DNA of 64,000 bases from Gemmatimonas phototrophica (GTDB lineage Bacteria; Gemmatimonadota; Gemmatimonadetes; Gemmatimonadales; Gemmatimonadaceae), in NCBI RefSeq assembly GCF_000695095.2, contig NZ_CP011454.1, positions 1,550,001 to 1,614,000 on the forward strand, written 5' to 3'. Below are positions 1-64,000 of the stretch, piece by piece. Each line of letters starts with the position of its first letter. Within the stretch, counting starts at the first letter, position 1. Position numbers and translations under genes: made by a program. Under the pieces are notes generated by a model, which made no database searches, was not told the origin of the DNA, and worked only from the letters and a program-made list of their open reading frames with translations.

Positions 1-922
1 CCTGCTCCTGTGTCGTCCCCTGTGTACGGCGTACCCCGCCGCCGGCGCGGAGTGTGCGCACCGCCGCTGCTACAGCAACCAAACGCGACGGCGGCGCAGA
101 GATGGTATTGTGCGCCGGAAGCAGCCGCCGCAGCGATGGCGCCAGCGCCGCGAGCCGTGTCATGGTCTGCTCGTAGGCCACAAGGTCCGTCTCGCTCGAA
201 AAAAACCACAACACCGAGTCGTAGTACGAGTCCCCGGTCATGAGCAACCCGTTGGCACGGTCGAGCAACACGATGGCATCCGGTGTGTGTCCCGGGGCGG
301 CGACAATCTCGAGCGTTCGACCGCCCAGATCTATCGTGTCACCACTGGCCACCCGCCGGGCCACCCGCCACGATCGCGATCGAAACGTGGCCGTATCGGC
401 AACCGCCGGCGGGCGGCCGCAAAAAGCGTCGACGGCCACTTCACTCGCCACTTCCAGATGTGCCTTGCCGCGCTCGTTGGCCTGCGTGAACGGGTGATCG
501 AGGGCCAGCACATCGGTAAACTCGAAGTTCGCTCCCACGTGATCGAAATGCGAATGCGAGTTGAGCACGGATACGGGCAGCGTGGTGAGTGCATCCACCA
601 CGGGCCGCAGCGGTACCAGCCCAATGCCGCTGTCGAACAGCAAGGCGCTGCTGGTGCCAACCAGAAGATACGAGATGGCTTCCTGAAACTGTCGCGGCTC
701 CACAATCGCGAACACACCAGGCTCCACCTGATACACCTCGTGCCAGTCTCCCGGTACTGGCACTCGCTCGAAGGCGGCGTTTACGGCACGGGGCAGGGCG
801 CTGCACCACGAAGTTGTCGCGGAATCCCCAGCGGCGTTCTGTATGCTCGGCAATACCGGCTCTTCGCGCGGTGCACACGACGACAGCAACAAGGCGGCAA
901 GCCCGCTCTGGATTCCGCGCAT
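1..922 (-). CDS. Metallo-beta-lactamase-fold lipoprotein (3' end cut by window edge)
   Basis: The frame is open from an ATG at 922 to the window edge, so the C-terminus is missing. The N-terminus is a short lipoprotein signal ending in LLLSSC (Cys at residue 16), which implies an exported, lipid-anchored protein. The central HSHFDH motif is the zinc-binding HxHxDH of the metallo-beta-lactamase fold. APGHTPD and MTGDSYYDS downstream match the later metal-binding and substrate-side loops seen in glyoxalase II and lactamase-like hydrolases. The substrate cannot be told from sequence. The start has a GGGGG ribosome-binding stretch and lies 12 bases after the bshB1 stop, so the two are probably co-transcribed. 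Family assignment is firm; specific function is open. Confidence 0.8.
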   Translation of the reverse strand, partial: MRGIQSGLAALLLSSCAPREEPVLPSIQNAAGDSATTSWCSALPRAVNAAFERVPVPGDWHEVYQVEPGVFAIVEPRQFQEAISYLLVGTSSALLFDSGIGLVPLRPVVDALTTLPVSVLNSHSHFDHVGANFEFTDVLALDHPFTQANERGKAHLEVASEVAVDAFCGRPPAVADTATFRSRSWRVARRVASGDTIDLGGRTLEIVAAPGHTPDAIVLLDRANGLLMTGDSYYDSVLWFFSSETDLVAYEQTMTRLAALAPSLRRLLPAHNTISAPPSRLVAVAAAVRTLRAGGGVRRTQGTTQEQ

Positions 923-933
923 CCCGGCCCCCG

Positions 934-1665
934 TCAGAATGTGGACACGCCCAGCGAGGTCACGTCCGCCACATCCATGGTCTCGTCGGTGAAGAAGGGT
1001 TCGCCGTACTGCGTACGAATGAGCGAACCGTAGTGGGCCGCATGATGACGGACCATGTCGTAGAGCGGCTCCCCGTTGGGGTAGACCTCACCCGCTTGCG
1101 TGGTCCCGTCAAACTGCGAGCCGTACACCTTGATGGCGTTGAGCTTGCGCTCGAACTGGGCCGTGATGTTCACCACGAACGTGGGCTTGGTATAGTCCTC
1201 ACGATACGTAATCACGTGCAGCAGCTTGAACGGACGAAATGGCTCATGGTCTCCTGGCGCGTAGCGTTTCAGCCCCGCCAGAAAACAGGCATCGCGCACG
1301 AGTTCCGTGGTACGCCGATGGTCGGGATGACGTCCGCGTGGTGCGGGGGCAATGACCACTCGCGGGCGCAACTGACGAATGACCTGCACCAGTGCTGTCC
1401 GTGTCTCGTTGTCGTTCGTGATGCCCGCGTCGGGCAACCCGAGATTCTGCCGCACGTGCACGCCCATGACCTGCCGCGCGGTTTCCGCCTCCTGCGCCCG
1501 CAGCTCCGCCGATCCGCGCGTTCCCATCTCGCCCTGCGTGAGATCCAGAATGCCTACCCGTTTCCCATCGTCCACGGCTTTGATGAGCGTACCACCGCAC
1601 GTGAGTTCGACATCGTCACGATGCGGACCAACGGCCAACAGGTCGAGCGACATGAGCACCGGCAC
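934..1665 (-). CDS. bshB1: Bacillithiol biosynthesis deacetylase BshB1 (LmbE/PIG-L family)
   Basis: This 243-residue LmbE-family zinc deacetylase would remove the acetyl group from GlcNAc-malate in bacillithiol synthesis. The N-terminal zinc-site motif reads GPHRDD (residues 13-18), with Arg where most family members have Pro (HPDD). The second metal motif RHPDH lies at 112-116. The length and the YxxQFDG-like segment near the C-terminus suit BshB1 better than mycothiol or GlcNAc-PI deacetylases. It follows a terminator that closes the hem/bch run, so it probably starts a new unit with the downstream lactamase-fold lipoprotein. Subfamily assignment rests on recognition of the overall sequence, not a search. 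Confidence 0.82.
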   Translation of the reverse strand: MPVLMSLDLLAVGPHRDDVELTCGGTLIKAVDDGKRVGILDLTQGEMGTRGSAELRAQEAETARQVMGVHVRQNLGLPDAGITNDNETRTALVQVIRQLRPRVVIAPAPRGRHPDHRRTTELVRDACFLAGLKRYAPGDHEPFRPFKLLHVITYREDYTKPTFVVNITAQFERKLNAIKVYGSQFDGTTQAGEVYPNGEPLYDMVRHHAAHYGSLIRTQYGEPFFTDETMDVADVTSLGVSTF

Positions 1666-1680
1666 CTATGCAGCAATGTG

Positions 1681-1717
1681 AAAAACAAACGGCGCGAGCA
1701 GGTCCGCTGGCGCCGTT
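1681..1717 (-). terminator. Rho-independent terminator after hemG
   Basis: On the minus strand the arms AACGGCGC (1717-1710) and GCGCCGTT (1695-1688) form an 8-bp stem with a 14-nt loop. The T-rich run TTTGTTTTT follows directly. It lies 26 bases past the hemG stop and before bshB1, which marks the end of the aerR-to-hemG transcription block. Confidence 0.8.
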
Positions 1718-1742
1718 CGCACGCAAGACAACATCCGCTGCG

Positions 1743-3215
1743 TTATCCCGCCCGGGTGAGGTAAGCGGCCACCCGTTCGGCCACTTGCTGACCACTGGCC
1801 ACGCAGTCACCCACCGACACGCCATTGCGGAAGTTCCCGGCCAGATACAGCCCGGGGTTCTGCTGCTCCGTGAGATCTGCGGCGTCCTTCACGGACTGAT
1901 AGCCCACGGTGTACTGCGGAATGGCACGCGACCAGTACACGTGCTTGGCAAATACCGGCTCGCCACGGACGCCGAGAAGCTGGCGCAGGTCGAGCAGCAC
2001 GCGCTCCAGGAGCAAGTCGGTATCCTCGCGTGCGCGCTCCGCTTGACGACTTCCGCCCACGAAACAGGTAATGGTGACGCACTCGTCCGGAGCACGGCCA
2101 GGGAACAGCGACGAGCTGAACAACGCACCCAGCAACGTGCGCCGCTCCACTGCCGGCACCAGCACCCCAAAGCCATCCAGGGCATGCGCCACGTCTTCGC
2201 GGTTGAATCCCAACGTGAGCGTGCTGACCGGTGGGTACTCCACACGCTCAATGGGGGTGGCCAGCTTGCGCATGGACGCCGGCAACTCCATGGCCGCCAA
2301 CACGTGTGCCGGCGTGGCCATCACCACGGCATCCGCCAGACGCGACTGCGCCACGCCATCCTGTCCGGCGTCCACTACCCAGCGCGCTTCCTGACGGTGC
2401 ACCAGACGCACCGGGCAACCCAGACGCACCGTCCCGGCTATGGCCGCTTCGAGGGTGTCCGTGAGCGTCTGCATCCCGTCTACGAAACTGATCAGTCGAG
2501 CCCGTGCCGGCGGGGACGCGGTCATTGGGCCGCCATGCGACGTGGCGGCACTCTCCCCGTTGGCCAACTGCTTGCGCGTCATCATCAAGCCCTTCGACAG
2601 TGACCCGTACTGCCGCTCCAGCTCCGCCACGCGTGGAAACGCATGCGCCATGCTGAGGGTCTCGGGGTCACCCGCAAAGATCCCCGAGATGAACGGATCA
2701 ACGGCGTAGTCGAGGACCTCGTGGCCCAGACGCCGCCGGACAAAGCTGGCCACCGATTCGTCGCTGTCCTGCGTACGTGTGCGCACCAGTGGCTCCAGCA
2801 AGACCCGCAGCTTCGCCTTGAAGGAGAGCAGGCCCGTGGTAAGCATGGACGGCGGCGACAACGGGAACGGCATCAGCGCACCGTTGCGCACCACATATCG
2901 TCTGTTGGCGCCTGGGCTCGCCTCCACGACATCGTCCTGCAAATCCAGCTGCTGCAACAGCGTATCAACGGCCGCCGACGTGACAAACGAATTGGGCCCG
3001 TGCTCGGCGAGAAACCCATCGGCGTGCGTGGTGCGGATCGCTCCGCCGGTGTGCCCGCTGGCTTCGTACAGGGTGACGTTGACCCCGCGACGACGCAGCT
3101 CATAGGCCGCGACGAGTCCGGTAATTCCGGCGCCCACCACGGCCACGGAGCGCGAGTCGCCTCCGTCTCCTTCAAGAGGAGCAACGTTGCCGATCATATC
3201 AGCGAGCACGTGCAT
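1743..3215 (-). CDS. hemG: Oxygen-dependent protoporphyrinogen IX oxidase (HemY/PPOX type)
   Basis: This 490-residue FAD flavoprotein oxidises protoporphyrinogen IX to protoporphyrin IX, the branch-point substrate for heme and bacteriochlorophyll. The dinucleotide-binding motif VVGAGITGLVAAYEL lies near residue 26, followed by the Glu-containing end of the second strand (LYEASGHTGG). HGPNSF and the C-terminal YLAGNFRNGVSVGDCVASG are typical of the HemY/PPOX family. Length matches the family. The gene starts 3 bases downstream of the hemF stop, so the two are co-transcribed and probably translationally coupled. It needs O2, as do HemF and AcsF nearby. Some Gram-positive homologues oxidise coproporphyrinogen instead, but the adjacent hemF favours the classical protoporphyrin route. 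Confidence 0.93.
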   Translation of the reverse strand: MHVLADMIGNVAPLEGDGGDSRSVAVVGAGITGLVAAYELRRRGVNVTLYEASGHTGGAIRTTHADGFLAEHGPNSFVTSAAVDTLLQQLDLQDDVVEASPGANRRYVVRNGALMPFPLSPPSMLTTGLLSFKAKLRVLLEPLVRTRTQDSDESVASFVRRRLGHEVLDYAVDPFISGIFAGDPETLSMAHAFPRVAELERQYGSLSKGLMMTRKQLANGESAATSHGGPMTASPPARARLISFVDGMQTLTDTLEAAIAGTVRLGCPVRLVHRQEARWVVDAGQDGVAQSRLADAVVMATPAHVLAAMELPASMRKLATPIERVEYPPVSTLTLGFNREDVAHALDGFGVLVPAVERRTLLGALFSSSLFPGRAPDECVTITCFVGGSRQAERAREDTDLLLERVLLDLRQLLGVRGEPVFAKHVYWSRAIPQYTVGYQSVKDAADLTEQQNPGLYLAGNFRNGVSVGDCVASGQQVAERVAAYLTRAG

Positions 3216-3218
3216 GGT

Positions 3219-4214
3219 TCACGCTCCAGCGACGTCCGTTATCCAGTCGCGCGGCTCCAGCATCTGCATCAGCCGCGCTTCAAATGAATCAGGGGAATAG
3301 CGGGGGGCATACTGCCACATCGCCAGTGGAGGCAGGCTCATGAGCACGCTTTCCACGCGCGCGTTGGTTTGCAGGCCGAAGGTGGTCCCGCGATCGTGGA
3401 CGAGATTGAATTCCACGTACCGTCCGCGACGAACCAGCTGGAACTCCCGTTCGGCCACACTGAAGGGTTCTTCCCGCCGTTGGTCCACGATGGGCTCGTA
3501 GGCCCGGCGCAGCACGCGCGCCACGTCAGTGACAAACGCCTGCGTCGCTTCAAAGTCGAGGCCGAATCGCTCGTCATCGGCGCGCAAGTGATCAAAAAAG
3601 ATGCCACCAACGCCGCGCGCTTCGTTGTCACGATGCGTGTTCACGAAGTACTCATCGCACCACTGCTTGAACTGCGGATACAACGCCGCATGGTGCCGAC
3701 TGCACATGTCGTGCAAGGCCCGATGAAACGTGTGCGCGTCCTCTTGGTGCGGGTAGAACGGCGTGAGATCGGTCCCGCCGCCGAACCAGCAATCGGTCAA
3801 CTGTCCGTGCTCGTCGGTAAGCTCGAAGTAGCGCACATTGAGATGCACCGTGGGCACCTTGGGGCTGCGCGGGTGCACCACCAGGCTCACACCGGTTGCA
3901 AAAAAGTGTGTGGTTCCTGATGCCGCGCCACGCCCACCCAGTCGCCGCGCGGCGGCCTCGGGCAACTCGCCCATGACGGCGGAGCGATTGATGCCGGCCT
4001 TTTCGAAGGTCACCCCATCGGTCATGACGCGGGCAACACCACCGCCACCGCCCGGACGCTCCCAGCGATCTTCGATAAAGGTGCCGCCACGGTCGAGCCG
4101 TCCGAAAAAGGAGGTGAGCTCATCGTGCAGCCCCGCAATCCAACGGGTCACTTCACCACGCCGACTGTGCACGGTCGCGGCGGCGGCGTCACCTGGGTGC
4201 GTCGCCACCGTCAT
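3219..4214 (-). CDS. hemF: Oxygen-dependent coproporphyrinogen III oxidase
   Basis: HemF oxidatively decarboxylates coproporphyrinogen III to protoporphyrinogen IX with O2. The 331-residue product carries the family segments GGGTDLTPFYPHQEDA, EARGVGGIFFDHL, RGRYVEFNLVHDRGTTFGL and SVLMSLPPLAMWQY. It overlaps hemE by 4 bases (ATGA), a sign of translational coupling, and precedes hemG. Length is slightly above the usual ~300 because of an N-terminal extension of about 20 residues. No hemN-type anaerobic enzyme is in the window, consistent with aerobic tetrapyrrole synthesis. Confidence 0.96.
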   Translation of the reverse strand: MTVATHPGDAAAATVHSRRGEVTRWIAGLHDELTSFFGRLDRGGTFIEDRWERPGGGGGVARVMTDGVTFEKAGINRSAVMGELPEAAARRLGGRGAASGTTHFFATGVSLVVHPRSPKVPTVHLNVRYFELTDEHGQLTDCWFGGGTDLTPFYPHQEDAHTFHRALHDMCSRHHAALYPQFKQWCDEYFVNTHRDNEARGVGGIFFDHLRADDERFGLDFEATQAFVTDVARVLRRAYEPIVDQRREEPFSVAEREFQLVRRGRYVEFNLVHDRGTTFGLQTNARVESVLMSLPPLAMWQYAPRYSPDSFEARLMQMLEPRDWITDVAGA

Positions 4215-5305
4215 GGCACCCCCGCCAACTGAATCCCGGGGGCCTGCGCGGCACGCGACGCGGCCACGCGCTCATCCGTCCACTCCCATTCCTTCACCGC
4301 GTCGATGAACGCCCGGGCGTGGTCCGGCTTCATGTCCGGCAGAATCCCGTGGCCAAGATTGGCCACATGCCCCACCGGTCCGAAGGCGGAGATCATGTCG
4401 TGCGTCTTCTGGCGAATCTCCGACGGCGACGCGTACAACGTGCACGGATCGAGATTCCCCTGCAGCGCCACGTTGAACGGCTCGGTTTGCCGACGGGCAT
4501 CCTGTGGAGAGGTATGCCAATCGACGCCGATGGCATCGGCCTGCGTGGCCGCGGCAATTTCGCTGAGCGCCCAGCCCCCGCCCGGGGCAAAGACAATCAC
4601 CGGGACGCCCGCTTCGCGGGCCCGCAGCGCCGCCTTGGCCAGGTACGGGAGGGAAAACGTGCGGAATTCCTGCGGGCCCAGAGCGCCAGCCCACGATTCA
4701 AAGAGCTGTACCACCTGCGCGCCGGCTTCCACCTGCGCCACGAGAAAATCGCCGACGGCGGTTGCCAATTGGTCCAGCAACTGATGCGCGAGCGTCGGGT
4801 TCTCGAAGAGCATCTTCTTGGCGACGGCAAACTGCTTGGTACCTTTGCCTTCCACCATGTAGGCGGCCAACGTCCACGGTGCGCCGGCAAAGCCAATCAA
4901 CGGGACACGTCCGTTGAGTGCCCGCTTGGTCATGCGCAGCGCATCCAGCATGTATCCCAGCTGGTCGCTCGGATCCACCGGACGCAGCCGCTGCAGATCC
5001 TGCAGCGTGCGAATAGGCGACGGAAACTGCGGGCCCACGCCTTCGTCCAGCGTGAGGTGCATACCCATCGCTTCGGGAATGACCAGAATATCACTGAAGA
5101 TGATGGCCGCGTCGACGCCCACGAGATCAATGGGCTGCAGCGTGACCTCGGTGGCGAGTTCCGGTGTGCGGCACATCGTGAGGAAGTCCGACTTGGCACG
5201 TACCGCCCGGTACTCAGAGAGGTAGCGCCCAGCCTGTCTCATCATCCAGACGGGGGGACGTTCCACGGATTCGCGGCGCAGGGCACGCAACAACAGGTCG
5301 TTCAT
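4211..5305 (-). CDS. hemE: Uroporphyrinogen III decarboxylase
   Basis: HemE removes the four acetate carboxyls of uroporphyrinogen III to give coproporphyrinogen III. Both family signatures are present: PPVWMMRQAGRY near residue 17 and GFAGAPWTLAAYMVEG near 150. VANLGHGILPD is also typical. At 364 residues it has the normal length. It is followed by hemF with a 4-base overlap, and a 114-base gap separates it from hemA upstream. That gap contains a hairpin but no obvious T-tract, so the hem genes may form one operon with partial internal termination. Confidence 0.97.
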   Translation of the reverse strand: MNDLLLRALRRESVERPPVWMMRQAGRYLSEYRAVRAKSDFLTMCRTPELATEVTLQPIDLVGVDAAIIFSDILVIPEAMGMHLTLDEGVGPQFPSPIRTLQDLQRLRPVDPSDQLGYMLDALRMTKRALNGRVPLIGFAGAPWTLAAYMVEGKGTKQFAVAKKMLFENPTLAHQLLDQLATAVGDFLVAQVEAGAQVVQLFESWAGALGPQEFRTFSLPYLAKAALRAREAGVPVIVFAPGGGWALSEIAAATQADAIGVDWHTSPQDARRQTEPFNVALQGNLDPCTLYASPSEIRQKTHDMISAFGPVGHVANLGHGILPDMKPDHARAFIDAVKEWEWTDERVAASRAAQAPGIQLAGVP

Positions 5306-5376
5306 ACTCGGGGGAGTGTCGGGCTGGGGAGAGCCCAGGTGATCTCGAGAAACTCGAGGGCCGTACGAACACCAGC

Positions 5377-5406
5377 GCGACGCACCGCGTGTCAGCGATG
5401 CGTCGC
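5377..5406. other. Hairpin in the hemA-hemE gap
   Basis: GCGACGCA (5377-5384) and TGCGTCGC (5399-5406) form an 8-bp inverted repeat with a 14-base loop in the 114-base hemA-hemE spacer. No T-run follows on the minus strand, so it may be an mRNA-stability or attenuation element instead of a full terminator. Confidence 0.4.
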
Positions 5407-5419
5407 GGGGTTCACGGCA

Positions 5420-6883
5420 TCAGGTAAACTGCTGAGTGGTGACCAGCGGTGTATTGCTGTGCGGTGTTGGCGGCGCCGCGTGCTTCATGGCGGCATCGCC
5501 CCGCATGGTGCGTTCAACGGGCGCCTTGGCCACCGGTGTTCTGGCCGCCGATACCTTGGGCACCGACGCGGGCGCTGGTACCGCCCGATGGGTCCCCGTG
5601 GTGCGCCGAGACTGTGTGGCACCGGCGCCTTCCGCCGGCGCAAACATCTCCAGCAGCATCATGGCGTGCTGGTCCAGCGGTTCTCCCCGCTGCAACGCCC
5701 GACGCAACGCCGCCATGGGGCCGGCCAGCAGCTTCGCCACAATGCGCGATGCCGCCTTCTCGGCGACCCCTTCATCCTTCGAGTGGAAGGCCACTTCACG
5801 ACGCGCCACGTCTTCCAGCGCTTCCCGCAACGGCTTGATGGCGTCGCGCGCTGGCATCGTGGCAATCCAGTCCATGAACGCGTTGGTCTCGTCCGCGCAG
5901 ATCGTCTCGGCGTGCGGGACCGCATCTTTGCGCATGACTTCGGCCGACAACACCGGCTGGTGCAAGGTGTCGAGGTCGATGAGCGTCACGCCCGGCTCGT
6001 CAACCACGGCCGGGTCAATGTTGCGCGGCACACTGAGGTCCATCATGAGCAAGGCGTAGCCGCTGGCTGCGCAGGCTTCGCGCGCCCGCTGCAACGCCGC
6101 ACCTTCCACCACCGGGACCTCACTACCCGTGGCCACGATGACCACGTCGGCCATGGCCGTCTCGACGTGCAACGTTTCCCACGGCGCTGCGCGCCCTCCA
6201 ACCATGCCGGCCAGATTCTGCGCGTTTTCGAACGTGCGATTGACCACGACAATGTCGCGGGCACCCAGCTTGTGCAGTTGCTTGGCCGAGCGGGCGCCGG
6301 TCTTGCCAGCGCCAATCACCACACACCGTGCGTTTTCGAGATTGCCGAATCGCTGAGACGCCGTGATCGCGGCTTCAGCCCCAACGGAATTCCGTCCCGC
6401 CGTCAGCGACGTTTCCGTCTGCACCCGCTTCCCAGCCCGCAACGCGGTCTCAAAGAGACGGTGCAAGACCGGCCCGGCGGCCTGCCCGCGGGAGGCGCGC
6501 TTGTACGCGGCCTTGAGCTGGCCGAGAATCTGCCCATCGCCAAGCACCTGTGACTCAAGCCCCGAGGCAATGCGCACCACATGCTCCGCGGCATCACGCC
6601 CGACACGGCGCGTCGCCGTGGTGAGCAGCTGGACGCCTTCCGATCGGGTGCGCATCCACCGACGGGCCAATGTCTGGATGGATCGTTCAATGACCTGTGG
6701 GTCATCGCTATCCACCCAGGCATACAGCTCCGTGCGATTGCACGTGGAGATGAGCGCGGATTCGGTAATGGCTTCGGTGCGGGCCGTGCGATACAACTGC
6801 GTGAGGCGCTCTTCCGAGAGATGGAAGCGCTCACGTGTTGCCACGTCGGCAAAGCGGAAGTCGATGGCGATCGAAATCAGCAT
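5420..6883 (-). CDS. hemA: Glutamyl-tRNA reductase
   Basis: HemA reduces glutamyl-tRNA(Glu) to glutamate-1-semialdehyde, the committed step of C5-pathway tetrapyrrole synthesis. The catalytic Cys is in ALISTCNRTELYAW near residue 45. The segment around VLGDGQILGQLKAAY and the NADPH-binding VIGAGKTGARSAKQL follow. The start ATG at 6883 (MLISIAIDFR) is chosen because an upstream extension would run into bchP; the predicted protein is 487 residues. The last ~70 residues are Pro/Ala/Thr-rich and low complexity, beyond the normal dimerisation domain, and look like a lineage-specific tail. Its presence in the PGC suggests a photosynthesis-dedicated 5-aminolevulinate supply and implies C5-pathway use, not ALA synthase. 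Confidence 0.95.
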   Translation of the reverse strand: MLISIAIDFRFADVATRERFHLSEERLTQLYRTARTEAITESALISTCNRTELYAWVDSDDPQVIERSIQTLARRWMRTRSEGVQLLTTATRRVGRDAAEHVVRIASGLESQVLGDGQILGQLKAAYKRASRGQAAGPVLHRLFETALRAGKRVQTETSLTAGRNSVGAEAAITASQRFGNLENARCVVIGAGKTGARSAKQLHKLGARDIVVVNRTFENAQNLAGMVGGRAAPWETLHVETAMADVVIVATGSEVPVVEGAALQRAREACAASGYALLMMDLSVPRNIDPAVVDEPGVTLIDLDTLHQPVLSAEVMRKDAVPHAETICADETNAFMDWIATMPARDAIKPLREALEDVARREVAFHSKDEGVAEKAASRIVAKLLAGPMAALRRALQRGEPLDQHAMMLLEMFAPAEGAGATQSRRTTGTHRAVPAPASVPKVSAARTPVAKAPVERTMRGDAAMKHAAPPTPHSNTPLVTTQQFT

Positions 6884-6908
6884 CGGGGAGGGGATGCGGA
6901 GTCGGGAG

Positions 6909-8177
6909 TCAGGCGGGCGCGAGCCCGGCAAGATGCGCCAGGTTCTTGAAGAAAATGCGAACGTGCGACATCGGCTTCGCGCGCACCAACTGCTTGCGCA
7001 TGTAACCGTCAAACGTCAACTGCTGGACATCCCGATCTCGGCAGATCGCGACAAACCGCTCCCGCCGCTCATCAGTAGTGTACCAGAAACTTTGCATTAC
7101 GTCGAGGACGAAAAACACCGGACCGTGCAGCCGCATGAATCGGCGGCGGGCCTGTTTGAGCGCGGAAGCCTTGCCGGTCTGGAGGGCCTCCTCCACTGCG
7201 TCCGCCGCAAAACGGCCGCCGGTCATCGCGTAGAAGATGCCTTCTCCGCTCGCCGGCGCCACGACTCCGGCCGCATCTCCGGCTACGACCACGTCCCGGC
7301 CGTTGTCCCAGCGGGGAAGGGGTTTGATCGGAATAGGGGCCCCTTCGCGCCGAATCGTCTCCAATCCGTCCATCCCGGTATCGAGCCGGAGTTTGGCCAC
7401 CGCTTCCTTGAGGCCAAAGCCCTTCTGGAAGGTCCCCGTCCCAATGGACGTGGTCGGGCCGTGCGGAAAGACCCAGGCGTAGAAATCCGGGGACAAGGGC
7501 GCGTTGTAATACACGTCCACCCGGTCGTGCCCAAAGACTTCGCTGTCCGTCGTGGGCGACTTGACGATCTCGTGGTAGGCAAAGACGTGCTTGGCCTTGT
7601 GGGACCCCGGGATGCATTGACGGGCAATGGGCGAGAGGGCCCCATCGGCGCCAATGACGTACCGGGCCCGCACGGTGCGCGTGGTCCCCTGTCGTGACCG
7701 TCCTTCGGTATACATCAGGACGGCCGTACCATCCTGGTCGCGCGACAGCTGCGTGAACGCCCCCGTCCGACGGACGGCACCGGCGATCGCCGCGCGGTTG
7801 CGCAGCCATTCGTCGAACATGTCCCGATCGACCATCCCCACAAACCCATCTCCCACCGGGATGTCCACCTTCTTGGCGGTCGGGGAGATCACGCGCGCGG
7901 TGTTCACGCGGGCGACCAGCAGGGACTGGGGAATCTTGAAATCGCGAAGCAGCTGCGGCGGAACCGCCCCACCGCACGGCTTGGTGCGCCAGGCGCGGTC
8001 GAGCAGCAGGACTTTGCGCCCCGCGCACGCCAATTCGTGGGCCGCAGTCGCACCGGCCGGCCCGCCGCCCACCACTACCACATCAAACAGCTCCCCATCT
8101 TCATAGGGAGTCCCGCGTTCCAACGGGGTCACTTCACCTGGTGCAGCACTCATGTTGCTGTACTCCGTGTCGCTCAT
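6909..8177 (-). CDS. bchP: Geranylgeranyl (bacterio)chlorophyll reductase
   Basis: BchP reduces the geranylgeranyl tail of bacteriochlorophyll a to phytyl. The 422-residue protein has the N-terminal FAD motif VVVVGGGPAGATAAHEL, then KPCGGAVPPQLLRDF, and VVAGDAAGVVAPASGEGI with the FAD-contacting GD pair. The ATG at 8177 overlaps the stop of the upstream carrier gene by 4 bases (ATGA). The longer open frame to 8261 lies inside that gene and is not expected to be used. The order bchG, carrier, bchP is the same as in many purple bacteria, where the three act in the last steps of pigment synthesis. Confidence 0.95.
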   Translation of the reverse strand: MSDTEYSNMSAAPGEVTPLERGTPYEDGELFDVVVVGGGPAGATAAHELACAGRKVLLLDRAWRTKPCGGAVPPQLLRDFKIPQSLLVARVNTARVISPTAKKVDIPVGDGFVGMVDRDMFDEWLRNRAAIAGAVRRTGAFTQLSRDQDGTAVLMYTEGRSRQGTTRTVRARYVIGADGALSPIARQCIPGSHKAKHVFAYHEIVKSPTTDSEVFGHDRVDVYYNAPLSPDFYAWVFPHGPTTSIGTGTFQKGFGLKEAVAKLRLDTGMDGLETIRREGAPIPIKPLPRWDNGRDVVVAGDAAGVVAPASGEGIFYAMTGGRFAADAVEEALQTGKASALKQARRRFMRLHGPVFFVLDVMQSFWYTTDERRERFVAICRDRDVQQLTFDGYMRKQLVRAKPMSHVRIFFKNLAHLAGLAPA

Positions 8178-9532
8178 TGAATGACCGCCGACAACATCTC
8201 GCCACGCTGTTGAAACACTTCGGTGGCTCGCTCGCTGGACGCGCTGCGCATGGCCAGCCATGCTGACGCCCCAAAGAGCACGGCCTGCACGGCAAAGACC
8301 GCGAGATATCCACGTACCGGAGATGCCAGCACCGCGCGTGCCAGATCGACACCCGCCGCGCCCGACATCGTCCCCACGGCATAGGCCAGCGCTTGCGCGG
8401 CCCCAAACACGCCCAGGCGAAGCCCGGCGCGCCCATCGGTCTTGTCACCTGTCAATGCCATCATGGAACCAATGGCGCCAATGGCGAACACGCCGTTCGA
8501 GAGCCCCAGCACCACGACAATGGCGGTAAACACCGTAACGCTCGACAACGCTGGCGACGCGACCATGGCGAGATACGACAGCGCCGAGGCCGCGCATCCC
8601 GCTGCCGCCCAATGGCGAAGCTGACCGGTGCGCGTCGCCAGCAGCGCCGCCACGATCATGCCCACCAGCACCCCACCATGATGGGCGCCGGACAGCTTGG
8701 TGCTTTCGCCAGGCGTCATGCCAAAGGCAATGCCGGCAAACGGTTCGAGAATGAGATCCTGCGCGCTGTACGCGAACATCGCGAGGAAGATGAAGCCGGA
8801 AAACAGCCGGGCCGCCGGCTCACGCCACACTGTGCGAAAGGTGGCGGCAAACGACGTGGCCCCGTCATGATCTGCCTTCGCCGGCATGATGGGGCGCGGG
8901 CCCCGCTCCACGCCCCACGTCGCCAGCCAGGCTACGACCAGCCCCGCACCACCGATTCCGCCGGCAATGGCGATCAATCGTGTGTACGAAAACGGATCAA
9001 GCAGCATCCCCGACGTGGCCGCCGTGATGATGATGCCCACAATCATCAGGATCCACGTGATGGCCGCGGCCCCGGCGCGCTGCGATGGCTTGGCACGTTC
9101 GCTCATGAGTGCCAGCAGCGGCGTCCCCGCCGCGCTCACGCCCGCGCCCAGAATCACGCTCGCCAGTGATGCCAGGGTGACGCCGAGCGCCACGTTGGTC
9201 GCCATCACCGGAATGCTGGCGGCCACCCCGACGCCTCCCAGCGCGCACACGAGCAGCCCACCTAAAATCCACGGCGTCCGACGCGTCGAACGATCACTGT
9301 CGTGCCCGAGTCGCGGCCGCAAAAAGAGTTGGACGCCGAAATGCAGCGCCACCAGCAGGCCGGGAATGAGCGCCGGCAGCCCGAGTTCTACCACGATGAC
9401 CCGGTTGATCGTCGTGGTCAGCAACACCACCACCGCACCAATAGCCGCCTGCACAAAGCCAAGGCGGGTGAGCTGCCACCAACTCATCCCCGACTCGGTA
9501 GCGACAACCATGGGGGCGACCGCGGTCGTCAT
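8174..9532 (-). CDS. BCD-family MFS carrier (LhaA/PucC-like, Bch2)
   Basis: This 452-residue polytopic membrane protein belongs to the PucC/LhaA branch of the major facilitator superfamily, thought to deliver or retain (bacterio)chlorophyll during antenna assembly. RLGFVQAAIGAVVVLLTTTINRV near the N-terminus and FRPRLGHDSD after the second helix are family-typical, and about 12 hydrophobic segments are visible. The start ATG at 9532 shares one base with the bchG stop (TGATG). Placement between bchG and bchP matches the gene often called bch2 or orf428. A second family member, lhaA, lies at 23758-25203. Confidence 0.9.
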   Translation of the reverse strand: MTTAVAPMVVATESGMSWWQLTRLGFVQAAIGAVVVLLTTTINRVIVVELGLPALIPGLLVALHFGVQLFLRPRLGHDSDRSTRRTPWILGGLLVCALGGVGVAASIPVMATNVALGVTLASLASVILGAGVSAAGTPLLALMSERAKPSQRAGAAAITWILMIVGIIITAATSGMLLDPFSYTRLIAIAGGIGGAGLVVAWLATWGVERGPRPIMPAKADHDGATSFAATFRTVWREPAARLFSGFIFLAMFAYSAQDLILEPFAGIAFGMTPGESTKLSGAHHGGVLVGMIVAALLATRTGQLRHWAAAGCAASALSYLAMVASPALSSVTVFTAIVVVLGLSNGVFAIGAIGSMMALTGDKTDGRAGLRLGVFGAAQALAYAVGTMSGAAGVDLARAVLASPVRGYLAVFAVQAVLFGASAWLAMRSASSERATEVFQQRGEMLSAVIQ

Positions 9533-10473
9533 CAGCGCACGGCCTCGGTGGCCACGCCAGTGATTATCGGCAGCGTCCGCACCGCAAACGCTGAGACCAT
9601 CATGCCGCTCACATAGAAGGGCACTCCGAACGCACTCAGATACAACGCTCGCTCCACCGGCTTCTGCACAAACCACCACATGAGCCCCGCCTGCACCGCG
9701 GCCAGCACGCCAATGGCCGACGCGTACCCCGGACGCCCCCACGACAGCAGCAGAGCAATCACGACAAACTGCGACACCAGCATTACCAGCGAGGCCACCC
9801 ACCCGGCACCGGTCGGTCCGAGCATGACGGGCAGGGAATTGATCCCCATGGTGCGGTCGCCCTCAATGGCCTTGAAGTCGTTGAGCGTCATGATGCCGTG
9901 GGCGCCGATGCTATAGAGCGCGGCCAGCAGCAGCAGCGGCGTAGGCGGCAGGACGTTCCCCAGCATGATGCCGGCGCCGGTCACCCACGCCAACCCTTCA
10001 TAGGTGAAGCCCACTGCGGTGTTGCCCAGCCACCCGTTGCGCTTGAAGCGAAACGGCGGCGCACTGTAGGCCCACGAAAACGCGAGCGCCACAGCCACGG
10101 CGCCCAGCCCGAACCGCCCGAGTGGCAACGCCCACACCACACACAGGGCGCTCCAGAAAATCGCGATCGCCAATCCCCACTGTCCCGGAATCCGTCCCGA
10201 CGGAATGGGGCGATTGGGCTCGTTGATGGCGTCCACATGTCGGTCAAACCAATCATTGACCGCCTGGCTGGAGGCACACACCAGCGGTCCGGTCAGACCA
10301 ATCCCCAGCGCCAGCGTCCACAGGCGCTCGGAAGACAGCGGTACACCCGCGGAAATAGCTCCGCAGGTGAACGCCCACATGGGTGGGAACCAGGTTACCG
10401 GCTTGAGCAAGGTCAGGACCGCTTTCGGGTCCAGCCGCGTCACCGCCGTTCGTTCTGAATAACTGACGCCCAT
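9532..10473 (-). CDS. bchG: Bacteriochlorophyll a synthase (esterifying prenyltransferase)
   Basis: BchG attaches geranylgeranyl or phytyl diphosphate to bacteriochlorophyllide a in the membrane. It is a UbiA-superfamily protein of 313 residues. The first Asp-rich motif is NDWFDRHVDAINEPNRPIP and the second NDFKAIEGDRTMGINSLP, both characteristic of chlorophyll synthases, with 7-9 hydrophobic segments. The start is the ATG at 10473 (MGVSYSERT). A perfect PpsR-type palindrome begins only 4 bases upstream, so the promoter must be very close to the start and probably under PpsR control, separately from ppsR upstream. Confidence 0.96.
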   Translation of the reverse strand: MGVSYSERTAVTRLDPKAVLTLLKPVTWFPPMWAFTCGAISAGVPLSSERLWTLALGIGLTGPLVCASSQAVNDWFDRHVDAINEPNRPIPSGRIPGQWGLAIAIFWSALCVVWALPLGRFGLGAVAVALAFSWAYSAPPFRFKRNGWLGNTAVGFTYEGLAWVTGAGIMLGNVLPPTPLLLLAALYSIGAHGIMTLNDFKAIEGDRTMGINSLPVMLGPTGAGWVASLVMLVSQFVVIALLLSWGRPGYASAIGVLAAVQAGLMWWFVQKPVERALYLSAFGVPFYVSGMMVSAFAVRTLPIITGVATEAVR

Positions 10474-10476
10474 ATG

Positions 10477-10494
10477 TGTCCAGTTTAGTTGACA
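10477..10494. promoter_or_regulatory. PpsR/CrtJ-type operator upstream of bchG
   Basis: TGTCCAGTTTAGTTGACA is a perfect TGT-N12-ACA palindrome, the known consensus for PpsR/CrtJ. It lies 4 bases upstream of the bchG start, in the 110-base ppsR-bchG gap. Such a position would block transcription initiation or early elongation. Confidence 0.8.
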
Positions 10495-10583
10495 GTCGCC
10501 TCGCGCGACAGAGCCAGAGGGCGTTTTTTCCCTGCTGGTGAGATTCTGGAGTTGTGAGGGGATCCGGGGACGGAACGACAGGG

Positions 10584-12029
10584 TTAGCTGGCGGCGTCTT
10601 CTTCGCGGTCGGTACCCGGTGTGACGAGGCGATGTCTTCGCAGCTTGACGTACAGACTTTGTCGGCTGACCCCAAGGACTTCTGCCGCTGAGGTGCGGTT
10701 GTCGTTGGTCAGCTCCAGCGCCGCTTCAATAAAATGGCGCTCAACCAGATCCACTGTGTCCCGCACCAGATCGCGCAGGGACACCCGGCCAACCAGCGAG
10801 GTCAGTTCTTCAACGGCCCGGGTCAGGTCACGGGCGCCCTGGGGGCCACTCGCCAGGCGACGGCCAATGTCCCGGATCGTGAAGCCGATACACGGCTCCT
10901 CGCCTTCCGGGACCCACACCGCCGACACCTCGACTTCCGACTGGTTCCCGTGCAGTCCACGCGCCGAGGTGGCCATGAGCCGCACCACGCCGTTCTTGCG
11001 CAGCATGCCCGTGAACACCGGGAAGTCGGCTCCCGGACGACCGATATAAGTGCCGAGGGTTGTCCCCCGGAGCTGTTCCTCGCTGGCCAGCTCCGTGATG
11101 TCGAGGAACGCCCGGTTGGCGGTCAGAATCTCCCCGTCAAGGTCGGTCACCACGAACGCATCGGGAGAGCGTTCCAGCAGGTCAATCAGCCGCGAGGGCG
11201 AACTGCCCCCCGTGGTGGCGCCGGCCGTCGGCAATTCGGCGGGGGAGAACCGCACCAGCAGCAACGTGGCCTGTTCCTGTCGGAAGCACGATGCCGAGGC
11301 ATGGAATGAACGCCCCCCCTGCAATGCGAGACTGATGTCGCCGGCTCGCCCGGCGCTACGGGCCGACGCAAGCAGGTCTTCCAGCGCGCGGGCCGCCTGC
11401 GCATCCATACCAAGCGGGAACGACCGACCGATGAGACGATCGGTGGGTTCCCCGAAAATCTGCCCGGCCGCCGAGTTGGCGTCGAGCACCTTGAGATTGG
11501 CGGCGTCCAACACCACGATGCCATCACTGGCCAACTGGAAGAGCAGCCGGTAGCGCGTTTCCACATGGCGCAGCCGCCAGTAGTCGCGTTCCATGGCCTG
11601 CTGTGCTTCCACCAGGCGCTGCTGTAAGGCCGAGACGTGCCGCATGTCGCGGCCGACGGCCACGAGGCCCCCGTCGCGGCCCAGCTTGATGGTGGTGTAC
11701 GACACGGGGACATCACTGACATCCCCCATGATGTGGTTGACCTGGCGGCGCTTGGACACACCAAGGCTGACCGCTTCCTTGACGAGCGTATCGATCTTGG
11801 CGCGCGAGTCGCCAGACACGGTGTCGCTCCAGGAGCGGCCAATCCACTGATTGGCGGTATCGAACTGGGAATCGCCGTTGCCCATGAGCGCAACGTCGCG
11901 AATTACCCCAGCGCCATCCATGACAAGCGCGATGTCCCCTGCCACCGCCAGCAAGGCGGCCGCAGACTTGGCATCGAGCTCGCCAAAGGCGAGGTTACTC
12001 CCGTCGAAAGGCTTCACGGAACTGGCCAC
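10584..12029 (-). CDS. ppsR: PpsR/CrtJ transcriptional regulator (PAS-PAS-PAS-HTH)
   Basis: Predicted repressor of photosynthesis genes. Three PAS-like domains can be followed at about residues 30-140, 150-265 (GIVVLDAANLKVLDANSAA) and 285-390 (AFVVTDLDGEILTANRAFL). A C-terminal Fis-type helix-turn-helix follows (TSAAEVLGVSRQSLYVKLRR). The GTG at 12029 is preferred because GGAGGGG lies 10 bases before it; an ATG ten codons further upstream (12059) has no such site. Both starts overlap the end of aerR. The helix preceding the HTH reads ERHFIEAALEL, with Phe where I recall a redox-active Cys in Rhodobacter CrtJ, and no Cys occurs in the HTH. The seven TGT-N12-ACA-like palindromes in this window are its likely targets. 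Confidence 0.93.
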   Translation of the reverse strand: MASSVKPFDGSNLAFGELDAKSAAALLAVAGDIALVMDGAGVIRDVALMGNGDSQFDTANQWIGRSWSDTVSGDSRAKIDTLVKEAVSLGVSKRRQVNHIMGDVSDVPVSYTTIKLGRDGGLVAVGRDMRHVSALQQRLVEAQQAMERDYWRLRHVETRYRLLFQLASDGIVVLDAANLKVLDANSAAGQIFGEPTDRLIGRSFPLGMDAQAARALEDLLASARSAGRAGDISLALQGGRSFHASASCFRQEQATLLLVRFSPAELPTAGATTGGSSPSRLIDLLERSPDAFVVTDLDGEILTANRAFLDITELASEEQLRGTTLGTYIGRPGADFPVFTGMLRKNGVVRLMATSARGLHGNQSEVEVSAVWVPEGEEPCIGFTIRDIGRRLASGPQGARDLTRAVEELTSLVGRVSLRDLVRDTVDLVERHFIEAALELTNDNRTSAAEVLGVSRQSLYVKLRRHRLVTPGTDREEDAAS

Positions 12030-12948
12030 GATCGCCAAGCCCCTCCGAACGGTTGGCATCCGAGAGACCGGCGCGGGCAGCGGGCAGCAGTGATCGTGCG
12101 ATCACTGGGGCCTCCCGGGCATCGGATGCAATGGCATTCGCGCCAACCTGTTCCGCCATGGAGGGGTCGTCAGCAAAGAGCTGACCCCCTACCATGATCT
12201 GGAGGTTGGGGTTGCGCGACGCCGTCTTGAGACGGCGAATGTCGCGACGGAGCACGTTGAGCCGGCTCTCTGTCCCGACGGAAAATCCAATGACGTCGTA
12301 CCACTCGCTGGCCACCATGGTGAGCAGGTCGCTCTCCGTCCACGGGGCGCCAACGAGGACACGCCACCCATCCCGCAGCAGAAACTCGCCCACCATGATG
12401 ATGCCCAGGGTGTGCTGCTCCCCCGGGACACAGGTCAGCAGCACGTTCCCCACCGGCTCGGCGTGTCCTGATTCGGCCAGGAAGACCTGCGACAAGTCGC
12501 GCAGGAGCCGCTGCATGCGCCCCAGTGCCACGGTCACTTCGACGAAATCACACTCGTCATTGTCCCACATGGCGCCCAGCCGACGCGCCGACGGGGCCAG
12601 CAGGTCGAGGTAGACGGCTTCCACGCTGGCCCCTTCGGACAGGACCCCGCGAATGAACTGGGCTCCGCGGGCATCGTCAACGCTGCGCACGGCGGTGACA
12701 AAGGACAGCACGTCATCTTCAGAGAGCACGCGTCCGGCGGCCGCCGCCATGGCGGGCGACACCGGACCGACCCGGTGACTCGTCATGAGTCGCGGGACCA
12801 GCTCGTTCTGGATAGTGCGCTCGAGACGTTCGAGACGCTCGCTGCTCAGCGGCGAAGACAGATGATCCATGACAGCGGGGCTGGAGCCCGGGCGGTGGGT
12901 CACCAGAGGGGTGCCGCTCGCAGCGGTTGGGAGGGACGCGCCATGCAT
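11995..12948 (-). CDS. aerR: AerR/PpaA-type cobalamin-binding regulator
   Basis: AerR/PpaA proteins bind cobalamin and antagonise CrtJ/PpsR in purple bacteria. This 317-residue protein has a helical middle part (residues ~70-160) and a B12-binding Rossmann-like domain. The motif PGEQHTLGIIMVGEFLLRDGW holds the His-x-x-Gly of the B12-binding family, followed by VIGFSVGTES and IMVGGQLF. The ATG at 12948 is chosen for its upstream AGGAG; a TTG at 12972 and an ATG at 12870 are alternatives. It overlaps ppsR by about 35 bases. The pair is the standard light/oxygen switch of PGCs. Its promoter region, shared divergently with bchF, holds two PpsR-like sites, suggesting feedback. Confidence 0.88.
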   Translation of the reverse strand: MHGASLPTAASGTPLVTHRPGSSPAVMDHLSSPLSSERLERLERTIQNELVPRLMTSHRVGPVSPAMAAAAGRVLSEDDVLSFVTAVRSVDDARGAQFIRGVLSEGASVEAVYLDLLAPSARRLGAMWDNDECDFVEVTVALGRMQRLLRDLSQVFLAESGHAEPVGNVLLTCVPGEQHTLGIIMVGEFLLRDGWRVLVGAPWTESDLLTMVASEWYDVIGFSVGTESRLNVLRRDIRRLKTASRNPNLQIMVGGQLFADDPSMAEQVGANAIASDAREAPVIARSLLPAARAGLSDANRSEGLGDRGQFREAFRRE

Positions 12949-13048
12949 GGCCGCGAAGTCTCCTGGGCGCAATTGGCAGGTGAGATAAACCCGGGGTGCG
13001 GGCGTACCATAACGAATGAGCGCCGATAATGGTACCAGTCGGTCCAGT

Positions 13049-13066
13049 TGTCAAGAAAAGTGTACG
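13049..13066. promoter_or_regulatory. PpsR-like operator 1 in the aerR-bchF promoter region
   Basis: TGTCAAGAAAAGTGTACG matches TGT-N12-ACA except for the last base. Its first 17 bases are identical to the perfect site at 45286-45303, which makes chance unlikely. It lies in the 196-base divergent gap between aerR and bchF. Confidence 0.72.
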
Positions 13067-13082
13067 TCAAGTCTTCTTGACA
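13065..13082. promoter_or_regulatory. PpsR-like operator 2 in the aerR-bchF promoter region
   Basis: CGTCAAGTCTTCTTGACA matches TGT-N12-ACA except for its first base. It abuts operator 1, with centres 16 bases apart. The outer arms TTGTCAAGAA (13048-13057) and TTCTTGACAA (13074-13083) also form a perfect 10-bp inverted repeat spanning both, so the pair could be bound cooperatively. TTGACA here could also act as a -35 element for bchF. Confidence 0.68.
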
Positions 13083-13144
13083 ACTCCTGACCCCAATCGT
13101 ACCCTGATGTCGTCTGGGCAGCGAACCCCCGGAAGAGAAGGCTG

Positions 13145-14958
<1,814 letters not shown>

Positions 14959-14962
14959 CGCA

Positions 14963-16705
14963 ATGGAACTGACCCTCTGGACCTACGAAGGACCGCCACA
15001 CGTGGGTGCCATGCGCATCGCCACGTCCATGAAGGGCGTGCACTATGTGCTGCACGCGCCGCAGGGCGATACGTACGCGGATCTGCTCTTCACCATGATT
15101 GAGCGGCGCGACCGCCGCCCCCCCGTGACGTACACCACCTTCCAGGCCCGCGACCTGGGCGGTGACACGGCGGAACTGGTCAAGACCTCCGTGCGCGAAG
15201 CGTACGAGCGGTTCAAGCCTGATGCGATGCTGGTGGGCGAATCGTGCACCGCCGAGCTCATTCAGGATCAGCCGGGATCGCTCGCGCAGGGCATGTCGCT
15301 GCCCGTGCCGGTGGTGCCGCTGGAGCTGCCGGCCTACTCCAAGAAGGAAAACTGGGGCGCCAGCGAAACGTTCTATCATCTCGTGCGCACGCTGCTGCAG
15401 CCCCAGGCACCGGCACCGGGCACCACGCGTGAGCCGGTCATCGATGTGGTGCGCCGGGAAGGCCGACGCCCGCGTGCCAATCTGCTGGGGGCCACCGCGC
15501 TGGGGTTCCGCAATCGTGATGACGTGCGCGAAATCACGCGGCTGCTCCACGACCTCGGCGTGGATGTGCATGTCTGTGCCCCGCACAACGCCACGGTGGC
15601 CGATATCCGGCGCATTCCCGAGGGCGACTTCAATATCGTCCTCTATCCGGAAGTCGCCGATACCACGGCCCGCTGGCTCGAGAAGACGTTCCGCATGCCA
15701 ACCGTTCGCACGGTTCCCATTGGCGTGCTCGCCACCCGCGAGTTCGTTGAGGAAATCGGCGCCGTCACGGGGCTCGATGTGCAGCCGCTGCTGGAACACG
15801 AACGGGCCGGCGCCGCGCAGGTGGATGCCAGTCGGTCGCTGTTGCCCTGGTACTCGCGTTCCGTAGACTCCACCTATCTCACCGGCAAGCGGGTCTTCGT
15901 CTTTGGCGATGCCACGCATGTACTGGCCGCCGCGCGCATTGCCCGCGATGAGCTCGGCTTTCAGGTGGTGGGGATTGGCACCTACTCGCGCGAGTTTGCC
16001 CGGCCCGTGCGCGAATATGCCGCGAAAATCGGCGTCGAGGCGCTGATCTCCGACGACTATCTGGCCGTGGAGCAGAAGGTCGCGGAGTTGGCGCCGGAAC
16101 TGGTGCTCGGCACCCAGATGGAGCGCCACATTGCCAAGCGGCTCGGTGTCCCCTGTGCGGTGATCTCGGCCCCCATTCACGTGCAGGATGTGCCCGCTCG
16201 GCACTCACCGCAAATGGGCTTCGAGGGCGCCAACGTCATTTTCGATACGTGGGTGCACCCGCTCATGATGGGGCTCGAGGAACATCTGATTCACATGTTC
16301 CGCGAAGATTTCGAGTTCGGTGATGGGTCGTCGCCGTCGCATTTGCACAGCAGCGCCCCGCGGACCGCTGGGGCCACGGCGGTGCTCGATGCCCCCGAAC
16401 CGTTGCTGGCGTCCGCGACGTCGTACAGCACGGCCACACGTACGGGCACCCACGAAATCATCGTGCCCGAAGCCGCCAGTGCAGTGGCGTACGACGAAGA
16501 CGAAGGCGACACCACGGTGGCACCGGCAGCGGTGGCGATCACTTCCACCCGCTGGCTCCCGTCCGCCGAGTCGGAGCTCAAGAAGATTCCCTTCTTCGTG
16601 CGTGGCAAGGTGCGCCGGAACACGGAAAAGTTTGCGCTCGATCGCGGGATCGTCGAGATCACCGTGGATACCATGTACGATGCCAAGGCGTTCTATGGCC
16701 GCTGA
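14963..16705 (+). CDS. bchB: Dark-operative protochlorophyllide reductase, subunit B
   Basis: This 580-residue protein begins [20 protein letters not shown], the standard BchB N-terminus, with the cluster-ligand Asp of the B subunit expected in the GDTYADLLF region. [11 protein letters not shown] and [18 protein letters not shown] are family-typical. The C-terminus has the separate small domain [21 protein letters not shown], found in BchB/ChlB and related proteins. A linker of about 60 residues rich in Ala, Thr and Glu (roughly residues 455-520) makes it somewhat longer than most homologues. Its last 11 bases overlap bchH. Confidence 0.96.
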
Positions 16706-19700
16706 CACTCGCACTCCGGAAATGCGCGTCTGCATCACGACGCTGGATGCTCACCTCGCTGACGCGTTCGAGCGCGCCAAACAGGGGCTGAGCAGCGTTC
16801 CGGGATTGCACGTGTCGATGCACATCGCCGCCGACTTCGGGACCGACCCGAAGGCGGCGGAGCGGGCGCGGCAGGATATTGCGAAGGCCAACATTGTTGT
16901 CTGCACGCAACTCTTTCAGGAAGAGTACGCCAACGAAGTGCTGGCAGCGGTACTGGCCCGGCGGAACGAAGCCGATGCGGTGTTGTGTGCGTTGTGTACG
17001 CCGGAACTGGTGAAGTGCACGAAGCTGGGCAAGTTCGACATGATGGGCGCCGAAAGCCGCTCGCCGTTCTCGCCCATTGCGCTGCTCAAGAAACTCCGCG
17101 GCTCGCGTGGTGATGGAAAGTCGAGTGGCGAGCGGCAAATGAGCGCACTGCGCACGTTGCCCAATTTGCTCAAGTTCATTCCGGGGACCGCGCAGGACGT
17201 GCGCGCGTATCTGCTGCTCATCCAGTACTGGCTCGCCGGTTCCGATGAGAACATTGAGCAGATGATCCGGTATGCCGTCGATCGGTATGCGGCCGGGCCG
17301 CGCACCAAGTTCAAGGGCGCCCTCAAGCCGGCGCAGCCGGTCACGTATCCCGAGGTGGGGCTCTGGCATCCGGTGCTCCCCAACCGCGGTATCACCGAGT
17401 CACTCGCGGCGTTGCCGGCGCCGGCGAAGCCGGTGGGCACCGTGGGGGTGCTCGTTGGGCGCTCGTACCTGCTGGCGGGTAACGTGGCGCACTACGCCGC
17501 CGTGGTGAAGGGACTCGAGGCGCGCGGTCTGCGCGTGGTGGCGGGATTTTCGTCGGCCCTCGATGCCCGTCCGGCCATCAGCAAGTACTTCGTGAACGAC
17601 CGTGGGCAGGCCACCATCGACGCGATGATCAACCTCACCGGCTTCTCGCTGGTAGGCGGGCCTGCGTACAACGACTCGGCGGCTGCACAGGTGGTGCTCA
17701 AGGGACTCGACGTGCCGTACCTCACGTTGCAGACCCTCGAATTCCAGACGATTGAGGAGTGGCAGCGCGATGCGCGCGGCCTCAATCCCTTGCAGGCCAC
17801 GCTGCAGATTGCCATTCCCGAATTGGATGGGGCCATCGTCCCCACCGTGTACGGTGGCAAGGGGGCGCCGGTGGAAGGCAAGCCGGCGGCGTCGGAGCCT
17901 ATTCCGGAGCGGGTGGACCGGGTGGCGGAGCGCGTGGCCCGATTGGTCATGCTGCGGCGCAAGGAGCGTGCGCAGCGGAAGGTGGCCATCGTGCTGTTCA
18001 ACTTCCCGCCCAACGCCGGGAACACCGGCTCGGCGGCGTATCTGGCGGTGTTTCCGTCGCTGCAGCGCGTGCTCGCCGAAATGAAGGAAGGTGGGTACAC
18101 GGTGGATCTGCCAGCCAGCGTGGATGAATTGCGGGAGCGCATTACACAGGGCAATCGCGAGCAGTTTGGCGCGCCGGCCAACGTGCACACGCGTATCCCG
18201 GTGGATGATCACGTGCGACGCGAGAAGTTCCTCAAGGAGATCGAGAACACCTGGGGGCCCGCGCCGGGGCGTCAGCTGGCCGATGGTCAATCCATTCAGG
18301 TGATGGGCGTGCAGTTCGGCAACGTGTTCGTGGGCGTGCAACCCAGCTTTGGCTGGGAAGGCGATCCCATGCGGCTCCTTTTTGAAGGGGGCTTCGCTCC
18401 CACGCACGCCTTCAGTGCCTTTTATCGCTGGCTCAAGGAAGACTACAAGGCCGATGCCGTGTTGCATTTCGGTACGCATGGCGCATTGGAGTTCATGCCC
18501 GGGAAGCAGTCAGGGCTGGACAACACCTGCTGGCCGGAACGTCTGATTGGCGATCTGCCCAACGTGTATCTGTACGCGTCGAACAATTCGTCCGAAGGCA
18601 CGCTGGCCAAGCGTCGCGGCAACGCGACGCTGGTATCGTATCTCACGCCGCCGGTGTCGAACGCGGGGTTGTATCGCGGGCTGGCCGATCTGAAGACCAG
18701 CCTTGATCGCTGGCGCCAGTTGGACGGCGGACGCGCGGCCGAAGCCGATCAGTTGCGCACGCTGGTGCAGCAGCAGGCGGCGGCGGTGGAACTGGCCGCG
18801 GCGGAGCCGGCGTGGACGCCGCAGGAAACGGATGCGCGTATTGCGCACATTCGCGAGCGGTTGCTGGAATTGGAGTACAGCCTCATTCCCACCGGGCTGC
18901 ACGTGGTGGGGGAACCCATGACGCCCGACGCGCGGACGGAAATGCTCATCGAGATGGCTCGCAGTGGCCGTCCCGAAGTGGACTTGCCGTCTATTGGCGA
19001 AACGGTGCTGGCGGGGCATGGCGACAAGCGCACCGACGACACCCGTGGCAGCGCGGTGGAAGCCATTGTGCGCGCCGCCGTGCAGACGCTGGTGGAGAAG
19101 GGAGACCTGCGTGCCGCACAGGCCGCCGGGCGCGCCGAAGCCAAGGGGCTAGGGCTTCGCATCAACAATGACAAGCAGTTCGATCAACACCTTGAACTGT
19201 TGTCCGGCTACGACGCCTCGCTGCGCGAGGATCGCGAAGTGGAGGGCATTCTGCGCGCCCTCGACATGCGCTATGTGGAGCCGGCCCCCGGAGGCGACTT
19301 GCTGCGCAACCCGCAGGTGCTGCCGTCGGGGCGGAATATTTACGGCTTCGATCCGTATCGCGTACCAAGCGCGGCGGCCATGCTTGAGGGGCGGACCCGT
19401 GCCGAACAGCTGCTCGGCAAGCATCAGCAGGAAACGGGAGAGTTCCCGGAGACCGTCGCGGTGGTGCTGTGGGGCACGGATAACATGAAGAGCGAGGGCA
19501 CCCCGCTGGCGCAGGTCATGGCCATGATGGGGGTGGTACCGCGCTTCGACAGCGTGGGCCGACTCACGGGCGCACGGCTGTTGCCGCTGGAAAGCCTCGG
19601 CCGCCCGCGGGTGGATGTCGTGATCACGTTGTCGGGGATCTTCCGCGATCTGCTGCCGTTGCAGGTCAAGCTGCTGGCCGAAGCGTCGCTGTTGTGCGCC

Positions 19701-20522
19701 AAAGCCGACGAAGATCCCGAACGCAACTACATCCGCAAGCACGCGCTCGAGACCATGAAGGACACCGGGTGCACCATTGAGCAGGCGTCGCTGCGCGTCT
19801 TCTCCAATGCGGATGGCGCGTACGGTTCCAATGTGAACCTGCTCATTGAGACCGGGCGCTGGCAGGACGAAAACGAACTGGCGGACCTGTTTGTGCAGCG
19901 CAAGGGATTTGCCTACGGACCGGATGGCAAGCCGCAGTCGCAGCCCGCGCTCATGAAGCGCGCGCTGGGCAAGGCGACGCTGTCATTCCAGGGGCTCGAT
20001 TCGGTAGACCTGGGCGCCACCGACATCGACCAGTATGTGGAATCGCTGGGAGGGATGACCCGCGTGATTGCCCAGCAGAACGACGGCAAAGCGCCGGCCG
20101 TGTATGTGGGCGACTATGGACAGGGGCAGGGCAAGGTGCGGACGCTCAAAGAGCAGGTCGAGCTGGAGTCGCGCACCAAGATGCTCAACCCGAAGTGGTA
20201 CGAAGCACAGATTCAGTATGGCTACGAAGGAGTACGCAACATTACCGGGCACTTGGTCACGACCCTCGGCTGGTCAGCCACCGGGGGGAAAGGCACGGTG
20301 CCGCACTGGGTGTATGCGGAGGCCTCCAAGACCTTTGTGCTCGACGAAGAGATGCGGAAACGTATCGCGGACGCGAACCCCGATGCGGCGCTGGGCATTG
20401 CCCAGCGACTGCTTGAGGCCAACGACCGTGGCTACTGGCAGCCGGATGACGCCACGCTGGAAGCGTTGCGGGATGCGGCGGCAGATCTCGAAGACAGGCT
20501 GGAAGGGGTGTACGCCAGTTAA
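16695..20522 (+). CDS. bchH: Magnesium chelatase, subunit H
   Basis: BchH binds protoporphyrin IX and inserts Mg2+ together with the BchI/BchD ATPase. The start ATG at 16695 ([18 protein letters not shown]) lies inside the end of bchB, and the 1275-residue protein has the expected size. [18 protein letters not shown] and [20 protein letters not shown] are characteristic of CobN/BchH chelatases. [17 protein letters not shown] and [10 protein letters not shown] near the C-terminus also match. It is co-transcribed with bchN and bchB, and a 49-base gap precedes bchL. Confidence 0.97.
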
Positions 20523-20541
20523 CGCCGGACGCAGTTTGTAG

Positions 20542-21467
<926 letters not shown>

Positions 21468-21468
<1 letters not shown>

Positions 21469-22268
21469 TGTCCACTGTCAACGATCACTCCCCGACTCCA
21501 GGTCCGTCGTTCGAGGGAACGCCGCTTGGGGGTTCGCACGCCGCATCGGTGTCGTACCGCGAGCGGCGGGCCTGGATCGGGGAGTACTTCGACCGCACGG
21601 CCGCCGATGCATGGAAGGCGCTGACCTCGGACGCCCCGGTGTCCCGTGTCCGTGCCTCCGTGCGGGCCGGTCGAGACCGTATGCGCACCACTCTGTTGAA
21701 CTGGATCCCTCCCGAGTTGCACGGCAAGCGGGTGCTCGACGCCGGATGCGGCACGGGCACCGCGTCCATTGAGCTGGCGCAGCGGGGAGCCGAAGTGGTG
21801 GCCATCGATCTGTCGCCCACCCTGGTGGAACACGCGCAGGAGCGGGCCGAGGCCATGGGGGTGTACGACATCGATTTCCGGTCGGGCGACATGCTGGATC
21901 CGTCGCTCGGGTCGTTCGATTACGTCGTTGCCATGGACTCGATCATTCACTACGAGCTCGCAGACATGGTGAAGGCGCTCGCCACGCTGGCGCCCCGGGT
22001 ACGGGAGCGGATGGTCATTACGGTGGCGCCACGCACTCCGATGTTGTCCGTCATGCGCGCCGTCGGAAAACTGTTCCCCCGCTCCGACCGGTCACCGTCC
22101 ATTGTCCCGGTGTCGGAAAATGCCTTCCGCAAGGCCTTTGGCGCGCAGCCGGCGCTGGACAGCTGGGGGATGGTCGGCACCAGGCTCATTGAGTCGGGCT
22201 TTTATCGTTCCATGGCGATTAACCTGCAGAACGCTACGCTCGACGCGCATGGCGTTCGGCGCAGCTGA
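21468..22268 (+). CDS. bchM: Magnesium protoporphyrin IX O-methyltransferase
   Basis: BchM methylates the C13 propionate of Mg-protoporphyrin IX using S-adenosylmethionine. The class I methyltransferase motif I is VLDAGCGTGTASIELAQRGA near residue 87, followed by VVAIDLSPTLVEHAQ and FDYVVAMDSIIHYE. The N-terminal YFDRTAADAWKALTSDAPVS segment is typical of BchM. The 266-residue length is a little above average because of about 20 extra N-terminal residues. It shares one base with bchL. Confidence 0.95.
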
Positions 22269-22298
22269 TCCGTAGTTGGCCTTTCGGGAGGACGCAGG

Positions 22299-22631
22299 AT
22301 GGAAGTGATGGGATGGAGCCTGGCCGGTCTCGCCGTGGTGGCGGGCGGGGCGTGGTATACGATGTCGCGGCGCCGCGAGGTCCCCTGTACGGTGGACCTC
22401 GAGATGACGCACGATCATTTCCATGCCCATGTGGATCTCAAAGGGGTCGAGGTGGACCCTGGCGATGAAGTGCTGGTGCGCAACACGCCCAGCCGCATCG
22501 CATTTGGGACCACCACCACGTTTGAATCGAGTGCCGAGGTGAAGCGCGCCAGCTGGCTCAAGCGCCAGGTTGTGAAGCTCACCGGCGGTACCGAAATCCA
22601 CGAACTTTACGAAGTTGGCTTCGAAGGCTGA
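22299..22631 (+). CDS. Unknown single-helix membrane protein between bchM and acsF
   Basis: I do not recognise this 110-residue protein. A strong ribosome-binding site (GGGAGGA) precedes the ATG. Residues ~5-21 form one hydrophobic helix followed by SRRRE, which suggests an N-out, cytoplasmic C-terminal topology. The rest is polar with a His-rich DHFHAHVDLKG and a beta-like stretch (DPGDEVLVRNTPSRIAFGTTTTF), then KRASWLKRQVVKLTG and an acidic end. It sits 30 bases after bchM and 9 before acsF, in the same direction, so it should be co-expressed with the cyclase step. A role in cyclase or RC-antenna assembly is only a guess from position. Confidence 0.75.
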   Translation: MEVMGWSLAGLAVVAGGAWYTMSRRREVPCTVDLEMTHDHFHAHVDLKGVEVDPGDEVLVRNTPSRIAFGTTTTFESSAEVKRASWLKRQVVKLTGGTEIHELYEVGFEG

Positions 22632-22640
22632 TCACGACTT

Positions 22641-23729
22641 ATGTACACTACCGAAACGGGTGTTCCCGTCCGTGCGATGAAGCCGGTAAACGAGACGACG
22701 AAGGCGGCTCAGCAGGACGCCATTCTGAATCCGCGCTTCTACACCACGAATTTCGCCGAGATTGACGGTCTCCGAATCACGCCGGAAAACCGGAAGATGT
22801 GGGACGAGATTCTGGCCGAGTTCCGCCGGGATCCCAACAAGGATCATTTCAAGCGGAACGCCGAGTTCGATCAGAGCTTCGAAGACATGGATCCGGCGCT
22901 GCGCGAGCAGTTCGTGGAGTTTCTTACGTCGTCGGTGACGGCAGAGTTTTCGGGGTGCATTCTGTACGCCGAAATCAAGAAGCGCATCAAGAATCCGGAT
23001 GTGCGTGAACTCTTCGGCTTCATGAGCCGCGACGAAGGGCGCCACGCCGGCTTCATCAATCACACGCTGAATGACTTCAACGTGGCCGTGGATCTGAGCT
23101 TTCTCACCAAGGCCAAGAAGTACACGTACTTCCAGCCCAAGTTCATCTACTACGCGACGTACTTGTCGGAAAAAATCGGGTATGCCCGGTACATCACGAT
23201 CTTCCGCAACTTCGAGAAGCAGCCCGACAAGCGGTTCCACCCCATCTTCAAGTGGTTCGAGAACTGGTGTCTCGATGAGTTCCGCCACGGCGAAGCGTTT
23301 GCGGTGCTCATGCGCTCCAATCCGCAGTTTCTCGAGGGCGTCAACAAGTTCTGGATCCGCTTCTTCCTGCTGGCCGTGTTCTGCACCATGTACGTGCGCG
23401 ACCACGCCCGGAAGCCGTTTTTCGACTTCATGGGCATCAACGTTGATGAATACGATCGCAGCGTGATCAAGCTGACGAACCTCATCAGCCGTCAGGTGTT
23501 CCCCGAGACCATCGACACCGACAGTGAGGCCTTCTGGGAGCTCATGCACCAGATGTGGCTCAACACGGATGCCATGCGAAAGGCGGAGGCGGCTGGTGGT
23601 GGGCTGTTCACGAAGCTCAAGGTAACCGCGCTCAAGGTGTCCAACGGACTGACGTTCCTGCGTCTGTTCCTGCGTACGCCGCATCGTCAGCCGCTGCCGG
23701 CGGACGTGCGCATGCAGCCCGTCTGGTGA
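22641..23729 (+). CDS. acsF: Mg-protoporphyrin IX monomethyl ester oxidative cyclase (aerobic)
   Basis: AcsF is the di-iron, O2-dependent enzyme that forms the fifth (E) ring of chlorophyll. The 362-residue protein has Glu102 (TAEFSGCILYAE), the motif DEGRH (Glu132, His135) and DEFRHGE (Glu213, His216), a di-iron carboxylate ligand set. FNVAVDLSFLTKAKKYTYF and PKFIYYATYLSEKIGY are conserved in the family. No anaerobic bchE is found in the window, so pigment synthesis at this step appears to depend on oxygen. It lies 28 bases before lhaA. Confidence 0.97.
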   Translation: MYTTETGVPVRAMKPVNETTKAAQQDAILNPRFYTTNFAEIDGLRITPENRKMWDEILAEFRRDPNKDHFKRNAEFDQSFEDMDPALREQFVEFLTSSVTAEFSGCILYAEIKKRIKNPDVRELFGFMSRDEGRHAGFINHTLNDFNVAVDLSFLTKAKKYTYFQPKFIYYATYLSEKIGYARYITIFRNFEKQPDKRFHPIFKWFENWCLDEFRHGEAFAVLMRSNPQFLEGVNKFWIRFFLLAVFCTMYVRDHARKPFFDFMGINVDEYDRSVIKLTNLISRQVFPETIDTDSEAFWELMHQMWLNTDAMRKAEAAGGGLFTKLKVTALKVSNGLTFLRLFLRTPHRQPLPADVRMQPVW

Positions 23730-23757
23730 GCCTGGTGCACGTCCGGGGAATTCGGTA

Positions 23758-25203
23758 ATGGCATCGGCGTCCGACAAGATCGTCAGCTTGTGGCGCAGCG
23801 TGGGGAGCGAGTGGCTGCCCTTCGCCGACGTGGCCACGAACGATGTCCCGCTCTCGCGTCTGCTGCGGCTGTCGCTGTTCCAGCTGTCGGTGGGCATGGT
23901 GCAGACGTTGTTCGTGGGCACGCTCAACCGCGTGATGATCCTCGAACTCAGGGTGCCCGCCTCGCTGGTGGCCATCATGCTGGCCATCCCGTTGCTGGTG
24001 GCACCGTTCCGTGCGCTGGTGGGATTCAAGTCGGATACCCACAAGAGCATTCTGGGGTGGAAGCGGGTGCCGTATTTGTGGCTGGGCACCCAGATGCAGT
24101 TTGGCGGGTTGGCCATCATGCCGTTTGCACTGCTCGTGTTGTCCGAAGGCGGAGGCCGCGCCCCGTTATGGGTGGCCTATGCCGGGACCGGCCTCGCCTT
24201 TTTGCTGGTCGGGGCCGGAGCGCACACCACGCAAACGGCCGGCTTGGCCCTCGCCACGGACATCGTCAAAGAGGACAAGCGTCCCCGCGTCATCGCCCTC
24301 ATGTACCTCATGATGCTCATGGGGACGCTGGTGAGTGCGCTGGTGCTCGAACGCCTGTTGCAGGGCTTCACCCCCTTCAAGCTCATTCAGGTCATTCAGG
24401 GAACGGCCGTCTTCACGGTCATCTGCAACGCGTTCTCGCTGTGGAAACAGGAAGTGCGGGTGCGCGGTGTGGTGGAATACAAGAAGGGGGAGCGACGCCC
24501 CATGTTCAGTGAGGCGTGGCGCACCTTTTCGGAGGGAGGGCAGGCGGTCCGGTTGCTCATTGCCTCAGGGCTGGGCTTCTTTGCCTTCAATCTGCAGGAT
24601 GTGCTGCTGGAGCCGTACGGCGGGGAAATTCTCAAGTTCACCGTCGCGGAAACCACGGCCCTCACCGCCATCATGGCGTTCGGCGCGGTCATTGCCTTTG
24701 CCTGGGCGGCCAACGTGATGCGGGCCGACACCGATCCCGTCAAGATGGCCTCACACGGGGTGATCGTCGGGGTGATCGGCTTCTCCCTCATCGCGGCGGC
24801 CAGCGTGTCGCATTCGGCGTTCCTGTTCCGCGTCGGTGTCATGCTGATCGGCTTCGGCGAAGGACTCTTTGGCGTGGGCACGTTGTCCTTTGCCATGAAC
24901 ATCCGGGATGCCTCGCAGCATGGCATCGCCCTCGGCGCGTGGGGGGCGGTCTTTGCCACCGCGGAAGGGCTCTCGTTTGCAGTGAGTGGAATCGCCAAAG
25001 ACTGGCTGTCCCACTTGATCGGCCGGGGAGCGCTTGGTCCCGGGATTACCAGTGCCGCGGCACCCTACACCATGGTGTATGTCACCGAGATCGTGGTGCT
25101 GTTGGCCACGCTGGTACCGCTGCTGACCCTGACCCGGCGCGAGCCGGGCCCGGATGCTGTAGATTCCTCTCGAACATTTGGTCTCGCCGATATTCCGGCC
25201 TGA
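23758..25203 (+). CDS. lhaA: Light-harvesting 1 assembly carrier LhaA (BCD-family MFS)
   Basis: This 481-residue member of the PucC/LhaA family is upstream of puhA, the usual location of lhaA, and probably helps insert LH1 polypeptides and pigment. Family features include [54 protein letters not shown] and [17 protein letters not shown], with about 12 membrane segments. It is distinct from the carrier between bchG and bchP. The puhA transmembrane part starts 30 bases downstream. Confidence 0.93.
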
Positions 25204-25232
25204 CCGGTTACCCTCCGCACCGGAGTCGTCCC

Positions 25233-25436
25233 ATGATGGAGTACATCGATGGTGCCCAGATCGCGCTGTATGCGTTCTGGCTGTTCTTCTTCGGCCTGAT
25301 CATCTATCTCCGCCGCGAAGACAAGCGTGAAGGGTACCCGCTCGAATCGCCGCAGGGGCCGCGTGATGGCTGGCCAAAGGGAGCACCCAAGAAAACGTAC
25401 GTTCACCGTGATCACGGCGGGGAGGGCACGCACTGA
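25233..25436 (+). CDS. puhA: Reaction-centre H subunit, transmembrane part (split puhA)
   Basis: This 67-residue ORF is the N-terminal third of a PuhA protein: a short periplasmic start, one helix ([16 protein letters not shown]) and the hallmark [14 protein letters not shown] at the cytoplasmic edge. It then stops after [19 protein letters not shown] lies 7 bases before the ATG at 25233; a second ATG follows immediately. The stop overlaps the start of the next ORF (TGATG), which encodes the PRC-barrel part. From memory, G. phototrophica has a naturally split H subunit, so this is probably a real two-gene arrangement and not a sequencing error. Confidence 0.9.
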
Positions 25437-25981
25437 TGTCAGACGTCAAGTTCGTTCCGGCAGATAACTACAACGGCTCGCCCATCATCCCCACGGGTAA
25501 CCCGATGATCGATGGCGTGGGACCGGCCTCGTGGGCCGAAGATCGTCGCGACGAGCCCGATCTCACCTACCACGGCTCGCACAAGATCGTCCCGATGCGC
25601 CTCGATCCCACCTTCTCGATTGCCAAGGGTGATCCGGATCCGCGTGGGCTGCCCGTTATTGCGGCCGACAAGCAGGTGGCCGGCACGGTGGTGGAGCTGT
25701 GGGTCAACCGCTCCGAGCCGCAGGTGAGCTACTACGAAGTGCAGCTCGCCAGCGGCGAGCGTCGGGTACTCCTGCCGACCGGTTATGTCCAGTGGCCCAA
25801 CTTCGGACTCTGGGGCAACGACAAGTTGCTCGTGAAGTCCATCACGGCCGCGCAGTTTGCCAACGTCCCCGCCACGAAGCGCGACGATCAGATCACGCTC
25901 CTCGAAGAGGACAAGATCTGTGCGTACTACGCTGGTGGACACATGTACGCGTTCGCGGAACGCTCGCAGCCGATCATCTGA
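25436..25981 (+). CDS. Reaction-centre H subunit, cytoplasmic PRC-barrel part (split puhA)
   Basis: This 181-residue ORF carries the soluble domain of the H subunit. The start ATG at 25436 overlaps the stop of the transmembrane part by one base. The stretch YHGSHKIVPMRLDPTFSIA and VVELWVNRSEPQVSYYEVQL correspond to the PuhA PRC-barrel, and RRVLLPTGYVQ to the region facing Q(B). No hydrophobic helix is present, so it must associate with the separate helix or the L/M core. Together with the 67-residue ORF the total is about 248 residues, close to a normal PuhA (~250-260). Confidence 0.92.
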   Translation: MSDVKFVPADNYNGSPIIPTGNPMIDGVGPASWAEDRRDEPDLTYHGSHKIVPMRLDPTFSIAKGDPDPRGLPVIAADKQVAGTVVELWVNRSEPQVSYYEVQLASGERRVLLPTGYVQWPNFGLWGNDKLLVKSITAAQFANVPATKRDDQITLLEEDKICAYYAGGHMYAFAERSQPII

Positions 25982-25983
25982 TT

Positions 25984-26658
25984 ATGAGCCAGCCGGGCGA
26001 CGGCACGCCGACGGAACCGCAGTACATTCGCGGCGTGCCGCACCCGCTCCCTGAGGGAGAGCGGTTGTTGTGGGAGGGTGCTCCCGCCATGAAGCCAGTA
26101 TCCACGCACGTGTTCCACTGGCGCCTCATCGTGGCATACTTTGCCGCCATGCTCGCCTTCTGGGCGGTGAGTACGGAGCACCAGCCTGGCAGCGAGGTGT
26201 ACCTGGCCAGTGCGGTGGTACGTGTGTCGCTGTCCCTCTTCGTGCTGCTGGCGGTGCTTGGACTGTCACGGGCCGTCGCCACCACCTCGTGGTACGCCAT
26301 TACGAGCAAACGCATTGTCATGCGGGTCGGGATGGCGTTCCCCATGTCCATCAACATTCCGTTCACCATCATCGAGTCGGCCGGCCTCGGCCTGTTCAAA
26401 GATGGCACGGGGCAGGTCACGGTGACGCTGCAGAAGCAGAGCCGCATTGCCTACATCGCGCTGTGGCCGCATTGCCGCGTGTTCCGCTTCACCAATCCGG
26501 AGCCGGTGTTGCGTGGGCTTGAAGAACCGCACAAGGTCGCGGAGATTCTCGCCACTGCGGTTGCTGAAGCCGCCGGTGCCGACACGCGCGTGGAGCGCGG
26601 CGGGGTTGCCGGTCGTTCCGGAAACAGCATGGGCGTGCCCGCCACGGCGGGAGCGTAA
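25984..26658 (+). CDS. puhB: Photosynthetic complex assembly protein PuhB
   Basis: PuhB is needed for efficient reaction-centre assembly in Rhodobacter. The 224-residue protein starts GVPHPLPEGERLLWEGAP after a short polar lead, as PuhB proteins do. Two hydrophobic helices follow (residues ~40-60 and ~75-95), then a PH-like domain (YAITSKRIVMRVGMAFPMS through VTVTLQKQSRIAYIALWPH). It starts 3 bases after the puhA PRC part, and the stop lies 3 bases before puhC. Confidence 0.93.
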   Translation: MSQPGDGTPTEPQYIRGVPHPLPEGERLLWEGAPAMKPVSTHVFHWRLIVAYFAAMLAFWAVSTEHQPGSEVYLASAVVRVSLSLFVLLAVLGLSRAVATTSWYAITSKRIVMRVGMAFPMSINIPFTIIESAGLGLFKDGTGQVTVTLQKQSRIAYIALWPHCRVFRFTNPEPVLRGLEEPHKVAEILATAVAEAAGADTRVERGGVAGRSGNSMGVPATAGA

Positions 26659-26660
26659 GG

Positions 26661-27206
26661 GTGAGTCAGCAACAGCAGCCGCCCAGCATTGTCTTTGAGC
26701 CGGAACCGGGAGAGCGCCCCGGTGGTGCGCCACCCCTCACGGTGCCCAAACCGGCGCTGCAGATGGCCGGGCTGCTCATTGCCACGGTGTTTGCCCTCGC
26801 CATTGCCGCGCGGTTTTTCGGCTTTGGCGCCTTCCGTGAGTTGCCCACCACCATTCTCATTGAGCGCTCGCTGCGCTTTGAGGATGCGCCGAATCAGGGC
26901 ATTACGGTCATCGATGCGTCCACCAACAAGGTGGCGGTGGTTCTGGAGCCGGGCAGCAACGGGTTCCTGCGTGGTGCGTTGCGCGCGCTTACGCGCAGTC
27001 GCCGCGCGGCGGGCATTGGTTCTTCGGAGCCGTTTCGTGTGGTGCGCTACACCGACGGACGCCTCGTGCTGCACGACGACGCCACCGGACAGCAGATCAC
27101 CATCACGAGCTTCGGCCCCACGCAGATTGAGAGTTTCGACAATCTGCTGAAGGAAAAGCCGGGCCCGGGACCGACAGTGGCGCCGCCGTTCGTGCCGGTG
27201 CAGTAA
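26661..27206 (+). CDS. puhC: Photosynthetic complex assembly protein PuhC
   Basis: PuhC takes part in RC-LH1 organisation in purple bacteria. This 181-residue protein starts at a GTG preceded by AAGG, has a Pro-rich N-terminus, one transmembrane helix (residues ~35-55) and a periplasmic beta-rich domain. RSLRFEDAPNQGITVIDA and GFLRGALRALTRSRRAAG are PuhC-typical. It is the last gene of the plus-strand bchF-to-puhC run and is followed by a strong palindrome. Confidence 0.9.
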   Translation: MSQQQQPPSIVFEPEPGERPGGAPPLTVPKPALQMAGLLIATVFALAIAARFFGFGAFRELPTTILIERSLRFEDAPNQGITVIDASTNKVAVVLEPGSNGFLRGALRALTRSRRAAGIGSSEPFRVVRYTDGRLVLHDDATGQQITITSFGPTQIESFDNLLKEKPGPGPTVAPPFVPVQ

Positions 27207-27214
27207 GCAAGCGA

Positions 27215-27240
27215 GGGGGCGATGCCATGGCATCGCCCCC
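27215..27240. terminator. Bidirectional hairpin between puhC and the unknown 604-residue gene
   Basis: This is a perfect 26-base palindrome: GGGGGCGATGCCA followed directly by TGGCATCGCCCCC. In RNA it gives an ~11-bp GC-rich stem on either strand. It lies 8 bases after the puhC stop and between convergent genes. The downstream T content is modest, so termination may be partly Rho-dependent. A smaller CGGCAG-TT-CTGCCG palindrome lies at 27256-27269. Confidence 0.7.
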
Positions 27241-27290
27241 GATTTACTTACGCCCCGGCAGTTCTGCCGTCTTGCTGTACCCCAACCGCT

Positions 27291-29105
27291 TTATCCCCGC
27301 CGCCCCTCCGCCTTCACCGTCACGTTGCACGTGAGTTCCCCCACGCGCAGCCGACGATAGAACACGATGTTCACGGTCACCTGGAGCAGGCCGTCGGGGG
27401 CGAAGCGGCCGGTCAGGCGCGTGGTCAGTGCCGTCATCGTGCGCGCCTGATCCGGGACAATGCGGAACGTGCTGGCGAAGTAGCCATCCGGGTCTACCGT
27501 ACTCGGAAAGACATCGCCCCCCTGAAATGCCACGGCCAGTGTATCGGCGCCCGGGATATGCGTTACCACGGCAATATCTTCGGCATTAGGGGCACGACGC
27601 CACACTTGCGTGCACTCCGGCGACCCCACTGCCGACGCCGCCGCGTAGCGAATACGATACGAACCCGCGACGCCCTTGCTGCGTACGCCGGCGGCGGCCT
27701 TCGCGGCAGCGGCCTTGGCGACCGCTGCCCGTGTATCAGTTTTGCCGCGCGGCGCCGTGGTGTTGGGCACCGCCGCCGCTTCACTGCGAAAGCGCACCAC
27801 GGTGCCGAATTCCGTAATGATCTCGGCGATGTCGTCCTTGCGATATTCGTGGCGCAGGCCCGTGCGCATGTCGCGGAAGATCACCGAGCCCGCGCGCACC
27901 ACGTCCACTCGGCCCTGCATTTCGCGGCCATCCACGAAGTGGATTTCGTCGAACGTGATGGGCGTGGCCGAGGACGGGCTTTGCATGCGGCGCCCTTCGC
28001 CGGCGGCGCGACGGGCGGGTTGCACGAACACCATGCGACTGCTGTCGGCGCCGGTAGAGAGCAGCCCGCGCGTGATGGACGGTACGCCCGGGCGCTCCGG
28101 CGCCATGATCGCCACACCGCCGGTGAGCGACGGCGATACGGTTTGCGCGCTCACCGTCCCGGAAAGCGCGGGCGGGGTGTTCGAGGGCAACGGCCGCTCC
28201 ATAACCGGCTGGCTCGTCACAGCAGCACCCGGCACATTGGAGGTGGACACGAGAGGCTGTGCACGGTCGGCCGGGACGCGTTCCGGTGCGTCGCTGGCGG
28301 GTGCCCCGATCGTTGTGGCCGGTGCCCCCTGAGGCACTGCTCCCTCTACCGCGTCTACGCCCGACGCCCCCGAGAGGCTGGCCAGCGCCACCCGTCCCAC
28401 CACGAGGAGCAGCATGGCGCACAGGGTTCCGAACAGTGCCTTGGGAATCCACTGTGGAACGGCGCCGCCGCCGGCTCGTGAACGGCCCGTGTAGGCCGTG
28501 GCATACCGCGGAGGGCTGGCAGGTGGCTGCAGTCGTCCGCGGCCTCCAGCGAGGCGCTGAGCGGCCGTGGCAGCCTTCGCGGCAGGTGCGGGCACTCCCG
28601 CCATGCGCGTTTTGCTCCCACTGGCCGAACCACCGCTCATGGCGGCCGCCACGGCCCGCGCTTGCTGTGCCGCCTGCGCTCCCGCCGCGGCGGCACTGGC
28701 GTTGAGGCGGGACGCGAGCGCCGCCACCGATTCCCGTTTGGGTGGCGGGGCAACGCGCAACTGCGATTCATCAATGACCCGCAGCGCGTAGGCCCACGAT
28801 TCCACGGCCCACCGGGCCATCTCGGGCTGCACAAACCGCTCGGTGCTCCAGTGCAACACGAATGGTGCGACCACCGCATCAAAGCCCGGAGTGGCCATGG
28901 CCCTGGCGGGCAGTCGGTCACGCCACCCACGGCGGTGCGCTTCAATGAGGAACTCGGCCAGGGGGCGCGCATCACTGCCGGTCCGGTCGAGCAGGCGATT
29001 GCGCAACACAAACAACGAGGGCTTGTCGAAACGCGTGGGGCTCTCGCTCACCAACTCCCGCAGCGCGTCGCGCATGCGGACGCGCGGATCGAGCGGCGCA
29101 CTCAT
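27291..29105 (-). CDS. Unknown one-helix membrane protein, larger paralogue (604 aa)
   Basis: I do not recognise a named family. An N-terminal helical domain (residues ~1-120, with FVQPEMARWAVESWAYAL) is followed by a Pro/Ala/Gly-rich segment, one transmembrane helix near residue 215 (LFGTLCAMLLLVVGRVAL), a long low-complexity Ala/Pro/Thr linker and beta-rich C-terminal parts. One unit (ITFDEIHFVDGREMQGRVDV through EYRKDDIAEIITEFG) looks like a small SH3-like barrel. The last ~110 residues match the C-terminus of the next gene upstream (HIPGADTLAV, DPDGYFAS, TGRFAPDGL), including a paired Cys. It is the last gene of the minus-strand TerY-type island, so it may be an effector or substrate of that kinase/phosphatase set. 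Confidence 0.72.
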   Translation of the reverse strand: MSAPLDPRVRMRDALRELVSESPTRFDKPSLFVLRNRLLDRTGSDARPLAEFLIEAHRRGWRDRLPARAMATPGFDAVVAPFVLHWSTERFVQPEMARWAVESWAYALRVIDESQLRVAPPPKRESVAALASRLNASAAAAGAQAAQQARAVAAAMSGGSASGSKTRMAGVPAPAAKAATAAQRLAGGRGRLQPPASPPRYATAYTGRSRAGGGAVPQWIPKALFGTLCAMLLLVVGRVALASLSGASGVDAVEGAVPQGAPATTIGAPASDAPERVPADRAQPLVSTSNVPGAAVTSQPVMERPLPSNTPPALSGTVSAQTVSPSLTGGVAIMAPERPGVPSITRGLLSTGADSSRMVFVQPARRAAGEGRRMQSPSSATPITFDEIHFVDGREMQGRVDVVRAGSVIFRDMRTGLRHEYRKDDIAEIITEFGTVVRFRSEAAAVPNTTAPRGKTDTRAAVAKAAAAKAAAGVRSKGVAGSYRIRYAAASAVGSPECTQVWRRAPNAEDIAVVTHIPGADTLAVAFQGGDVFPSTVDPDGYFASTFRIVPDQARTMTALTTRLTGRFAPDGLLQVTVNIVFYRRLRVGELTCNVTVKAEGRRG

Positions 29106-29115
29106 GCGTCGGTGC

Positions 29116-30453
29116 TCAGTTGGAGAGCCGCTGTCCCGAGAGGTCGGCGGTCACCACACATGTCTGGCGTTTGCCCCAACGGAGGATGGCATCGGTGTGG
29201 GTGATGCTTTCGCCGGTGAACCCATCCGGTCCGAAACGGCCGCGCATACGAAACTGCCAGGTCACGTTGTTGGTCGTGCCCGCGCGCGGCTCCGAGATAA
29301 ACAGTCCGTCGGAATCGAGCGTTCCCGTGACGCCACGGGTGACCAACGTAAAGGTGGCCGAGCCGGGCACATGCGAGACCCGTTCTTCAGTTTCGCGTCC
29401 CCCCGCCAAAGCGCCGGCCACCGCATCGCAGCTTTCGCTGCCGCTTACGTCACGCACGCGCTGCGTGACGAGATAGCGCCCGCCGACGCCGGCGTCGCGG
29501 ATTGCGCCGCGTGCGGCCAGCAGACGGGTCGCCGAATCGAGTGGCGACGGGGCCACCACCATGGCGGCCACCGCTGGCACCGCCGCTTCGCCGGACGCCT
29601 CTGGTGCGGCCACCGTTTGTGGTGTCTGCGGCTGCACGCTGTCCACCGCTGCCACGCCGCTCAGCTCCAACGCGCCAACCGGCGCCGGAACATCGGGACG
29701 ACCGCGAAAGGACTTCATGAGGCCAACCGTAACGATCACGAGCAGCACCAGCAGAACGACCGCGGCGCGTCGTTCGGCCGGATGAAACCTGGGGCCGGGC
29801 GGTACCGTGCCCCGCACCACAACGCGCCCCGTGTTGGCCAGCGCTGCCAGACCAGCGGCATTGGGCCGCTGGCCCACACCAAACGACACCGGGCCGCCGG
29901 CCCACGACGGGACACCCTTCATGGCGGCTGGGATCTGCTGGGGGGAGAGCACCGGCGGTTGTGGCACCGGGGGGCGCGGGGACACACCCGGCGCGGCAGA
30001 GCGCCCGGCAGATGATGCGACCGCCTGGCGATCTGCCCCGGGTGGACGCGCCACGGACCTGGCGGCCCCCGCCGTGTCCAGGCCGAATTCCACCACGGGG
30101 GGCTCCGGCACGGGAGCGATGCCCATCGCCCGTCCCCAGACATCCACGGCCCAACGCGCAACGTCTGGCTGCAGATACCGGGTCGAGACCAGTTGGTGCA
30201 CCAGAGGCGCACGTACATGCGGCCACGACGGCCCCGATTGAATCGGCACCCCCGTGAGCGCCGGCCGTACACGCTGGCCAATGTCGAGGAGCAGCAGCAC
30301 CAGCGGTCGGTAGTCACTGCCGCATTCATCGAGTACGCGCCCCGTTTCCGCGCGCGTGAGTCCCTCCGCGGCACTGGCGACCGTGGGCCACACGGCCAGC
30401 AGCGCCGCGCTCACACGCGTGAACGCATCACCGGACGACGACGGGGAAGTCAT
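29116..30453 (-). CDS. Unknown one-helix membrane protein, smaller paralogue (445 aa)
   Basis: This is a paralogue of the neighbouring 604-residue protein. The N-terminal domain has YLQPDVARWAVDVWGRAMG and DECGSDYRPLVLLLLDIG. A Pro-rich linker follows, then one transmembrane helix (AAVVLLVLLVIVTVGLM), and a C-terminal domain with HVPGSATFTLV, DSDGLFIS, RGRFGPDGF and two Cys at positions equivalent to the paralogue. It lacks the SH3-like insert. The ATG at 30453 is preferred over a TTG three codons upstream. It is 10 bases from the paralogue and 49 bases after the kinase stop, in one operon. No function is assigned. Confidence 0.7.
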   Translation of the reverse strand: MTSPSSSGDAFTRVSAALLAVWPTVASAAEGLTRAETGRVLDECGSDYRPLVLLLLDIGQRVRPALTGVPIQSGPSWPHVRAPLVHQLVSTRYLQPDVARWAVDVWGRAMGIAPVPEPPVVEFGLDTAGAARSVARPPGADRQAVASSAGRSAAPGVSPRPPVPQPPVLSPQQIPAAMKGVPSWAGGPVSFGVGQRPNAAGLAALANTGRVVVRGTVPPGPRFHPAERRAAVVLLVLLVIVTVGLMKSFRGRPDVPAPVGALELSGVAAVDSVQPQTPQTVAAPEASGEAAVPAVAAMVVAPSPLDSATRLLAARGAIRDAGVGGRYLVTQRVRDVSGSESCDAVAGALAGGRETEERVSHVPGSATFTLVTRGVTGTLDSDGLFISEPRAGTTNNVTWQFRMRGRFGPDGFTGESITHTDAILRWGKRQTCVVTADLSGQRLSN

Positions 30454-30502
30454 GGGCCGCAATCTTCAGTGCGACGAGTCCGGAAACAACCGGGTGTGGC
30501 GC

Positions 30503-31924
30503 CTAGACGGTGCCGATCTTGAGCACCCGTGCCGGGAGCTCGTCGCCGATGCGGACCGTGAGACCACTCACCAACTCCAGCGACGCATTGCGCCCAACCG
30601 TGGGCCCGTTCACCACCTGCCATGGGGTGTCGCTGGTATTCACCATCCACCACTTGCCGCCGTGTTGCGCCACATAGCCACGGGCCGTGCGGTCGGCCTT
30701 TTCGTTGGGGAGTGCCCCCATGCGCAGGTGCCAATCATGCAGCGCCAGATGATGGAAGAGGACCACGAGTTCCTGCTCATCCACCAGTCCTTGCGGCGTA
30801 TCGCGCCACAGATGCGCCACGAGAATGGGACCGCCCAGTCGCTCGTCTCCCGCGACAGAGCCGTGCGGCTGGCCGGGCGTCACGAGCGTCCATTTGCCGC
30901 TGGGCAGCGGATGGAGCCGTTGCATGGTCTTGTACAGCGCCAACTCCCACTCGGCGGCATCGGCGCGCTTGGCGGGAGCGTGCAGTCCGTCCACGAACGT
31001 GCGGGTGAAGCACTTGGCGAGGTGCGGCCCCAATCGCGTGAAAGGCACCGCGATGGGCTGATGCGACGGATTGCTGCGGTCGGTGGGATGTTCCACAAAC
31101 AGCGCGCGCGATCCCATGGAAAGCTGTTCGTCTTCTTCGGCGGACCGCGTGCTGTTCACCTTCTTGCCCTGCAACGGATGACGCTGCAACAGCAACTCGT
31201 ACAGCAGGACGGCCAACGCATGCTTGTCGGTGGCAATGCTGGGCTGTGCCTTATTGGCCAGCACTTCCGGCGCGATATACCCGGGCGTGCCCAATACCGA
31301 TGGCGGGGCCACACCTGGCACCACCAGCGAATCGATATCGATGATGCAGGCATCGCCCCCTTTGGGGTCCACCAACACGTTTTTGTTGGACAGATCGGCG
31401 TGCGCCAACCCCGCCATATGCAGACGGCGCACCGCACGCGCCAGACGTACCGATACCTGCAGGCGGGTGAGCAGTGAACCGACCTCTGCCTGCGGTACAA
31501 ACTTCGACGCTTTGCCGCCGGTGAACCACCGCACTTCTTTTTCCTGCTTCGTCCCAAACCGATCGCTGAAGTAGAAGTTGCCGCGATAGGTCGGCGTGAC
31601 GACCGCCAGCGGCGGCCACACCAGTTGCTGGCGCTGGGCAAACGCCTGCGGAATGGCGTTCACACCGTCGGCCATGCCCACGGGCCAGCAGAAGTACGGC
31701 GACCAATAGGCGCCGTTTGCGGCGAGCGTGGGATTGTAATTGGTGAGGATGCGGGTGAGGCGATCTACCCGTTCCCGCCGGTCACTCAGCGTGCCGTAGT
31801 AGAATCCCACCGCAAACTGCCGGTCCCGCGTGAGAAAGACGCGCTTTTCGGCGCCCGTTCCGACCGGTTCATCCTCGAGTTGCAGCGTACGCCCATCGGT
31901 CAGGCGGCAGGTCACCGTGCCCAT
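30503..31924 (-). CDS. Protein kinase-like protein of a TerY-P type triad
   Basis: This 473-residue protein has the eukaryotic-like kinase catalytic loop HADLSNKNVLVD (catalytic Asp177), a metal-binding Asp in IIDIDSL (in place of DFG), and GTPGYIAPE for the activation-segment end. At the expected beta-3 position the sequence reads FAVGFYYG, so the usual ATP-anchoring Lys is not visible there; nearby Lys residues might substitute. The C-terminal ~60 residues (PWQVVNGPTVGRNASLEL through GDELPARVLKIG) look like a small beta domain. Gene order VWA, PP2C, kinase is that of the TerY-P phosphorylation triad known from tellurite-resistance-associated stress systems. Its signal and targets are unknown. 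Confidence 0.85.
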   Translation of the reverse strand: MGTVTCRLTDGRTLQLEDEPVGTGAEKRVFLTRDRQFAVGFYYGTLSDRRERVDRLTRILTNYNPTLAANGAYWSPYFCWPVGMADGVNAIPQAFAQRQQLVWPPLAVVTPTYRGNFYFSDRFGTKQEKEVRWFTGGKASKFVPQAEVGSLLTRLQVSVRLARAVRRLHMAGLAHADLSNKNVLVDPKGGDACIIDIDSLVVPGVAPPSVLGTPGYIAPEVLANKAQPSIATDKHALAVLLYELLLQRHPLQGKKVNSTRSAEEDEQLSMGSRALFVEHPTDRSNPSHQPIAVPFTRLGPHLAKCFTRTFVDGLHAPAKRADAAEWELALYKTMQRLHPLPSGKWTLVTPGQPHGSVAGDERLGGPILVAHLWRDTPQGLVDEQELVVLFHHLALHDWHLRMGALPNEKADRTARGYVAQHGGKWWMVNTSDTPWQVVNGPTVGRNASLELVSGLTVRIGDELPARVLKIGTV

Positions 31925-31930
31925 GTACCG

Positions 31931-33028
31931 CTAGGCCGCAGGAGGGAACGTGACTAAGGCCGCGGCGGTGGCCATGCACAACGTGCGGTCGTCGTTCTCC
32001 CCCCGCTTTTCAAACGCCAGCCATTCGGTCAGGGCGTGCACGGGATCGGCCGCCTGCAGAACGCTGTCCGTAAACACGGGCGTGAGCGCGGTGGGCAGCG
32101 GGGTGGTGTCCGTGGTGCCGTTGGCCAGCGTCGCCACCAGTGCGCGGGCATGCCGCGTGAACGGATACCAGGGATCTTCCACCCCATCGCTGGCCAGCAG
32201 GACACCAGTTACATGGTCGCCGGGCTGCGTGCGCAGCGACGACTGCAGCACGTCGAGTGCGCCATCGTCGGGGAGAAAGTGCGCCACTTCGCCGGAGAAA
32301 TCACCGGTGGCTGCCGCAAACGGATGCGACAGCGCCCCATCGGTGTGCACGATGGCTATGGCGCCGTCACCCACCTGCATCACGGCCAGCATCCCCTGAT
32401 GCCACGCTGCCACCAGCAGCGTGGTGCGCAGGTCGCGCAGGGCAATGCCAACCCGCGCGGCAAAGTCACGCATGCGGTCGTTGACCAGTTGCGCGGCATG
32501 ACGCATGGCCGGGCCGAGGGCTTCGCGGGCGGCACGGCCATGCTGCACGGCATCGCGCAGTTCGTGCGTGACCGTGAAGGTGGCGATGGCACTGCCCAGG
32601 CGGCTGTAGGTGGCAGACCCGGCGCCGTCGGCCACCGCGGCACACCACCCCCCGGCAAAGTGCACGAGGTGGCCGGCATCTTCGCGATGCTCACCGCGAT
32701 GCGCATGCAAACGTCCACGGCGCGAGGCCAGCAACAGCGACCAGCCGTCGGCGCTCATGCGGACTCCCGTTGCTTCGTGCGCCGCGGCGGCGCTGCCGGA
32801 TGTGAAGAGCCCCGGCGCGACAGCGTCGAGATGATCGCGCCATTCGTCGGGGCACCAGGGCGCCGTGGGCGTCACCGAGTTCCAGATGGCGCGCGGCGGC
32901 TCTGCGGCAGCGGTTGGCGGGGCCGCCGGGCCCCCCGTTTCCGCGGTGCCCGACGCGCCGCCACGCTCGGCGGCGGCGGAATCGGCGTCGGGCAAGTTGC
33001 TGAGATCTGAATTCACGGCGTGAATCAC
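31931..33028 (-). CDS. PP2C-family protein phosphatase of the TerY-P type triad
   Basis: PP2C fold with the metal-binding motifs in order: VADGAGSA (Asp134), VGDGAIAI, LLASDGVEDPW and ENDDRTLC near residue 345. An N-terminal ~70-residue Ala/Pro-rich segment precedes the domain, and the part starting ATGVRMSADGWSLLLASRRG is the usual entry to PP2C_2 phosphatases. The start is uncertain: GTG at 33028, or GTG four codons later at 33016. It lies 3 bases after the VWA gene and 6 before the kinase. It would reverse the kinase's phosphorylation. Confidence 0.85.
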   Translation of the reverse strand: MIHAVNSDLSNLPDADSAAAERGGASGTAETGGPAAPPTAAAEPPRAIWNSVTPTAPWCPDEWRDHLDAVAPGLFTSGSAAAAHEATGVRMSADGWSLLLASRRGRLHAHRGEHREDAGHLVHFAGGWCAAVADGAGSATYSRLGSAIATFTVTHELRDAVQHGRAAREALGPAMRHAAQLVNDRMRDFAARVGIALRDLRTTLLVAAWHQGMLAVMQVGDGAIAIVHTDGALSHPFAAATGDFSGEVAHFLPDDGALDVLQSSLRTQPGDHVTGVLLASDGVEDPWYPFTRHARALVATLANGTTDTTPLPTALTPVFTDSVLQAADPVHALTEWLAFEKRGENDDRTLCMATAAALVTFPPAA

Positions 33029-33031
33029 GCC

Positions 33032-33673
33032 TTACGGAACAATCGTGATGCCGGGCGGCGGCGGCGGCAACGTGATGCTGCCCCCGTCGGCCACTGCGCC
33101 GACCTTGGCACTCGTCTGCTTGACGCTGGCCGACACGAACCGGAAGAACGCCTTGAAGGCATCCGGCGACATGTCCTGCATCTGAATTACAATCTCCGTG
33201 ATCTGCTTGAGCACTTCCGTGTCTGCCTGATCGCCACAGGCCACCGCGATGATGTTGGCCGGACGACGCTCGCGCAGCTGCTGGGCGTACACGGGCCAAT
33301 CCACATCGGTAGGGGCGCCGTCGGAGAGGACGAACACCAGCGGGCGCCAATCCCCCTTCTGATCGGCGGTGGTCCGCACGATTTCGCGGTCGAAACACTC
33401 GAGCAGCAGACGCAGCCCGTCTCCGAAATTGGTTTGTCCGCTGGCCTGAAGATCAGGCGGGTTGAACATCGCCACTTCGGTGAGCGGGACCGCCTGCTGT
33501 GCGGCATTGGAGAAGGTAAGGACCGACAGGTACGCGCTTTCGATCGCCTGCGGGTCACCCAGCAGGTCACGGTGCAGCTGGCGGATGCCCGACTTGACCG
33601 ACTCAATGGGGGTGCCCTGCATCGAGCCGGACACGTCGGCGAGGATGTACACGGGCAGGCGGCGCGTAGACAC
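33032..33673 (-). CDS. VWA-domain protein, TerY-like
   Basis: This 213-residue protein is almost entirely a von Willebrand factor A domain. The MIDAS motif is DVSGSM (Asp13, Ser15, Ser17), with QTNFGDGL and VLSDGAPTD giving the Thr and Asp of the metal site. TerY proteins of this size act as metal-dependent scaffolds linked to a PP2C phosphatase and a kinase, as here. It ends in a Pro-rich tail. The GTG at 33673 is the first possible start. It is the first gene of its unit; a 191-base gap with the puf terminator lies upstream. Confidence 0.85.
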   Translation of the reverse strand: MSTRRLPVYILADVSGSMQGTPIESVKSGIRQLHRDLLGDPQAIESAYLSVLTFSNAAQQAVPLTEVAMFNPPDLQASGQTNFGDGLRLLLECFDREIVRTTADQKGDWRPLVFVLSDGAPTDVDWPVYAQQLRERRPANIIAVACGDQADTEVLKQITEIVIQMQDMSPDAFKAFFRFVSASVKQTSAKVGAVADGGSITLPPPPPGITIVP

Positions 33674-33780
33674 GGTAGGGACTCGGAAGGAAATGACGTG
33701 GGAAGGGGCCCGGACGCGTGACCACGCCCAAAGCTGACGCAGGCTAAATGCACAGCGGGCGATTGTGGTTTCGGCAACGC

Positions 33781-33811
33781 AAAACCCCGCAACGCCGAGG
33801 CGCCGCGGGGT
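33781..33811 (-). terminator. Terminator of the puf operon
   Basis: On the minus strand ACCCCGC (33811-33805) and GCGGGGT (33790-33784) form a 7-bp stem, with further GC pairing possible inside the loop, and the strand continues TTTTGC. It lies about 55 bases after the pufC stop. The rest of the 191-base gap (33674-33864) should hold the promoter of the TerY-type unit; no clear -35/-10 pair was seen. Confidence 0.65.
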
Positions 33812-33864
33812 CGGGCCGCGCGGCGGGCCAGGGGCCCTATGCGCGGTGCTTGGTGCGTCCGGAC

Positions 33865-34962
33865 TTAGTTCACGCCACCCACGGGAGTGGTGACGGAACC
33901 GGGGCGGGCGCTGGTGCGCTGCGCGGGAGCTGCTGCCGGAGCGGCAACCACCGTGCTGTCGGTCTTGGTGCTGTCAGCGGCGACGCGCATGATGCCGGGG
34001 AAGGGCACGCCGTTCCAGTCAGCACGCCCCCACATGGCCGGGAAGTCCTTGGCCATCTGGGCCCCGTACAGCGGCTTGTACGCGCCATTGTGACAGGTCA
34101 CGCACTGTGCCTTGGGGGCATCTCCCATCGCGCCGAGTCGAACGGCCGGATAGACCGGCTGCAGCGGTGCGAGGTAGTTCTGGTTCACGTCCCGCAGCAT
34201 GAGGATACCGTGGTACGCCGTGACACGCGCCGGGGGCGCTTCACGCCAGCTGGCGAACTGACGGGTGTTGTGGCAGTACGTGCAGTTCACGCCCAGGGAG
34301 CGGGACTGTGAAATCATGAGCGCGTACGTCCACTCCGCCTGCTTCGTCGAGCTCCGATTGGCGTTGCTCGGCGCAACCCCCTGCGTGATGACGCGCGCGC
34401 CATCACGGTCGAGGTAGTGACGCAGGTAGTCCGTCTGGCTGGAGTAGAACCACAGCCCGTTGGGCAGGGGCTTCCCCATGTGACAGGTGTAGCAGGTCAC
34501 CCCGGTGTTCTTCACGTGCTGCGAGTAGTTCCCGTTGATGTTCCGGGTCATCTGCAGCATGCGACGGGCGACGATCTTGGTGTACAGCGGCTTGCCGTTC
34601 GGCAGGGTGTCATCCTGGAAGGCCGCCACGTTGTGGCAGTACGCACAGTTGCCGGTACCGGCCACCCACGTACTCATCGCGATCATGGTGCGGTTGAATT
34701 CCGCAATGCTGATGTCGTTGAGCACTTGCACGTTCTTCCAGGGGAGCGGCCCCGGGGGCGACTCGCCGGCCGGCGGCGGGCTCTGGGGCAGTTTCACCTG
34801 GGCAAACTTGGTCTTGAGGTCACCGTGATCGTAGTTCTGTTCCATCGCGGTGCCGCGATAACCAACCTGCACGGTATCGGTCGCGGCGTCGCCACAGGCC
34901 CCGAGTGTCAGCAACGACACTGGGACCATGGCGCGCAGGACGTGACGAAGTCCGTTTCTCAC
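33865..34962 (-). CDS. pufC: Reaction-centre tetraheme cytochrome c subunit
   Basis: PufC re-reduces the special pair from soluble donors on the periplasmic side. The 365-residue precursor has a lipoprotein signal ending LLTLGAC (Cys23), so the mature protein is probably lipid-anchored. Four c-type heme motifs are at residues 106-110 (CAYCH), 157-161 (CYTCH), 227-231 (CTYCH) and 287-291 (CVTCH). Upstream Met residues suitable as axial ligands are present for several hemes. It overlaps pufM by 4 bases (ATGA). The final ~50 residues are an Ala/Pro/Thr-rich tail. Confidence 0.97.
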
Positions 34963-36062
34963 TGGGTTCCCCCCGTCTTCGTCGAATCCGTCGTGATCGA
35001 GTCAGTAACAATGGGCGCCGCTGCCGTGTCGGGCATGGTCGCGTTCTGCGGGACCACGTACGACGGGAAGGAGTCGGGCGCGGTTCCCTGATACCGGCCA
35101 CGCAGCAGGTCCTGCTGTTCCGGCGTGAGCTGGTTCTGCGCCGGGTATGGCGCCACCAGACCATGCTTCACACCCCAGAGATACCAGTTGTCCACGACTG
35201 TACCGGTGAGCAGGATGCCGATGCCGCCCGTAAAGGTCGTGAGCACGGCAAACCACCAGGCCCAGCGGTGAATCGATTCCATGGTGGCGTTGAAGCCCAT
35301 GCACCAGCGCCAGAACAGCATGGAGCGTTCCGCGGCCGTCCCACGGTCGGTGATCTGTTCGATTTCCCGCTCACCACCCATCCGGGCAACCGCCAGAATG
35401 GTGGCCCCGTGCATGGCGAACAACACGGCGGAGCCGTAGAGGAACGCGATGGAGAGGGCGTGGAACGGGTTGTAGTACAGATTGCCGTAGCGAATCGAGA
35501 ACGCCGACGTCCAGTCAAGGTGCGGGAAGATGCCGAAGGGCACCATCTCGCTCCAGCTGCCAACGAGCAACGGCTGGAAGAAGAACGTGGAGTACAGGAA
35601 GATCGCGCTGGCAAAAGCCCACGGCAGGTGCGAGCCCATCTGCAGGGCGCGCGCCCGGCGGTAGATGCGAATCCACCAGAGAATGATGCTCACCGTGAGG
35701 AAGAAGCCGGCCATCAGATACCAGCCCCCCTGATTCAGAGGCGGGACCCGCAGGCCGTATTGCGGTGGCGGCGGCTCAAGGGCTAGCCACGGGAGCTGGC
35801 GAATGAACTCTACCGGGTCCCAGCCGACCGAGGCCCACATGTTCAGGCCGATGATCTCAATGGCGATGAAGCCGAAGATCAGCGACAGTACACCGGCCCA
35901 GCCGAGGTAGATCGGACCGATCTGGGCATCGCCGAACTTGCCGGCGAGATACGAGAAGGTCCCGGTGCCATAGCGCGTTCCCGTCGATTCATCGATCGGG
36001 ATACCCGGTTCAGGGACGGTACGCACCTGAACGCGAGTAAAGAGATTCTGGTATTCAAGCAT
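34959..36062 (-). CDS. pufM: Photosynthetic reaction centre M subunit
   Basis: PufM forms the RC core with PufL and binds half of the special pair, bacteriopheophytin, Q(A) and the non-heme iron. [20 protein letters not shown] is the typical start. Five transmembrane helices are visible; [24 protein letters not shown] contains the helix-D His ligands and [14 protein letters not shown] the helix-E iron ligand. At 367 residues it is about 40 longer than most: the C-terminus continues past the last helix into a Thr/Ser/Asp-rich tail (from VDNWYLWG to [11 protein letters not shown]). Confidence 0.97.
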
Positions 36063-36074
36063 GGTGACCGGGCC

Positions 36075-36899
36075 TCACTTCCAGATGGGGAGGTTGAGCC
36101 ACCAGTTCCACCACTCAGGCCAGCCCTGTGTCCAGAAGGGGCCGGAGATCACGATGCAGATGGCACTCCACACCGCCGCGCCGACTGCGAGGAACAGGCC
36201 GAGACGGTGAATGCCGATCGCGCCGATCGAGTAGCCGAGCAGGTCGCGGAAAAAGACGTTTTCCTGTTCACTTGTCCCGGTCGGGGTTCCCTTCGGTGGA
36301 TTAGTCACCGAGAGGATCAGCGATCCGTGCATCGCAAGCGCGAGGCAGTTCGTGAAGAAGAACGTGACGGCGATCATGTGCGCCGGATTGTAGTGGAAGT
36401 GGAGGTACTGATACCCCACATTCGACACCCAGTCCAGGTGCGAGAAGATGCCGTACGGAAAGCCATGGCCCCAGGCGCCCAGCAGGAACGGGCGAATGAC
36501 GACCAGCGTGGTGTAGGCGAGAATGGCACCGCCGTACGCCCACGGAATGTGCATACCCATGCCAAGCTTGCGCGCGATTTCGGCCTGGCGCAGCGCCCAG
36601 GAGCCGAACGCGCCGAGGGCGCACAGCGTGATGATCTGCCACAAGCCGCCTTCGCGTAGTGGCGCGAGGCCCAGACCATATTTCAGGTCAGGTGGCGCGA
36701 TATTGATCTGCCACAGATTCCACGTCGGGCCCATCGCCGCACCCCACACGCACAACAGCGTGCCGAGCGTGACGAAGAAGATCGTCGTGACACCAAAAAA
36801 GCCCACGTAGAACGGACCGAACCAGAAATCGAAGAGATCTCCGCCGATCAGCGTACCACCGCGGACACGGTACTTCTTTTCAAAGCTTAGCATCGCCAT
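36075..36899 (-). CDS. pufL: Photosynthetic reaction centre L subunit
   Basis: The ATG at 36899 gives [20 protein letters not shown], the normal PufL N-terminus; the open frame extends further upstream without a recognisable start. The protein is 274 residues with five helices. [20 protein letters not shown] holds the special-pair and accessory-pigment His ligands, and [16 protein letters not shown] the iron ligand. It ends 12 bases before pufM. A 169-base gap with a strong hairpin separates it from pufA2. Confidence 0.97.
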
Positions 36900-37011
36900 G
36901 GGCGATATCTCCGGACGCGCAGAGAAAAGGCAGCGGGGGGGGAAATGCAACTGCGTACAACTGCAGACCTGCCATGGGGACCACGATCATCCCAGAATTT
37001 TGCGTCGGCCG

Positions 37012-37049
37012 GGGCTGGCGTCGCACCGACACGTGCGAGACGCCAGCCC
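37012..37049 (-). other. Intercistronic stem-loop between pufA2 and pufL
   Basis: GGGCTGGCG-TCGCA (37012-37025) pairs with TGCGA-GA-CGCCAGCCC (37034-37049), leaving a 2-base bulge and an 8-base loop. No T-run follows. Position and strength match the pufA-pufL hairpins that in Rhodobacter stabilise the antenna part of the puf mRNA and set the antenna-to-RC ratio. The remaining bases of the 169-base gap contain no gene I can see. Confidence 0.8.
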
Positions 37050-37068
37050 GGCGACGACGCGCGACGAA

Positions 37069-37284
37069 TTACCGGCCGGGCGGGAGCGGCGACATCTCTG
37101 CCGCTGCCGCCGGAGCCGACGCCCCGACGGGCGCCTGATCAGCGCCGAGCGTTCCGTTCTCGATCCACGAGTAACGCTGCGAGCTAAGCAGGACAAAGTG
37201 GATGACCAACGCCAGCACCGCCAAGAAGCCCACCAAGGCCACCATGACGCGCCGCGGGTCGTACATCAACCAAATGCGATGCAT
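37069..37284 (-). CDS. pufA: Light-harvesting 1 alpha polypeptide (second alpha gene)
   Basis: This 71-residue canonical LH1 alpha has MHRIWLMYDPRRVMVALVGF at the N-terminus and ALVIHFVLLSSQRYSWIENG around the bacteriochlorophyll-binding His. A 25-residue Ala/Pro-rich tail follows the helix. AAGGAG precedes the ATG, 9 bases after the stop of the other alpha gene. It should form the inner ring around the RC together with the single PufB. Confidence 0.93.
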   Translation of the reverse strand: MHRIWLMYDPRRVMVALVGFLAVLALVIHFVLLSSQRYSWIENGTLGADQAPVGASAPAAAAEMSPLPPGR

Positions 37285-37293
37285 AGGAGCTCC

Positions 37294-37458
37294 TTAGCGA
37301 GTCGCGGCAGGAGGTGTGGCGTACTTCGCCTTGAGCGTGGCCGGCCAATTGAACTGACCGTACGCCCAGATGTGCATCACAAGCACCGCTCCGACCAGGA
37401 ACGAACCGAGTGCGCTCATGATGATGTGTGGATCCGTGCCCATCCAGATTCTGTGCAT
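37294..37458 (-). CDS. Divergent antenna alpha polypeptide (first alpha gene, outer-ring candidate)
   Basis: This 54-residue alpha polypeptide begins MHRIWMGTDPHIIMSALGSF and has the pigment-binding His in LVMHIWAYGQFNWPATLKA. It shares only the first residues (MHRIW) with the other alpha gene and lacks the PRR segment typical of LH1 alpha. It lies between pufB and the canonical LH1 alpha gene. In G. phototrophica the RC is surrounded by two concentric antenna rings; this peptide is a natural candidate for the outer one. That role is inferred from published structure knowledge and gene order. Confidence 0.85.
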   Translation of the reverse strand: MHRIWMGTDPHIIMSALGSFLVGAVLVMHIWAYGQFNWPATLKAKYATPPAATR

Positions 37459-37485
37459 AGTATCTCCAGCCTGAGAATCAGAGGG

Positions 37486-37620
37486 TTAGAACCACGGACG
37501 CCACGACCACGCGAGGAAATGCGCGACCGATGCAACAACGACGTAGCCCAAGGTGCCTGTCACCATGTAGCCGTGGAAGCGACGCGCCTCTTCCTCGGTC
37601 ATTCCGCCCTTTTCCGACAT
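37486..37620 (-). CDS. pufB: Light-harvesting beta polypeptide
   Basis: This 44-residue antenna beta has MTEEEARRFHGYMVTGTLGY with the first His, one helix, and VAHFLAWSWRPWF with the pigment-binding His and the C-terminal Trp-rich anchor. GGAGG lies just before the ATG. It is the first gene of the puf operon. No second beta gene is seen here, so either it serves both alphas or another beta is encoded elsewhere. Confidence 0.95.
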   Translation of the reverse strand: MSEKGGMTEEEARRFHGYMVTGTLGYVVVASVAHFLAWSWRPWF

Positions 37621-37710
37621 CTCTGCCTCCAAAGGAAACAGCTACCGCGCTCTTCCCGCGCGGCTGGGATGCCACCCAAGTGACGGGCAGCGTGACTATT
37701 TACTACGGGG

Positions 37711-37728
37711 TGTAAACTGGACCTTACG
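37711..37728. promoter_or_regulatory. PpsR-like operator in the pufB-bchO divergent promoter
   Basis: TGTAAACTGGACCTTACG matches TGT-N12-ACA except for the last base and has extended TGTAA/TTAC symmetry. It is 91 bases upstream of pufB and 45 bases upstream of the preferred bchO start, placed to control both. Confidence 0.65.
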
Positions 37729-37772
37729 GTTCAATGCGTCAAGAAGAATTTACGCTTTTACGAAGGATTTTC

Positions 37773-38669
37773 GTGGACACTTCGCCCGATCGCATGCCGG
37801 AGACCCCTCCGAACGACTGGCCAGACGTCAGTTCGTCCGAAACGCACGTTGTTAATGGAATTTGCTGGCATATCCAGCGGCTGGGAAAACCGCGGGGAGA
37901 AGCCCCCGCGCTGCTGCTTGTTCACGGGACTGGCGGCAGTACCCACTCCTGGGCCGGCGTCACTACTCCGCTCGCAGCGCACTTCCATATCCTCAACGTG
38001 GACCTGCCCGGGCACGGCTTCACGCACGTCCCCCCGGAAGTCGAACGCGCGCGCAATCCTTTCACCTTGCCGGGCATGGCGCGTGAACTGCGCACCCTGC
38101 TCTCGCACCTCGACGAACAGCCGGATGTGGTCGTCGGCCATTCTGCCGGCGTACCAGTGCTGCTGCGCATGACCCTCGACGGCGCCATCGCCCCGCGCCA
38201 CATCCTTGGCTGCTGCCCGGCGCTTGTTCCGCCCCCGGACTGGTACGTCGCGCTCCTCGCACCGCTCCTCGGGCTGGTCGTGGAGTCCGACGCGCTGGCC
38301 GGATCGGCGGCCCGACTCGCCGCTGCCACTTCCATTATTGGGCGCATGCTGCAAAGCACCGGCTCCCGGCTTACCGCCGAACAATTGGCTCGGTACCAGC
38401 AACTCTGCAGTCGCCCCGCTCACGTGCATGCCGCCATGACCATGATGTCGCGCTGGGACCTGCCGGCCCTCTTCCGCGACATCGGCGTGCTGCGCGTCCC
38501 CGTGCAGCTGATCGCTGCGCGGAATGACCGCTGGATTCCTCTCACATCACTGCGGCGCGCGGTGGAACGCATTCCGGGAGTGGAGTTGGTGGTCGAAGAG
38601 GGAGGGCACCTGTTGCCGGAAGAGCGGCCCGAGGTGGTGATACGCCTGCTGCAGGACCGCCGACTGTAA
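37773..38669 (+). CDS. bchO: BchO, alpha/beta-hydrolase of the photosynthesis cluster
   Basis: BchO is a PGC-associated alpha/beta hydrolase of unproven reaction, often suggested to act near magnesium chelation. The 298-residue protein has the oxyanion-hole region LLVHGTGGSTHSWAG, the nucleophile elbow GHSAG, LIAARNDRWIP for the acid residue and EGGHLLPEERPE with the catalytic His. The GTG at 37773 is preferred because GAAGGA lies 5 bases upstream; an ATG at 37734 and an ATG at 37794 are alternatives. It is divergent from puf and convergent with bchZ. Confidence 0.87.
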   Translation: MDTSPDRMPETPPNDWPDVSSSETHVVNGICWHIQRLGKPRGEAPALLLVHGTGGSTHSWAGVTTPLAAHFHILNVDLPGHGFTHVPPEVERARNPFTLPGMARELRTLLSHLDEQPDVVVGHSAGVPVLLRMTLDGAIAPRHILGCCPALVPPPDWYVALLAPLLGLVVESDALAGSAARLAAATSIIGRMLQSTGSRLTAEQLARYQQLCSRPAHVHAAMTMMSRWDLPALFRDIGVLRVPVQLIAARNDRWIPLTSLRRAVERIPGVELVVEEGGHLLPEERPEVVIRLLQDRRL

Positions 38670-38703
38670 TCAACGCCCCAAATTATCCCCCGGGGCTGAA
38701 AGC

Positions 38704-38745
38704 GGAATAGCGCGAACTCCTCACAAAAGAAGTTCGCGCTATTCC
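38704..38745. terminator. Bidirectional terminator between bchO and bchZ
   Basis: GGAATAGCGCGAACT (38704-38718) and AGTTCGCGCTATTCC (38731-38745) form a perfect 15-bp inverted repeat with a 12-base loop, in the 106-base convergent gap. It should end transcription from both sides. Confidence 0.85.
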
Positions 38746-38775
38746 AATTTCTGACTCGACCTGCCGGGCCTCAGC

Positions 38776-40233
38776 TCAGCTGGTTGCCCCCTGCAACGAC
38801 CGCCGGCTGGCCAGCACGTGATCCCGCGTGACCGTGCTGTCGCCCAGATCGCGCGCATCCCGTTCGGCCGCGTCCCGCAGCCGCTTGGCGGCGGAAATGC
38901 GAATCAGAATGGGGAAGCCTTCGCACAGCTCGTCGTACACGGCCTTGGCGTCATCGTCCCACGGCAACTCCTGATGCAATCGCGCCGGCGTGGCATCGAT
39001 CTTGTCCATTTCCGTGCCCAGCGGGAGGATATGGAACAGGGCATCGAACAGCTGATTGCACACTTCCTGCACGATGTACGTCGCGCCCGAATATCCCATG
39101 TAGGGGGTGCCGGTATGGCGACGGATAATGGCTCCCGGGAACGACGCCGGAATGTACATGGAGCGCGACCCGGCTTCGGCCAGATACATCCGCTCGTTGT
39201 AGCTGCCAAACATGATCAGCGGCGGCTTGGTCTTGATGGCCTCGCGCACGGCCTGGTTATCCGGCTTCACCCCTGGTCGCCGTGCAAAGCTGAAGGTGCA
39301 GGGGAGCCCCATCTCCGTCTCGAGGAAATGGCGTACGCCTCGGGCGTACGTTTCGTTGGCCACAATCGCGAAGCTGGCCGTGCCGAAAAAGTCCTGCGTC
39401 ACCGAGCGCCAGAGATCCCACAACGGCTTGATGGTCGTGTGCTTCTCCTTCTCAATGAACGGCTCGGGATCGAGTCCCAGCAGTTCGCCCAGCCGCCGCA
39501 GGAACTTGGTGGTGCTGTGCAATCCGATGGGCGCCTGGAGATACGGCACCTCAAGATCCTCGCACAACAGGCGGCCAAACTCGCGGTACATGCAGATGTT
39601 CACATCGGCATCCACCAGCCGTGGCACATCCTGCATATGGCTGCCCAGCGGAAACACCAGATTGATCTCGGCGCCAATGCCTTCCACCAATCGGCGCATC
39701 TCGTGCAGGTCGCTGGCCGTGTTGAAGTAGCCGTAAATGGGGCCGATGAGATTCACGCGCGGCTTGTCACCCGGCTGCTTCTCGCGACGCTTGGGGCGCA
39801 CGCCCTTCTTGAGTCCGTACTCCGTCCAGAGCCAGTACATGGCGCGGTTTGCCGCCTGCCACTGGTCTTCGTCGATGGTGCGCGGCAGGAAGCGCTGCAG
39901 GTTGGTCCCTTCCGGCGTCACACCTCCACCAATCATCTCGGCGATCGACCCCGTCACCACCACGCTGGGCAGCTCCGGATCGAGTGTGGCGTGTGCGCGC
40001 TTCATGGCGCCTTCGGTGCCGTGCTGGCCGAGTTCCTCTTCGCCAAGCCCGGTGACGACGATGGGCAGCTCGTGCGGCGGCAGCGCATCGGTGTAGTGCA
40101 GCACCGACGTGACCGGAAGATTTTCGCACCCCACCGGCCCGTCAATCACCACCTGCATGCCTTTGATGGCGGTGAAGACATACACCGCCCCCCAATAGCC
40201 CCCGGCGCGATCCAGATCGAGAATCAACGACAT
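38776..40233 (-). CDS. bchZ: Chlorophyllide a reductase, subunit Z
   Basis: BchZ and BchY form the catalytic part of chlorophyllide oxidoreductase, which reduces ring B. The ATG at 40233 ([20 protein letters not shown]) shares one base with the bchY stop (TGATG); the longer frame upstream lies within bchY. The 485-residue protein has [10 protein letters not shown] near residue 32, the Cys of the shared iron-sulfur cluster, and [19 protein letters not shown]. The C-terminus has the small helical domain [20 protein letters not shown]. Confidence 0.96.
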
Positions 40234-41870
40234 CAGACCATCTCCTCGGCCTTGCGCGCGCGATTGAGCTTCGCGATATGCCGCTTGTAGTGCTCGCGGA
40301 ACTCGGGCTTGTCCTGCGGCACATCTTCCCACACACCGGCCATGTACCCGCTGCCGACATCGCCGAAGAAGTCCTTCATTTCGTCGAAGCGCGCCTTGTT
40401 GCCCATGGCGGCGTTCACGACGGTGGCCAGGGAGCCGGCACCGGCGGGGCCCATGAGTGGTCGCGCCGAAATGAGATTGGTGAAGTAGAGCGCGGGAATG
40501 GTGAGTTCCTTGGCCTTCTGCACGACCGGCGTGGTGCCGATGGCAAGATCAGGCTTGAACTCCATCATGGCCGCCACGTCCTGTTCGAGCGACGCGCGAT
40601 ACTGAATGTGCACGCCGCGCGCTTCAAGCCATTCACGATCGGGATCGCTGAACTTCGTGCGCGGGCACGCCGTGCCGACATACCGCACGTCGGCCCCCGA
40701 TTCCACCAGCAGACGCGCCACCAGCAGCTCGGAGCCTTCGTACCCCGACATGGTGATACGGCCCTTGATGGGCATGGCCGACAGCGCCCCCTTGATGGCG
40801 GGGAGGATACGGTTCTTCGTGGCGTCGATCTGTTCACGCGACACGTTGGCGGCCTGCCCGATGCTTTCCAGCCACGCTTCGGTGCCGTCGTAGCCGACCG
40901 GAGCCGAGCCCACGATGGGGCGCCCAGCCGCTTCGAATTCGCGATAGCTCGCGACATAGAACGGGTGAATGGCCGCGGCCACCGCGCAATCGAGCGCCGC
41001 ATACAGCTCACGCCATTCACGCGTGGGCACGACGGGGCCGGCGGCCAGTCCCAGCCCGTCCAGCATCATGCCAATGCCCACGGGATCGGCCGGGAACATC
41101 TCGCCGATGAGCGTAACGGTGGGCTTGGCGGCACGGCCACCGCGCGGCGCCTGCACGGGGCCCTGTTCGGCCTCGAGGCGCGCGTAACGCAGCATGGCTC
41201 CCGCCAACACATCTTTCGCTTCCGCATGCGTGGGCACGCCGAAGCCCGGCACATCGATGCCGATGATGCGGACGCCGTTGATCTCCTTGGGGAGAATCTG
41301 CAGCGGCACCCCCGACGCCGTAGGCACGCACAGGTTCGTGATGACGATCGCGTCGTACAAGGCGGGATCGGCCATCTTGAACACGGCATCGCGGATGTCT
41401 TCGAACAGCTGGCCGGTGACCAGCGTTTCGGAGTTGAACGGCACGTAGCCCACCGTCCGGCGCGCGCCGTAGAAGTGGCTCGTAAACGTGAGGCCGTACA
41501 CGCAACACGCCGAGCCACTCAGAATGGTGGCGGTGCGGCGCATGCGCAGCCCCACACGCAGCGACCCGAAGGCGGGGCACATGCTCTGGGGCTGATCGTG
41601 CGGCCCCTTGGGATAGTCGGCCGCGTAGCGATCGAGGATCTCGCTCTTGCCGGCGGCGCGTGCCGCCTCGAGCATCTGGTCCTTGCCCGAGTGGCAGCCC
41701 AAGCCATCCTGCTGCGTGGCCTCCACGTTGATCGCTGCCGCGTCCACAACGGGGAGCGCGGCGCGTGTCGTGCTCCCCGGTGCACAGCCCATGCCGCCAG
41801 GCGCGTCACCGTCATTCAGCATCGGCGCGCTCCCAGCCGCGTCGTATACGACTTCCTTTTCGGTCGCCAT
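40233..41870 (-). CDS. bchY: Chlorophyllide a reductase, subunit Y
   Basis: BchY partners BchZ. The ATG at 41870 ([13 protein letters not shown]) is chosen because it follows bchX by 23 bases; the open frame upstream runs into bchX. The 545-residue protein carries [17 protein letters not shown] and [13 protein letters not shown], with the cluster-ligating Cys residues, and [16 protein letters not shown]. The first ~60 residues form an Ala-rich, weakly conserved extension. Confidence 0.95.
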
Positions 41871-41893
41871 GATGTTGTCAGTGCCTCGTGCGA

Positions 41894-42889
41894 TCAGACG
41901 GCGTCGTACACGACTTCGAGCGACGGCTTCACGATGTCGTCCTTGCCCACCATATCGAACAGGGTGGCCGGCTCCATCTGGAAATCGCGCCCGGTGACTT
42001 CGGCCGAGAAGAGGCCGAGCAATTGGTCCTGCGTCTGCGGCTTGGGGCGCATGGGCGGCGCGTCGGCCACGTTGCGCGCCAGCTCTTCGAACAACGGCGC
42101 CCACTGCGTGCCGGGGCGACCAATGATTTCGTAACTCGCACTCTTGCGCCGAATGTCCTCGTGCGCCGGGATGGCCGCCAGCACGGGAATGTTGGCGTTC
42201 TTTGCGAACGCCGCGGCTTCTCCGGTGCCATCATCCTTGTTGATCACCATGCCGGCCACGCCCACGTTGCCACCGAGCTTGCGGAAATATTCCACCGCAC
42301 TGCACACGTTGTTGGCCACGTACAGCGACTGCAGGTCATTGGAGCCTACCACGATCACCTTTTGGCACATGTCGCGGGCAATCGGCAAGCCGAAGCCGCC
42401 GCACACCACGTCGCCGAGGAAGTCGAGCAGCACGAAGTCAAAGCCCCAGTCGTGGAAGCCCAGCTTCTCCAGCGTTTCGAAGCCGTGAATGATGCCGCGA
42501 CCGCCGCAGCCACGCCCGACTTCCGGACCGCCAAGTTCCATGGCATACACGCCATCGCGCTTGAAGCAGACATCTCCGATGGACACCGCTTCACCGGCGA
42601 GCTTCTTGCGGCTGCTGGTTTCGATGATGGTGGGGCAGGCCTTGCCGCCGAAGAGCAGCGAGGTGGTATCGGACTTGGGATCGCAGCCGATGAGCAGGAC
42701 CTTCTTGCCCTGTTGCGCCATCATGTACGAGAGGTTCGCGAGCGTGAAGCTCTTGCCGATACCCCCCTTGCCGTAGATCGCGATGATCTGCGTTTCCTTG
42801 GTCACGGGGCCCGTATGAATGGATTCCGGCTCGGACGAAGCTTCATCACGAACATTCACGTGCAGCTGGTGCAGACCGTTGTCGCTCAT
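41894..42889 (-). CDS. bchX: Chlorophyllide a reductase, iron-sulfur ATPase subunit X
   Basis: BchX is the NifH-like ATPase that supplies electrons to BchYZ. Walker A is [20 protein letters not shown] (residues 38-57), with IGCDPKSDTTSLLFGG, GRGCGGRGI and [14 protein letters not shown], the last two carrying the 4Fe-4S cysteines. At 331 residues it has the normal length. It overlaps bchC by 4 bases (ATGA). Confidence 0.97.
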   Translation of the reverse strand: MSDNGLHQLHVNVRDEASSEPESIHTGPVTKETQIIAIYGKGGIGKSFTLANLSYMMAQQGKKVLLIGCDPKSDTTSLLFGGKACPTIIETSSRKKLAGEAVSIGDVCFKRDGVYAMELGGPEVGRGCGGRGIIHGFETLEKLGFHDWGFDFVLLDFLGDVVCGGFGLPIARDMCQKVIVVGSNDLQSLYVANNVCSAVEYFRKLGGNVGVAGMVINKDDGTGEAAAFAKNANIPVLAAIPAHEDIRRKSASYEIIGRPGTQWAPLFEELARNVADAPPMRPKPQTQDQLLGLFSAEVTGRDFQMEPATLFDMVGKDDIVKPSLEVVYDAV

Positions 42890-43839
42890 GCAGCAGATCT
42901 CCAGTCGAGGATCATCTTGACACAGTGGGGATCACCGAACGCCATGGCGTAGGCGTCGGCGGCACGCGCCGCAGGTTCGCGGTGCGTAATCAGTCCGTCG
43001 AGATCGAGGGTGCCGCTATTGGCAAACTCGGTGATCGCGGTCAGGTCCTGCTCCTTCCATTGCGCGGCAATGCGAATGCGTGCCTCCCGCAAGAAGGCCG
43101 GCGGGAAGGTGAATGATACGGGTTCGCTGTAGAACCCGCCGAGCACGATTTCACCACCTGGCAGCAGCTTGTTCACCAGCGTGTCCATGATGCCGTCGGC
43201 ACCACTTACATCGCAAATGACCTTGTAGCCGCGGGTGGTATCATCGTTCGGGTGGATGACGGGGTAGCCGCGCGCGCCGTCCATCCGAATGGGATTGGTT
43301 TCCCAGACGGTGGGGGTGGGCGCCCCGTACAGCACGCACAATCGGGCAATCAATCGGCCGAGCGCGCCGTGTCCCACGATGAGCCCGGGGAGCTGGTCGA
43401 GATGGTTGGCCGGATCGGGTTCAAGACAGTGGTGAGCCGTGGCGGCCAGCGCAAAGAGGGCGCCTTTTTCACCGACGTGATCGGCCAGCGGGATGGTCTT
43501 GGCGCCGGGGGCCACGACGTGCGACGCCTGGCCACCAAACAGCCCACGCGCCTCGAGAAATCCCTTGCTCCCTGGCACATACACGAGCTGCCCGACTTCA
43601 CGCCCCGATTCGGCGCCGGCCGTCATGATTCGCCCCACGCCTTCATAGCCCGGTACCATCGGATACGCGAGGCCGGGGAAGGGGGGCATGCGACCGGTAA
43701 AGAGCAGTTTCTCGGTCCCGGTGCTGATCCCGGACCACTGCATGGCCACCACGACGTCGGCCGGGGTGGGGTCAACCAACGTCAGCTCCCGCACGGATAG
43801 CTTGGTCGGTTCTTCGAAAACAACGGCGAGGGTGTTCAC
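42886..43839 (-). CDS. bchC: 3-hydroxyethyl bacteriochlorophyllide a dehydrogenase
   Basis: BchC oxidises the C3-hydroxyethyl group made by BchF to the acetyl group of bacteriochlorophyll a. The zinc-free, alcohol-dehydrogenase-like protein has WSGISTGTEKLLFTGRMPPF, VPGYEGVGRI and LIVGHGALGRLIARL as NAD(P)-binding motif. The GTG at 43839 gives VNTLAVVFEEP, which lines up with the usual start; it yields 317 residues. A perfect PpsR palindrome begins 5 bases upstream of that codon and no ribosome-binding site is visible, so the transcript may be leaderless or nearly so. Confidence 0.93.
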   Translation of the reverse strand: MNTLAVVFEEPTKLSVRELTLVDPTPADVVVAMQWSGISTGTEKLLFTGRMPPFPGLAYPMVPGYEGVGRIMTAGAESGREVGQLVYVPGSKGFLEARGLFGGQASHVVAPGAKTIPLADHVGEKGALFALAATAHHCLEPDPANHLDQLPGLIVGHGALGRLIARLCVLYGAPTPTVWETNPIRMDGARGYPVIHPNDDTTRGYKVICDVSGADGIMDTLVNKLLPGGEIVLGGFYSEPVSFTFPPAFLREARIRIAAQWKEQDLTAITEFANSGTLDLDGLITHREPAARAADAYAMAFGDPHCVKMILDWRSAA

Positions 43840-43843
43840 GGGG

Positions 43844-43861
43844 TGTACAGTGAGGTTGACA
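43844..43861. promoter_or_regulatory. PpsR/CrtJ-type operator upstream of bchC
   Basis: TGTACAGTGAGGTTGACA is a perfect TGT-N12-ACA palindrome 5 bases before the bchC start. It overlaps a second inverted repeat, TTGACAG (43856-43862) and CTGTCAA (43869-43875), whose minus-strand TTGACA could be a -35 element. Confidence 0.82.
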
Positions 43862-43990
43862 GTGGGCGCTGTCAATATCCAGAGCGAATTGATCGGGAAT
43901 TGAGTCCGAGTGGGTGAGGACGGTTCGGACCGAGGGGCTGCAGGCAAGAGGGATCGACGTCGCGGGTGGTGGCGCGGTCAGTCGGTCCAC

Positions 43991-44014
43991 GGCCGGCCTG
44001 GGGAGAGGCCGGCC
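43991..44014. other. GC-rich hairpin between crtF and bchC
   Basis: GGCCGGCCT (43991-43999) and AGGCCGGCC (44006-44014) form a perfect 9-bp stem with a 6-base loop, 12 bases after the crtF stop. No T-run follows, so it may attenuate or stabilise mRNA instead of terminating fully. The rest of the 187-base gap holds the bchC promoter. Confidence 0.5.
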
Positions 44015-44026
44015 AGACGGGTGGGA

Positions 44027-45256
44027 TCAGACTTCGGCGACAATCAGGCCGGTCTGGATAGGGAATCTGGTGGGGAGTTCCCGGCTTCGACGGAAGCCGG
44101 CGGTTTGCAGCATCTGGTGCAGTTCGGACGCACGGCGCGCGCGCCCCTTGCCCATGGCCATCAGGTAAAACGAGAAGTAGGCATCTCCAACCGTCTCGGC
44201 CCCCTTCGCGCCGGCGAGGGCTTCGGCGATCAGCAGGACACCGCCCCGCGGCAGCGCCGCACGGACCCGCTGCAGCAGGCGCAGCACGGAGTCATCATCA
44301 TGGTCAAGCAACACACGCACCAGCGAGATGACGTCGGCCCCGGTGGGGAGGGAATCCGCGTGGAAATTGCCACCATGGCACGTGGACCGATCGCCCATGC
44401 CCGACTGCTCGAGCCGTCCACGAGCCCGCGCGGCCACCGCCGGCAGGTCGAACAGCTGCAGCTGGAGCGTCCGGTGCCTGGCGCCGACCAGCGAGAGAAA
44501 AACGCCTTCGCCGCCCCCGACGTCCAGCAGGCAGTCGTGTTTCGACAGGTCATACGCGTCCAGTACATCGTGCGCGACCGGCGGCAACGTGGCGGCCATG
44601 ATTTCCGAGTAGGCTGCCACACGCGTTTCGTCGATGGCCTGCGGACGGGGCGCGTCAGCGTACGACCAATAACGGGAGAGCTCCGTGCCATAATCCGACC
44701 CCTGGCGCAGCAGCGACACGGGATCGGCAAGGTCATGGTAGGCCATGCGATGGTGACGGATGAGCGCCAGTACTCCAGTGTTCTTCACGAGCGGTGCCCC
44801 CAACGGTCCCAACGCAAAGCGGCCATGCCGACGCTTGAGCAGCAAGCGCAGTGACACGGCCGCATTCAACAGGCGTTCGGTGCTGGCAATCGACAGCCCG
44901 CCATGCTGGGCGATCTCTTCGCGGGTCCGCGCGCCGGCCGCCAGATACTCGAACAAGTCCAGCTCGACGCAGGCCAGGAGGGTTTGCGTGTAAACAAACC
45001 CCGAGACGATGTCGAACAGCTTGCGCGACCGGTACATCGTGATGGGTCGCGTCAGCGGGAACTTGGCGCTCCAGCGCTGGAACTCGTCGGTGGCCACCAG
45101 GGCGTTCCAACGGTCGCGGATGCGCTCAAACCAGGAGGGCGCCGGGGTATCGCTGGCAGCGACCACAGCGGGCACGTGGTCGGTGGCGGCGGGCGTACGG
45201 AGGCGGTCGGCCGCCGGAACGGTGGGCGCAGTCAGCGCCTGCTCGGGGGGATTCAC
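44027..45256 (-). CDS. crtF: Hydroxyneurosporene/demethylspheroidene O-methyltransferase
   Basis: CrtF methylates the hydroxyl of acyclic carotenoids such as demethylspheroidene. The C-terminal half is a SAM methyltransferase fold (CLLDVGGGEGVFLSLVGAR, LQLFDLPAVAARAR, HGGNFHADSLP, LVRVLLDHDDD). The N-terminal half is the winged-helix dimerisation domain (YTQTLLACVELDLFEYLAA). The start is uncertain. A GTG at 45304 lies at the edge of a perfect PpsR operator (45286-45303), whose bases would be coding; the GTG at 45256 is preferred and gives 409 residues. It is the only carotenoid gene in the window; the specific substrate is not known. Confidence 0.88.
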   Translation of the reverse strand: MNPPEQALTAPTVPAADRLRTPAATDHVPAVVAASDTPAPSWFERIRDRWNALVATDEFQRWSAKFPLTRPITMYRSRKLFDIVSGFVYTQTLLACVELDLFEYLAAGARTREEIAQHGGLSIASTERLLNAAVSLRLLLKRRHGRFALGPLGAPLVKNTGVLALIRHHRMAYHDLADPVSLLRQGSDYGTELSRYWSYADAPRPQAIDETRVAAYSEIMAATLPPVAHDVLDAYDLSKHDCLLDVGGGEGVFLSLVGARHRTLQLQLFDLPAVAARARGRLEQSGMGDRSTCHGGNFHADSLPTGADVISLVRVLLDHDDDSVLRLLQRVRAALPRGGVLLIAEALAGAKGAETVGDAYFSFYLMAMGKGRARRASELHQMLQTAGFRRSRELPTRFPIQTGLIVAEV

Positions 45257-45285
45257 AGCGTCAACTTCGCCAGTGGCAACCGTGG

Positions 45286-45303
45286 TGTCAAGAAAAGTGT
45301 ACA
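45286..45303. promoter_or_regulatory. PpsR/CrtJ-type operator 1 in the crtF-bchI promoter
   Basis: TGTCAAGAAAAGTGTACA is a perfect TGT-N12-ACA palindrome in the divergent crtF/bchI control region. Seventeen of its 18 bases recur at 13049-13065 upstream of bchF. The minus strand contains TTGACA, a possible -35 for crtF. Confidence 0.85.
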
Positions 45304-45320
45304 CCAGGCAACCGTAGGAC

Positions 45321-45338
45321 TGTCAGGATATTGCGACA
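45321..45338. promoter_or_regulatory. PpsR/CrtJ-type operator 2 in the crtF-bchI promoter
   Basis: TGTCAGGATATTGCGACA is a second perfect TGT-N12-ACA palindrome, 35 bases centre to centre from operator 1 and 97 bases before the bchI start. Paired palindromes are how PpsR/CrtJ tetramers are known to bind. Confidence 0.83.
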
Positions 45339-45434
45339 AAGAATCCCCGGTCCTAACGTGAGGGATCGAAACATGAACGTCCCCGGCGGACTCGCGCCAT
45401 CCCCGAGCCGCCGGCTGATTCCTTCAGGATACTG

Positions 45435-46490
45435 ATGCGACCTGTTTATCCGTTTAGTGCCATCGTGGGGCAGGAAGAGATGAAGCTCGCTCTTCTGCTG
45501 GTGGCAATCGACCCGTCAATTGGCGGGGTCATGGTATTTGGCGACCGCGGCACCGGCAAGAGTACCGCCGTGCGCGCGCTCGCCGGCCTGCTCCCGCAGA
45601 TGAAAGTCGTCCAAGGGTGCAAGTACGGCTGCGATCCGGCCGCCAGCACCCAGCGGTGCGATGAGTGCGCCAAGCGGTACGCTGATGGCGGCCATCCCCG
45701 GGCCGTATTTGCGCCGGTGCCGGTGGTGGACCTCCCCCTGGGCGCGACAGAAGACCGCGTGGTGGGGGCGCTCGACCTCGAGCGTGCCCTGACCACCGGT
45801 GAGAAGGCCTTTGAACCCGGGCTCCTGGCCCGTGCCCATCGGGGCTTTCTGTATGTGGACGAAGTGAATCTGCTCGAAGACCACCTGGTCGATCTCCTGC
45901 TTGATGCCGCGGCGACCGGCGAAAACGTGGTGGAACGCGAGGGGGTCAGTGTCCGGCATCCCTCCCGCTTCGTGCTGGTGGGGAGTGGCAATCCGGAAGA
46001 GGGCGAACTGCGACCGCAGCTGCTCGATCGCTTCGGACTCGCGGTGGATGTGCGCACCCCCAAGGTGATCGCCATGCGCATCGATGTGATCAAACGCCGT
46101 GATGCTTTTGATCGTGATCCGGAGGCATTTCTCGCGCATTGGCAGAAGGCCGACAACAAGATCCGGCGGTCCATTGAAAAGGGGCGGGCCCGCCTCGATG
46201 AACTGGCCGTCCCCGACGAAATCCTCGAGCGGGCCGCCGAACTGTGCGCGGCCCTGGGCACCGACGGGTTGCGGGGAGAACTGACGCTCCTGCGCACCAC
46301 GCGCGCGTTGGCGGCGTTCGAAGGCGCCGACACGGTCACGCTCGAACACTTGCGGCGTATTGCGCCGTTGGCCTTGCGCCACCGCCTGCGACGGAACGTG
46401 CTCGATGATGCGGGATCCACCACCCGCGTGGAGCGTGCAGTGGCTGAATTGTGGGATACGCCTTCGGCTGATGTCGTCGCCGCGCCCTGA
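45435..46490 (+). CDS. bchI: Magnesium chelatase ATPase subunit I
   Basis: BchI is the AAA+ motor of Mg chelatase. Walker A is GDRGTGKST (residues 36-44) and Walker B lies in GFLYVDEVNLLEDHLVDLLL; RHPSRFVLVGSGNPEEGELR (sensor 1) and LLDRFGLAVDVRTP follow. The 351-residue length is normal. AGGA precedes the ATG by 6 bases. It overlaps bchD by 20 bases, and both should be expressed from the PpsR-controlled promoter upstream. Confidence 0.97.
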   Translation: MRPVYPFSAIVGQEEMKLALLLVAIDPSIGGVMVFGDRGTGKSTAVRALAGLLPQMKVVQGCKYGCDPAASTQRCDECAKRYADGGHPRAVFAPVPVVDLPLGATEDRVVGALDLERALTTGEKAFEPGLLARAHRGFLYVDEVNLLEDHLVDLLLDAAATGENVVEREGVSVRHPSRFVLVGSGNPEEGELRPQLLDRFGLAVDVRTPKVIAMRIDVIKRRDAFDRDPEAFLAHWQKADNKIRRSIEKGRARLDELAVPDEILERAAELCAALGTDGLRGELTLLRTTRALAAFEGADTVTLEHLRRIAPLALRHRLRRNVLDDAGSTTRVERAVAELWDTPSADVVAAP

Positions 46491-48348
46491 TCTTCCCACC
46501 AGTCTGAGCGCTCTCTCGGCGCTGCTGCTCGCCGTGGATGCCCGCGGCTTGGGCGGCGCCGTGCTGGATCACCCTGTGCATGAACAGGCGCGCTTGTATG
46601 GCTCGCTGGTGCGCGCGTGGCTCCCTCGCGGGGCGCCCATGCGACGCGTCCCCTCGAGCGTCACCGCAGACCGTCTGTACGGCGGCGTGGATCTCGCCGC
46701 CACCCTGTCGGCGGGCAAGATCGTCGCCGAGAAAGGGGTGCTGGCCGGTGCCGACGGCGGCGTCGTGGTGGTGCCCATGGCCGAACGACTCAACGTGTCG
46801 GCCCGGACGGCCGTCTGCGAGGTGCTCGATTACGGCGAAGTGACGGTCCAACGTGAAGGCATTGCCGACCGGCACGCCTCACGGGTCTGCGCGTTGCTGC
46901 TCGATGAGTCGGTGGACGACGAACTGGTGCATCCTGCGCTCAAGGATCGCCTCGCGTTTACGGTCCGCTTTGATGGACGCGCGAGCGAAGAACTGGAGTG
47001 GATGGCCGATGAGTCGGAGGCGCATCACTTCGAAACGCTGGTGCGTGATGCGCGCCATCGGTTGTCGCAGGTCAGTGTGGATGAGCAGTGGGCCGAAGCG
47101 CTCTGTCAGACCGCCGACGCCTTTGGCGTGGACTCGGTGCGGGCCACATTGTTCGCCTTGCGCTGCGCACGAGCTCATGCCGCGCTGGAAGGGCGGTTGA
47201 TGGTCACGGAAGCCGACGCCGAAAAGGCGGCCGCGTTGGTGCTGGCGCCGCGCGCCACCCGATTGCCGCCGCCCCCGCCACCGGAGGAGGAGCCGGGGGA
47301 AGAGCAGCAGCCGCAGGATCAGGCCGACCAGAATGACCCGGAACCGCCACCACCACCGCCGGAGCCTCCTGCCGAGACGCCGGAGTCGGAACAGACACCG
47401 GACACCGACGACGACGGTGCGCAGAACACCCCTGACAGCGGTGAGCTGCTGCGCGATGCGGTGCAGGCAGCGTTGCCGCCGGGCTTGCTGGCACAGCTGC
47501 TGCAGCACAACACGGCGGGGAGTATGCAAGGGCGTGTCGGCGAGGAAACGCCCAACCTGTTGCGAGGGCGCCCACGTGGCGCTCGCAGTGGCGTACCGCG
47601 TGGCGGGGCTCGGCTGCATCTCCTCGAAACCTTGCGGGCGGCGGCGCCGTGGCAGCGTGTGCGCAACAATGCGCCCGTGATGGCGCCGGCGTTGGGGGCG
47701 GCGACCACCAGCGCCCGTCCGCGGGTCACGGTGCGGCGCGAAGACTTCCGGATTCGCCGGTTCATCGAAAAGACCGGAACCACGGTCATTTTCGTGGTGG
47801 ATGCGTCCGGGTCCTCGGCGCTGTACCGACTGGCCGAAGCCAAAGGCGCGGTGGAACTGCTGCTGGCTGAAACCTATGCCCGTCGAGATCGGGTCAGTCT
47901 CATTGCGTTTCGGGGACAGGGCACCGAGCTCTTGTTGCCTCCGACGCGGGCGTTGGCACGTGCCAAGAAAGTGCTGGCCGCGCTCCCGGGGGGCGGTGGC
48001 ACCCCGCTGTCGCATGCCATCGACGCGGCGCTGGAGCAGGCGCTGGGGACGCGCCGCGCCGGTAGCGCCCCCCTGGTGGTCATCATGACCGATGGTCGAG
48101 CCAATATCGCGCGCGATGGTACGCCAGGGCGGAAGCAGGCCGAGCTGGATGCCCTGACCGCCGGGGCGCGTTTTGCGTCCCAGCACATTCCTGCCATGTT
48201 CGTGGATACTTCGCCGCGCGGGGAAGTGGTCGCGCGACGGGTGGCCGAATCAATGAAAGCGCGGTATATCCTGCTCCCCGCCGCTGATGCCAAGGCGTTG
48301 GGGGGATTGGTCAAGACGGCGATGCAGATGGCGGAGGGGGGGGGATGA
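46471..48348 (+). CDS. bchD: Magnesium chelatase subunit D
   Basis: BchD bridges the BchI ring and BchH. The ATG at 46471 (MSSPRPDLPTSLSALSALLL) lies inside the end of bchI; the product is 625 residues. The N-terminal part is an AAA+ domain with degenerate Walker motifs. A Pro- and Glu/Asp-rich linker at about residues 265-320 follows, then a C-terminal VWA integrin-I domain with the MIDAS motif DASGSS, GGGGTPLSHAID and VIMTDGRAN. The stop overlaps the puhE start by 4 bases. Confidence 0.96.
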   Translation: MSSPRPDLPTSLSALSALLLAVDARGLGGAVLDHPVHEQARLYGSLVRAWLPRGAPMRRVPSSVTADRLYGGVDLAATLSAGKIVAEKGVLAGADGGVVVVPMAERLNVSARTAVCEVLDYGEVTVQREGIADRHASRVCALLLDESVDDELVHPALKDRLAFTVRFDGRASEELEWMADESEAHHFETLVRDARHRLSQVSVDEQWAEALCQTADAFGVDSVRATLFALRCARAHAALEGRLMVTEADAEKAAALVLAPRATRLPPPPPPEEEPGEEQQPQDQADQNDPEPPPPPPEPPAETPESEQTPDTDDDGAQNTPDSGELLRDAVQAALPPGLLAQLLQHNTAGSMQGRVGEETPNLLRGRPRGARSGVPRGGARLHLLETLRAAAPWQRVRNNAPVMAPALGAATTSARPRVTVRREDFRIRRFIEKTGTTVIFVVDASGSSALYRLAEAKGAVELLLAETYARRDRVSLIAFRGQGTELLLPPTRALARAKKVLAALPGGGGTPLSHAIDAALEQALGTRRAGSAPLVVIMTDGRANIARDGTPGRKQAELDALTAGARFASQHIPAMFVDTSPRGEVVARRVAESMKARYILLPAADAKALGGLVKTAMQMAEGGG

Positions 48349-49250
48349 GCGCAGGGGTGGACACGGTGCCGGTCGCGGTGATGCCGACCGCACGGCGAAC
48401 GGGGTGGCGGGCGCGCATGCATTCCCTGCTGCGCGCGCGGCATCCGGATATGGTGCATGCCACCGACATTGCGACCCGCGAGACGACGCTGCGCGTGGCG
48501 CTGCGTTCGTTCGGGGTCGTGATTGCCTTCTGGTGGAGCACCACGGGGGTCGTGTTCGCGCTGGAGCGCAATCCCACCACCCGTTTGCTGGGGCTGGTGG
48601 TCGCCGCTGCGCTGGCCATCTGGGGCGCGTCGCTCGTGTACTTCGAACGCGACCGCGAAACGCCGTCGGCCGCACGTCGCAGTTTTCTCGGCGGCGCCTT
48701 CCTGTGGACCTTCGCACAGGTCACGTTCTACGGCGGGTGGATCATCGGGCCGGAGCAGTTGCGGCTCAGTATCCCCGCCGAGCCGCCGTCGTGGAGTTTC
48801 GCGGTGCGCGCCGTGCTCTCCATGTTCTGGTATCAGTTGGTCATGCTGGCGGCGCTGGCCACGGCCGCGATCATCACGCACAAGCGGGTCAACCGCGTGG
48901 GTTGGTGGACAGCCGCCCTGTTCTGGTGTGTGCACCAGATTGCCAGCATCAACATCTTTCTGGGCGTGGAGAATCCTGGGCGCGGATTCTTTCCGGAACC
49001 GCTGGTGTTCCTGGAGTCGTATTTCGGCCCGGTGCAGAACAGCCTGTTCCTGCCGTTCACGCTGGCGTGCGTCATCATGTACACGCTCTACACGGCAATC
49101 TTTGCGTTACGGGGACGCACGCCGGCGTATCGGCAGAGCATGATGCTGCTCACCGTCATTGGTGCGCTGTCCGTGTTGGAGCTGGCCGTGCTGGGCGCCC
49201 CCATTCAGCTGCCGCTCTGGGAAGCGTTTCTGGCGGTGCGCGGGTACTGA
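48345..49250 (+). CDS. puhE: Photosynthetic complex assembly protein PuhE
   Basis: PuhE is a polytopic membrane protein found only in PGCs and implicated in RC/antenna assembly. The 301-residue protein has 7-8 hydrophobic segments and the characteristic FWWSTTGVVFALERNP, LWTFAQVTFYGGWIIGP, WWTAALFWCVHQIASINIFL and GVENPGRGFFPEPLVFLESY. In Rhodobacter it lies next to acsF; here it has moved to the end of the bchID operon (ATGA overlap). Confidence 0.92.
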   Translation: MSAGVDTVPVAVMPTARRTGWRARMHSLLRARHPDMVHATDIATRETTLRVALRSFGVVIAFWWSTTGVVFALERNPTTRLLGLVVAAALAIWGASLVYFERDRETPSAARRSFLGGAFLWTFAQVTFYGGWIIGPEQLRLSIPAEPPSWSFAVRAVLSMFWYQLVMLAALATAAIITHKRVNRVGWWTAALFWCVHQIASINIFLGVENPGRGFFPEPLVFLESYFGPVQNSLFLPFTLACVIMYTLYTAIFALRGRTPAYRQSMMLLTVIGALSVLELAVLGAPIQLPLWEAFLAVRGY

Positions 49251-49308
49251 CGGATGTGTTATTGCCACACGGTCGTAGAACAGCCGGGCGCCGGTGGGCG
49301 CCACAACC

Positions 49309-49337
49309 GCATGACCACTGCATGACCGCCGCATGAC
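49309..49337. repeat. Three short GCATGAC repeats, 11-base period
   Basis: GCATGACCACT, GCATGACCGCC and GCATGAC begin at 49309, 49320 and 49331. They lie in the 233-base non-coding gap after puhE. No function is apparent. Confidence 0.45.
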
Positions 49338-49358
49338 AATAGCCTGACCCGTACGTGG

Positions 49359-49396
49359 CAACGGGATGATAGAGTCGAAACTCCATCATCCCGTTG
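49359..49396. terminator. Strong hairpin between puhE and the chemotaxis gene
   Basis: CAACGGGATGAT (49359-49370) and ATCATCCCGTTG (49385-49396) pair perfectly over 12 bases. After one mismatch, GAGT and ACTC extend the stem around a CGAA tetraloop. TTGTTGTC follows on the plus strand. It ends the bchI-bchD-puhE unit and probably also the convergent chemotaxis transcript. Confidence 0.82.
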
Positions 49397-49483
49397 TTGT
49401 CATGCCGTTGTGACGCAGTCAGGCATGCCGTTGTCTCGGCAGCTGTTGCGGTTCCCCGCAGTGAGGCCGCCTCGCCCTCGCCG

Positions 49484-51199
49484 TCAGAACACCGACAGAA
49501 TTCCCTCGTCGTCCGAATCGTCAAACGGGATGAGTGCCTCGGCGGATGCCCGCGCGCTGGCCGGGGCGGTCGCTTTGCTCCCCTTGGCCACAGGCTTGCT
49601 GGCAAACGTACTGGCCGGTTTTGCCGGACCGCGCCCCGCTGGCTTGTGACGCGCCCCACTCACCTGGTGGGCCACTGGCGTAGACGATGTGCGGCCACTC
49701 GGGCCGCCGCGCGAACTGCCCGTGATGACGAAGCTGCCGACCAGATCCTGCATCGTCTGCGCTTGGCTCGCCAACTCCACCGCGGCGCTTGCCGATTCCT
49801 CGGCGTTGCTGGCCACCGACTGCGTGGTGGCGTTCATCTGCCCGGCAGCCCCGGTAAGCTGTGTCACGCCATCAGCCTGCGCCGCGCTCGTGTTGGCAAT
49901 CTCGCTGATCACCTCACCGAGATTCACCACCTGCGTGTTGATCTCGACCAGTTTCGCGTTCACCACCTGATTGAGGGTGTTGCCCGTCTGAGCGTGGCGA
50001 ACACTCTCTTCAATCATGGTCGAAGTGGTCTTGGCCGCCTCCGCACTGCGAATGGCCAGACTGCGCACTTCCTCGGCGACTACGGCAAAGCCCTTGCCGG
50101 CATCACCCGCACGGGCGGCTTCCACCGCGGCGTTGAGCGCCAGGAGATTGGTCTGGAAAGCGATTTCATCAATCGTCTTCACGATCTTGGCCGTTTCCGC
50201 GCTCGACTTGGTGATCAGATCCATGGCGCCTGAGAGCTGCGTCATTTCACTCAATCCCAGGGTGGCGATATCGCGCGCCGTACCTGCCAAGGCGCGTGCT
50301 TGCGCCGCATTTTGCGCGTTCAGCTTGGCCATGGAGGCCAATTCGGTAAGGCTGCTGGTGGTTTCCTCAAGGCTGGCCGCCTGATCGGCGGCGCCGTGCG
50401 CCAACGCGTCGCTTCCTGAGCTGATTTCCACGCCCGCACTGGCCACCTGTTCGGCCGCGGCCGACACTTCGGCCAAGGCCTGATCGAGGTTCGTCACCGC
50501 CGCGTTGAGTGCGTCTTGCATGGCCACGAACTCCCCGGCGTAGCGGCCAGTCATGCGAGCCGAAAGGTCGCGGGCGGCAATGCGCTGCAGCACATCCGAC
50601 GCTTCGCGCAACGGAATGCTCACGTTGTCCAGCAGGTGATTGATCCCGCCCGCGAGCTCACCGTAGCTGCCAGCATACTTGCCGGCATCTGCGCGCTGCG
50701 ACAGATCCCCCGCAGACGCGGCCGCGTTGAGTGCGCCAGCATCGGTGACAATGGCGAGCACATTGCGTTGCGCGGAATTCAGTGATGCGATGGACGCCTG
50801 GCAGGTCGCAATGATGCCGTTGATCGTGGTGGCCACATGCCCCAGTTCATCATCGCGCGTGACAGCAATGGGTGTGGTCGTGGCTTCCAGCTTGCCGGTG
50901 AGATCTCCACGGGCCATGCCCGACGCGATACGCTCAATGCCGGCAACGCAATTCTCGCTCAGCCGAGTGGCACGGTCGGCAATCTCCGCCAGTGGAGCGA
51001 GTACGGTGTGTGTCATTGAGCGGTACACCAGCAGCGCACCAACAATGATCACGACCGCCGACGCGCCGGCAATGCCGCGCGCGAGGCTCGCTGATGAGCC
51101 AAGCGACATGTAGATCGCCAAGTCGCTGATGACAGCGAGCGTCGCAAGGGCACCAAGGCTGGTGGCGATACGACGGCGGAGCGAAGAATTCGTACTCAT
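49484..51199 (-). CDS. Methyl-accepting chemotaxis protein
   Basis: This 571-residue MCP has two closely spaced N-terminal helices (residues ~10-55) with almost no periplasmic loop, so it cannot have a classical external ligand domain. HAMP-like segments follow ([20 protein letters not shown] and a second at ~175-225). The long coiled-coil signalling domain carries the CheA/CheW contact tip [20 protein letters not shown]. The tail is a disordered Ala/Lys/Pro-rich segment ending in Asp/Glu residues. The ATG at 51199 ([10 protein letters not shown]) is chosen over one five codons upstream. It lies just outside the PGC; a phototaxis or energy-taxis role is possible but unsupported. Confidence 0.9.
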
Positions 51200-51339
51200 G
51201 GAGACAGACCACACCGGAAAGAGGGGGGGCGGGGCTGCGTCGGCCCACTGCCCAGGAGTGTCGGCGTTCTGTCCCTTGTACTGAATTCCTAATTGCTCGA
51301 ACAGTTTGTCACGAAATGCGACTACGTTGGGGGATTTCC

Positions 51340-52599
51340 CTATTCGTAGCGCAGCGCTTCGATGGGATCGAGTCGCGCGGCCCGCTGCGCCGGCACCATG
51401 CCGAACACAATGCCAATGGCCACGGAGACGACGACGGCGATGGCCGTCAGTCCGAATGGGATAGGGGCATCCACATCGAGGGCAATCGAGGCGATGCGTC
51501 CCAGGGCCAGCCCAACGAGAATGCCGAGAGCACCGCCGATGCCAGTCAGCGTGCTGGCTTCCACCAGGAACTGCACCAGGATGTCGCGGCGCGTGGCCCC
51601 CATGGCTTTGCGCACGCCGATCTCCCGGGTGCGGCTGGTGACCGAGACCGTCATGATGGCCATGACGCCAATGCCACCCACCAGGAGCGCCACTCCGCTC
51701 AAAATGATCATGACGAGAAAGAACACACTCGTGATGCCGTTGAACGTGTCGAGAATCTGATCCTGCGTCACCAGATCGAACGTATTGCCATCACCCGGGC
51801 GCAGTCGGCGCGCTTCGCGTAGCGCCATTTCCACGGCGCTTTGTGCGTCGGCCACGCGCACGCCCGCGCGTGGCTTGACCGGAATGAACAGCGCATTGGT
51901 GCGATCGATGGTGTAGGACCGGTTCATGAACCGGTAGGGCACCACTGCACCAACGGCCTGACCAGGCGGCGCAAAGATGTTGCCCGGTTCCGCCCAGAGT
52001 CCAATCACTTCCAGTACGCGCCCGCCAATCTGCACCTGCCGTCCAATCAGACGCTCGCTGCCGAACAATGAACGGGCCGTCGCTTCCTGCAGAACCACCA
52101 CCGGCGCGCCGCTGATGATTTCCCCGCGCGTGAACCACCGCCCAGTGGTGAGCTCGCCACCTTGAATGAGCGTGAACCCCTCATCGGCCCCGAAGATGGC
52201 CATTCCCTGACTACGCACCCCGTCGGCTTCAATGCGGGCCAGTGTTTGCGCCCAGAGCGAGGCGTAACCGATTTCTGGCAACTGCTTGATACGCACCACC
52301 TCACTCTCCGTGAGGTCCGGTCGGATGCGCACATCTTTGGGCAGGTTATCGGGGTTGAGTGGGGTCTGAGAAAACTTTTTCAGGACATAAAACGTGGTGG
52401 GGCCAGCCACTTCGATGGTATTTACGATCTGATCGCGAATACCCTGGACAATGGCCGCCATGGCCATGACCGTGGCCACACCGATGACCACGCCGAGAAT
52501 GGTAAGCGCCGATCGCATTTTGCTGACGCGCAGCGCGTCAAACGCGATGCTGATGTTCTCGCGGACGGAATCGGTGTTGACGGGAAGGCGTTTGGCCAT
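51340..52599 (-). CDS. FtsX/MacB-type ABC permease, subtype I (copy 8)
   Basis: This is the last of eight tandem permeases. The start ATG at 52599 gives [20 protein letters not shown]. The first helix segment [20 protein letters not shown], a MacB-like periplasmic core of ~230 residues and the C-terminal three-helix FtsX domain ([30 protein letters not shown] end) are clear. It belongs with copies 2, 4 and 6 by its N-terminal region and LDPxEALRYE end, but lacks their Cys pair in the periplasmic core and is the most divergent of the subtype. Confidence 0.88.
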
Positions 52600-52609
52600 G
52601 GCAATCGCC

Positions 52610-53854
52610 TCAGGTTTCCGCGCGCATGGCGGTGATGGGGTCCAATCGTGCCGCGCGTGACGCCGGGTATACCCCAAAAAGCACGCCAATGCTTGCCCCC
52701 AGCGCGAGGGCCAAAACCACACTCCACGGTGTGACCCGCGCTGGTAACGGGCTGAAGGTGGCCACGAGCAGCGCCAGCCCCCACCCCGACGCCACGCCGA
52801 GGATTCCGCCGGTCACCGCGAGGGCCACCGATTCGGCCAGAAACTGCCGTCGCACGTCGCGCGAGGTTGCTCCCACCGCTTTGCGAATGCCAATTTCCCG
52901 GGTGCGCTCGGTGACTGCCATGAGCATGATATTCATGATCACGATACCACCGACCAGAATGCCAATGGCCACGACGGCGGGAACCACGGCAAAAAGCACC
53001 TTGGTCAGCTGTTTCCAGAAGGCAATGAAGGCTTCGCCGGTGCCGATATCAAAGTCATCGCGTTCGGATGGCCGAAGCTGCCGCGAAATGCGCATCGCCT
53101 CCTGGGCGCGAGCCATCGCCGGCCCCACTTCTTCCGCCTCACGCATCTTCACGGACACGGTGGTCGATTGCCGCTTCCCGTAAATGCCTTCGAAGGCGGG
53201 AATGGGAATCATGACAAAGGCGTCGAACGACTGTCCCAACACGCGCCCCTTGGGGGCCACAGTGCCAATGACCGTGAACCGCTGACCGCCCAAGCGGACC
53301 TCCTGATCCACGGCATTGCCATTGTCGAACAGGTCCTTGGCCACATCGGCGCCCACGACAATCACATTGCGGCGCTCACGCACATCCACGTCGCTGAGCG
53401 GACGGCCACTGGTAAACCGGTAATCCTGAACGGTCTGGTACCCGCTGGTCACGCCAAAGACGAGCACCGATCCCAACGTGCGATTACGCCACACCAGATC
53501 CGCCCGCGGCGTGGGCCACCCTGACGTGAGACCAATGGCCAGTGCATCTGGCAGCGCCTGCTGCACCGCATCGGCGTCACGGGCATCAATGCGCGGGCGG
53601 CGCTGCAACAGGCGGAACTGATCGTCGGTGAAGAGTCCGAGGCTGATGGGCAGGCGACGCACCTGAAAGGTGTTCATGCCGATCATCGCCTCGGCGATGT
53701 TCTCCTTCACATACGCATTCATCCCTTGAATGATGGCCACCACGGCCACCAGGAATCCCACCGACACAACGATACCCAGCAGTGTGAATGCGGTGCGCAG
53801 CAGGTTCACACGGAGTTGGCCGAGGGCCATGCCAAGGATGTCGGTGAAGCGCAT
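52610..53854 (-). CDS. FtsX/MacB-type ABC permease, subtype II (copy 7)
   Basis: This 414-residue subtype II permease has RFTDILGMALGQLRVNLLRT, the helix TAFTLLGIVVSVGFLVAVVA, a periplasmic core, and VTERTREIGIRKAVGATSRD before the last helices. It ends LDPITAMRAET. The N-terminal residues resemble copies 1, 3 and 5. It lies 9 bases after copy 6 and 10 bases before copy 8. A MacB-type permease with no fused ATPase needs a separate nucleotide-binding subunit. Confidence 0.88.
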   Translation of the reverse strand: MRFTDILGMALGQLRVNLLRTAFTLLGIVVSVGFLVAVVAIIQGMNAYVKENIAEAMIGMNTFQVRRLPISLGLFTDDQFRLLQRRPRIDARDADAVQQALPDALAIGLTSGWPTPRADLVWRNRTLGSVLVFGVTSGYQTVQDYRFTSGRPLSDVDVRERRNVIVVGADVAKDLFDNGNAVDQEVRLGGQRFTVIGTVAPKGRVLGQSFDAFVMIPIPAFEGIYGKRQSTTVSVKMREAEEVGPAMARAQEAMRISRQLRPSERDDFDIGTGEAFIAFWKQLTKVLFAVVPAVVAIGILVGGIVIMNIMLMAVTERTREIGIRKAVGATSRDVRRQFLAESVALAVTGGILGVASGWGLALLVATFSPLPARVTPWSVVLALALGASIGVLFGVYPASRAARLDPITAMRAET

Positions 53855-53863
53855 GGTACGGCG

Positions 53864-55120
53864 CTACTCGTAACGCAGGGCTTCGACGGGGTCGAGGTTC
53901 GACGCCTTGACGGCCGGCAGCATGCCGAACGCCACGCCCGTGACGGCACTCGCCAACAGCGCGGTCACCACAATGCTCGTGGGGAGTTCCGCCGGAATAC
54001 TGGTGTTGCTGCGAATGACCCAGGCCAGCAACGCGCCAATCGCGAGGCCAATCAGCGCGCCAATGCTGGTCAGCGTGGCGGCCTCCACCAGAAACTGCCA
54101 GCGGATGGTTCCGGCGGTGGCGCCCAAGGCCTTGCGCACGCCAATCTCCCGCGTGCGTTCCGTGACGGAGATCATCATGATGGCGACCACGCCCACACCG
54201 CCCACCAGCAGCGCGACCGCGGAGAGCGCGAGACCGACCGCGAAGATGGCGCCAAAGAGCTGGTTGAAGGTGTCCATGATGCGGTCTTGCTCGACCAAAT
54301 AGAAGTCGTTGCGATCGCCAGGCTTGAGACCACGGCGGGCCCGCATGGCGGCCAGAACTTCATCCATGACTTCCGACTGGGTGGCGGTCGCCGCCGGACG
54401 AACAAACAGCGTAAGGCTGCCACGGAACGCGTCGAGGGTTCGAATGGCGGTGGTGAGCGGGACAATGGCGCGTGGGGTCTCCGGGCCGCGTCCTTCAAGT
54501 GAACGCAGGAAGCCGGCGCGAGGCGTGTAGACACCTACAACCGTGAACTGGCGACCACTGATCGTGATTTGTTTGCCAATGGGTTCGGAGTCCCCGAACA
54601 GCTGCGCCTTGAGCGTATCGTTGACCAGCACAACAGGCTGGCCGCTGTTCTCTTCGCTGCGTGTGAAGTTGCGCCCCGGGGCGATATCCGAGGCATTCAC
54701 CGCCGGCCATTCCACGCTGTAGGCATCGTAGCCCACGTTGTCCACGCGGCTGTTGCGATACGCAAAGTTGCCCTGACCCCCCTGCGTGCCTACGACCTCC
54801 TGCACGCCGGGGAGGCGACGAATCATCTCCCATTCGCCAATGGTGATGGGCGGGTTCCGACGGTCCGGGCACTTTTCATCGGTGCCGTCGCAGGCAGAAA
54901 TTCCGCTGCCTCGGCGCTGCACGATGAACGTGGTGGCGCCGATTTCCTCCAGATCCTTCTGGAACGAGGCCTTGATCCCATTCACCACGGCGCCCATGGC
55001 CACCACCACAAACACGCCGATGGCGACACCGGCAATGGTCAGTGCGGCACGGACCTTGTTGCCACGAATGGCCTCGAGCGCCATGCCCACGCCTTCGAGC
55101 ACGAGGAGCAAACGATTCAT
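53864..55120 (-). CDS. FtsX/MacB-type ABC permease, subtype I (copy 6)
   Basis: This 418-residue subtype I permease has VGMALEAIRGNKVRAALTIA, then VAIGVFVVVAMGAVVNGIKA. Near residue 75 of the periplasmic core it has CDGTDEKCPDRRNPP, a Cys pair shared with copies 2 and 4. The C-terminus contains [20 protein letters not shown] and ends DPVEALRYE. Very similar to copy 4, so the two are probably products of duplication. Confidence 0.9.
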   Translation of the reverse strand: MNRLLLVLEGVGMALEAIRGNKVRAALTIAGVAIGVFVVVAMGAVVNGIKASFQKDLEEIGATTFIVQRRGSGISACDGTDEKCPDRRNPPITIGEWEMIRRLPGVQEVVGTQGGQGNFAYRNSRVDNVGYDAYSVEWPAVNASDIAPGRNFTRSEENSGQPVVLVNDTLKAQLFGDSEPIGKQITISGRQFTVVGVYTPRAGFLRSLEGRGPETPRAIVPLTTAIRTLDAFRGSLTLFVRPAATATQSEVMDEVLAAMRARRGLKPGDRNDFYLVEQDRIMDTFNQLFGAIFAVGLALSAVALLVGGVGVVAIMMISVTERTREIGVRKALGATAGTIRWQFLVEAATLTSIGALIGLAIGALLAWVIRSNTSIPAELPTSIVVTALLASAVTGVAFGMLPAVKASNLDPVEALRYE

Positions 55121-55123
55121 GAA

Positions 55124-56365
55124 CTACTCCGACCGCAACGCGGTAATGGGATCGAGCTTGGAGGCGCGGCTGGCCGGATACAGACCAGCGCCAATGCCCA
55201 CCCCCGCGCCCGTCACGAGCGCGGCCACAATGGACCACGGGGCGACGGCGGCCGGCAACGGGGTAAGGGCCGCCACCAACTCGGCCAACCCAATTCCCAA
55301 GCCAATGCCAATCGCGGCGCCAATGGTGCTGAGCGTGGCCGCCTCCACCAGAAACTGCGAGAGGATGTCGTTGCGCTTGGCCCCGAGGGCTTTGCGGACG
55401 CCGATTTCCCGGGTGCGTTCGGCCACGGCGACGAGCATGATGTTCATGATGACCATGGCGCCCACGACCAGACTGATGGCGGGCAGCGCGGTCCCGAACA
55501 ATACGAGGCGCCCTTTGAGCTGCTTGATGAAGCCGAAGGCTGCGTCCTGGGTCACGAGACCAAAATTGTCTGGCTCTCCGGCGCGAAGCCCGCGGAAGGC
55601 CCGCAACGCGCTGCGGGCCGTTTCGATCCCTTCGGCGAGGTCGGCTTGCGTCGGCGCTTGCACAATGAGTGAACCGACATCGCGAGCCGGTCGGATGATG
55701 CGCTGCATGGGCGACGTGTTGGGCGCAATCGCCAGTCTATCGAGCGAGAAGCCAAAAACCGACCCCTGCTTCTCAATGACGCCGATCACCGTGAACGGCA
55801 CCCCTGACACGCGCAGCGTGCGGTTGAGCGGACTCAGCCCCGGGAAGAAGTGCTCCGCGACCTCCACGCCAATCACAAGGACGGGCGATCCTGCTCGCAC
55901 TTCCTGTTCGGTAAACGCGCGCCCCGCGGTCACCGCAAATTTCTTGATGGCGAAATAGTTGGCATCGGCCGCTACAGACTGCACCTGTCGTGGCCGTGCT
56001 CCCGGAGCCGAGGCGTACTTGAACGTCTCACTGGCCACCGTCGCGTTCATCGTGGCCGGCAGCGATGCGCGTACCGCGTCAATGTCGGTCATGCGCAAGA
56101 GCGGGCGCCGCTGCGCAGCCCGCGCGTCAAAGCCGCGATTGCCACCCGGTCCCACGTTGTCGAATCGTCGCAACGTGAAGGTGTTGGTGCCAATGAGGCG
56201 TGCCGCAAAATCTTCTTCAACGTACTTCCCCATACCCTCCACGATGGACACCACGGCGATGAGGAACATCACACCGATGGTGACCCCGAGCAGGGTAAAG
56301 GCGCTCTTCAGCTTCTGAACACGAAGCTGGGCAAGGGCAAGGAGGACCGCGTCGCGAGTTTTCAC
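55124..56365 (-). CDS. FtsX/MacB-type ABC permease, subtype II (copy 5)
   Basis: This 413-residue subtype II permease starts at a GTG (KTRDAVLLALAQLRVQKLKS). It has TLLGVTIGVMFLIAVVSIVE, the periplasmic sequence VNTFTLRR-like NTFTLRRFDNVGPG, and [20 protein letters not shown]. It ends DPITALRSE. It lies 3 bases before copy 6 and 57 bases after copy 4. Close to copies 1 and 3. Confidence 0.9.
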   Translation of the reverse strand: MKTRDAVLLALAQLRVQKLKSAFTLLGVTIGVMFLIAVVSIVEGMGKYVEEDFAARLIGTNTFTLRRFDNVGPGGNRGFDARAAQRRPLLRMTDIDAVRASLPATMNATVASETFKYASAPGARPRQVQSVAADANYFAIKKFAVTAGRAFTEQEVRAGSPVLVIGVEVAEHFFPGLSPLNRTLRVSGVPFTVIGVIEKQGSVFGFSLDRLAIAPNTSPMQRIIRPARDVGSLIVQAPTQADLAEGIETARSALRAFRGLRAGEPDNFGLVTQDAAFGFIKQLKGRLVLFGTALPAISLVVGAMVIMNIMLVAVAERTREIGVRKALGAKRNDILSQFLVEAATLSTIGAAIGIGLGIGLAELVAALTPLPAAVAPWSIVAALVTGAGVGIGAGLYPASRASKLDPITALRSE

Positions 56366-56422
56366 ACTGAGAAGAATAACGCGGCCCGGGATGAACCGGT
56401 GCCCTCTCCAGCCCTCAAATTC

Positions 56423-57688
56423 CTACTCGTAGCGCAGCGCCTCCACCGGATCGAGTCGGGACGCCCGGAGAGCCGGAAGCATGCCGAAGACCACACCAGT
56501 GGCAATGCTGGCAGCGATGGCGGTGATGATGGCGGACGGTGGAACGGCCGTGGGCACGGGCGTATAGGTGCGGACCAGCCAGGCCAGCCCGGTCCCGATG
56601 AGCAGCCCCAGGATGGCACCGATTGAGGTGAGCGTGGCCGCCTCCACCAGGAATTGCCACAGAATGGTGCCGCGCGTGGCTCCGAGCGCCTTGCGCACCC
56701 CAATCTCGCGTGTCCGCTCCGTCACCGAGATCATCATGATGGCCACGACGCCCACCCCACCCACCAGCAGGCCCACAGCCGAGAGCGCCAGCCCCACCAT
56801 GAAAATGGCCCCGAACAGCTGGTCGAATGTCTCCAGCATGCGGTCCTGCGCCACCAACGCGAAGTTGTTGGGCTGGCCCGGTTTGAGCCCTCGCCGGGCC
56901 CTCAGAAGCTCTGTGACGGCATCCTGCACGGCCAACGGGTCATTCCCGGCTTTCGGCTTGACCATCATGAGCAGGCCGCGGCGCCACACGTCCAGGTGCC
57001 GGTAGGCGGTCATCATGGGCAAAATCGCCCGCGGTTTGTCGGGGCCACGGCCGTCGAGCGATTTCAGGAAGCCCGCCTTGGTGTGAAACACCCCAATGAC
57101 GGTGAACTGCTTGCCCTCCACGGCAATCTGCTTGCCAATGGGATCGGAGTCGCCGAACAGACGGTTTTTAAGGGTGTCATTGATGATCACCACCGCCGCC
57201 GCCGCATCATGTTCGGCGCGCGAAAAGCTCCGTCCAGGTGAGACATCCGCGACGTCGGTCTTGATCCAGTCTGTGCTCTGCGCGTCGTAGCCCACGTTGG
57301 TCACGTGGCGATCGCGGTAGTCGAAGTTGGTTTGCCCGAAGAGCCACGCGGTAGCCGTTTCCACCTCGGGCATATCGCGAATGGCCTGCCATTCGGCGAG
57401 CGAAATGGCGGGGTTGCGGCGATCGGGGCAGGTATCGTCGGTGCCATCGCAGTTGTTGATCCCCACCCCCCGTCGGCGCACCTGGAATGATGTGGCGCCG
57501 AACTCGTCGAGATCGGCCTGAAAGCTGCGCTGGATGCCATTGACGGTGGCGCCCATGGCCACCACCACGAACACGCCAATCGCCACGCCGGCAATCGTGA
57601 GCCCCGCCCGTACCTTGTTGGTGCGGATGGCATCCAAGGCCATCCCGATGCCCTCAAGCGCCATCAGCACGCCGTCTACGATGCGCAT
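56423..57688 (-). CDS. FtsX/MacB-type ABC permease, subtype I (copy 4)
   Basis: This 421-residue subtype I permease has IGMALDAIRTNKVRAGLTIA, VAIGVFVVVAMGATVNGIQR, the Cys pair CDGTDDTCPDRRNPA in the periplasmic core, [20 protein letters not shown] and the end DPVEALRYE. It follows copy 3 by 3 bases. The strong match to copy 6 along the whole length supports recent paralogy. Confidence 0.9.
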   Translation of the reverse strand: MRIVDGVLMALEGIGMALDAIRTNKVRAGLTIAGVAIGVFVVVAMGATVNGIQRSFQADLDEFGATSFQVRRRGVGINNCDGTDDTCPDRRNPAISLAEWQAIRDMPEVETATAWLFGQTNFDYRDRHVTNVGYDAQSTDWIKTDVADVSPGRSFSRAEHDAAAAVVIINDTLKNRLFGDSDPIGKQIAVEGKQFTVIGVFHTKAGFLKSLDGRGPDKPRAILPMMTAYRHLDVWRRGLLMMVKPKAGNDPLAVQDAVTELLRARRGLKPGQPNNFALVAQDRMLETFDQLFGAIFMVGLALSAVGLLVGGVGVVAIMMISVTERTREIGVRKALGATRGTILWQFLVEAATLTSIGAILGLLIGTGLAWLVRTYTPVPTAVPPSAIITAIAASIATGVVFGMLPALRASRLDPVEALRYE

Positions 57689-57691
57689 AGT

Positions 57692-58927
57692 CTACTCCGT
57701 CCGCAGGGCGACAATGGGATCCAGCCGCGCCGCGCGGCTGGCGGGATAAATCCCGGCGGCGATTCCCACGCCCGCGCCGACCACCAGCGCGAGGACAACC
57801 GACCATGGCGCCACCGCCGCCGGCAACGGGGTGAATGCCTCGATGACCGCGGCCAGTCCAATGCCCAGCCCAATGCCAATGGCCGCGCCGACAACACTCA
57901 GCGTGGCCGATTCCACCAGAAACTGCGACATGATATCGCGCTTCCGCGCTCCGAGCGCTTTGCGAACGCCGATCTCGCGCGTGCGCTCCGCGACGGCGAC
58001 CAGCATGATGTTCATGATGACCATGGCACCGACCACCAGCCCGATGGCGGGAAGCGCCGTTCCGAAAATCACCATTTTGGATTTAATGCCGTCAAAGAAC
58101 GCCATCGCCTCATCCTGCGTCTCAAGGGCAAAGTTGTCCTTCTTGCCCGGTGGTAACCGACGCGCCGAACGCAGCACTTCGCGGGTGGCATCCATGCCGT
58201 CGGTGACCAAGGGCGCCGAGGGCGCCTGCACCACCAGCGATTCAATGTCCCCTCGAGGGCGGATGGTACGCAGCAGGGGACTGGTATAGGGCGCGATGGC
58301 CAGACGATCGAGCGAGAAGCCGAAGACCGTGCCCTGTTTCTCGATCACGCCGATGACTTCGTACGGCACACCGGCAATGCGCAATTCCCGCCCCACCGGA
58401 TCGAGCCCGCTGAAAAAGTGCTCGGCGACATCCACGCCGATGACCAGCACCCGGGCGCCGACATTCACTTCCTGCATCCCGAAGGCGCGCCCACGCTCCA
58501 CGTTGAATTTCTTGATCGTGAAATAGGACGCTTCCGTGGCAACGGCCTGCACCTGACGGGGCCGCGCAAACGGACTGTTGGCATTGAGGAACGTTTCACT
58601 GGCCACGGCGGAGATGCTGCCGGGCGGCAAGACTTCGCGTACAATCTGCGCCTCGTACGGGAAGATCCGCGGACGTCGCTGGATCTCACGCCAGTCGAGA
58701 TTGTCGTCGGTGTTGAAGTCATTCCACCGCCGCAGCGTGAAGGTGTTCACGCCGAACAGTTTGCCGGCGAAGTCGTTCTCGACGTATTTGCTCATCCCCT
58801 CCACAATGGAGACAACGGCAATCAGAAACATGACGCCGATGGTGACACCAATGAGGGTGAAGAAGCTCTTGAGCTTCTGCACCCGAATGGTGCCAAGGGC
58901 GAGGCGAACGGCTTCGAAGAAATTCAT
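57692..58927 (-). CDS. FtsX/MacB-type ABC permease, subtype II (copy 3)
   Basis: This 411-residue subtype II permease has MNFFEAVRLALGTIRVQKLKS, LIGVTIGVMFLIAVVSIVEG, VNTFTLRRWNDFNT at the start of the core, [20 protein letters not shown], and the end DPIVALRTE. The N-terminus is nearly the same as in copy 1. It lies 20 bases after copy 2. Confidence 0.9.
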   Translation of the reverse strand: MNFFEAVRLALGTIRVQKLKSFFTLIGVTIGVMFLIAVVSIVEGMSKYVENDFAGKLFGVNTFTLRRWNDFNTDDNLDWREIQRRPRIFPYEAQIVREVLPPGSISAVASETFLNANSPFARPRQVQAVATEASYFTIKKFNVERGRAFGMQEVNVGARVLVIGVDVAEHFFSGLDPVGRELRIAGVPYEVIGVIEKQGTVFGFSLDRLAIAPYTSPLLRTIRPRGDIESLVVQAPSAPLVTDGMDATREVLRSARRLPPGKKDNFALETQDEAMAFFDGIKSKMVIFGTALPAIGLVVGAMVIMNIMLVAVAERTREIGVRKALGARKRDIMSQFLVESATLSVVGAAIGIGLGIGLAAVIEAFTPLPAAVAPWSVVLALVVGAGVGIAAGIYPASRAARLDPIVALRTE

Positions 58928-58947
58928 GGACAGCTCGCGGTGAAAGA

Positions 58948-60213
58948 CTATTCGTAACGCAGTGCTTCAACGGGATCGAGTCGGGCCGCCCGGCTGGCCG
59001 GGAGCATGCCGAACAGGATGCCCGTGACGGCGCTGGCCCCGAGGGCGACCACGACCGCGAGCGGTGGGATGCTGGCGTTGATGGGCGTGAAGTTGCGAAT
59101 GAGGAGAGAGCCAATCCATCCCACAAAGAGACCAATCGCCCCACCGATTCCCGTGAGCGTGGCCGCCTCCACCAGAAACTGCCAGAGAATGGTGGCGCGC
59201 GTGGCGCCCAGCGCCTTGCGTACGCCAATCTCCCGCGTGCGTTCGGTAACCGAGATCATCATGATGGCCACTACGCCGACACCACCCACGATGAGCCCGA
59301 CCCCGGACAGCGCAATCATCACGAGAAAGAAGAGCCCGAAGATCTGGTTGTAGGTCTCGAACAACTTGTCCTGCGTGATGATGGCAAAGCTCGATTCCTG
59401 AGACGGCCTCGCTCCTCGCAGCCCCCGCAGGGTGGCGGTGACATCATCGATCGCGAGATCGCGCTGCAGGGCAGGGGTGACGCTCTCTCGCGGCTTCACG
59501 GCCAGGCCAATGTTGCTCTCCCGGGCGCCGATGTACCGCACGAGCGCCGTCACCGGCACGACGGCCTTGGGTCGCTCACCGCCCGAGAGGAAACTGCTAT
59601 TGTCCTTGAAAACGCCAATGACTTCGAACGGCACGTCATTCATGGCAATCGTCCGCCCAATCGGGTCTACTTCCCCAAACAGGCGTTCGGCCATGAGCGT
59701 TGAGATCACCGCCACCCGCGCGCCGGTCCGTGCCTCTGCCTGTGTGAAGGCTCGACCAGGATACACTTCGGGGGCGCTGATCGTGGTCCATTCCGCGGAG
59801 TACCCTTCCACTCCGGCCGATGGCAGTTCCTGGCTGCGGAAACGCACCTTGGCACTCCAGTCAAGCCGTTCCCCCACGGCTTCCACCGTGGACAAACGGC
59901 GCAATGCTGCGATCTCCCCAGACCGCAATGGTGGGTTTCGCAGCCACTTGCAGCTGTTTTCGCTGCCGTCGCAGTTCTCGAAACTGATGGGATAGCGCGA
60001 CACGAAAAACGTGGTGGGGCCGGTGCTGGCAAAATCCTTGGCCACCGATTCGTTGATGCCATGGACGGCCGCGGACATCGAGACCACCACAAACACCCCG
60101 ACGGCGATGCCCAGAATGGTCAGCCCCGCGCGCACTTTGTTCGAACGCACGGCGTCGAGGGCAATACGTACGCCTTCGGTTACGGCAGACAGGCGCGTGG
60201 TCAGAAACGACAT
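58948..60213 (-). CDS. FtsX/MacB-type ABC permease, subtype I (copy 2)
   Basis: This subtype I permease is 421 residues from the ATG at 60213 (MSFLTTRLSAVTEG), with AGGAG upstream; a GTG three codons earlier overlaps copy 1. It has VRIALDAVRSNKVRAGLTIL, VGVFVVVSMSAAVHGINESV and the Cys pair [36 protein letters not shown] precedes the final helices and the end is DPVEALRYE. Confidence 0.9.
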   Translation of the reverse strand: MSFLTTRLSAVTEGVRIALDAVRSNKVRAGLTILGIAVGVFVVVSMSAAVHGINESVAKDFASTGPTTFFVSRYPISFENCDGSENSCKWLRNPPLRSGEIAALRRLSTVEAVGERLDWSAKVRFRSQELPSAGVEGYSAEWTTISAPEVYPGRAFTQAEARTGARVAVISTLMAERLFGEVDPIGRTIAMNDVPFEVIGVFKDNSSFLSGGERPKAVVPVTALVRYIGARESNIGLAVKPRESVTPALQRDLAIDDVTATLRGLRGARPSQESSFAIITQDKLFETYNQIFGLFFLVMIALSGVGLIVGGVGVVAIMMISVTERTREIGVRKALGATRATILWQFLVEAATLTGIGGAIGLFVGWIGSLLIRNFTPINASIPPLAVVVALGASAVTGILFGMLPASRAARLDPVEALRYE

Positions 60214-60218
60214 ATGCC

Positions 60219-61466
60219 TCACTCCTGGCGCAACGCCATGATGGGGTCGAGGCGCGAGGCCCGGCTGGCCGGATACACGCCCGAGATGATCCCCACGCCG
60301 GCGCCAAGTGCCACACCCACCGCAATGGACCAGGGGGCCACACTGGCCGGCAACGGCGAGAGCGCCGCAATGAGTTGGGCCAGGGCAATGCCTAGTGCCA
60401 CGCCAATGGCCGAACCTACCGTACCCAGCGTTGAGGCCTCAATCAGGAACTGCAGCAGAATGTCACGCCGCTTGGCTCCCAGCGCTTTGCGGATCCCGAT
60501 CTCGCGCGTCCGCTCGGCCACGGCCACCAGCATGATGTTCATGATCACAATGGCCCCCACGACCAGACCGATGGCCGGAAGCGCGACACCAGCCAGCACC
60601 AGGTATCCCTTGATCTTGTTCCAGAATTCCAGCGCGGAGTCGGCGGTCTGCAATGAGAAATTGTCCTTCTGCGCGGGGCGCAGCTGGCGCTGCCCACGCA
60701 TGGCCGCGCGCACCAGTTCCATGTTCTCGGTCATCGCCAAGACATTGGGGCTCTGAATCACCACGGCATCCACGATGTTGGGGCGCGAGTTGAGCAAGCG
60801 TCGGGCGGGAGAACGGAAGGAGGCGACCACGAAGTTGTCGAACGACATGCCGAAGACTTTGCCTTGTGATTCCGCAATGCCGACCACGCGATAGGGCACG
60901 CCGCCCATCTTGAGCTCACGCCCCAGCGGGTCAAGACCGGGGAACAGCCGTTCGGCCGCGTCGGGGCCAATGACCACCGACTTCTCGCCACGGTCGAGTT
61001 CCTGTTCGGAGAGCAGGCGGCCGCGCGTTACACCCATCTTCTTGATGTCGAAGAACGCCCCCTGAACGGCAATCCCGCGCACCTGTCGCGGTTTGCCGCT
61101 GGTGCTCGACGAGACCATGATCATGTCCTCGCTGTAGAGATACCAGCGCGTGTCGCCCGGCAGCGGCGCCGTCGCCGGTGCGACATCGGTGATGTCAAGC
61201 CGCGGGCGCTTGCGGTACTCCTCCCACGTTGCCTCATCCACATCGCCAATGTTGATGTTGGGACGGTGGCGCAACTCAAAGGTGTTCACGGCAATCAGCT
61301 TGCCTATCAGATCCTCTTCCATGTAGCGCCCCATCCCTTCCACGATGGAGACGACCGAGATGAGGAACATGACGCCGATGCAGACGCCAAGCAGCGTAAA
61401 GGCGCTCTTGAGCTTCTGTGTGCGGATGGTGCTGAGTGCCAATCGGATGGCATCAAAAAACGGCAC
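60219..61466 (-). CDS. FtsX/MacB-type ABC permease, subtype II (copy 1)
   Basis: This is the first permease after the ATPase. The start GTG at 61466 (VPFFDAIRLALSTIRTQKLK) aligns with the start of copy 3 (MNFFEAVRLALGTIR) but lies inside a terminator-like hairpin, with its TTT TTT codons forming the T-run. The 415-residue protein has LLGVCIGVMFLISVVSIVEG, VNTFELRHRPN, VAERTREIGIRKALGAKRRD and the end DPIMALRQE. Confidence 0.9.
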   Translation of the reverse strand: MPFFDAIRLALSTIRTQKLKSAFTLLGVCIGVMFLISVVSIVEGMGRYMEEDLIGKLIAVNTFELRHRPNINIGDVDEATWEEYRKRPRLDITDVAPATAPLPGDTRWYLYSEDMIMVSSSTSGKPRQVRGIAVQGAFFDIKKMGVTRGRLLSEQELDRGEKSVVIGPDAAERLFPGLDPLGRELKMGGVPYRVVGIAESQGKVFGMSFDNFVVASFRSPARRLLNSRPNIVDAVVIQSPNVLAMTENMELVRAAMRGQRQLRPAQKDNFSLQTADSALEFWNKIKGYLVLAGVALPAIGLVVGAIVIMNIMLVAVAERTREIGIRKALGAKRRDILLQFLIEASTLGTVGSAIGVALGIALAQLIAALSPLPASVAPWSIAVGVALGAGVGIISGVYPASRASRLDPIMALRQE

Positions 61467-61498
61467 GGGGCCTCGCGTTGAGCGGTGACCCCGTGCCG
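61455..61498 (-). terminator. Terminator/attenuator overlapping the start of permease copy 1
   Basis: On the minus strand CGGCACGGGG (61498-61489) and CCCCGTGCCG (61470-61461) form a perfect 10-bp stem with an 18-base loop, followed directly by TTTTTTG (61460-61454). This has all features of an intrinsic terminator, yet its 3' arm contains the GTG start of permease copy 1 and its T-run encodes Phe-Phe. It lies between the ABC ATPase and the eight permeases. Confidence 0.78.
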
Positions 61499-61535
61499 TA
61501 CGGCCTAATGCAAGGCCGGTTTCATTCGAAAGAAA

Positions 61536-62342
61536 TCAGTGTGACGCGTGTGTCAGTCCGACTCGCGCAATGAACTGTTCCCGTGATTCATCACTGGCGA
61601 GCACACCGTCACGCAGCACCACCACGCGACGCGCGTGCGCCGCAATGTCGGGCTCGTGCGTAACCATCACCACGGTTTGTCCCTGCTGTGCCAACTCCTC
61701 GAACACGCGCATGATTTCTTCGGAGGTGGTGGAGTCGAGATTTCCGGTGGGTTCGTCGGCCAGCAGAATGGACGGACGGTTCACCAGCGCCCGCGCAATG
61801 GCGACACGCTGCCGCTGACCACCTGACAGCTCATTGGGACGGTGATGAATGCGCTGCCCCAACTGCACGCGCTCGAGCGCTTCGGTGGCGCGCTTGCGGC
61901 GCTCGTCGGCCGAGACGCCGGCGTAGACAAGGGGCAACTCCACATTCTGCAGCGCCGAGGCGCGTGGCAAAAGGTTGAAGGTCTGAAAGACGAAGCCGAT
62001 TTCCTTGTTGCGCACCCGGGCCAGCTCATCGTCGCTCATGTCGCTGACGAGCATCCCGTTCAACCAATACTCGCCTTCGTTGGGCGTGTCGAGACACCCG
62101 ATGAGATTCATGAGCGTGGACTTGCCGGAGCCGGACGGACCCATGATGGCCACGTACTCGTTGCGGCGAATGGCCACGTCCACGCCACGGAGCGCGCGCA
62201 CGATTTCGCCACCCATGTCATACTCACGCTTGATCTGGCGGGTGACGATGACCCAGTCCTTGCCGGGGGCCGCGCCATGCGTGGCGGTAACCGCCAGACG
62301 CTCCCCGGTGGTGCTGAGCCCAATGTCCTCGGCGGTGCTCAC
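61536..62342 (-). CDS. ABC transporter ATPase, MacB/LolD type
   Basis: This 268-residue stand-alone ATPase has Walker [10 protein letters not shown] (residues 68-76), the signature [19 protein letters not shown], Walker [13 protein letters not shown] and the switch His in [16 protein letters not shown]. The region [20 protein letters not shown] and [20 protein letters not shown] match LolD/MacB ATPases. About 30 N-terminal residues are extra. It overlaps the membrane-fusion gene by 4 bases (ATGA). It is the only nucleotide-binding subunit in the window for eight permeases. Confidence 0.95.
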
Positions 62343-63625
62343 GACTTCTTCTCCGCTCCCGGCTTCTTCTCGTCGGGCGTATTGGGCTTCACGAGGGCGC
62401 CGTCCTTGAGTTCGCGAATGGCCTGGTAGGTGCCGGCCACGATCTTTTCGCCCACCTTGAGGCCGTCGAGCACCTCGAAGTGGCGCTCGCCGGCAATGCC
62501 CACCTTGACGGGACGGAACGTGACCATGTTGTCCGTGCCCACGATGAACACGCCTTCCACGTCGCGCTTGCCAACCTGCTTGGTGGGCTGGCGACCCACC
62601 GTGACCGCCGAGTCCCCAGCGGGAAGGTCTTCGTTCTCGCGGACGGTCAGCGCAATGATCGGGATGCTCAGCACCTTCGTCCGGGTGGCGGTGACAATCT
62701 TGGCGGTTGCCGAGAAGTCAGGGCGCGTATCCACGGGCGGATTGGTGAGTTCGACACGGACTTCGTAGTCGATGGCTTGATCGCCGCTCGCGCCAGCCGT
62801 GGTCGCTCTCGTGACCGAGCTGTTGGAGATCTCGACGACCCGACCGACGAACGCCGTGTCGGGAAAGGCGTCAATCTGGATGAGCGCGGAGTCGCCCACG
62901 CTGATGCGGGCCACATCGGTTTCGTCCACCTTCACCGTGGTTTCCAGAACGCTCATGTCGCTGATGGTGAGCAGCGTGGCGTCGGCGCGATTCAACGTAC
63001 CCATGATGGCGGTTTCGCCTTCTTCGACGTTGAGGCGCGTGATCTTGCCACTCATAGGGGCCGTGATGGTGGTGCGGCTCAGCGCCTGCCGGGCATCACG
63101 AACCGTGGCCACGGACTGCTCCACCGAGAAGCTGGCCGCTTCGGCCAACGCCTTGTTGACTTCCATCTGCGTACGCAACTGCTCCAGCTGCTCTTCACTG
63201 ACCAGGTTGGGCGACTGCTTCTGGATGGCCGCCGACCGCTCGTAGTTGCGCTGGGCCTGAATGAGGTTGGCGCGGGCCTGCGCCGACTGCGCCCGCGCCG
63301 ACGCCAGCGACGCTTCCGAGCGCTGGAGGGCGGCGGTCGCCTGTTCCGGGTCGATCTGCAGGAGCAGCTGCCCCTTTTTCACCAGATCGCCTTCCTTCAC
63401 GACGAGGCGTACGATTTTGCCGGTCACATCAGCAGAGACATCCACCTTGGTCCGCGGCTCGATCTGTCCGCTTGCGGTGACCGACGCCACCAGATCGCGC
63501 GCCTCGACCGCTTCCACCCGGACATCGACGGCCTTGGTCTTGTTCCGTTTGGCGGCCACCACGCCGAGACCGGCGATACTGGAAACGACGACGACGGCGA
63601 TGACGTATTTAGCTGTTTTGGTCAT
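62339..63625 (-). CDS. Periplasmic membrane-fusion protein, MacA/HlyD type
   Basis: This 428-residue adaptor has an N-terminal anchor helix ([18 protein letters not shown]), the biotinyl-lipoyl half-motif [20 protein letters not shown], a long coiled-coil hairpin (residues ~95-180, with [20 protein letters not shown]), the second lipoyl half ([20 protein letters not shown]) and beta-barrel domains. It would connect inner-membrane permeases to the TolC-like channel whose gene ends 12 bases upstream. Closest in type to MacA. Confidence 0.93.
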
Positions 63626-63637
63626 GACTGATCTCTG

Positions 63638-64000
63638 TTAGCGAAGCGGACGGCCGACGGCATTTTCGAGCGCCGCAAAGGCCCGTTGCACATCGTAGAT
63701 GGCGGTGATGCGGTCGGTTTCGGCACGCTCGTAATCGCCACGAGCCTGCACCAGATCGACGATACTGATGGCCCCCACACGGTAGCGCTCCTGCGCCAGC
63801 GACAGGGCGGTGCGCGCCGTGCGCACGTTCTGCTCCTGAATCTCCACGGCCTGCTGCGCCGTGTTGAGCTGCAGGTGCGCGGCGGTTACATCGGCCGTCA
63901 CTCGCAGCTCCTGGCCACGCGTGTTGTTCTCGGCGTTGCGACGCTGCACCTGCGCCTGTTCGATCTGCTGTTCGCGGCGGAAGCCGTTGAACAACGGGAG
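63638..64000 (-). CDS. TolC-family outer membrane efflux protein (5' part beyond window)
   Basis: Only the last 120 codons are in the window; the frame is open to the right edge. PLFNGFRREQQIEQAQ, the helix with RVTADVTAAHLQLNTAQQAV, and LAQERYRVGAISIVDLVQAR with the YRVG-like turn are classic for the C-terminal repeat of TolC proteins. It ends ENAVGRPLR. The gene precedes the adaptor by 12 bases, so the operon order is tolC-like, macA-like, ATPase, permeases. Confidence 0.9.
   Translation of the reverse strand, partial: LPLFNGFRREQQIEQAQVQRRNAENNTRGQELRVTADVTAAHLQLNTAQQAVEIQEQNVRTARTALSLAQERYRVGAISIVDLVQARGDYERAETDRITAIYDVQRAFAALENAVGRPLR

Follow-up and report, generated by a model that had tools for sequence, protein, structure and literature searches.

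Read-through RNA of IS10 and IS50 folds the transposase start shut, whereas the native transcript of these elements stays open. In phage T4, the ribosome-binding site of I-TevI is hidden in early read-through RNA and freed in late transcripts that are without part of the hairpin, and the same arrangement is found for e, soc and segB of T4 and for mobE of phage Aeh1 (PMC2988022).

The junction between an ABC ATPase gene and the first permease gene of a Gemmatimonas phototrophica operon resembles I-TevI in that the ribosome-binding site and start codon are predicted to be hidden in long upstream transcripts only, with RNA from a nearby promoter being without part of the 5' arm. It differs from I-TevI in lying on a bacterial chromosome, in having an ECF-type rather than a T4 late promoter, in a stem that abuts a U6 tract, in placing the start codon itself in the outer stem, where T4 hides mainly the Shine-Dalgarno sequence, and in being a prediction from sequence. 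Protection from external transcription would be shared with IS10 and IS50, although those are mobile elements and this is an operon-internal efflux junction. A search of the open-access literature returned no matching bacterial chromosomal precedent, which is weak evidence as most subscription papers lie outside its scope.

The junction hairpin and its conservation

The window, the whole 64-kb stretch of DNA that was analysed (positions 1550001-1614000 of the single-contig 4.72-Mb genome), holds a minus-strand operon that runs from a TolC-like gene through genes for an HlyD-type fusion protein and an ABC ATPase to eight MacB/FtsX-type permease genes. The genes that flank the junction or precede it are:

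63638..64000, minus strand: TolC-like outer-membrane gene, extending past the window end
62339..63625, minus strand: membrane-fusion protein, HlyD type (PF16576 and PF13437)
61536..62342, minus strand: ABC ATPase, the gene preceding the hairpin, with its stop at 61536 (PF00005)
60219..61466, minus strand: permease 1 (415 aa), the first in a tandem array of eight, MacB/FtsX type (PF12704 and PF02687)

Across 53864-61466 there is one ATPase gene for eight MacB/FtsX permeases, which are arranged as four tandem pairs, and the number of pairs retained differs among genus orthologues of this array.

A hairpin occupies the ATPase-permease junction, with the start of permease 1 in its 3' arm:

61489..61499, minus strand: hairpin 5' arm (anti-start arm), ACGGCACGGGG, invariant in seven species
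61471..61476, minus strand: Shine-Dalgarno-like GCGAGG, part of which is paired by the inner hairpin; invariant in the alignment of relatives
61460..61470, minus strand: hairpin 3' arm, CCCCGTGCCGT, containing the start codon; identical in a relative (L015) that is without the 5' arm
61464..61466, minus strand: permease 1 start codon, GTG; relatives align GTG or ATG with it
61455..61460, minus strand: T6 run, read as TTT TTT (Phe-Phe)

The two arms form a perfect 11-bp stem around an 18-nt loop, or a 10-bp stem if the first T is assigned to the T-run alone. Beyond the 5' arm pairing extends into TC at 61488-61487, adding a U-G and a C-G pair, and there is an inner 3-bp CGC/GCG helix. The preliminary description, which reported a perfect 10-bp GC stem with GTG in its 3' arm and six T encoding Phe-Phe, was accurate to within a base. 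Its choice of start codon also stands: GTG is the true start because the aligned column in relatives is likewise GTG or ATG, and the sequence upstream is unrelated, without any in-frame conservation.

The 111-nt stretch folds at -53.0 kcal/mol, compared with -31.8 kcal/mol when shuffled (z = -6.25; 0/200 shuffles as good). For the intergenic stretch by itself z is -6.0, and its 11-bp stem was reached by none of 200 shuffles. No other perfect stem of 9 bp or longer in the 64-kb window has at least five T behind it. A dispersed repeat is ruled out, as the genome contains a single copy of the hairpin pattern. Perfect inverted repeats that have no T-runs, and whose length exceeds the expectation for the window, lie elsewhere at 38704-38745 (15 bp), 13046-13085 (12 bp) and 49359-49396 (12 bp).

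Orthologues of permease 1 were taken from 20 members of the genus sample, that of L054 from the longer contig copy. The hairpin is present in seven of the 20 (L001, L010-L014 and L027), and the thirteen bases following the CGTA box described below are identical in all seven. By comparison, four-fold sites of the permease differ by 22-51% between pairs of these species and only 19/140 are identical across all of them. Ten invariant bases would arise by chance with a probability of ~2e-9, a rough figure since the sites are not independent. Chance does not account for the junction hairpin: six related species share the stem, and no base of its 5' arm varies, where only 14% of four-fold sites are invariant.

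The preliminary description had suggested comparing the junction in relatives for conserved pairing with compensatory changes. The stem is conserved in the seven species; compensatory pair changes were not found among them, the sole change being G-C to G-U (L011/L027), and 15 of 16 pairs never vary. Hence it is invariance alone that supports the pairing. The two arms have different histories outside the hairpin species. L015 has the same 3' arm through T6, without the 5' arm and without the promoter P2, and the 3' arm is nearly identical in L054, again without the 5' arm. The identical sequence in L015 indicates that the 3' arm persists in its own right, as a start region, and that the 5' arm is the complement fitted to it. 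T5-T6 runs are not confined to the seven hairpin species, all of which have one: the hairpin-less L015, L054, L019-L021 and L023 have them too. The run does not appear tied to the hairpin, since it codes for Phe-Phe.

A predicted ECF-type promoter within the hairpin

Transcription from ECF promoters usually begins some 7-10 nt downstream of the CGTA box. The consensus for sigma-W is TGAAAC-N16,17-CGTA (PMC2375139). Comparison of relatives detected an ECF motif, P2, whose -10 element and predicted start overlap the junction hairpin:

61519..61524, minus strand: predicted ECF-type -35 element of P2, TGAAAC, an exact match to the sigma-W consensus
61499..61502, minus strand: -10 element of P2, CGTA, from comparison of relatives; the hairpin 5' arm begins at its final base
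61489..61492, minus strand: where P2 transcription is predicted to start, 7-10 nt past CGTA by general ECF promoter geometry and within the hairpin 5' arm

P2 is very probably a real promoter. At 61524-61499 it reads TGAAAC-N16-CGTA, letter for letter the sigma-W consensus, which comes from another phylum. As GAAAC-N15-18-CGTA no more than 120 nt from the start, the motif is found in 14/20 genus orthologues, with 0.02 expected. In hairpin species its position relative to the start is always -58 or -57, although just two of the 16 columns of its 16-nt spacer are invariant. In L054 an unrelated 1.7 kb has replaced the upstream DNA, spacer and hairpin 5' arm included, yet TGAAAC and CGTA are still exactly at -58. 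A sigma-70 promoter scan of 54000-64000 found none. In L023 (1465-1503) an ATG lies 8 nt past the CGTA of P2, such that the permease message there would be almost leaderless.

The 5' end of the permease mRNA probably lies in the hairpin 5' arm. The earlier claim that the permeases can be expressed only by read-through is accordingly not supported: with P2 at the hairpin's first base and conserved among orthologues, read-through is probably unnecessary.

A second ECF-type motif, P1, is found at the head of the operon:

genome 1615206-1615180, minus strand: P1, ECF-type promoter motif just ahead of the tolC ATG

P1 recurs in 11 genomes, 3.7-3.8 kb upstream of the permease. The genome has 14 TGAAAC/CGTA sites compared with seven for the reversed control, and genus-wide the hits number 272 against 120 for the reversed control (hand-summed). 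At least 10 of the 14 sites lie shortly upstream of a correctly oriented ORF. Besides tolC of the same operon, envelope-stress-like genes are among those concerned; by Pfam, the set includes a pair of SPFH/Band 7 genes, one gene for a DUF456 membrane protein and an ORF after an ECF sigma gene. At this last locus (L045; G000:C1:2932239-2935265) the ECF sigma gene (Sigma70_r2, r4) is followed by TGAAAC-N17-CGTA and then by a 196-aa ORF, and the sigma factor encoded there is a candidate reader of P1/P2-type motifs. The 196-aa ORF has a Cys-containing N terminus and the look of an anti-sigma factor, with no Pfam match. The likeness to sigma-W promoters extends from the boxes and spacing of P2, which are identical, to genes bearing the motif, including SPFH/Band 7 genes and the ORF behind the ECF sigma gene. 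Unlike the sigma-W system, this one belongs to a different phylum and the sigma factor reading it is putative.

Two ECF-type sites have dyads of their own. Ahead of one SPFH/Band 7 gene (L048 1501-1560; G000:C1:4108445 onward) the perfect palindrome TATTGAAGTGATATCACTTCAATA comes immediately after the ECF-type site, where transcription would be expected to begin, and might be an operator or a 5' hairpin. Around position 1501 of L042 (G000:C1:1393336) the -35 TGAAAC lies inside the inverted repeat TTGTGAAACTTTTCACAA; TGAAACTTTTCACAAG recurs ahead of CGTA in many genus genomes, which suggests a second regulator on the L042 promoter.

Read-through RNA and the proposed P2 RNA

We propose, with a probability of about 0.6, that the hairpin is a barrier to expression from read-through RNA, bypassed by the promoter embedded in it. 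Polymerase arriving from upstream, for example from P1 before tolC, would copy the entire 5' arm, and the long message would fold a 13-bp hairpin over the GTG and part of the Shine-Dalgarno sequence of permease 1, abutting the U6 tract. The complete hairpin would form solely in this read-through RNA from the ATPase, on which it would block initiation of permease translation and perhaps end transcription too. The P2 message would begin within the 5' arm, without the outer arm bases that pair with GTG-CCG, and would escape; lacking these bases, it should be unable to fold into a terminator or to block the start codon completely. Permease output would thereby depend on P2 and vary independently of tolC, fusion-protein and ATPase expression. 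What we infer from the sequence is where exactly P2 RNA starts, that P2 is active, that the barrier represses and which sigma factor is involved.

Computed folding is consistent with such a barrier. In read-through RNA of the seven species, opening the Shine-Dalgarno sequence and start costs 22-26 kcal/mol, compared with 12-16 kcal/mol when the upstream part is shuffled, and 0-2 of 100 shuffles per species reach the observed value. The computed probability that the start codon is unpaired is 0.00, which agrees with the earlier proposal that folding hides it, and the hairpin responsible is conserved in seven species. For P2 RNA the opening energy is 7-15 kcal/mol, becoming lower as the start shifts downstream, a drop of 11-19 kcal/mol depending on start site. 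The bases CGGCAC, which pair with GUGCCG of the start region, are present only in RNA from upstream. Release may nevertheless be incomplete, as P2 RNA starting at 61492 still forms GGGGUC/GGCCCC over the Shine-Dalgarno sequence, with an opening energy of ~15 kcal/mol. The inner helix of P2 RNA ends six bases before the T-run and so could not act as a terminator. The switch that the preliminary description had raised is probably made by where transcription starts, and not by something opening the hairpin.

Counting against the proposal, in the seven genus members with P2 but without the hairpin the start is not hidden beyond what shuffled upstream sequence gives (13-76/100 shuffles as high). 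Other pairings of the same kind were apparent by eye in these relatives and were dropped after this shuffle comparison.

A fuller version of the proposal is tentative, and we think it rather less likely to be right than wrong: that one element combines a terminator and a start-codon lock in read-through RNA with the start of an ECF stress promoter, that RNA from the stress promoter alone yields permeases, and that the 5' arm was fitted to a pre-existing start region and lost upon insertion between the genes.

Evolution of the junction and other readings

The permease tree requires two changes of the hairpin. A history of one gain followed by one loss, in L054, is suggestive only, since these are few, single events. 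In L054 a 1.7-kb insertion (166-1890) with opposite-strand ORFs separates the ATPase from the permease, so read-through would matter less there; the opposite strand of the insertion encodes a 182-aa ORF that is thioredoxin-like by eye, and there is an 80-aa Cys-rich small ORF. Genus relatives with an ATPase-permease gap of 13-42 nt have neither P2 nor the hairpin. Several longer gaps hold strong hairpins unrelated to this one (13 bp in L016, 11 bp in L019/L020 and 12 bp in L028), so some form of barrier or 3'-end structure may often occupy this junction.

The foremost alternative is a plain intrinsic terminator or attenuator, in which the hairpin and U6 would end most ATPase transcripts, the permeases being expressed from residual read-through and burial of the start codon being incidental. 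In a 464-kb genome sample, stems of at least 7 bp precede T-runs seven times and A-runs, the control, once. Intrinsic terminators hence exist in this genome, though rarely, and the junction hairpin is shaped like them and among the strongest; its perfect GC stem immediately precedes T5-T6 in 7/7 hairpin species. The GC-rich stem directly abutting a U tract is as expected of a terminator, whereas the 18-nt loop is long compared with the usual 3-8 nt, and a simple terminator scan did not pick up the hairpin because its loop exceeds 8 nt. Moreover, the U tract is coding and is found without the hairpin (L015, L054 and L020), a promoter probably starts transcription within the stem, and P2 in the same place probably makes read-through needless. 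The preliminary description, which called the element an intrinsic terminator, was borne out in part, a stem with a T-run behind it being a real terminator form here. We consider termination on its own unlikely to be the whole explanation.

Two further readings are each less probable still. The dyad could be a DNA operator bound by a regulator over the P2 start, with the RNA hairpin incidental: the arms sit at -10/+1 and at about +20/+30 of P2, and seven species share an unchanged 5' arm. Yet the 3' arm, which L015 has in identical and L054 in nearly identical form where no 5' arm exists, is kept as ribosome-binding site and start codon, the single stem change preserves the RNA pair as G-U and breaks perfect DNA symmetry, and the element is found once in the genome. 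REP elements between malE and malF protect the 3' end of upstream RNA. We give equally low odds to a similar protection of processed tolC-fusion protein-ATPase RNA that would set transporter stoichiometry; the unrelated hairpins in the longer gaps of relatives fit it, but it leaves unexplained both the complementarity of the 5' arm to the start region and the coincidence of the first base of the arm with the P2 -10 element. Finally, it is highly improbable that the 5' arm, sited at +1 of a conserved promoter, has no regulatory role and is invariant merely as the initially transcribed sequence of P2, since other P2-bearing genus members have unrelated sequence there and the stem length is reached by 0/200 shuffles in each of the seven species.

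If the barrier with its embedded bypass is correct, read-through-proofing, known from phage and transposons, also serves operons of free-living bacteria, here making one gene responsive to its own stress promoter. It would then be unsafe to take expression from the operon message for granted for genes within one apparent operon. The hairpin-bearing and hairpin-less species provide a ready comparison, and the motif set suggests that Gemmatimonas has a sigma-W-like envelope-stress regulon.
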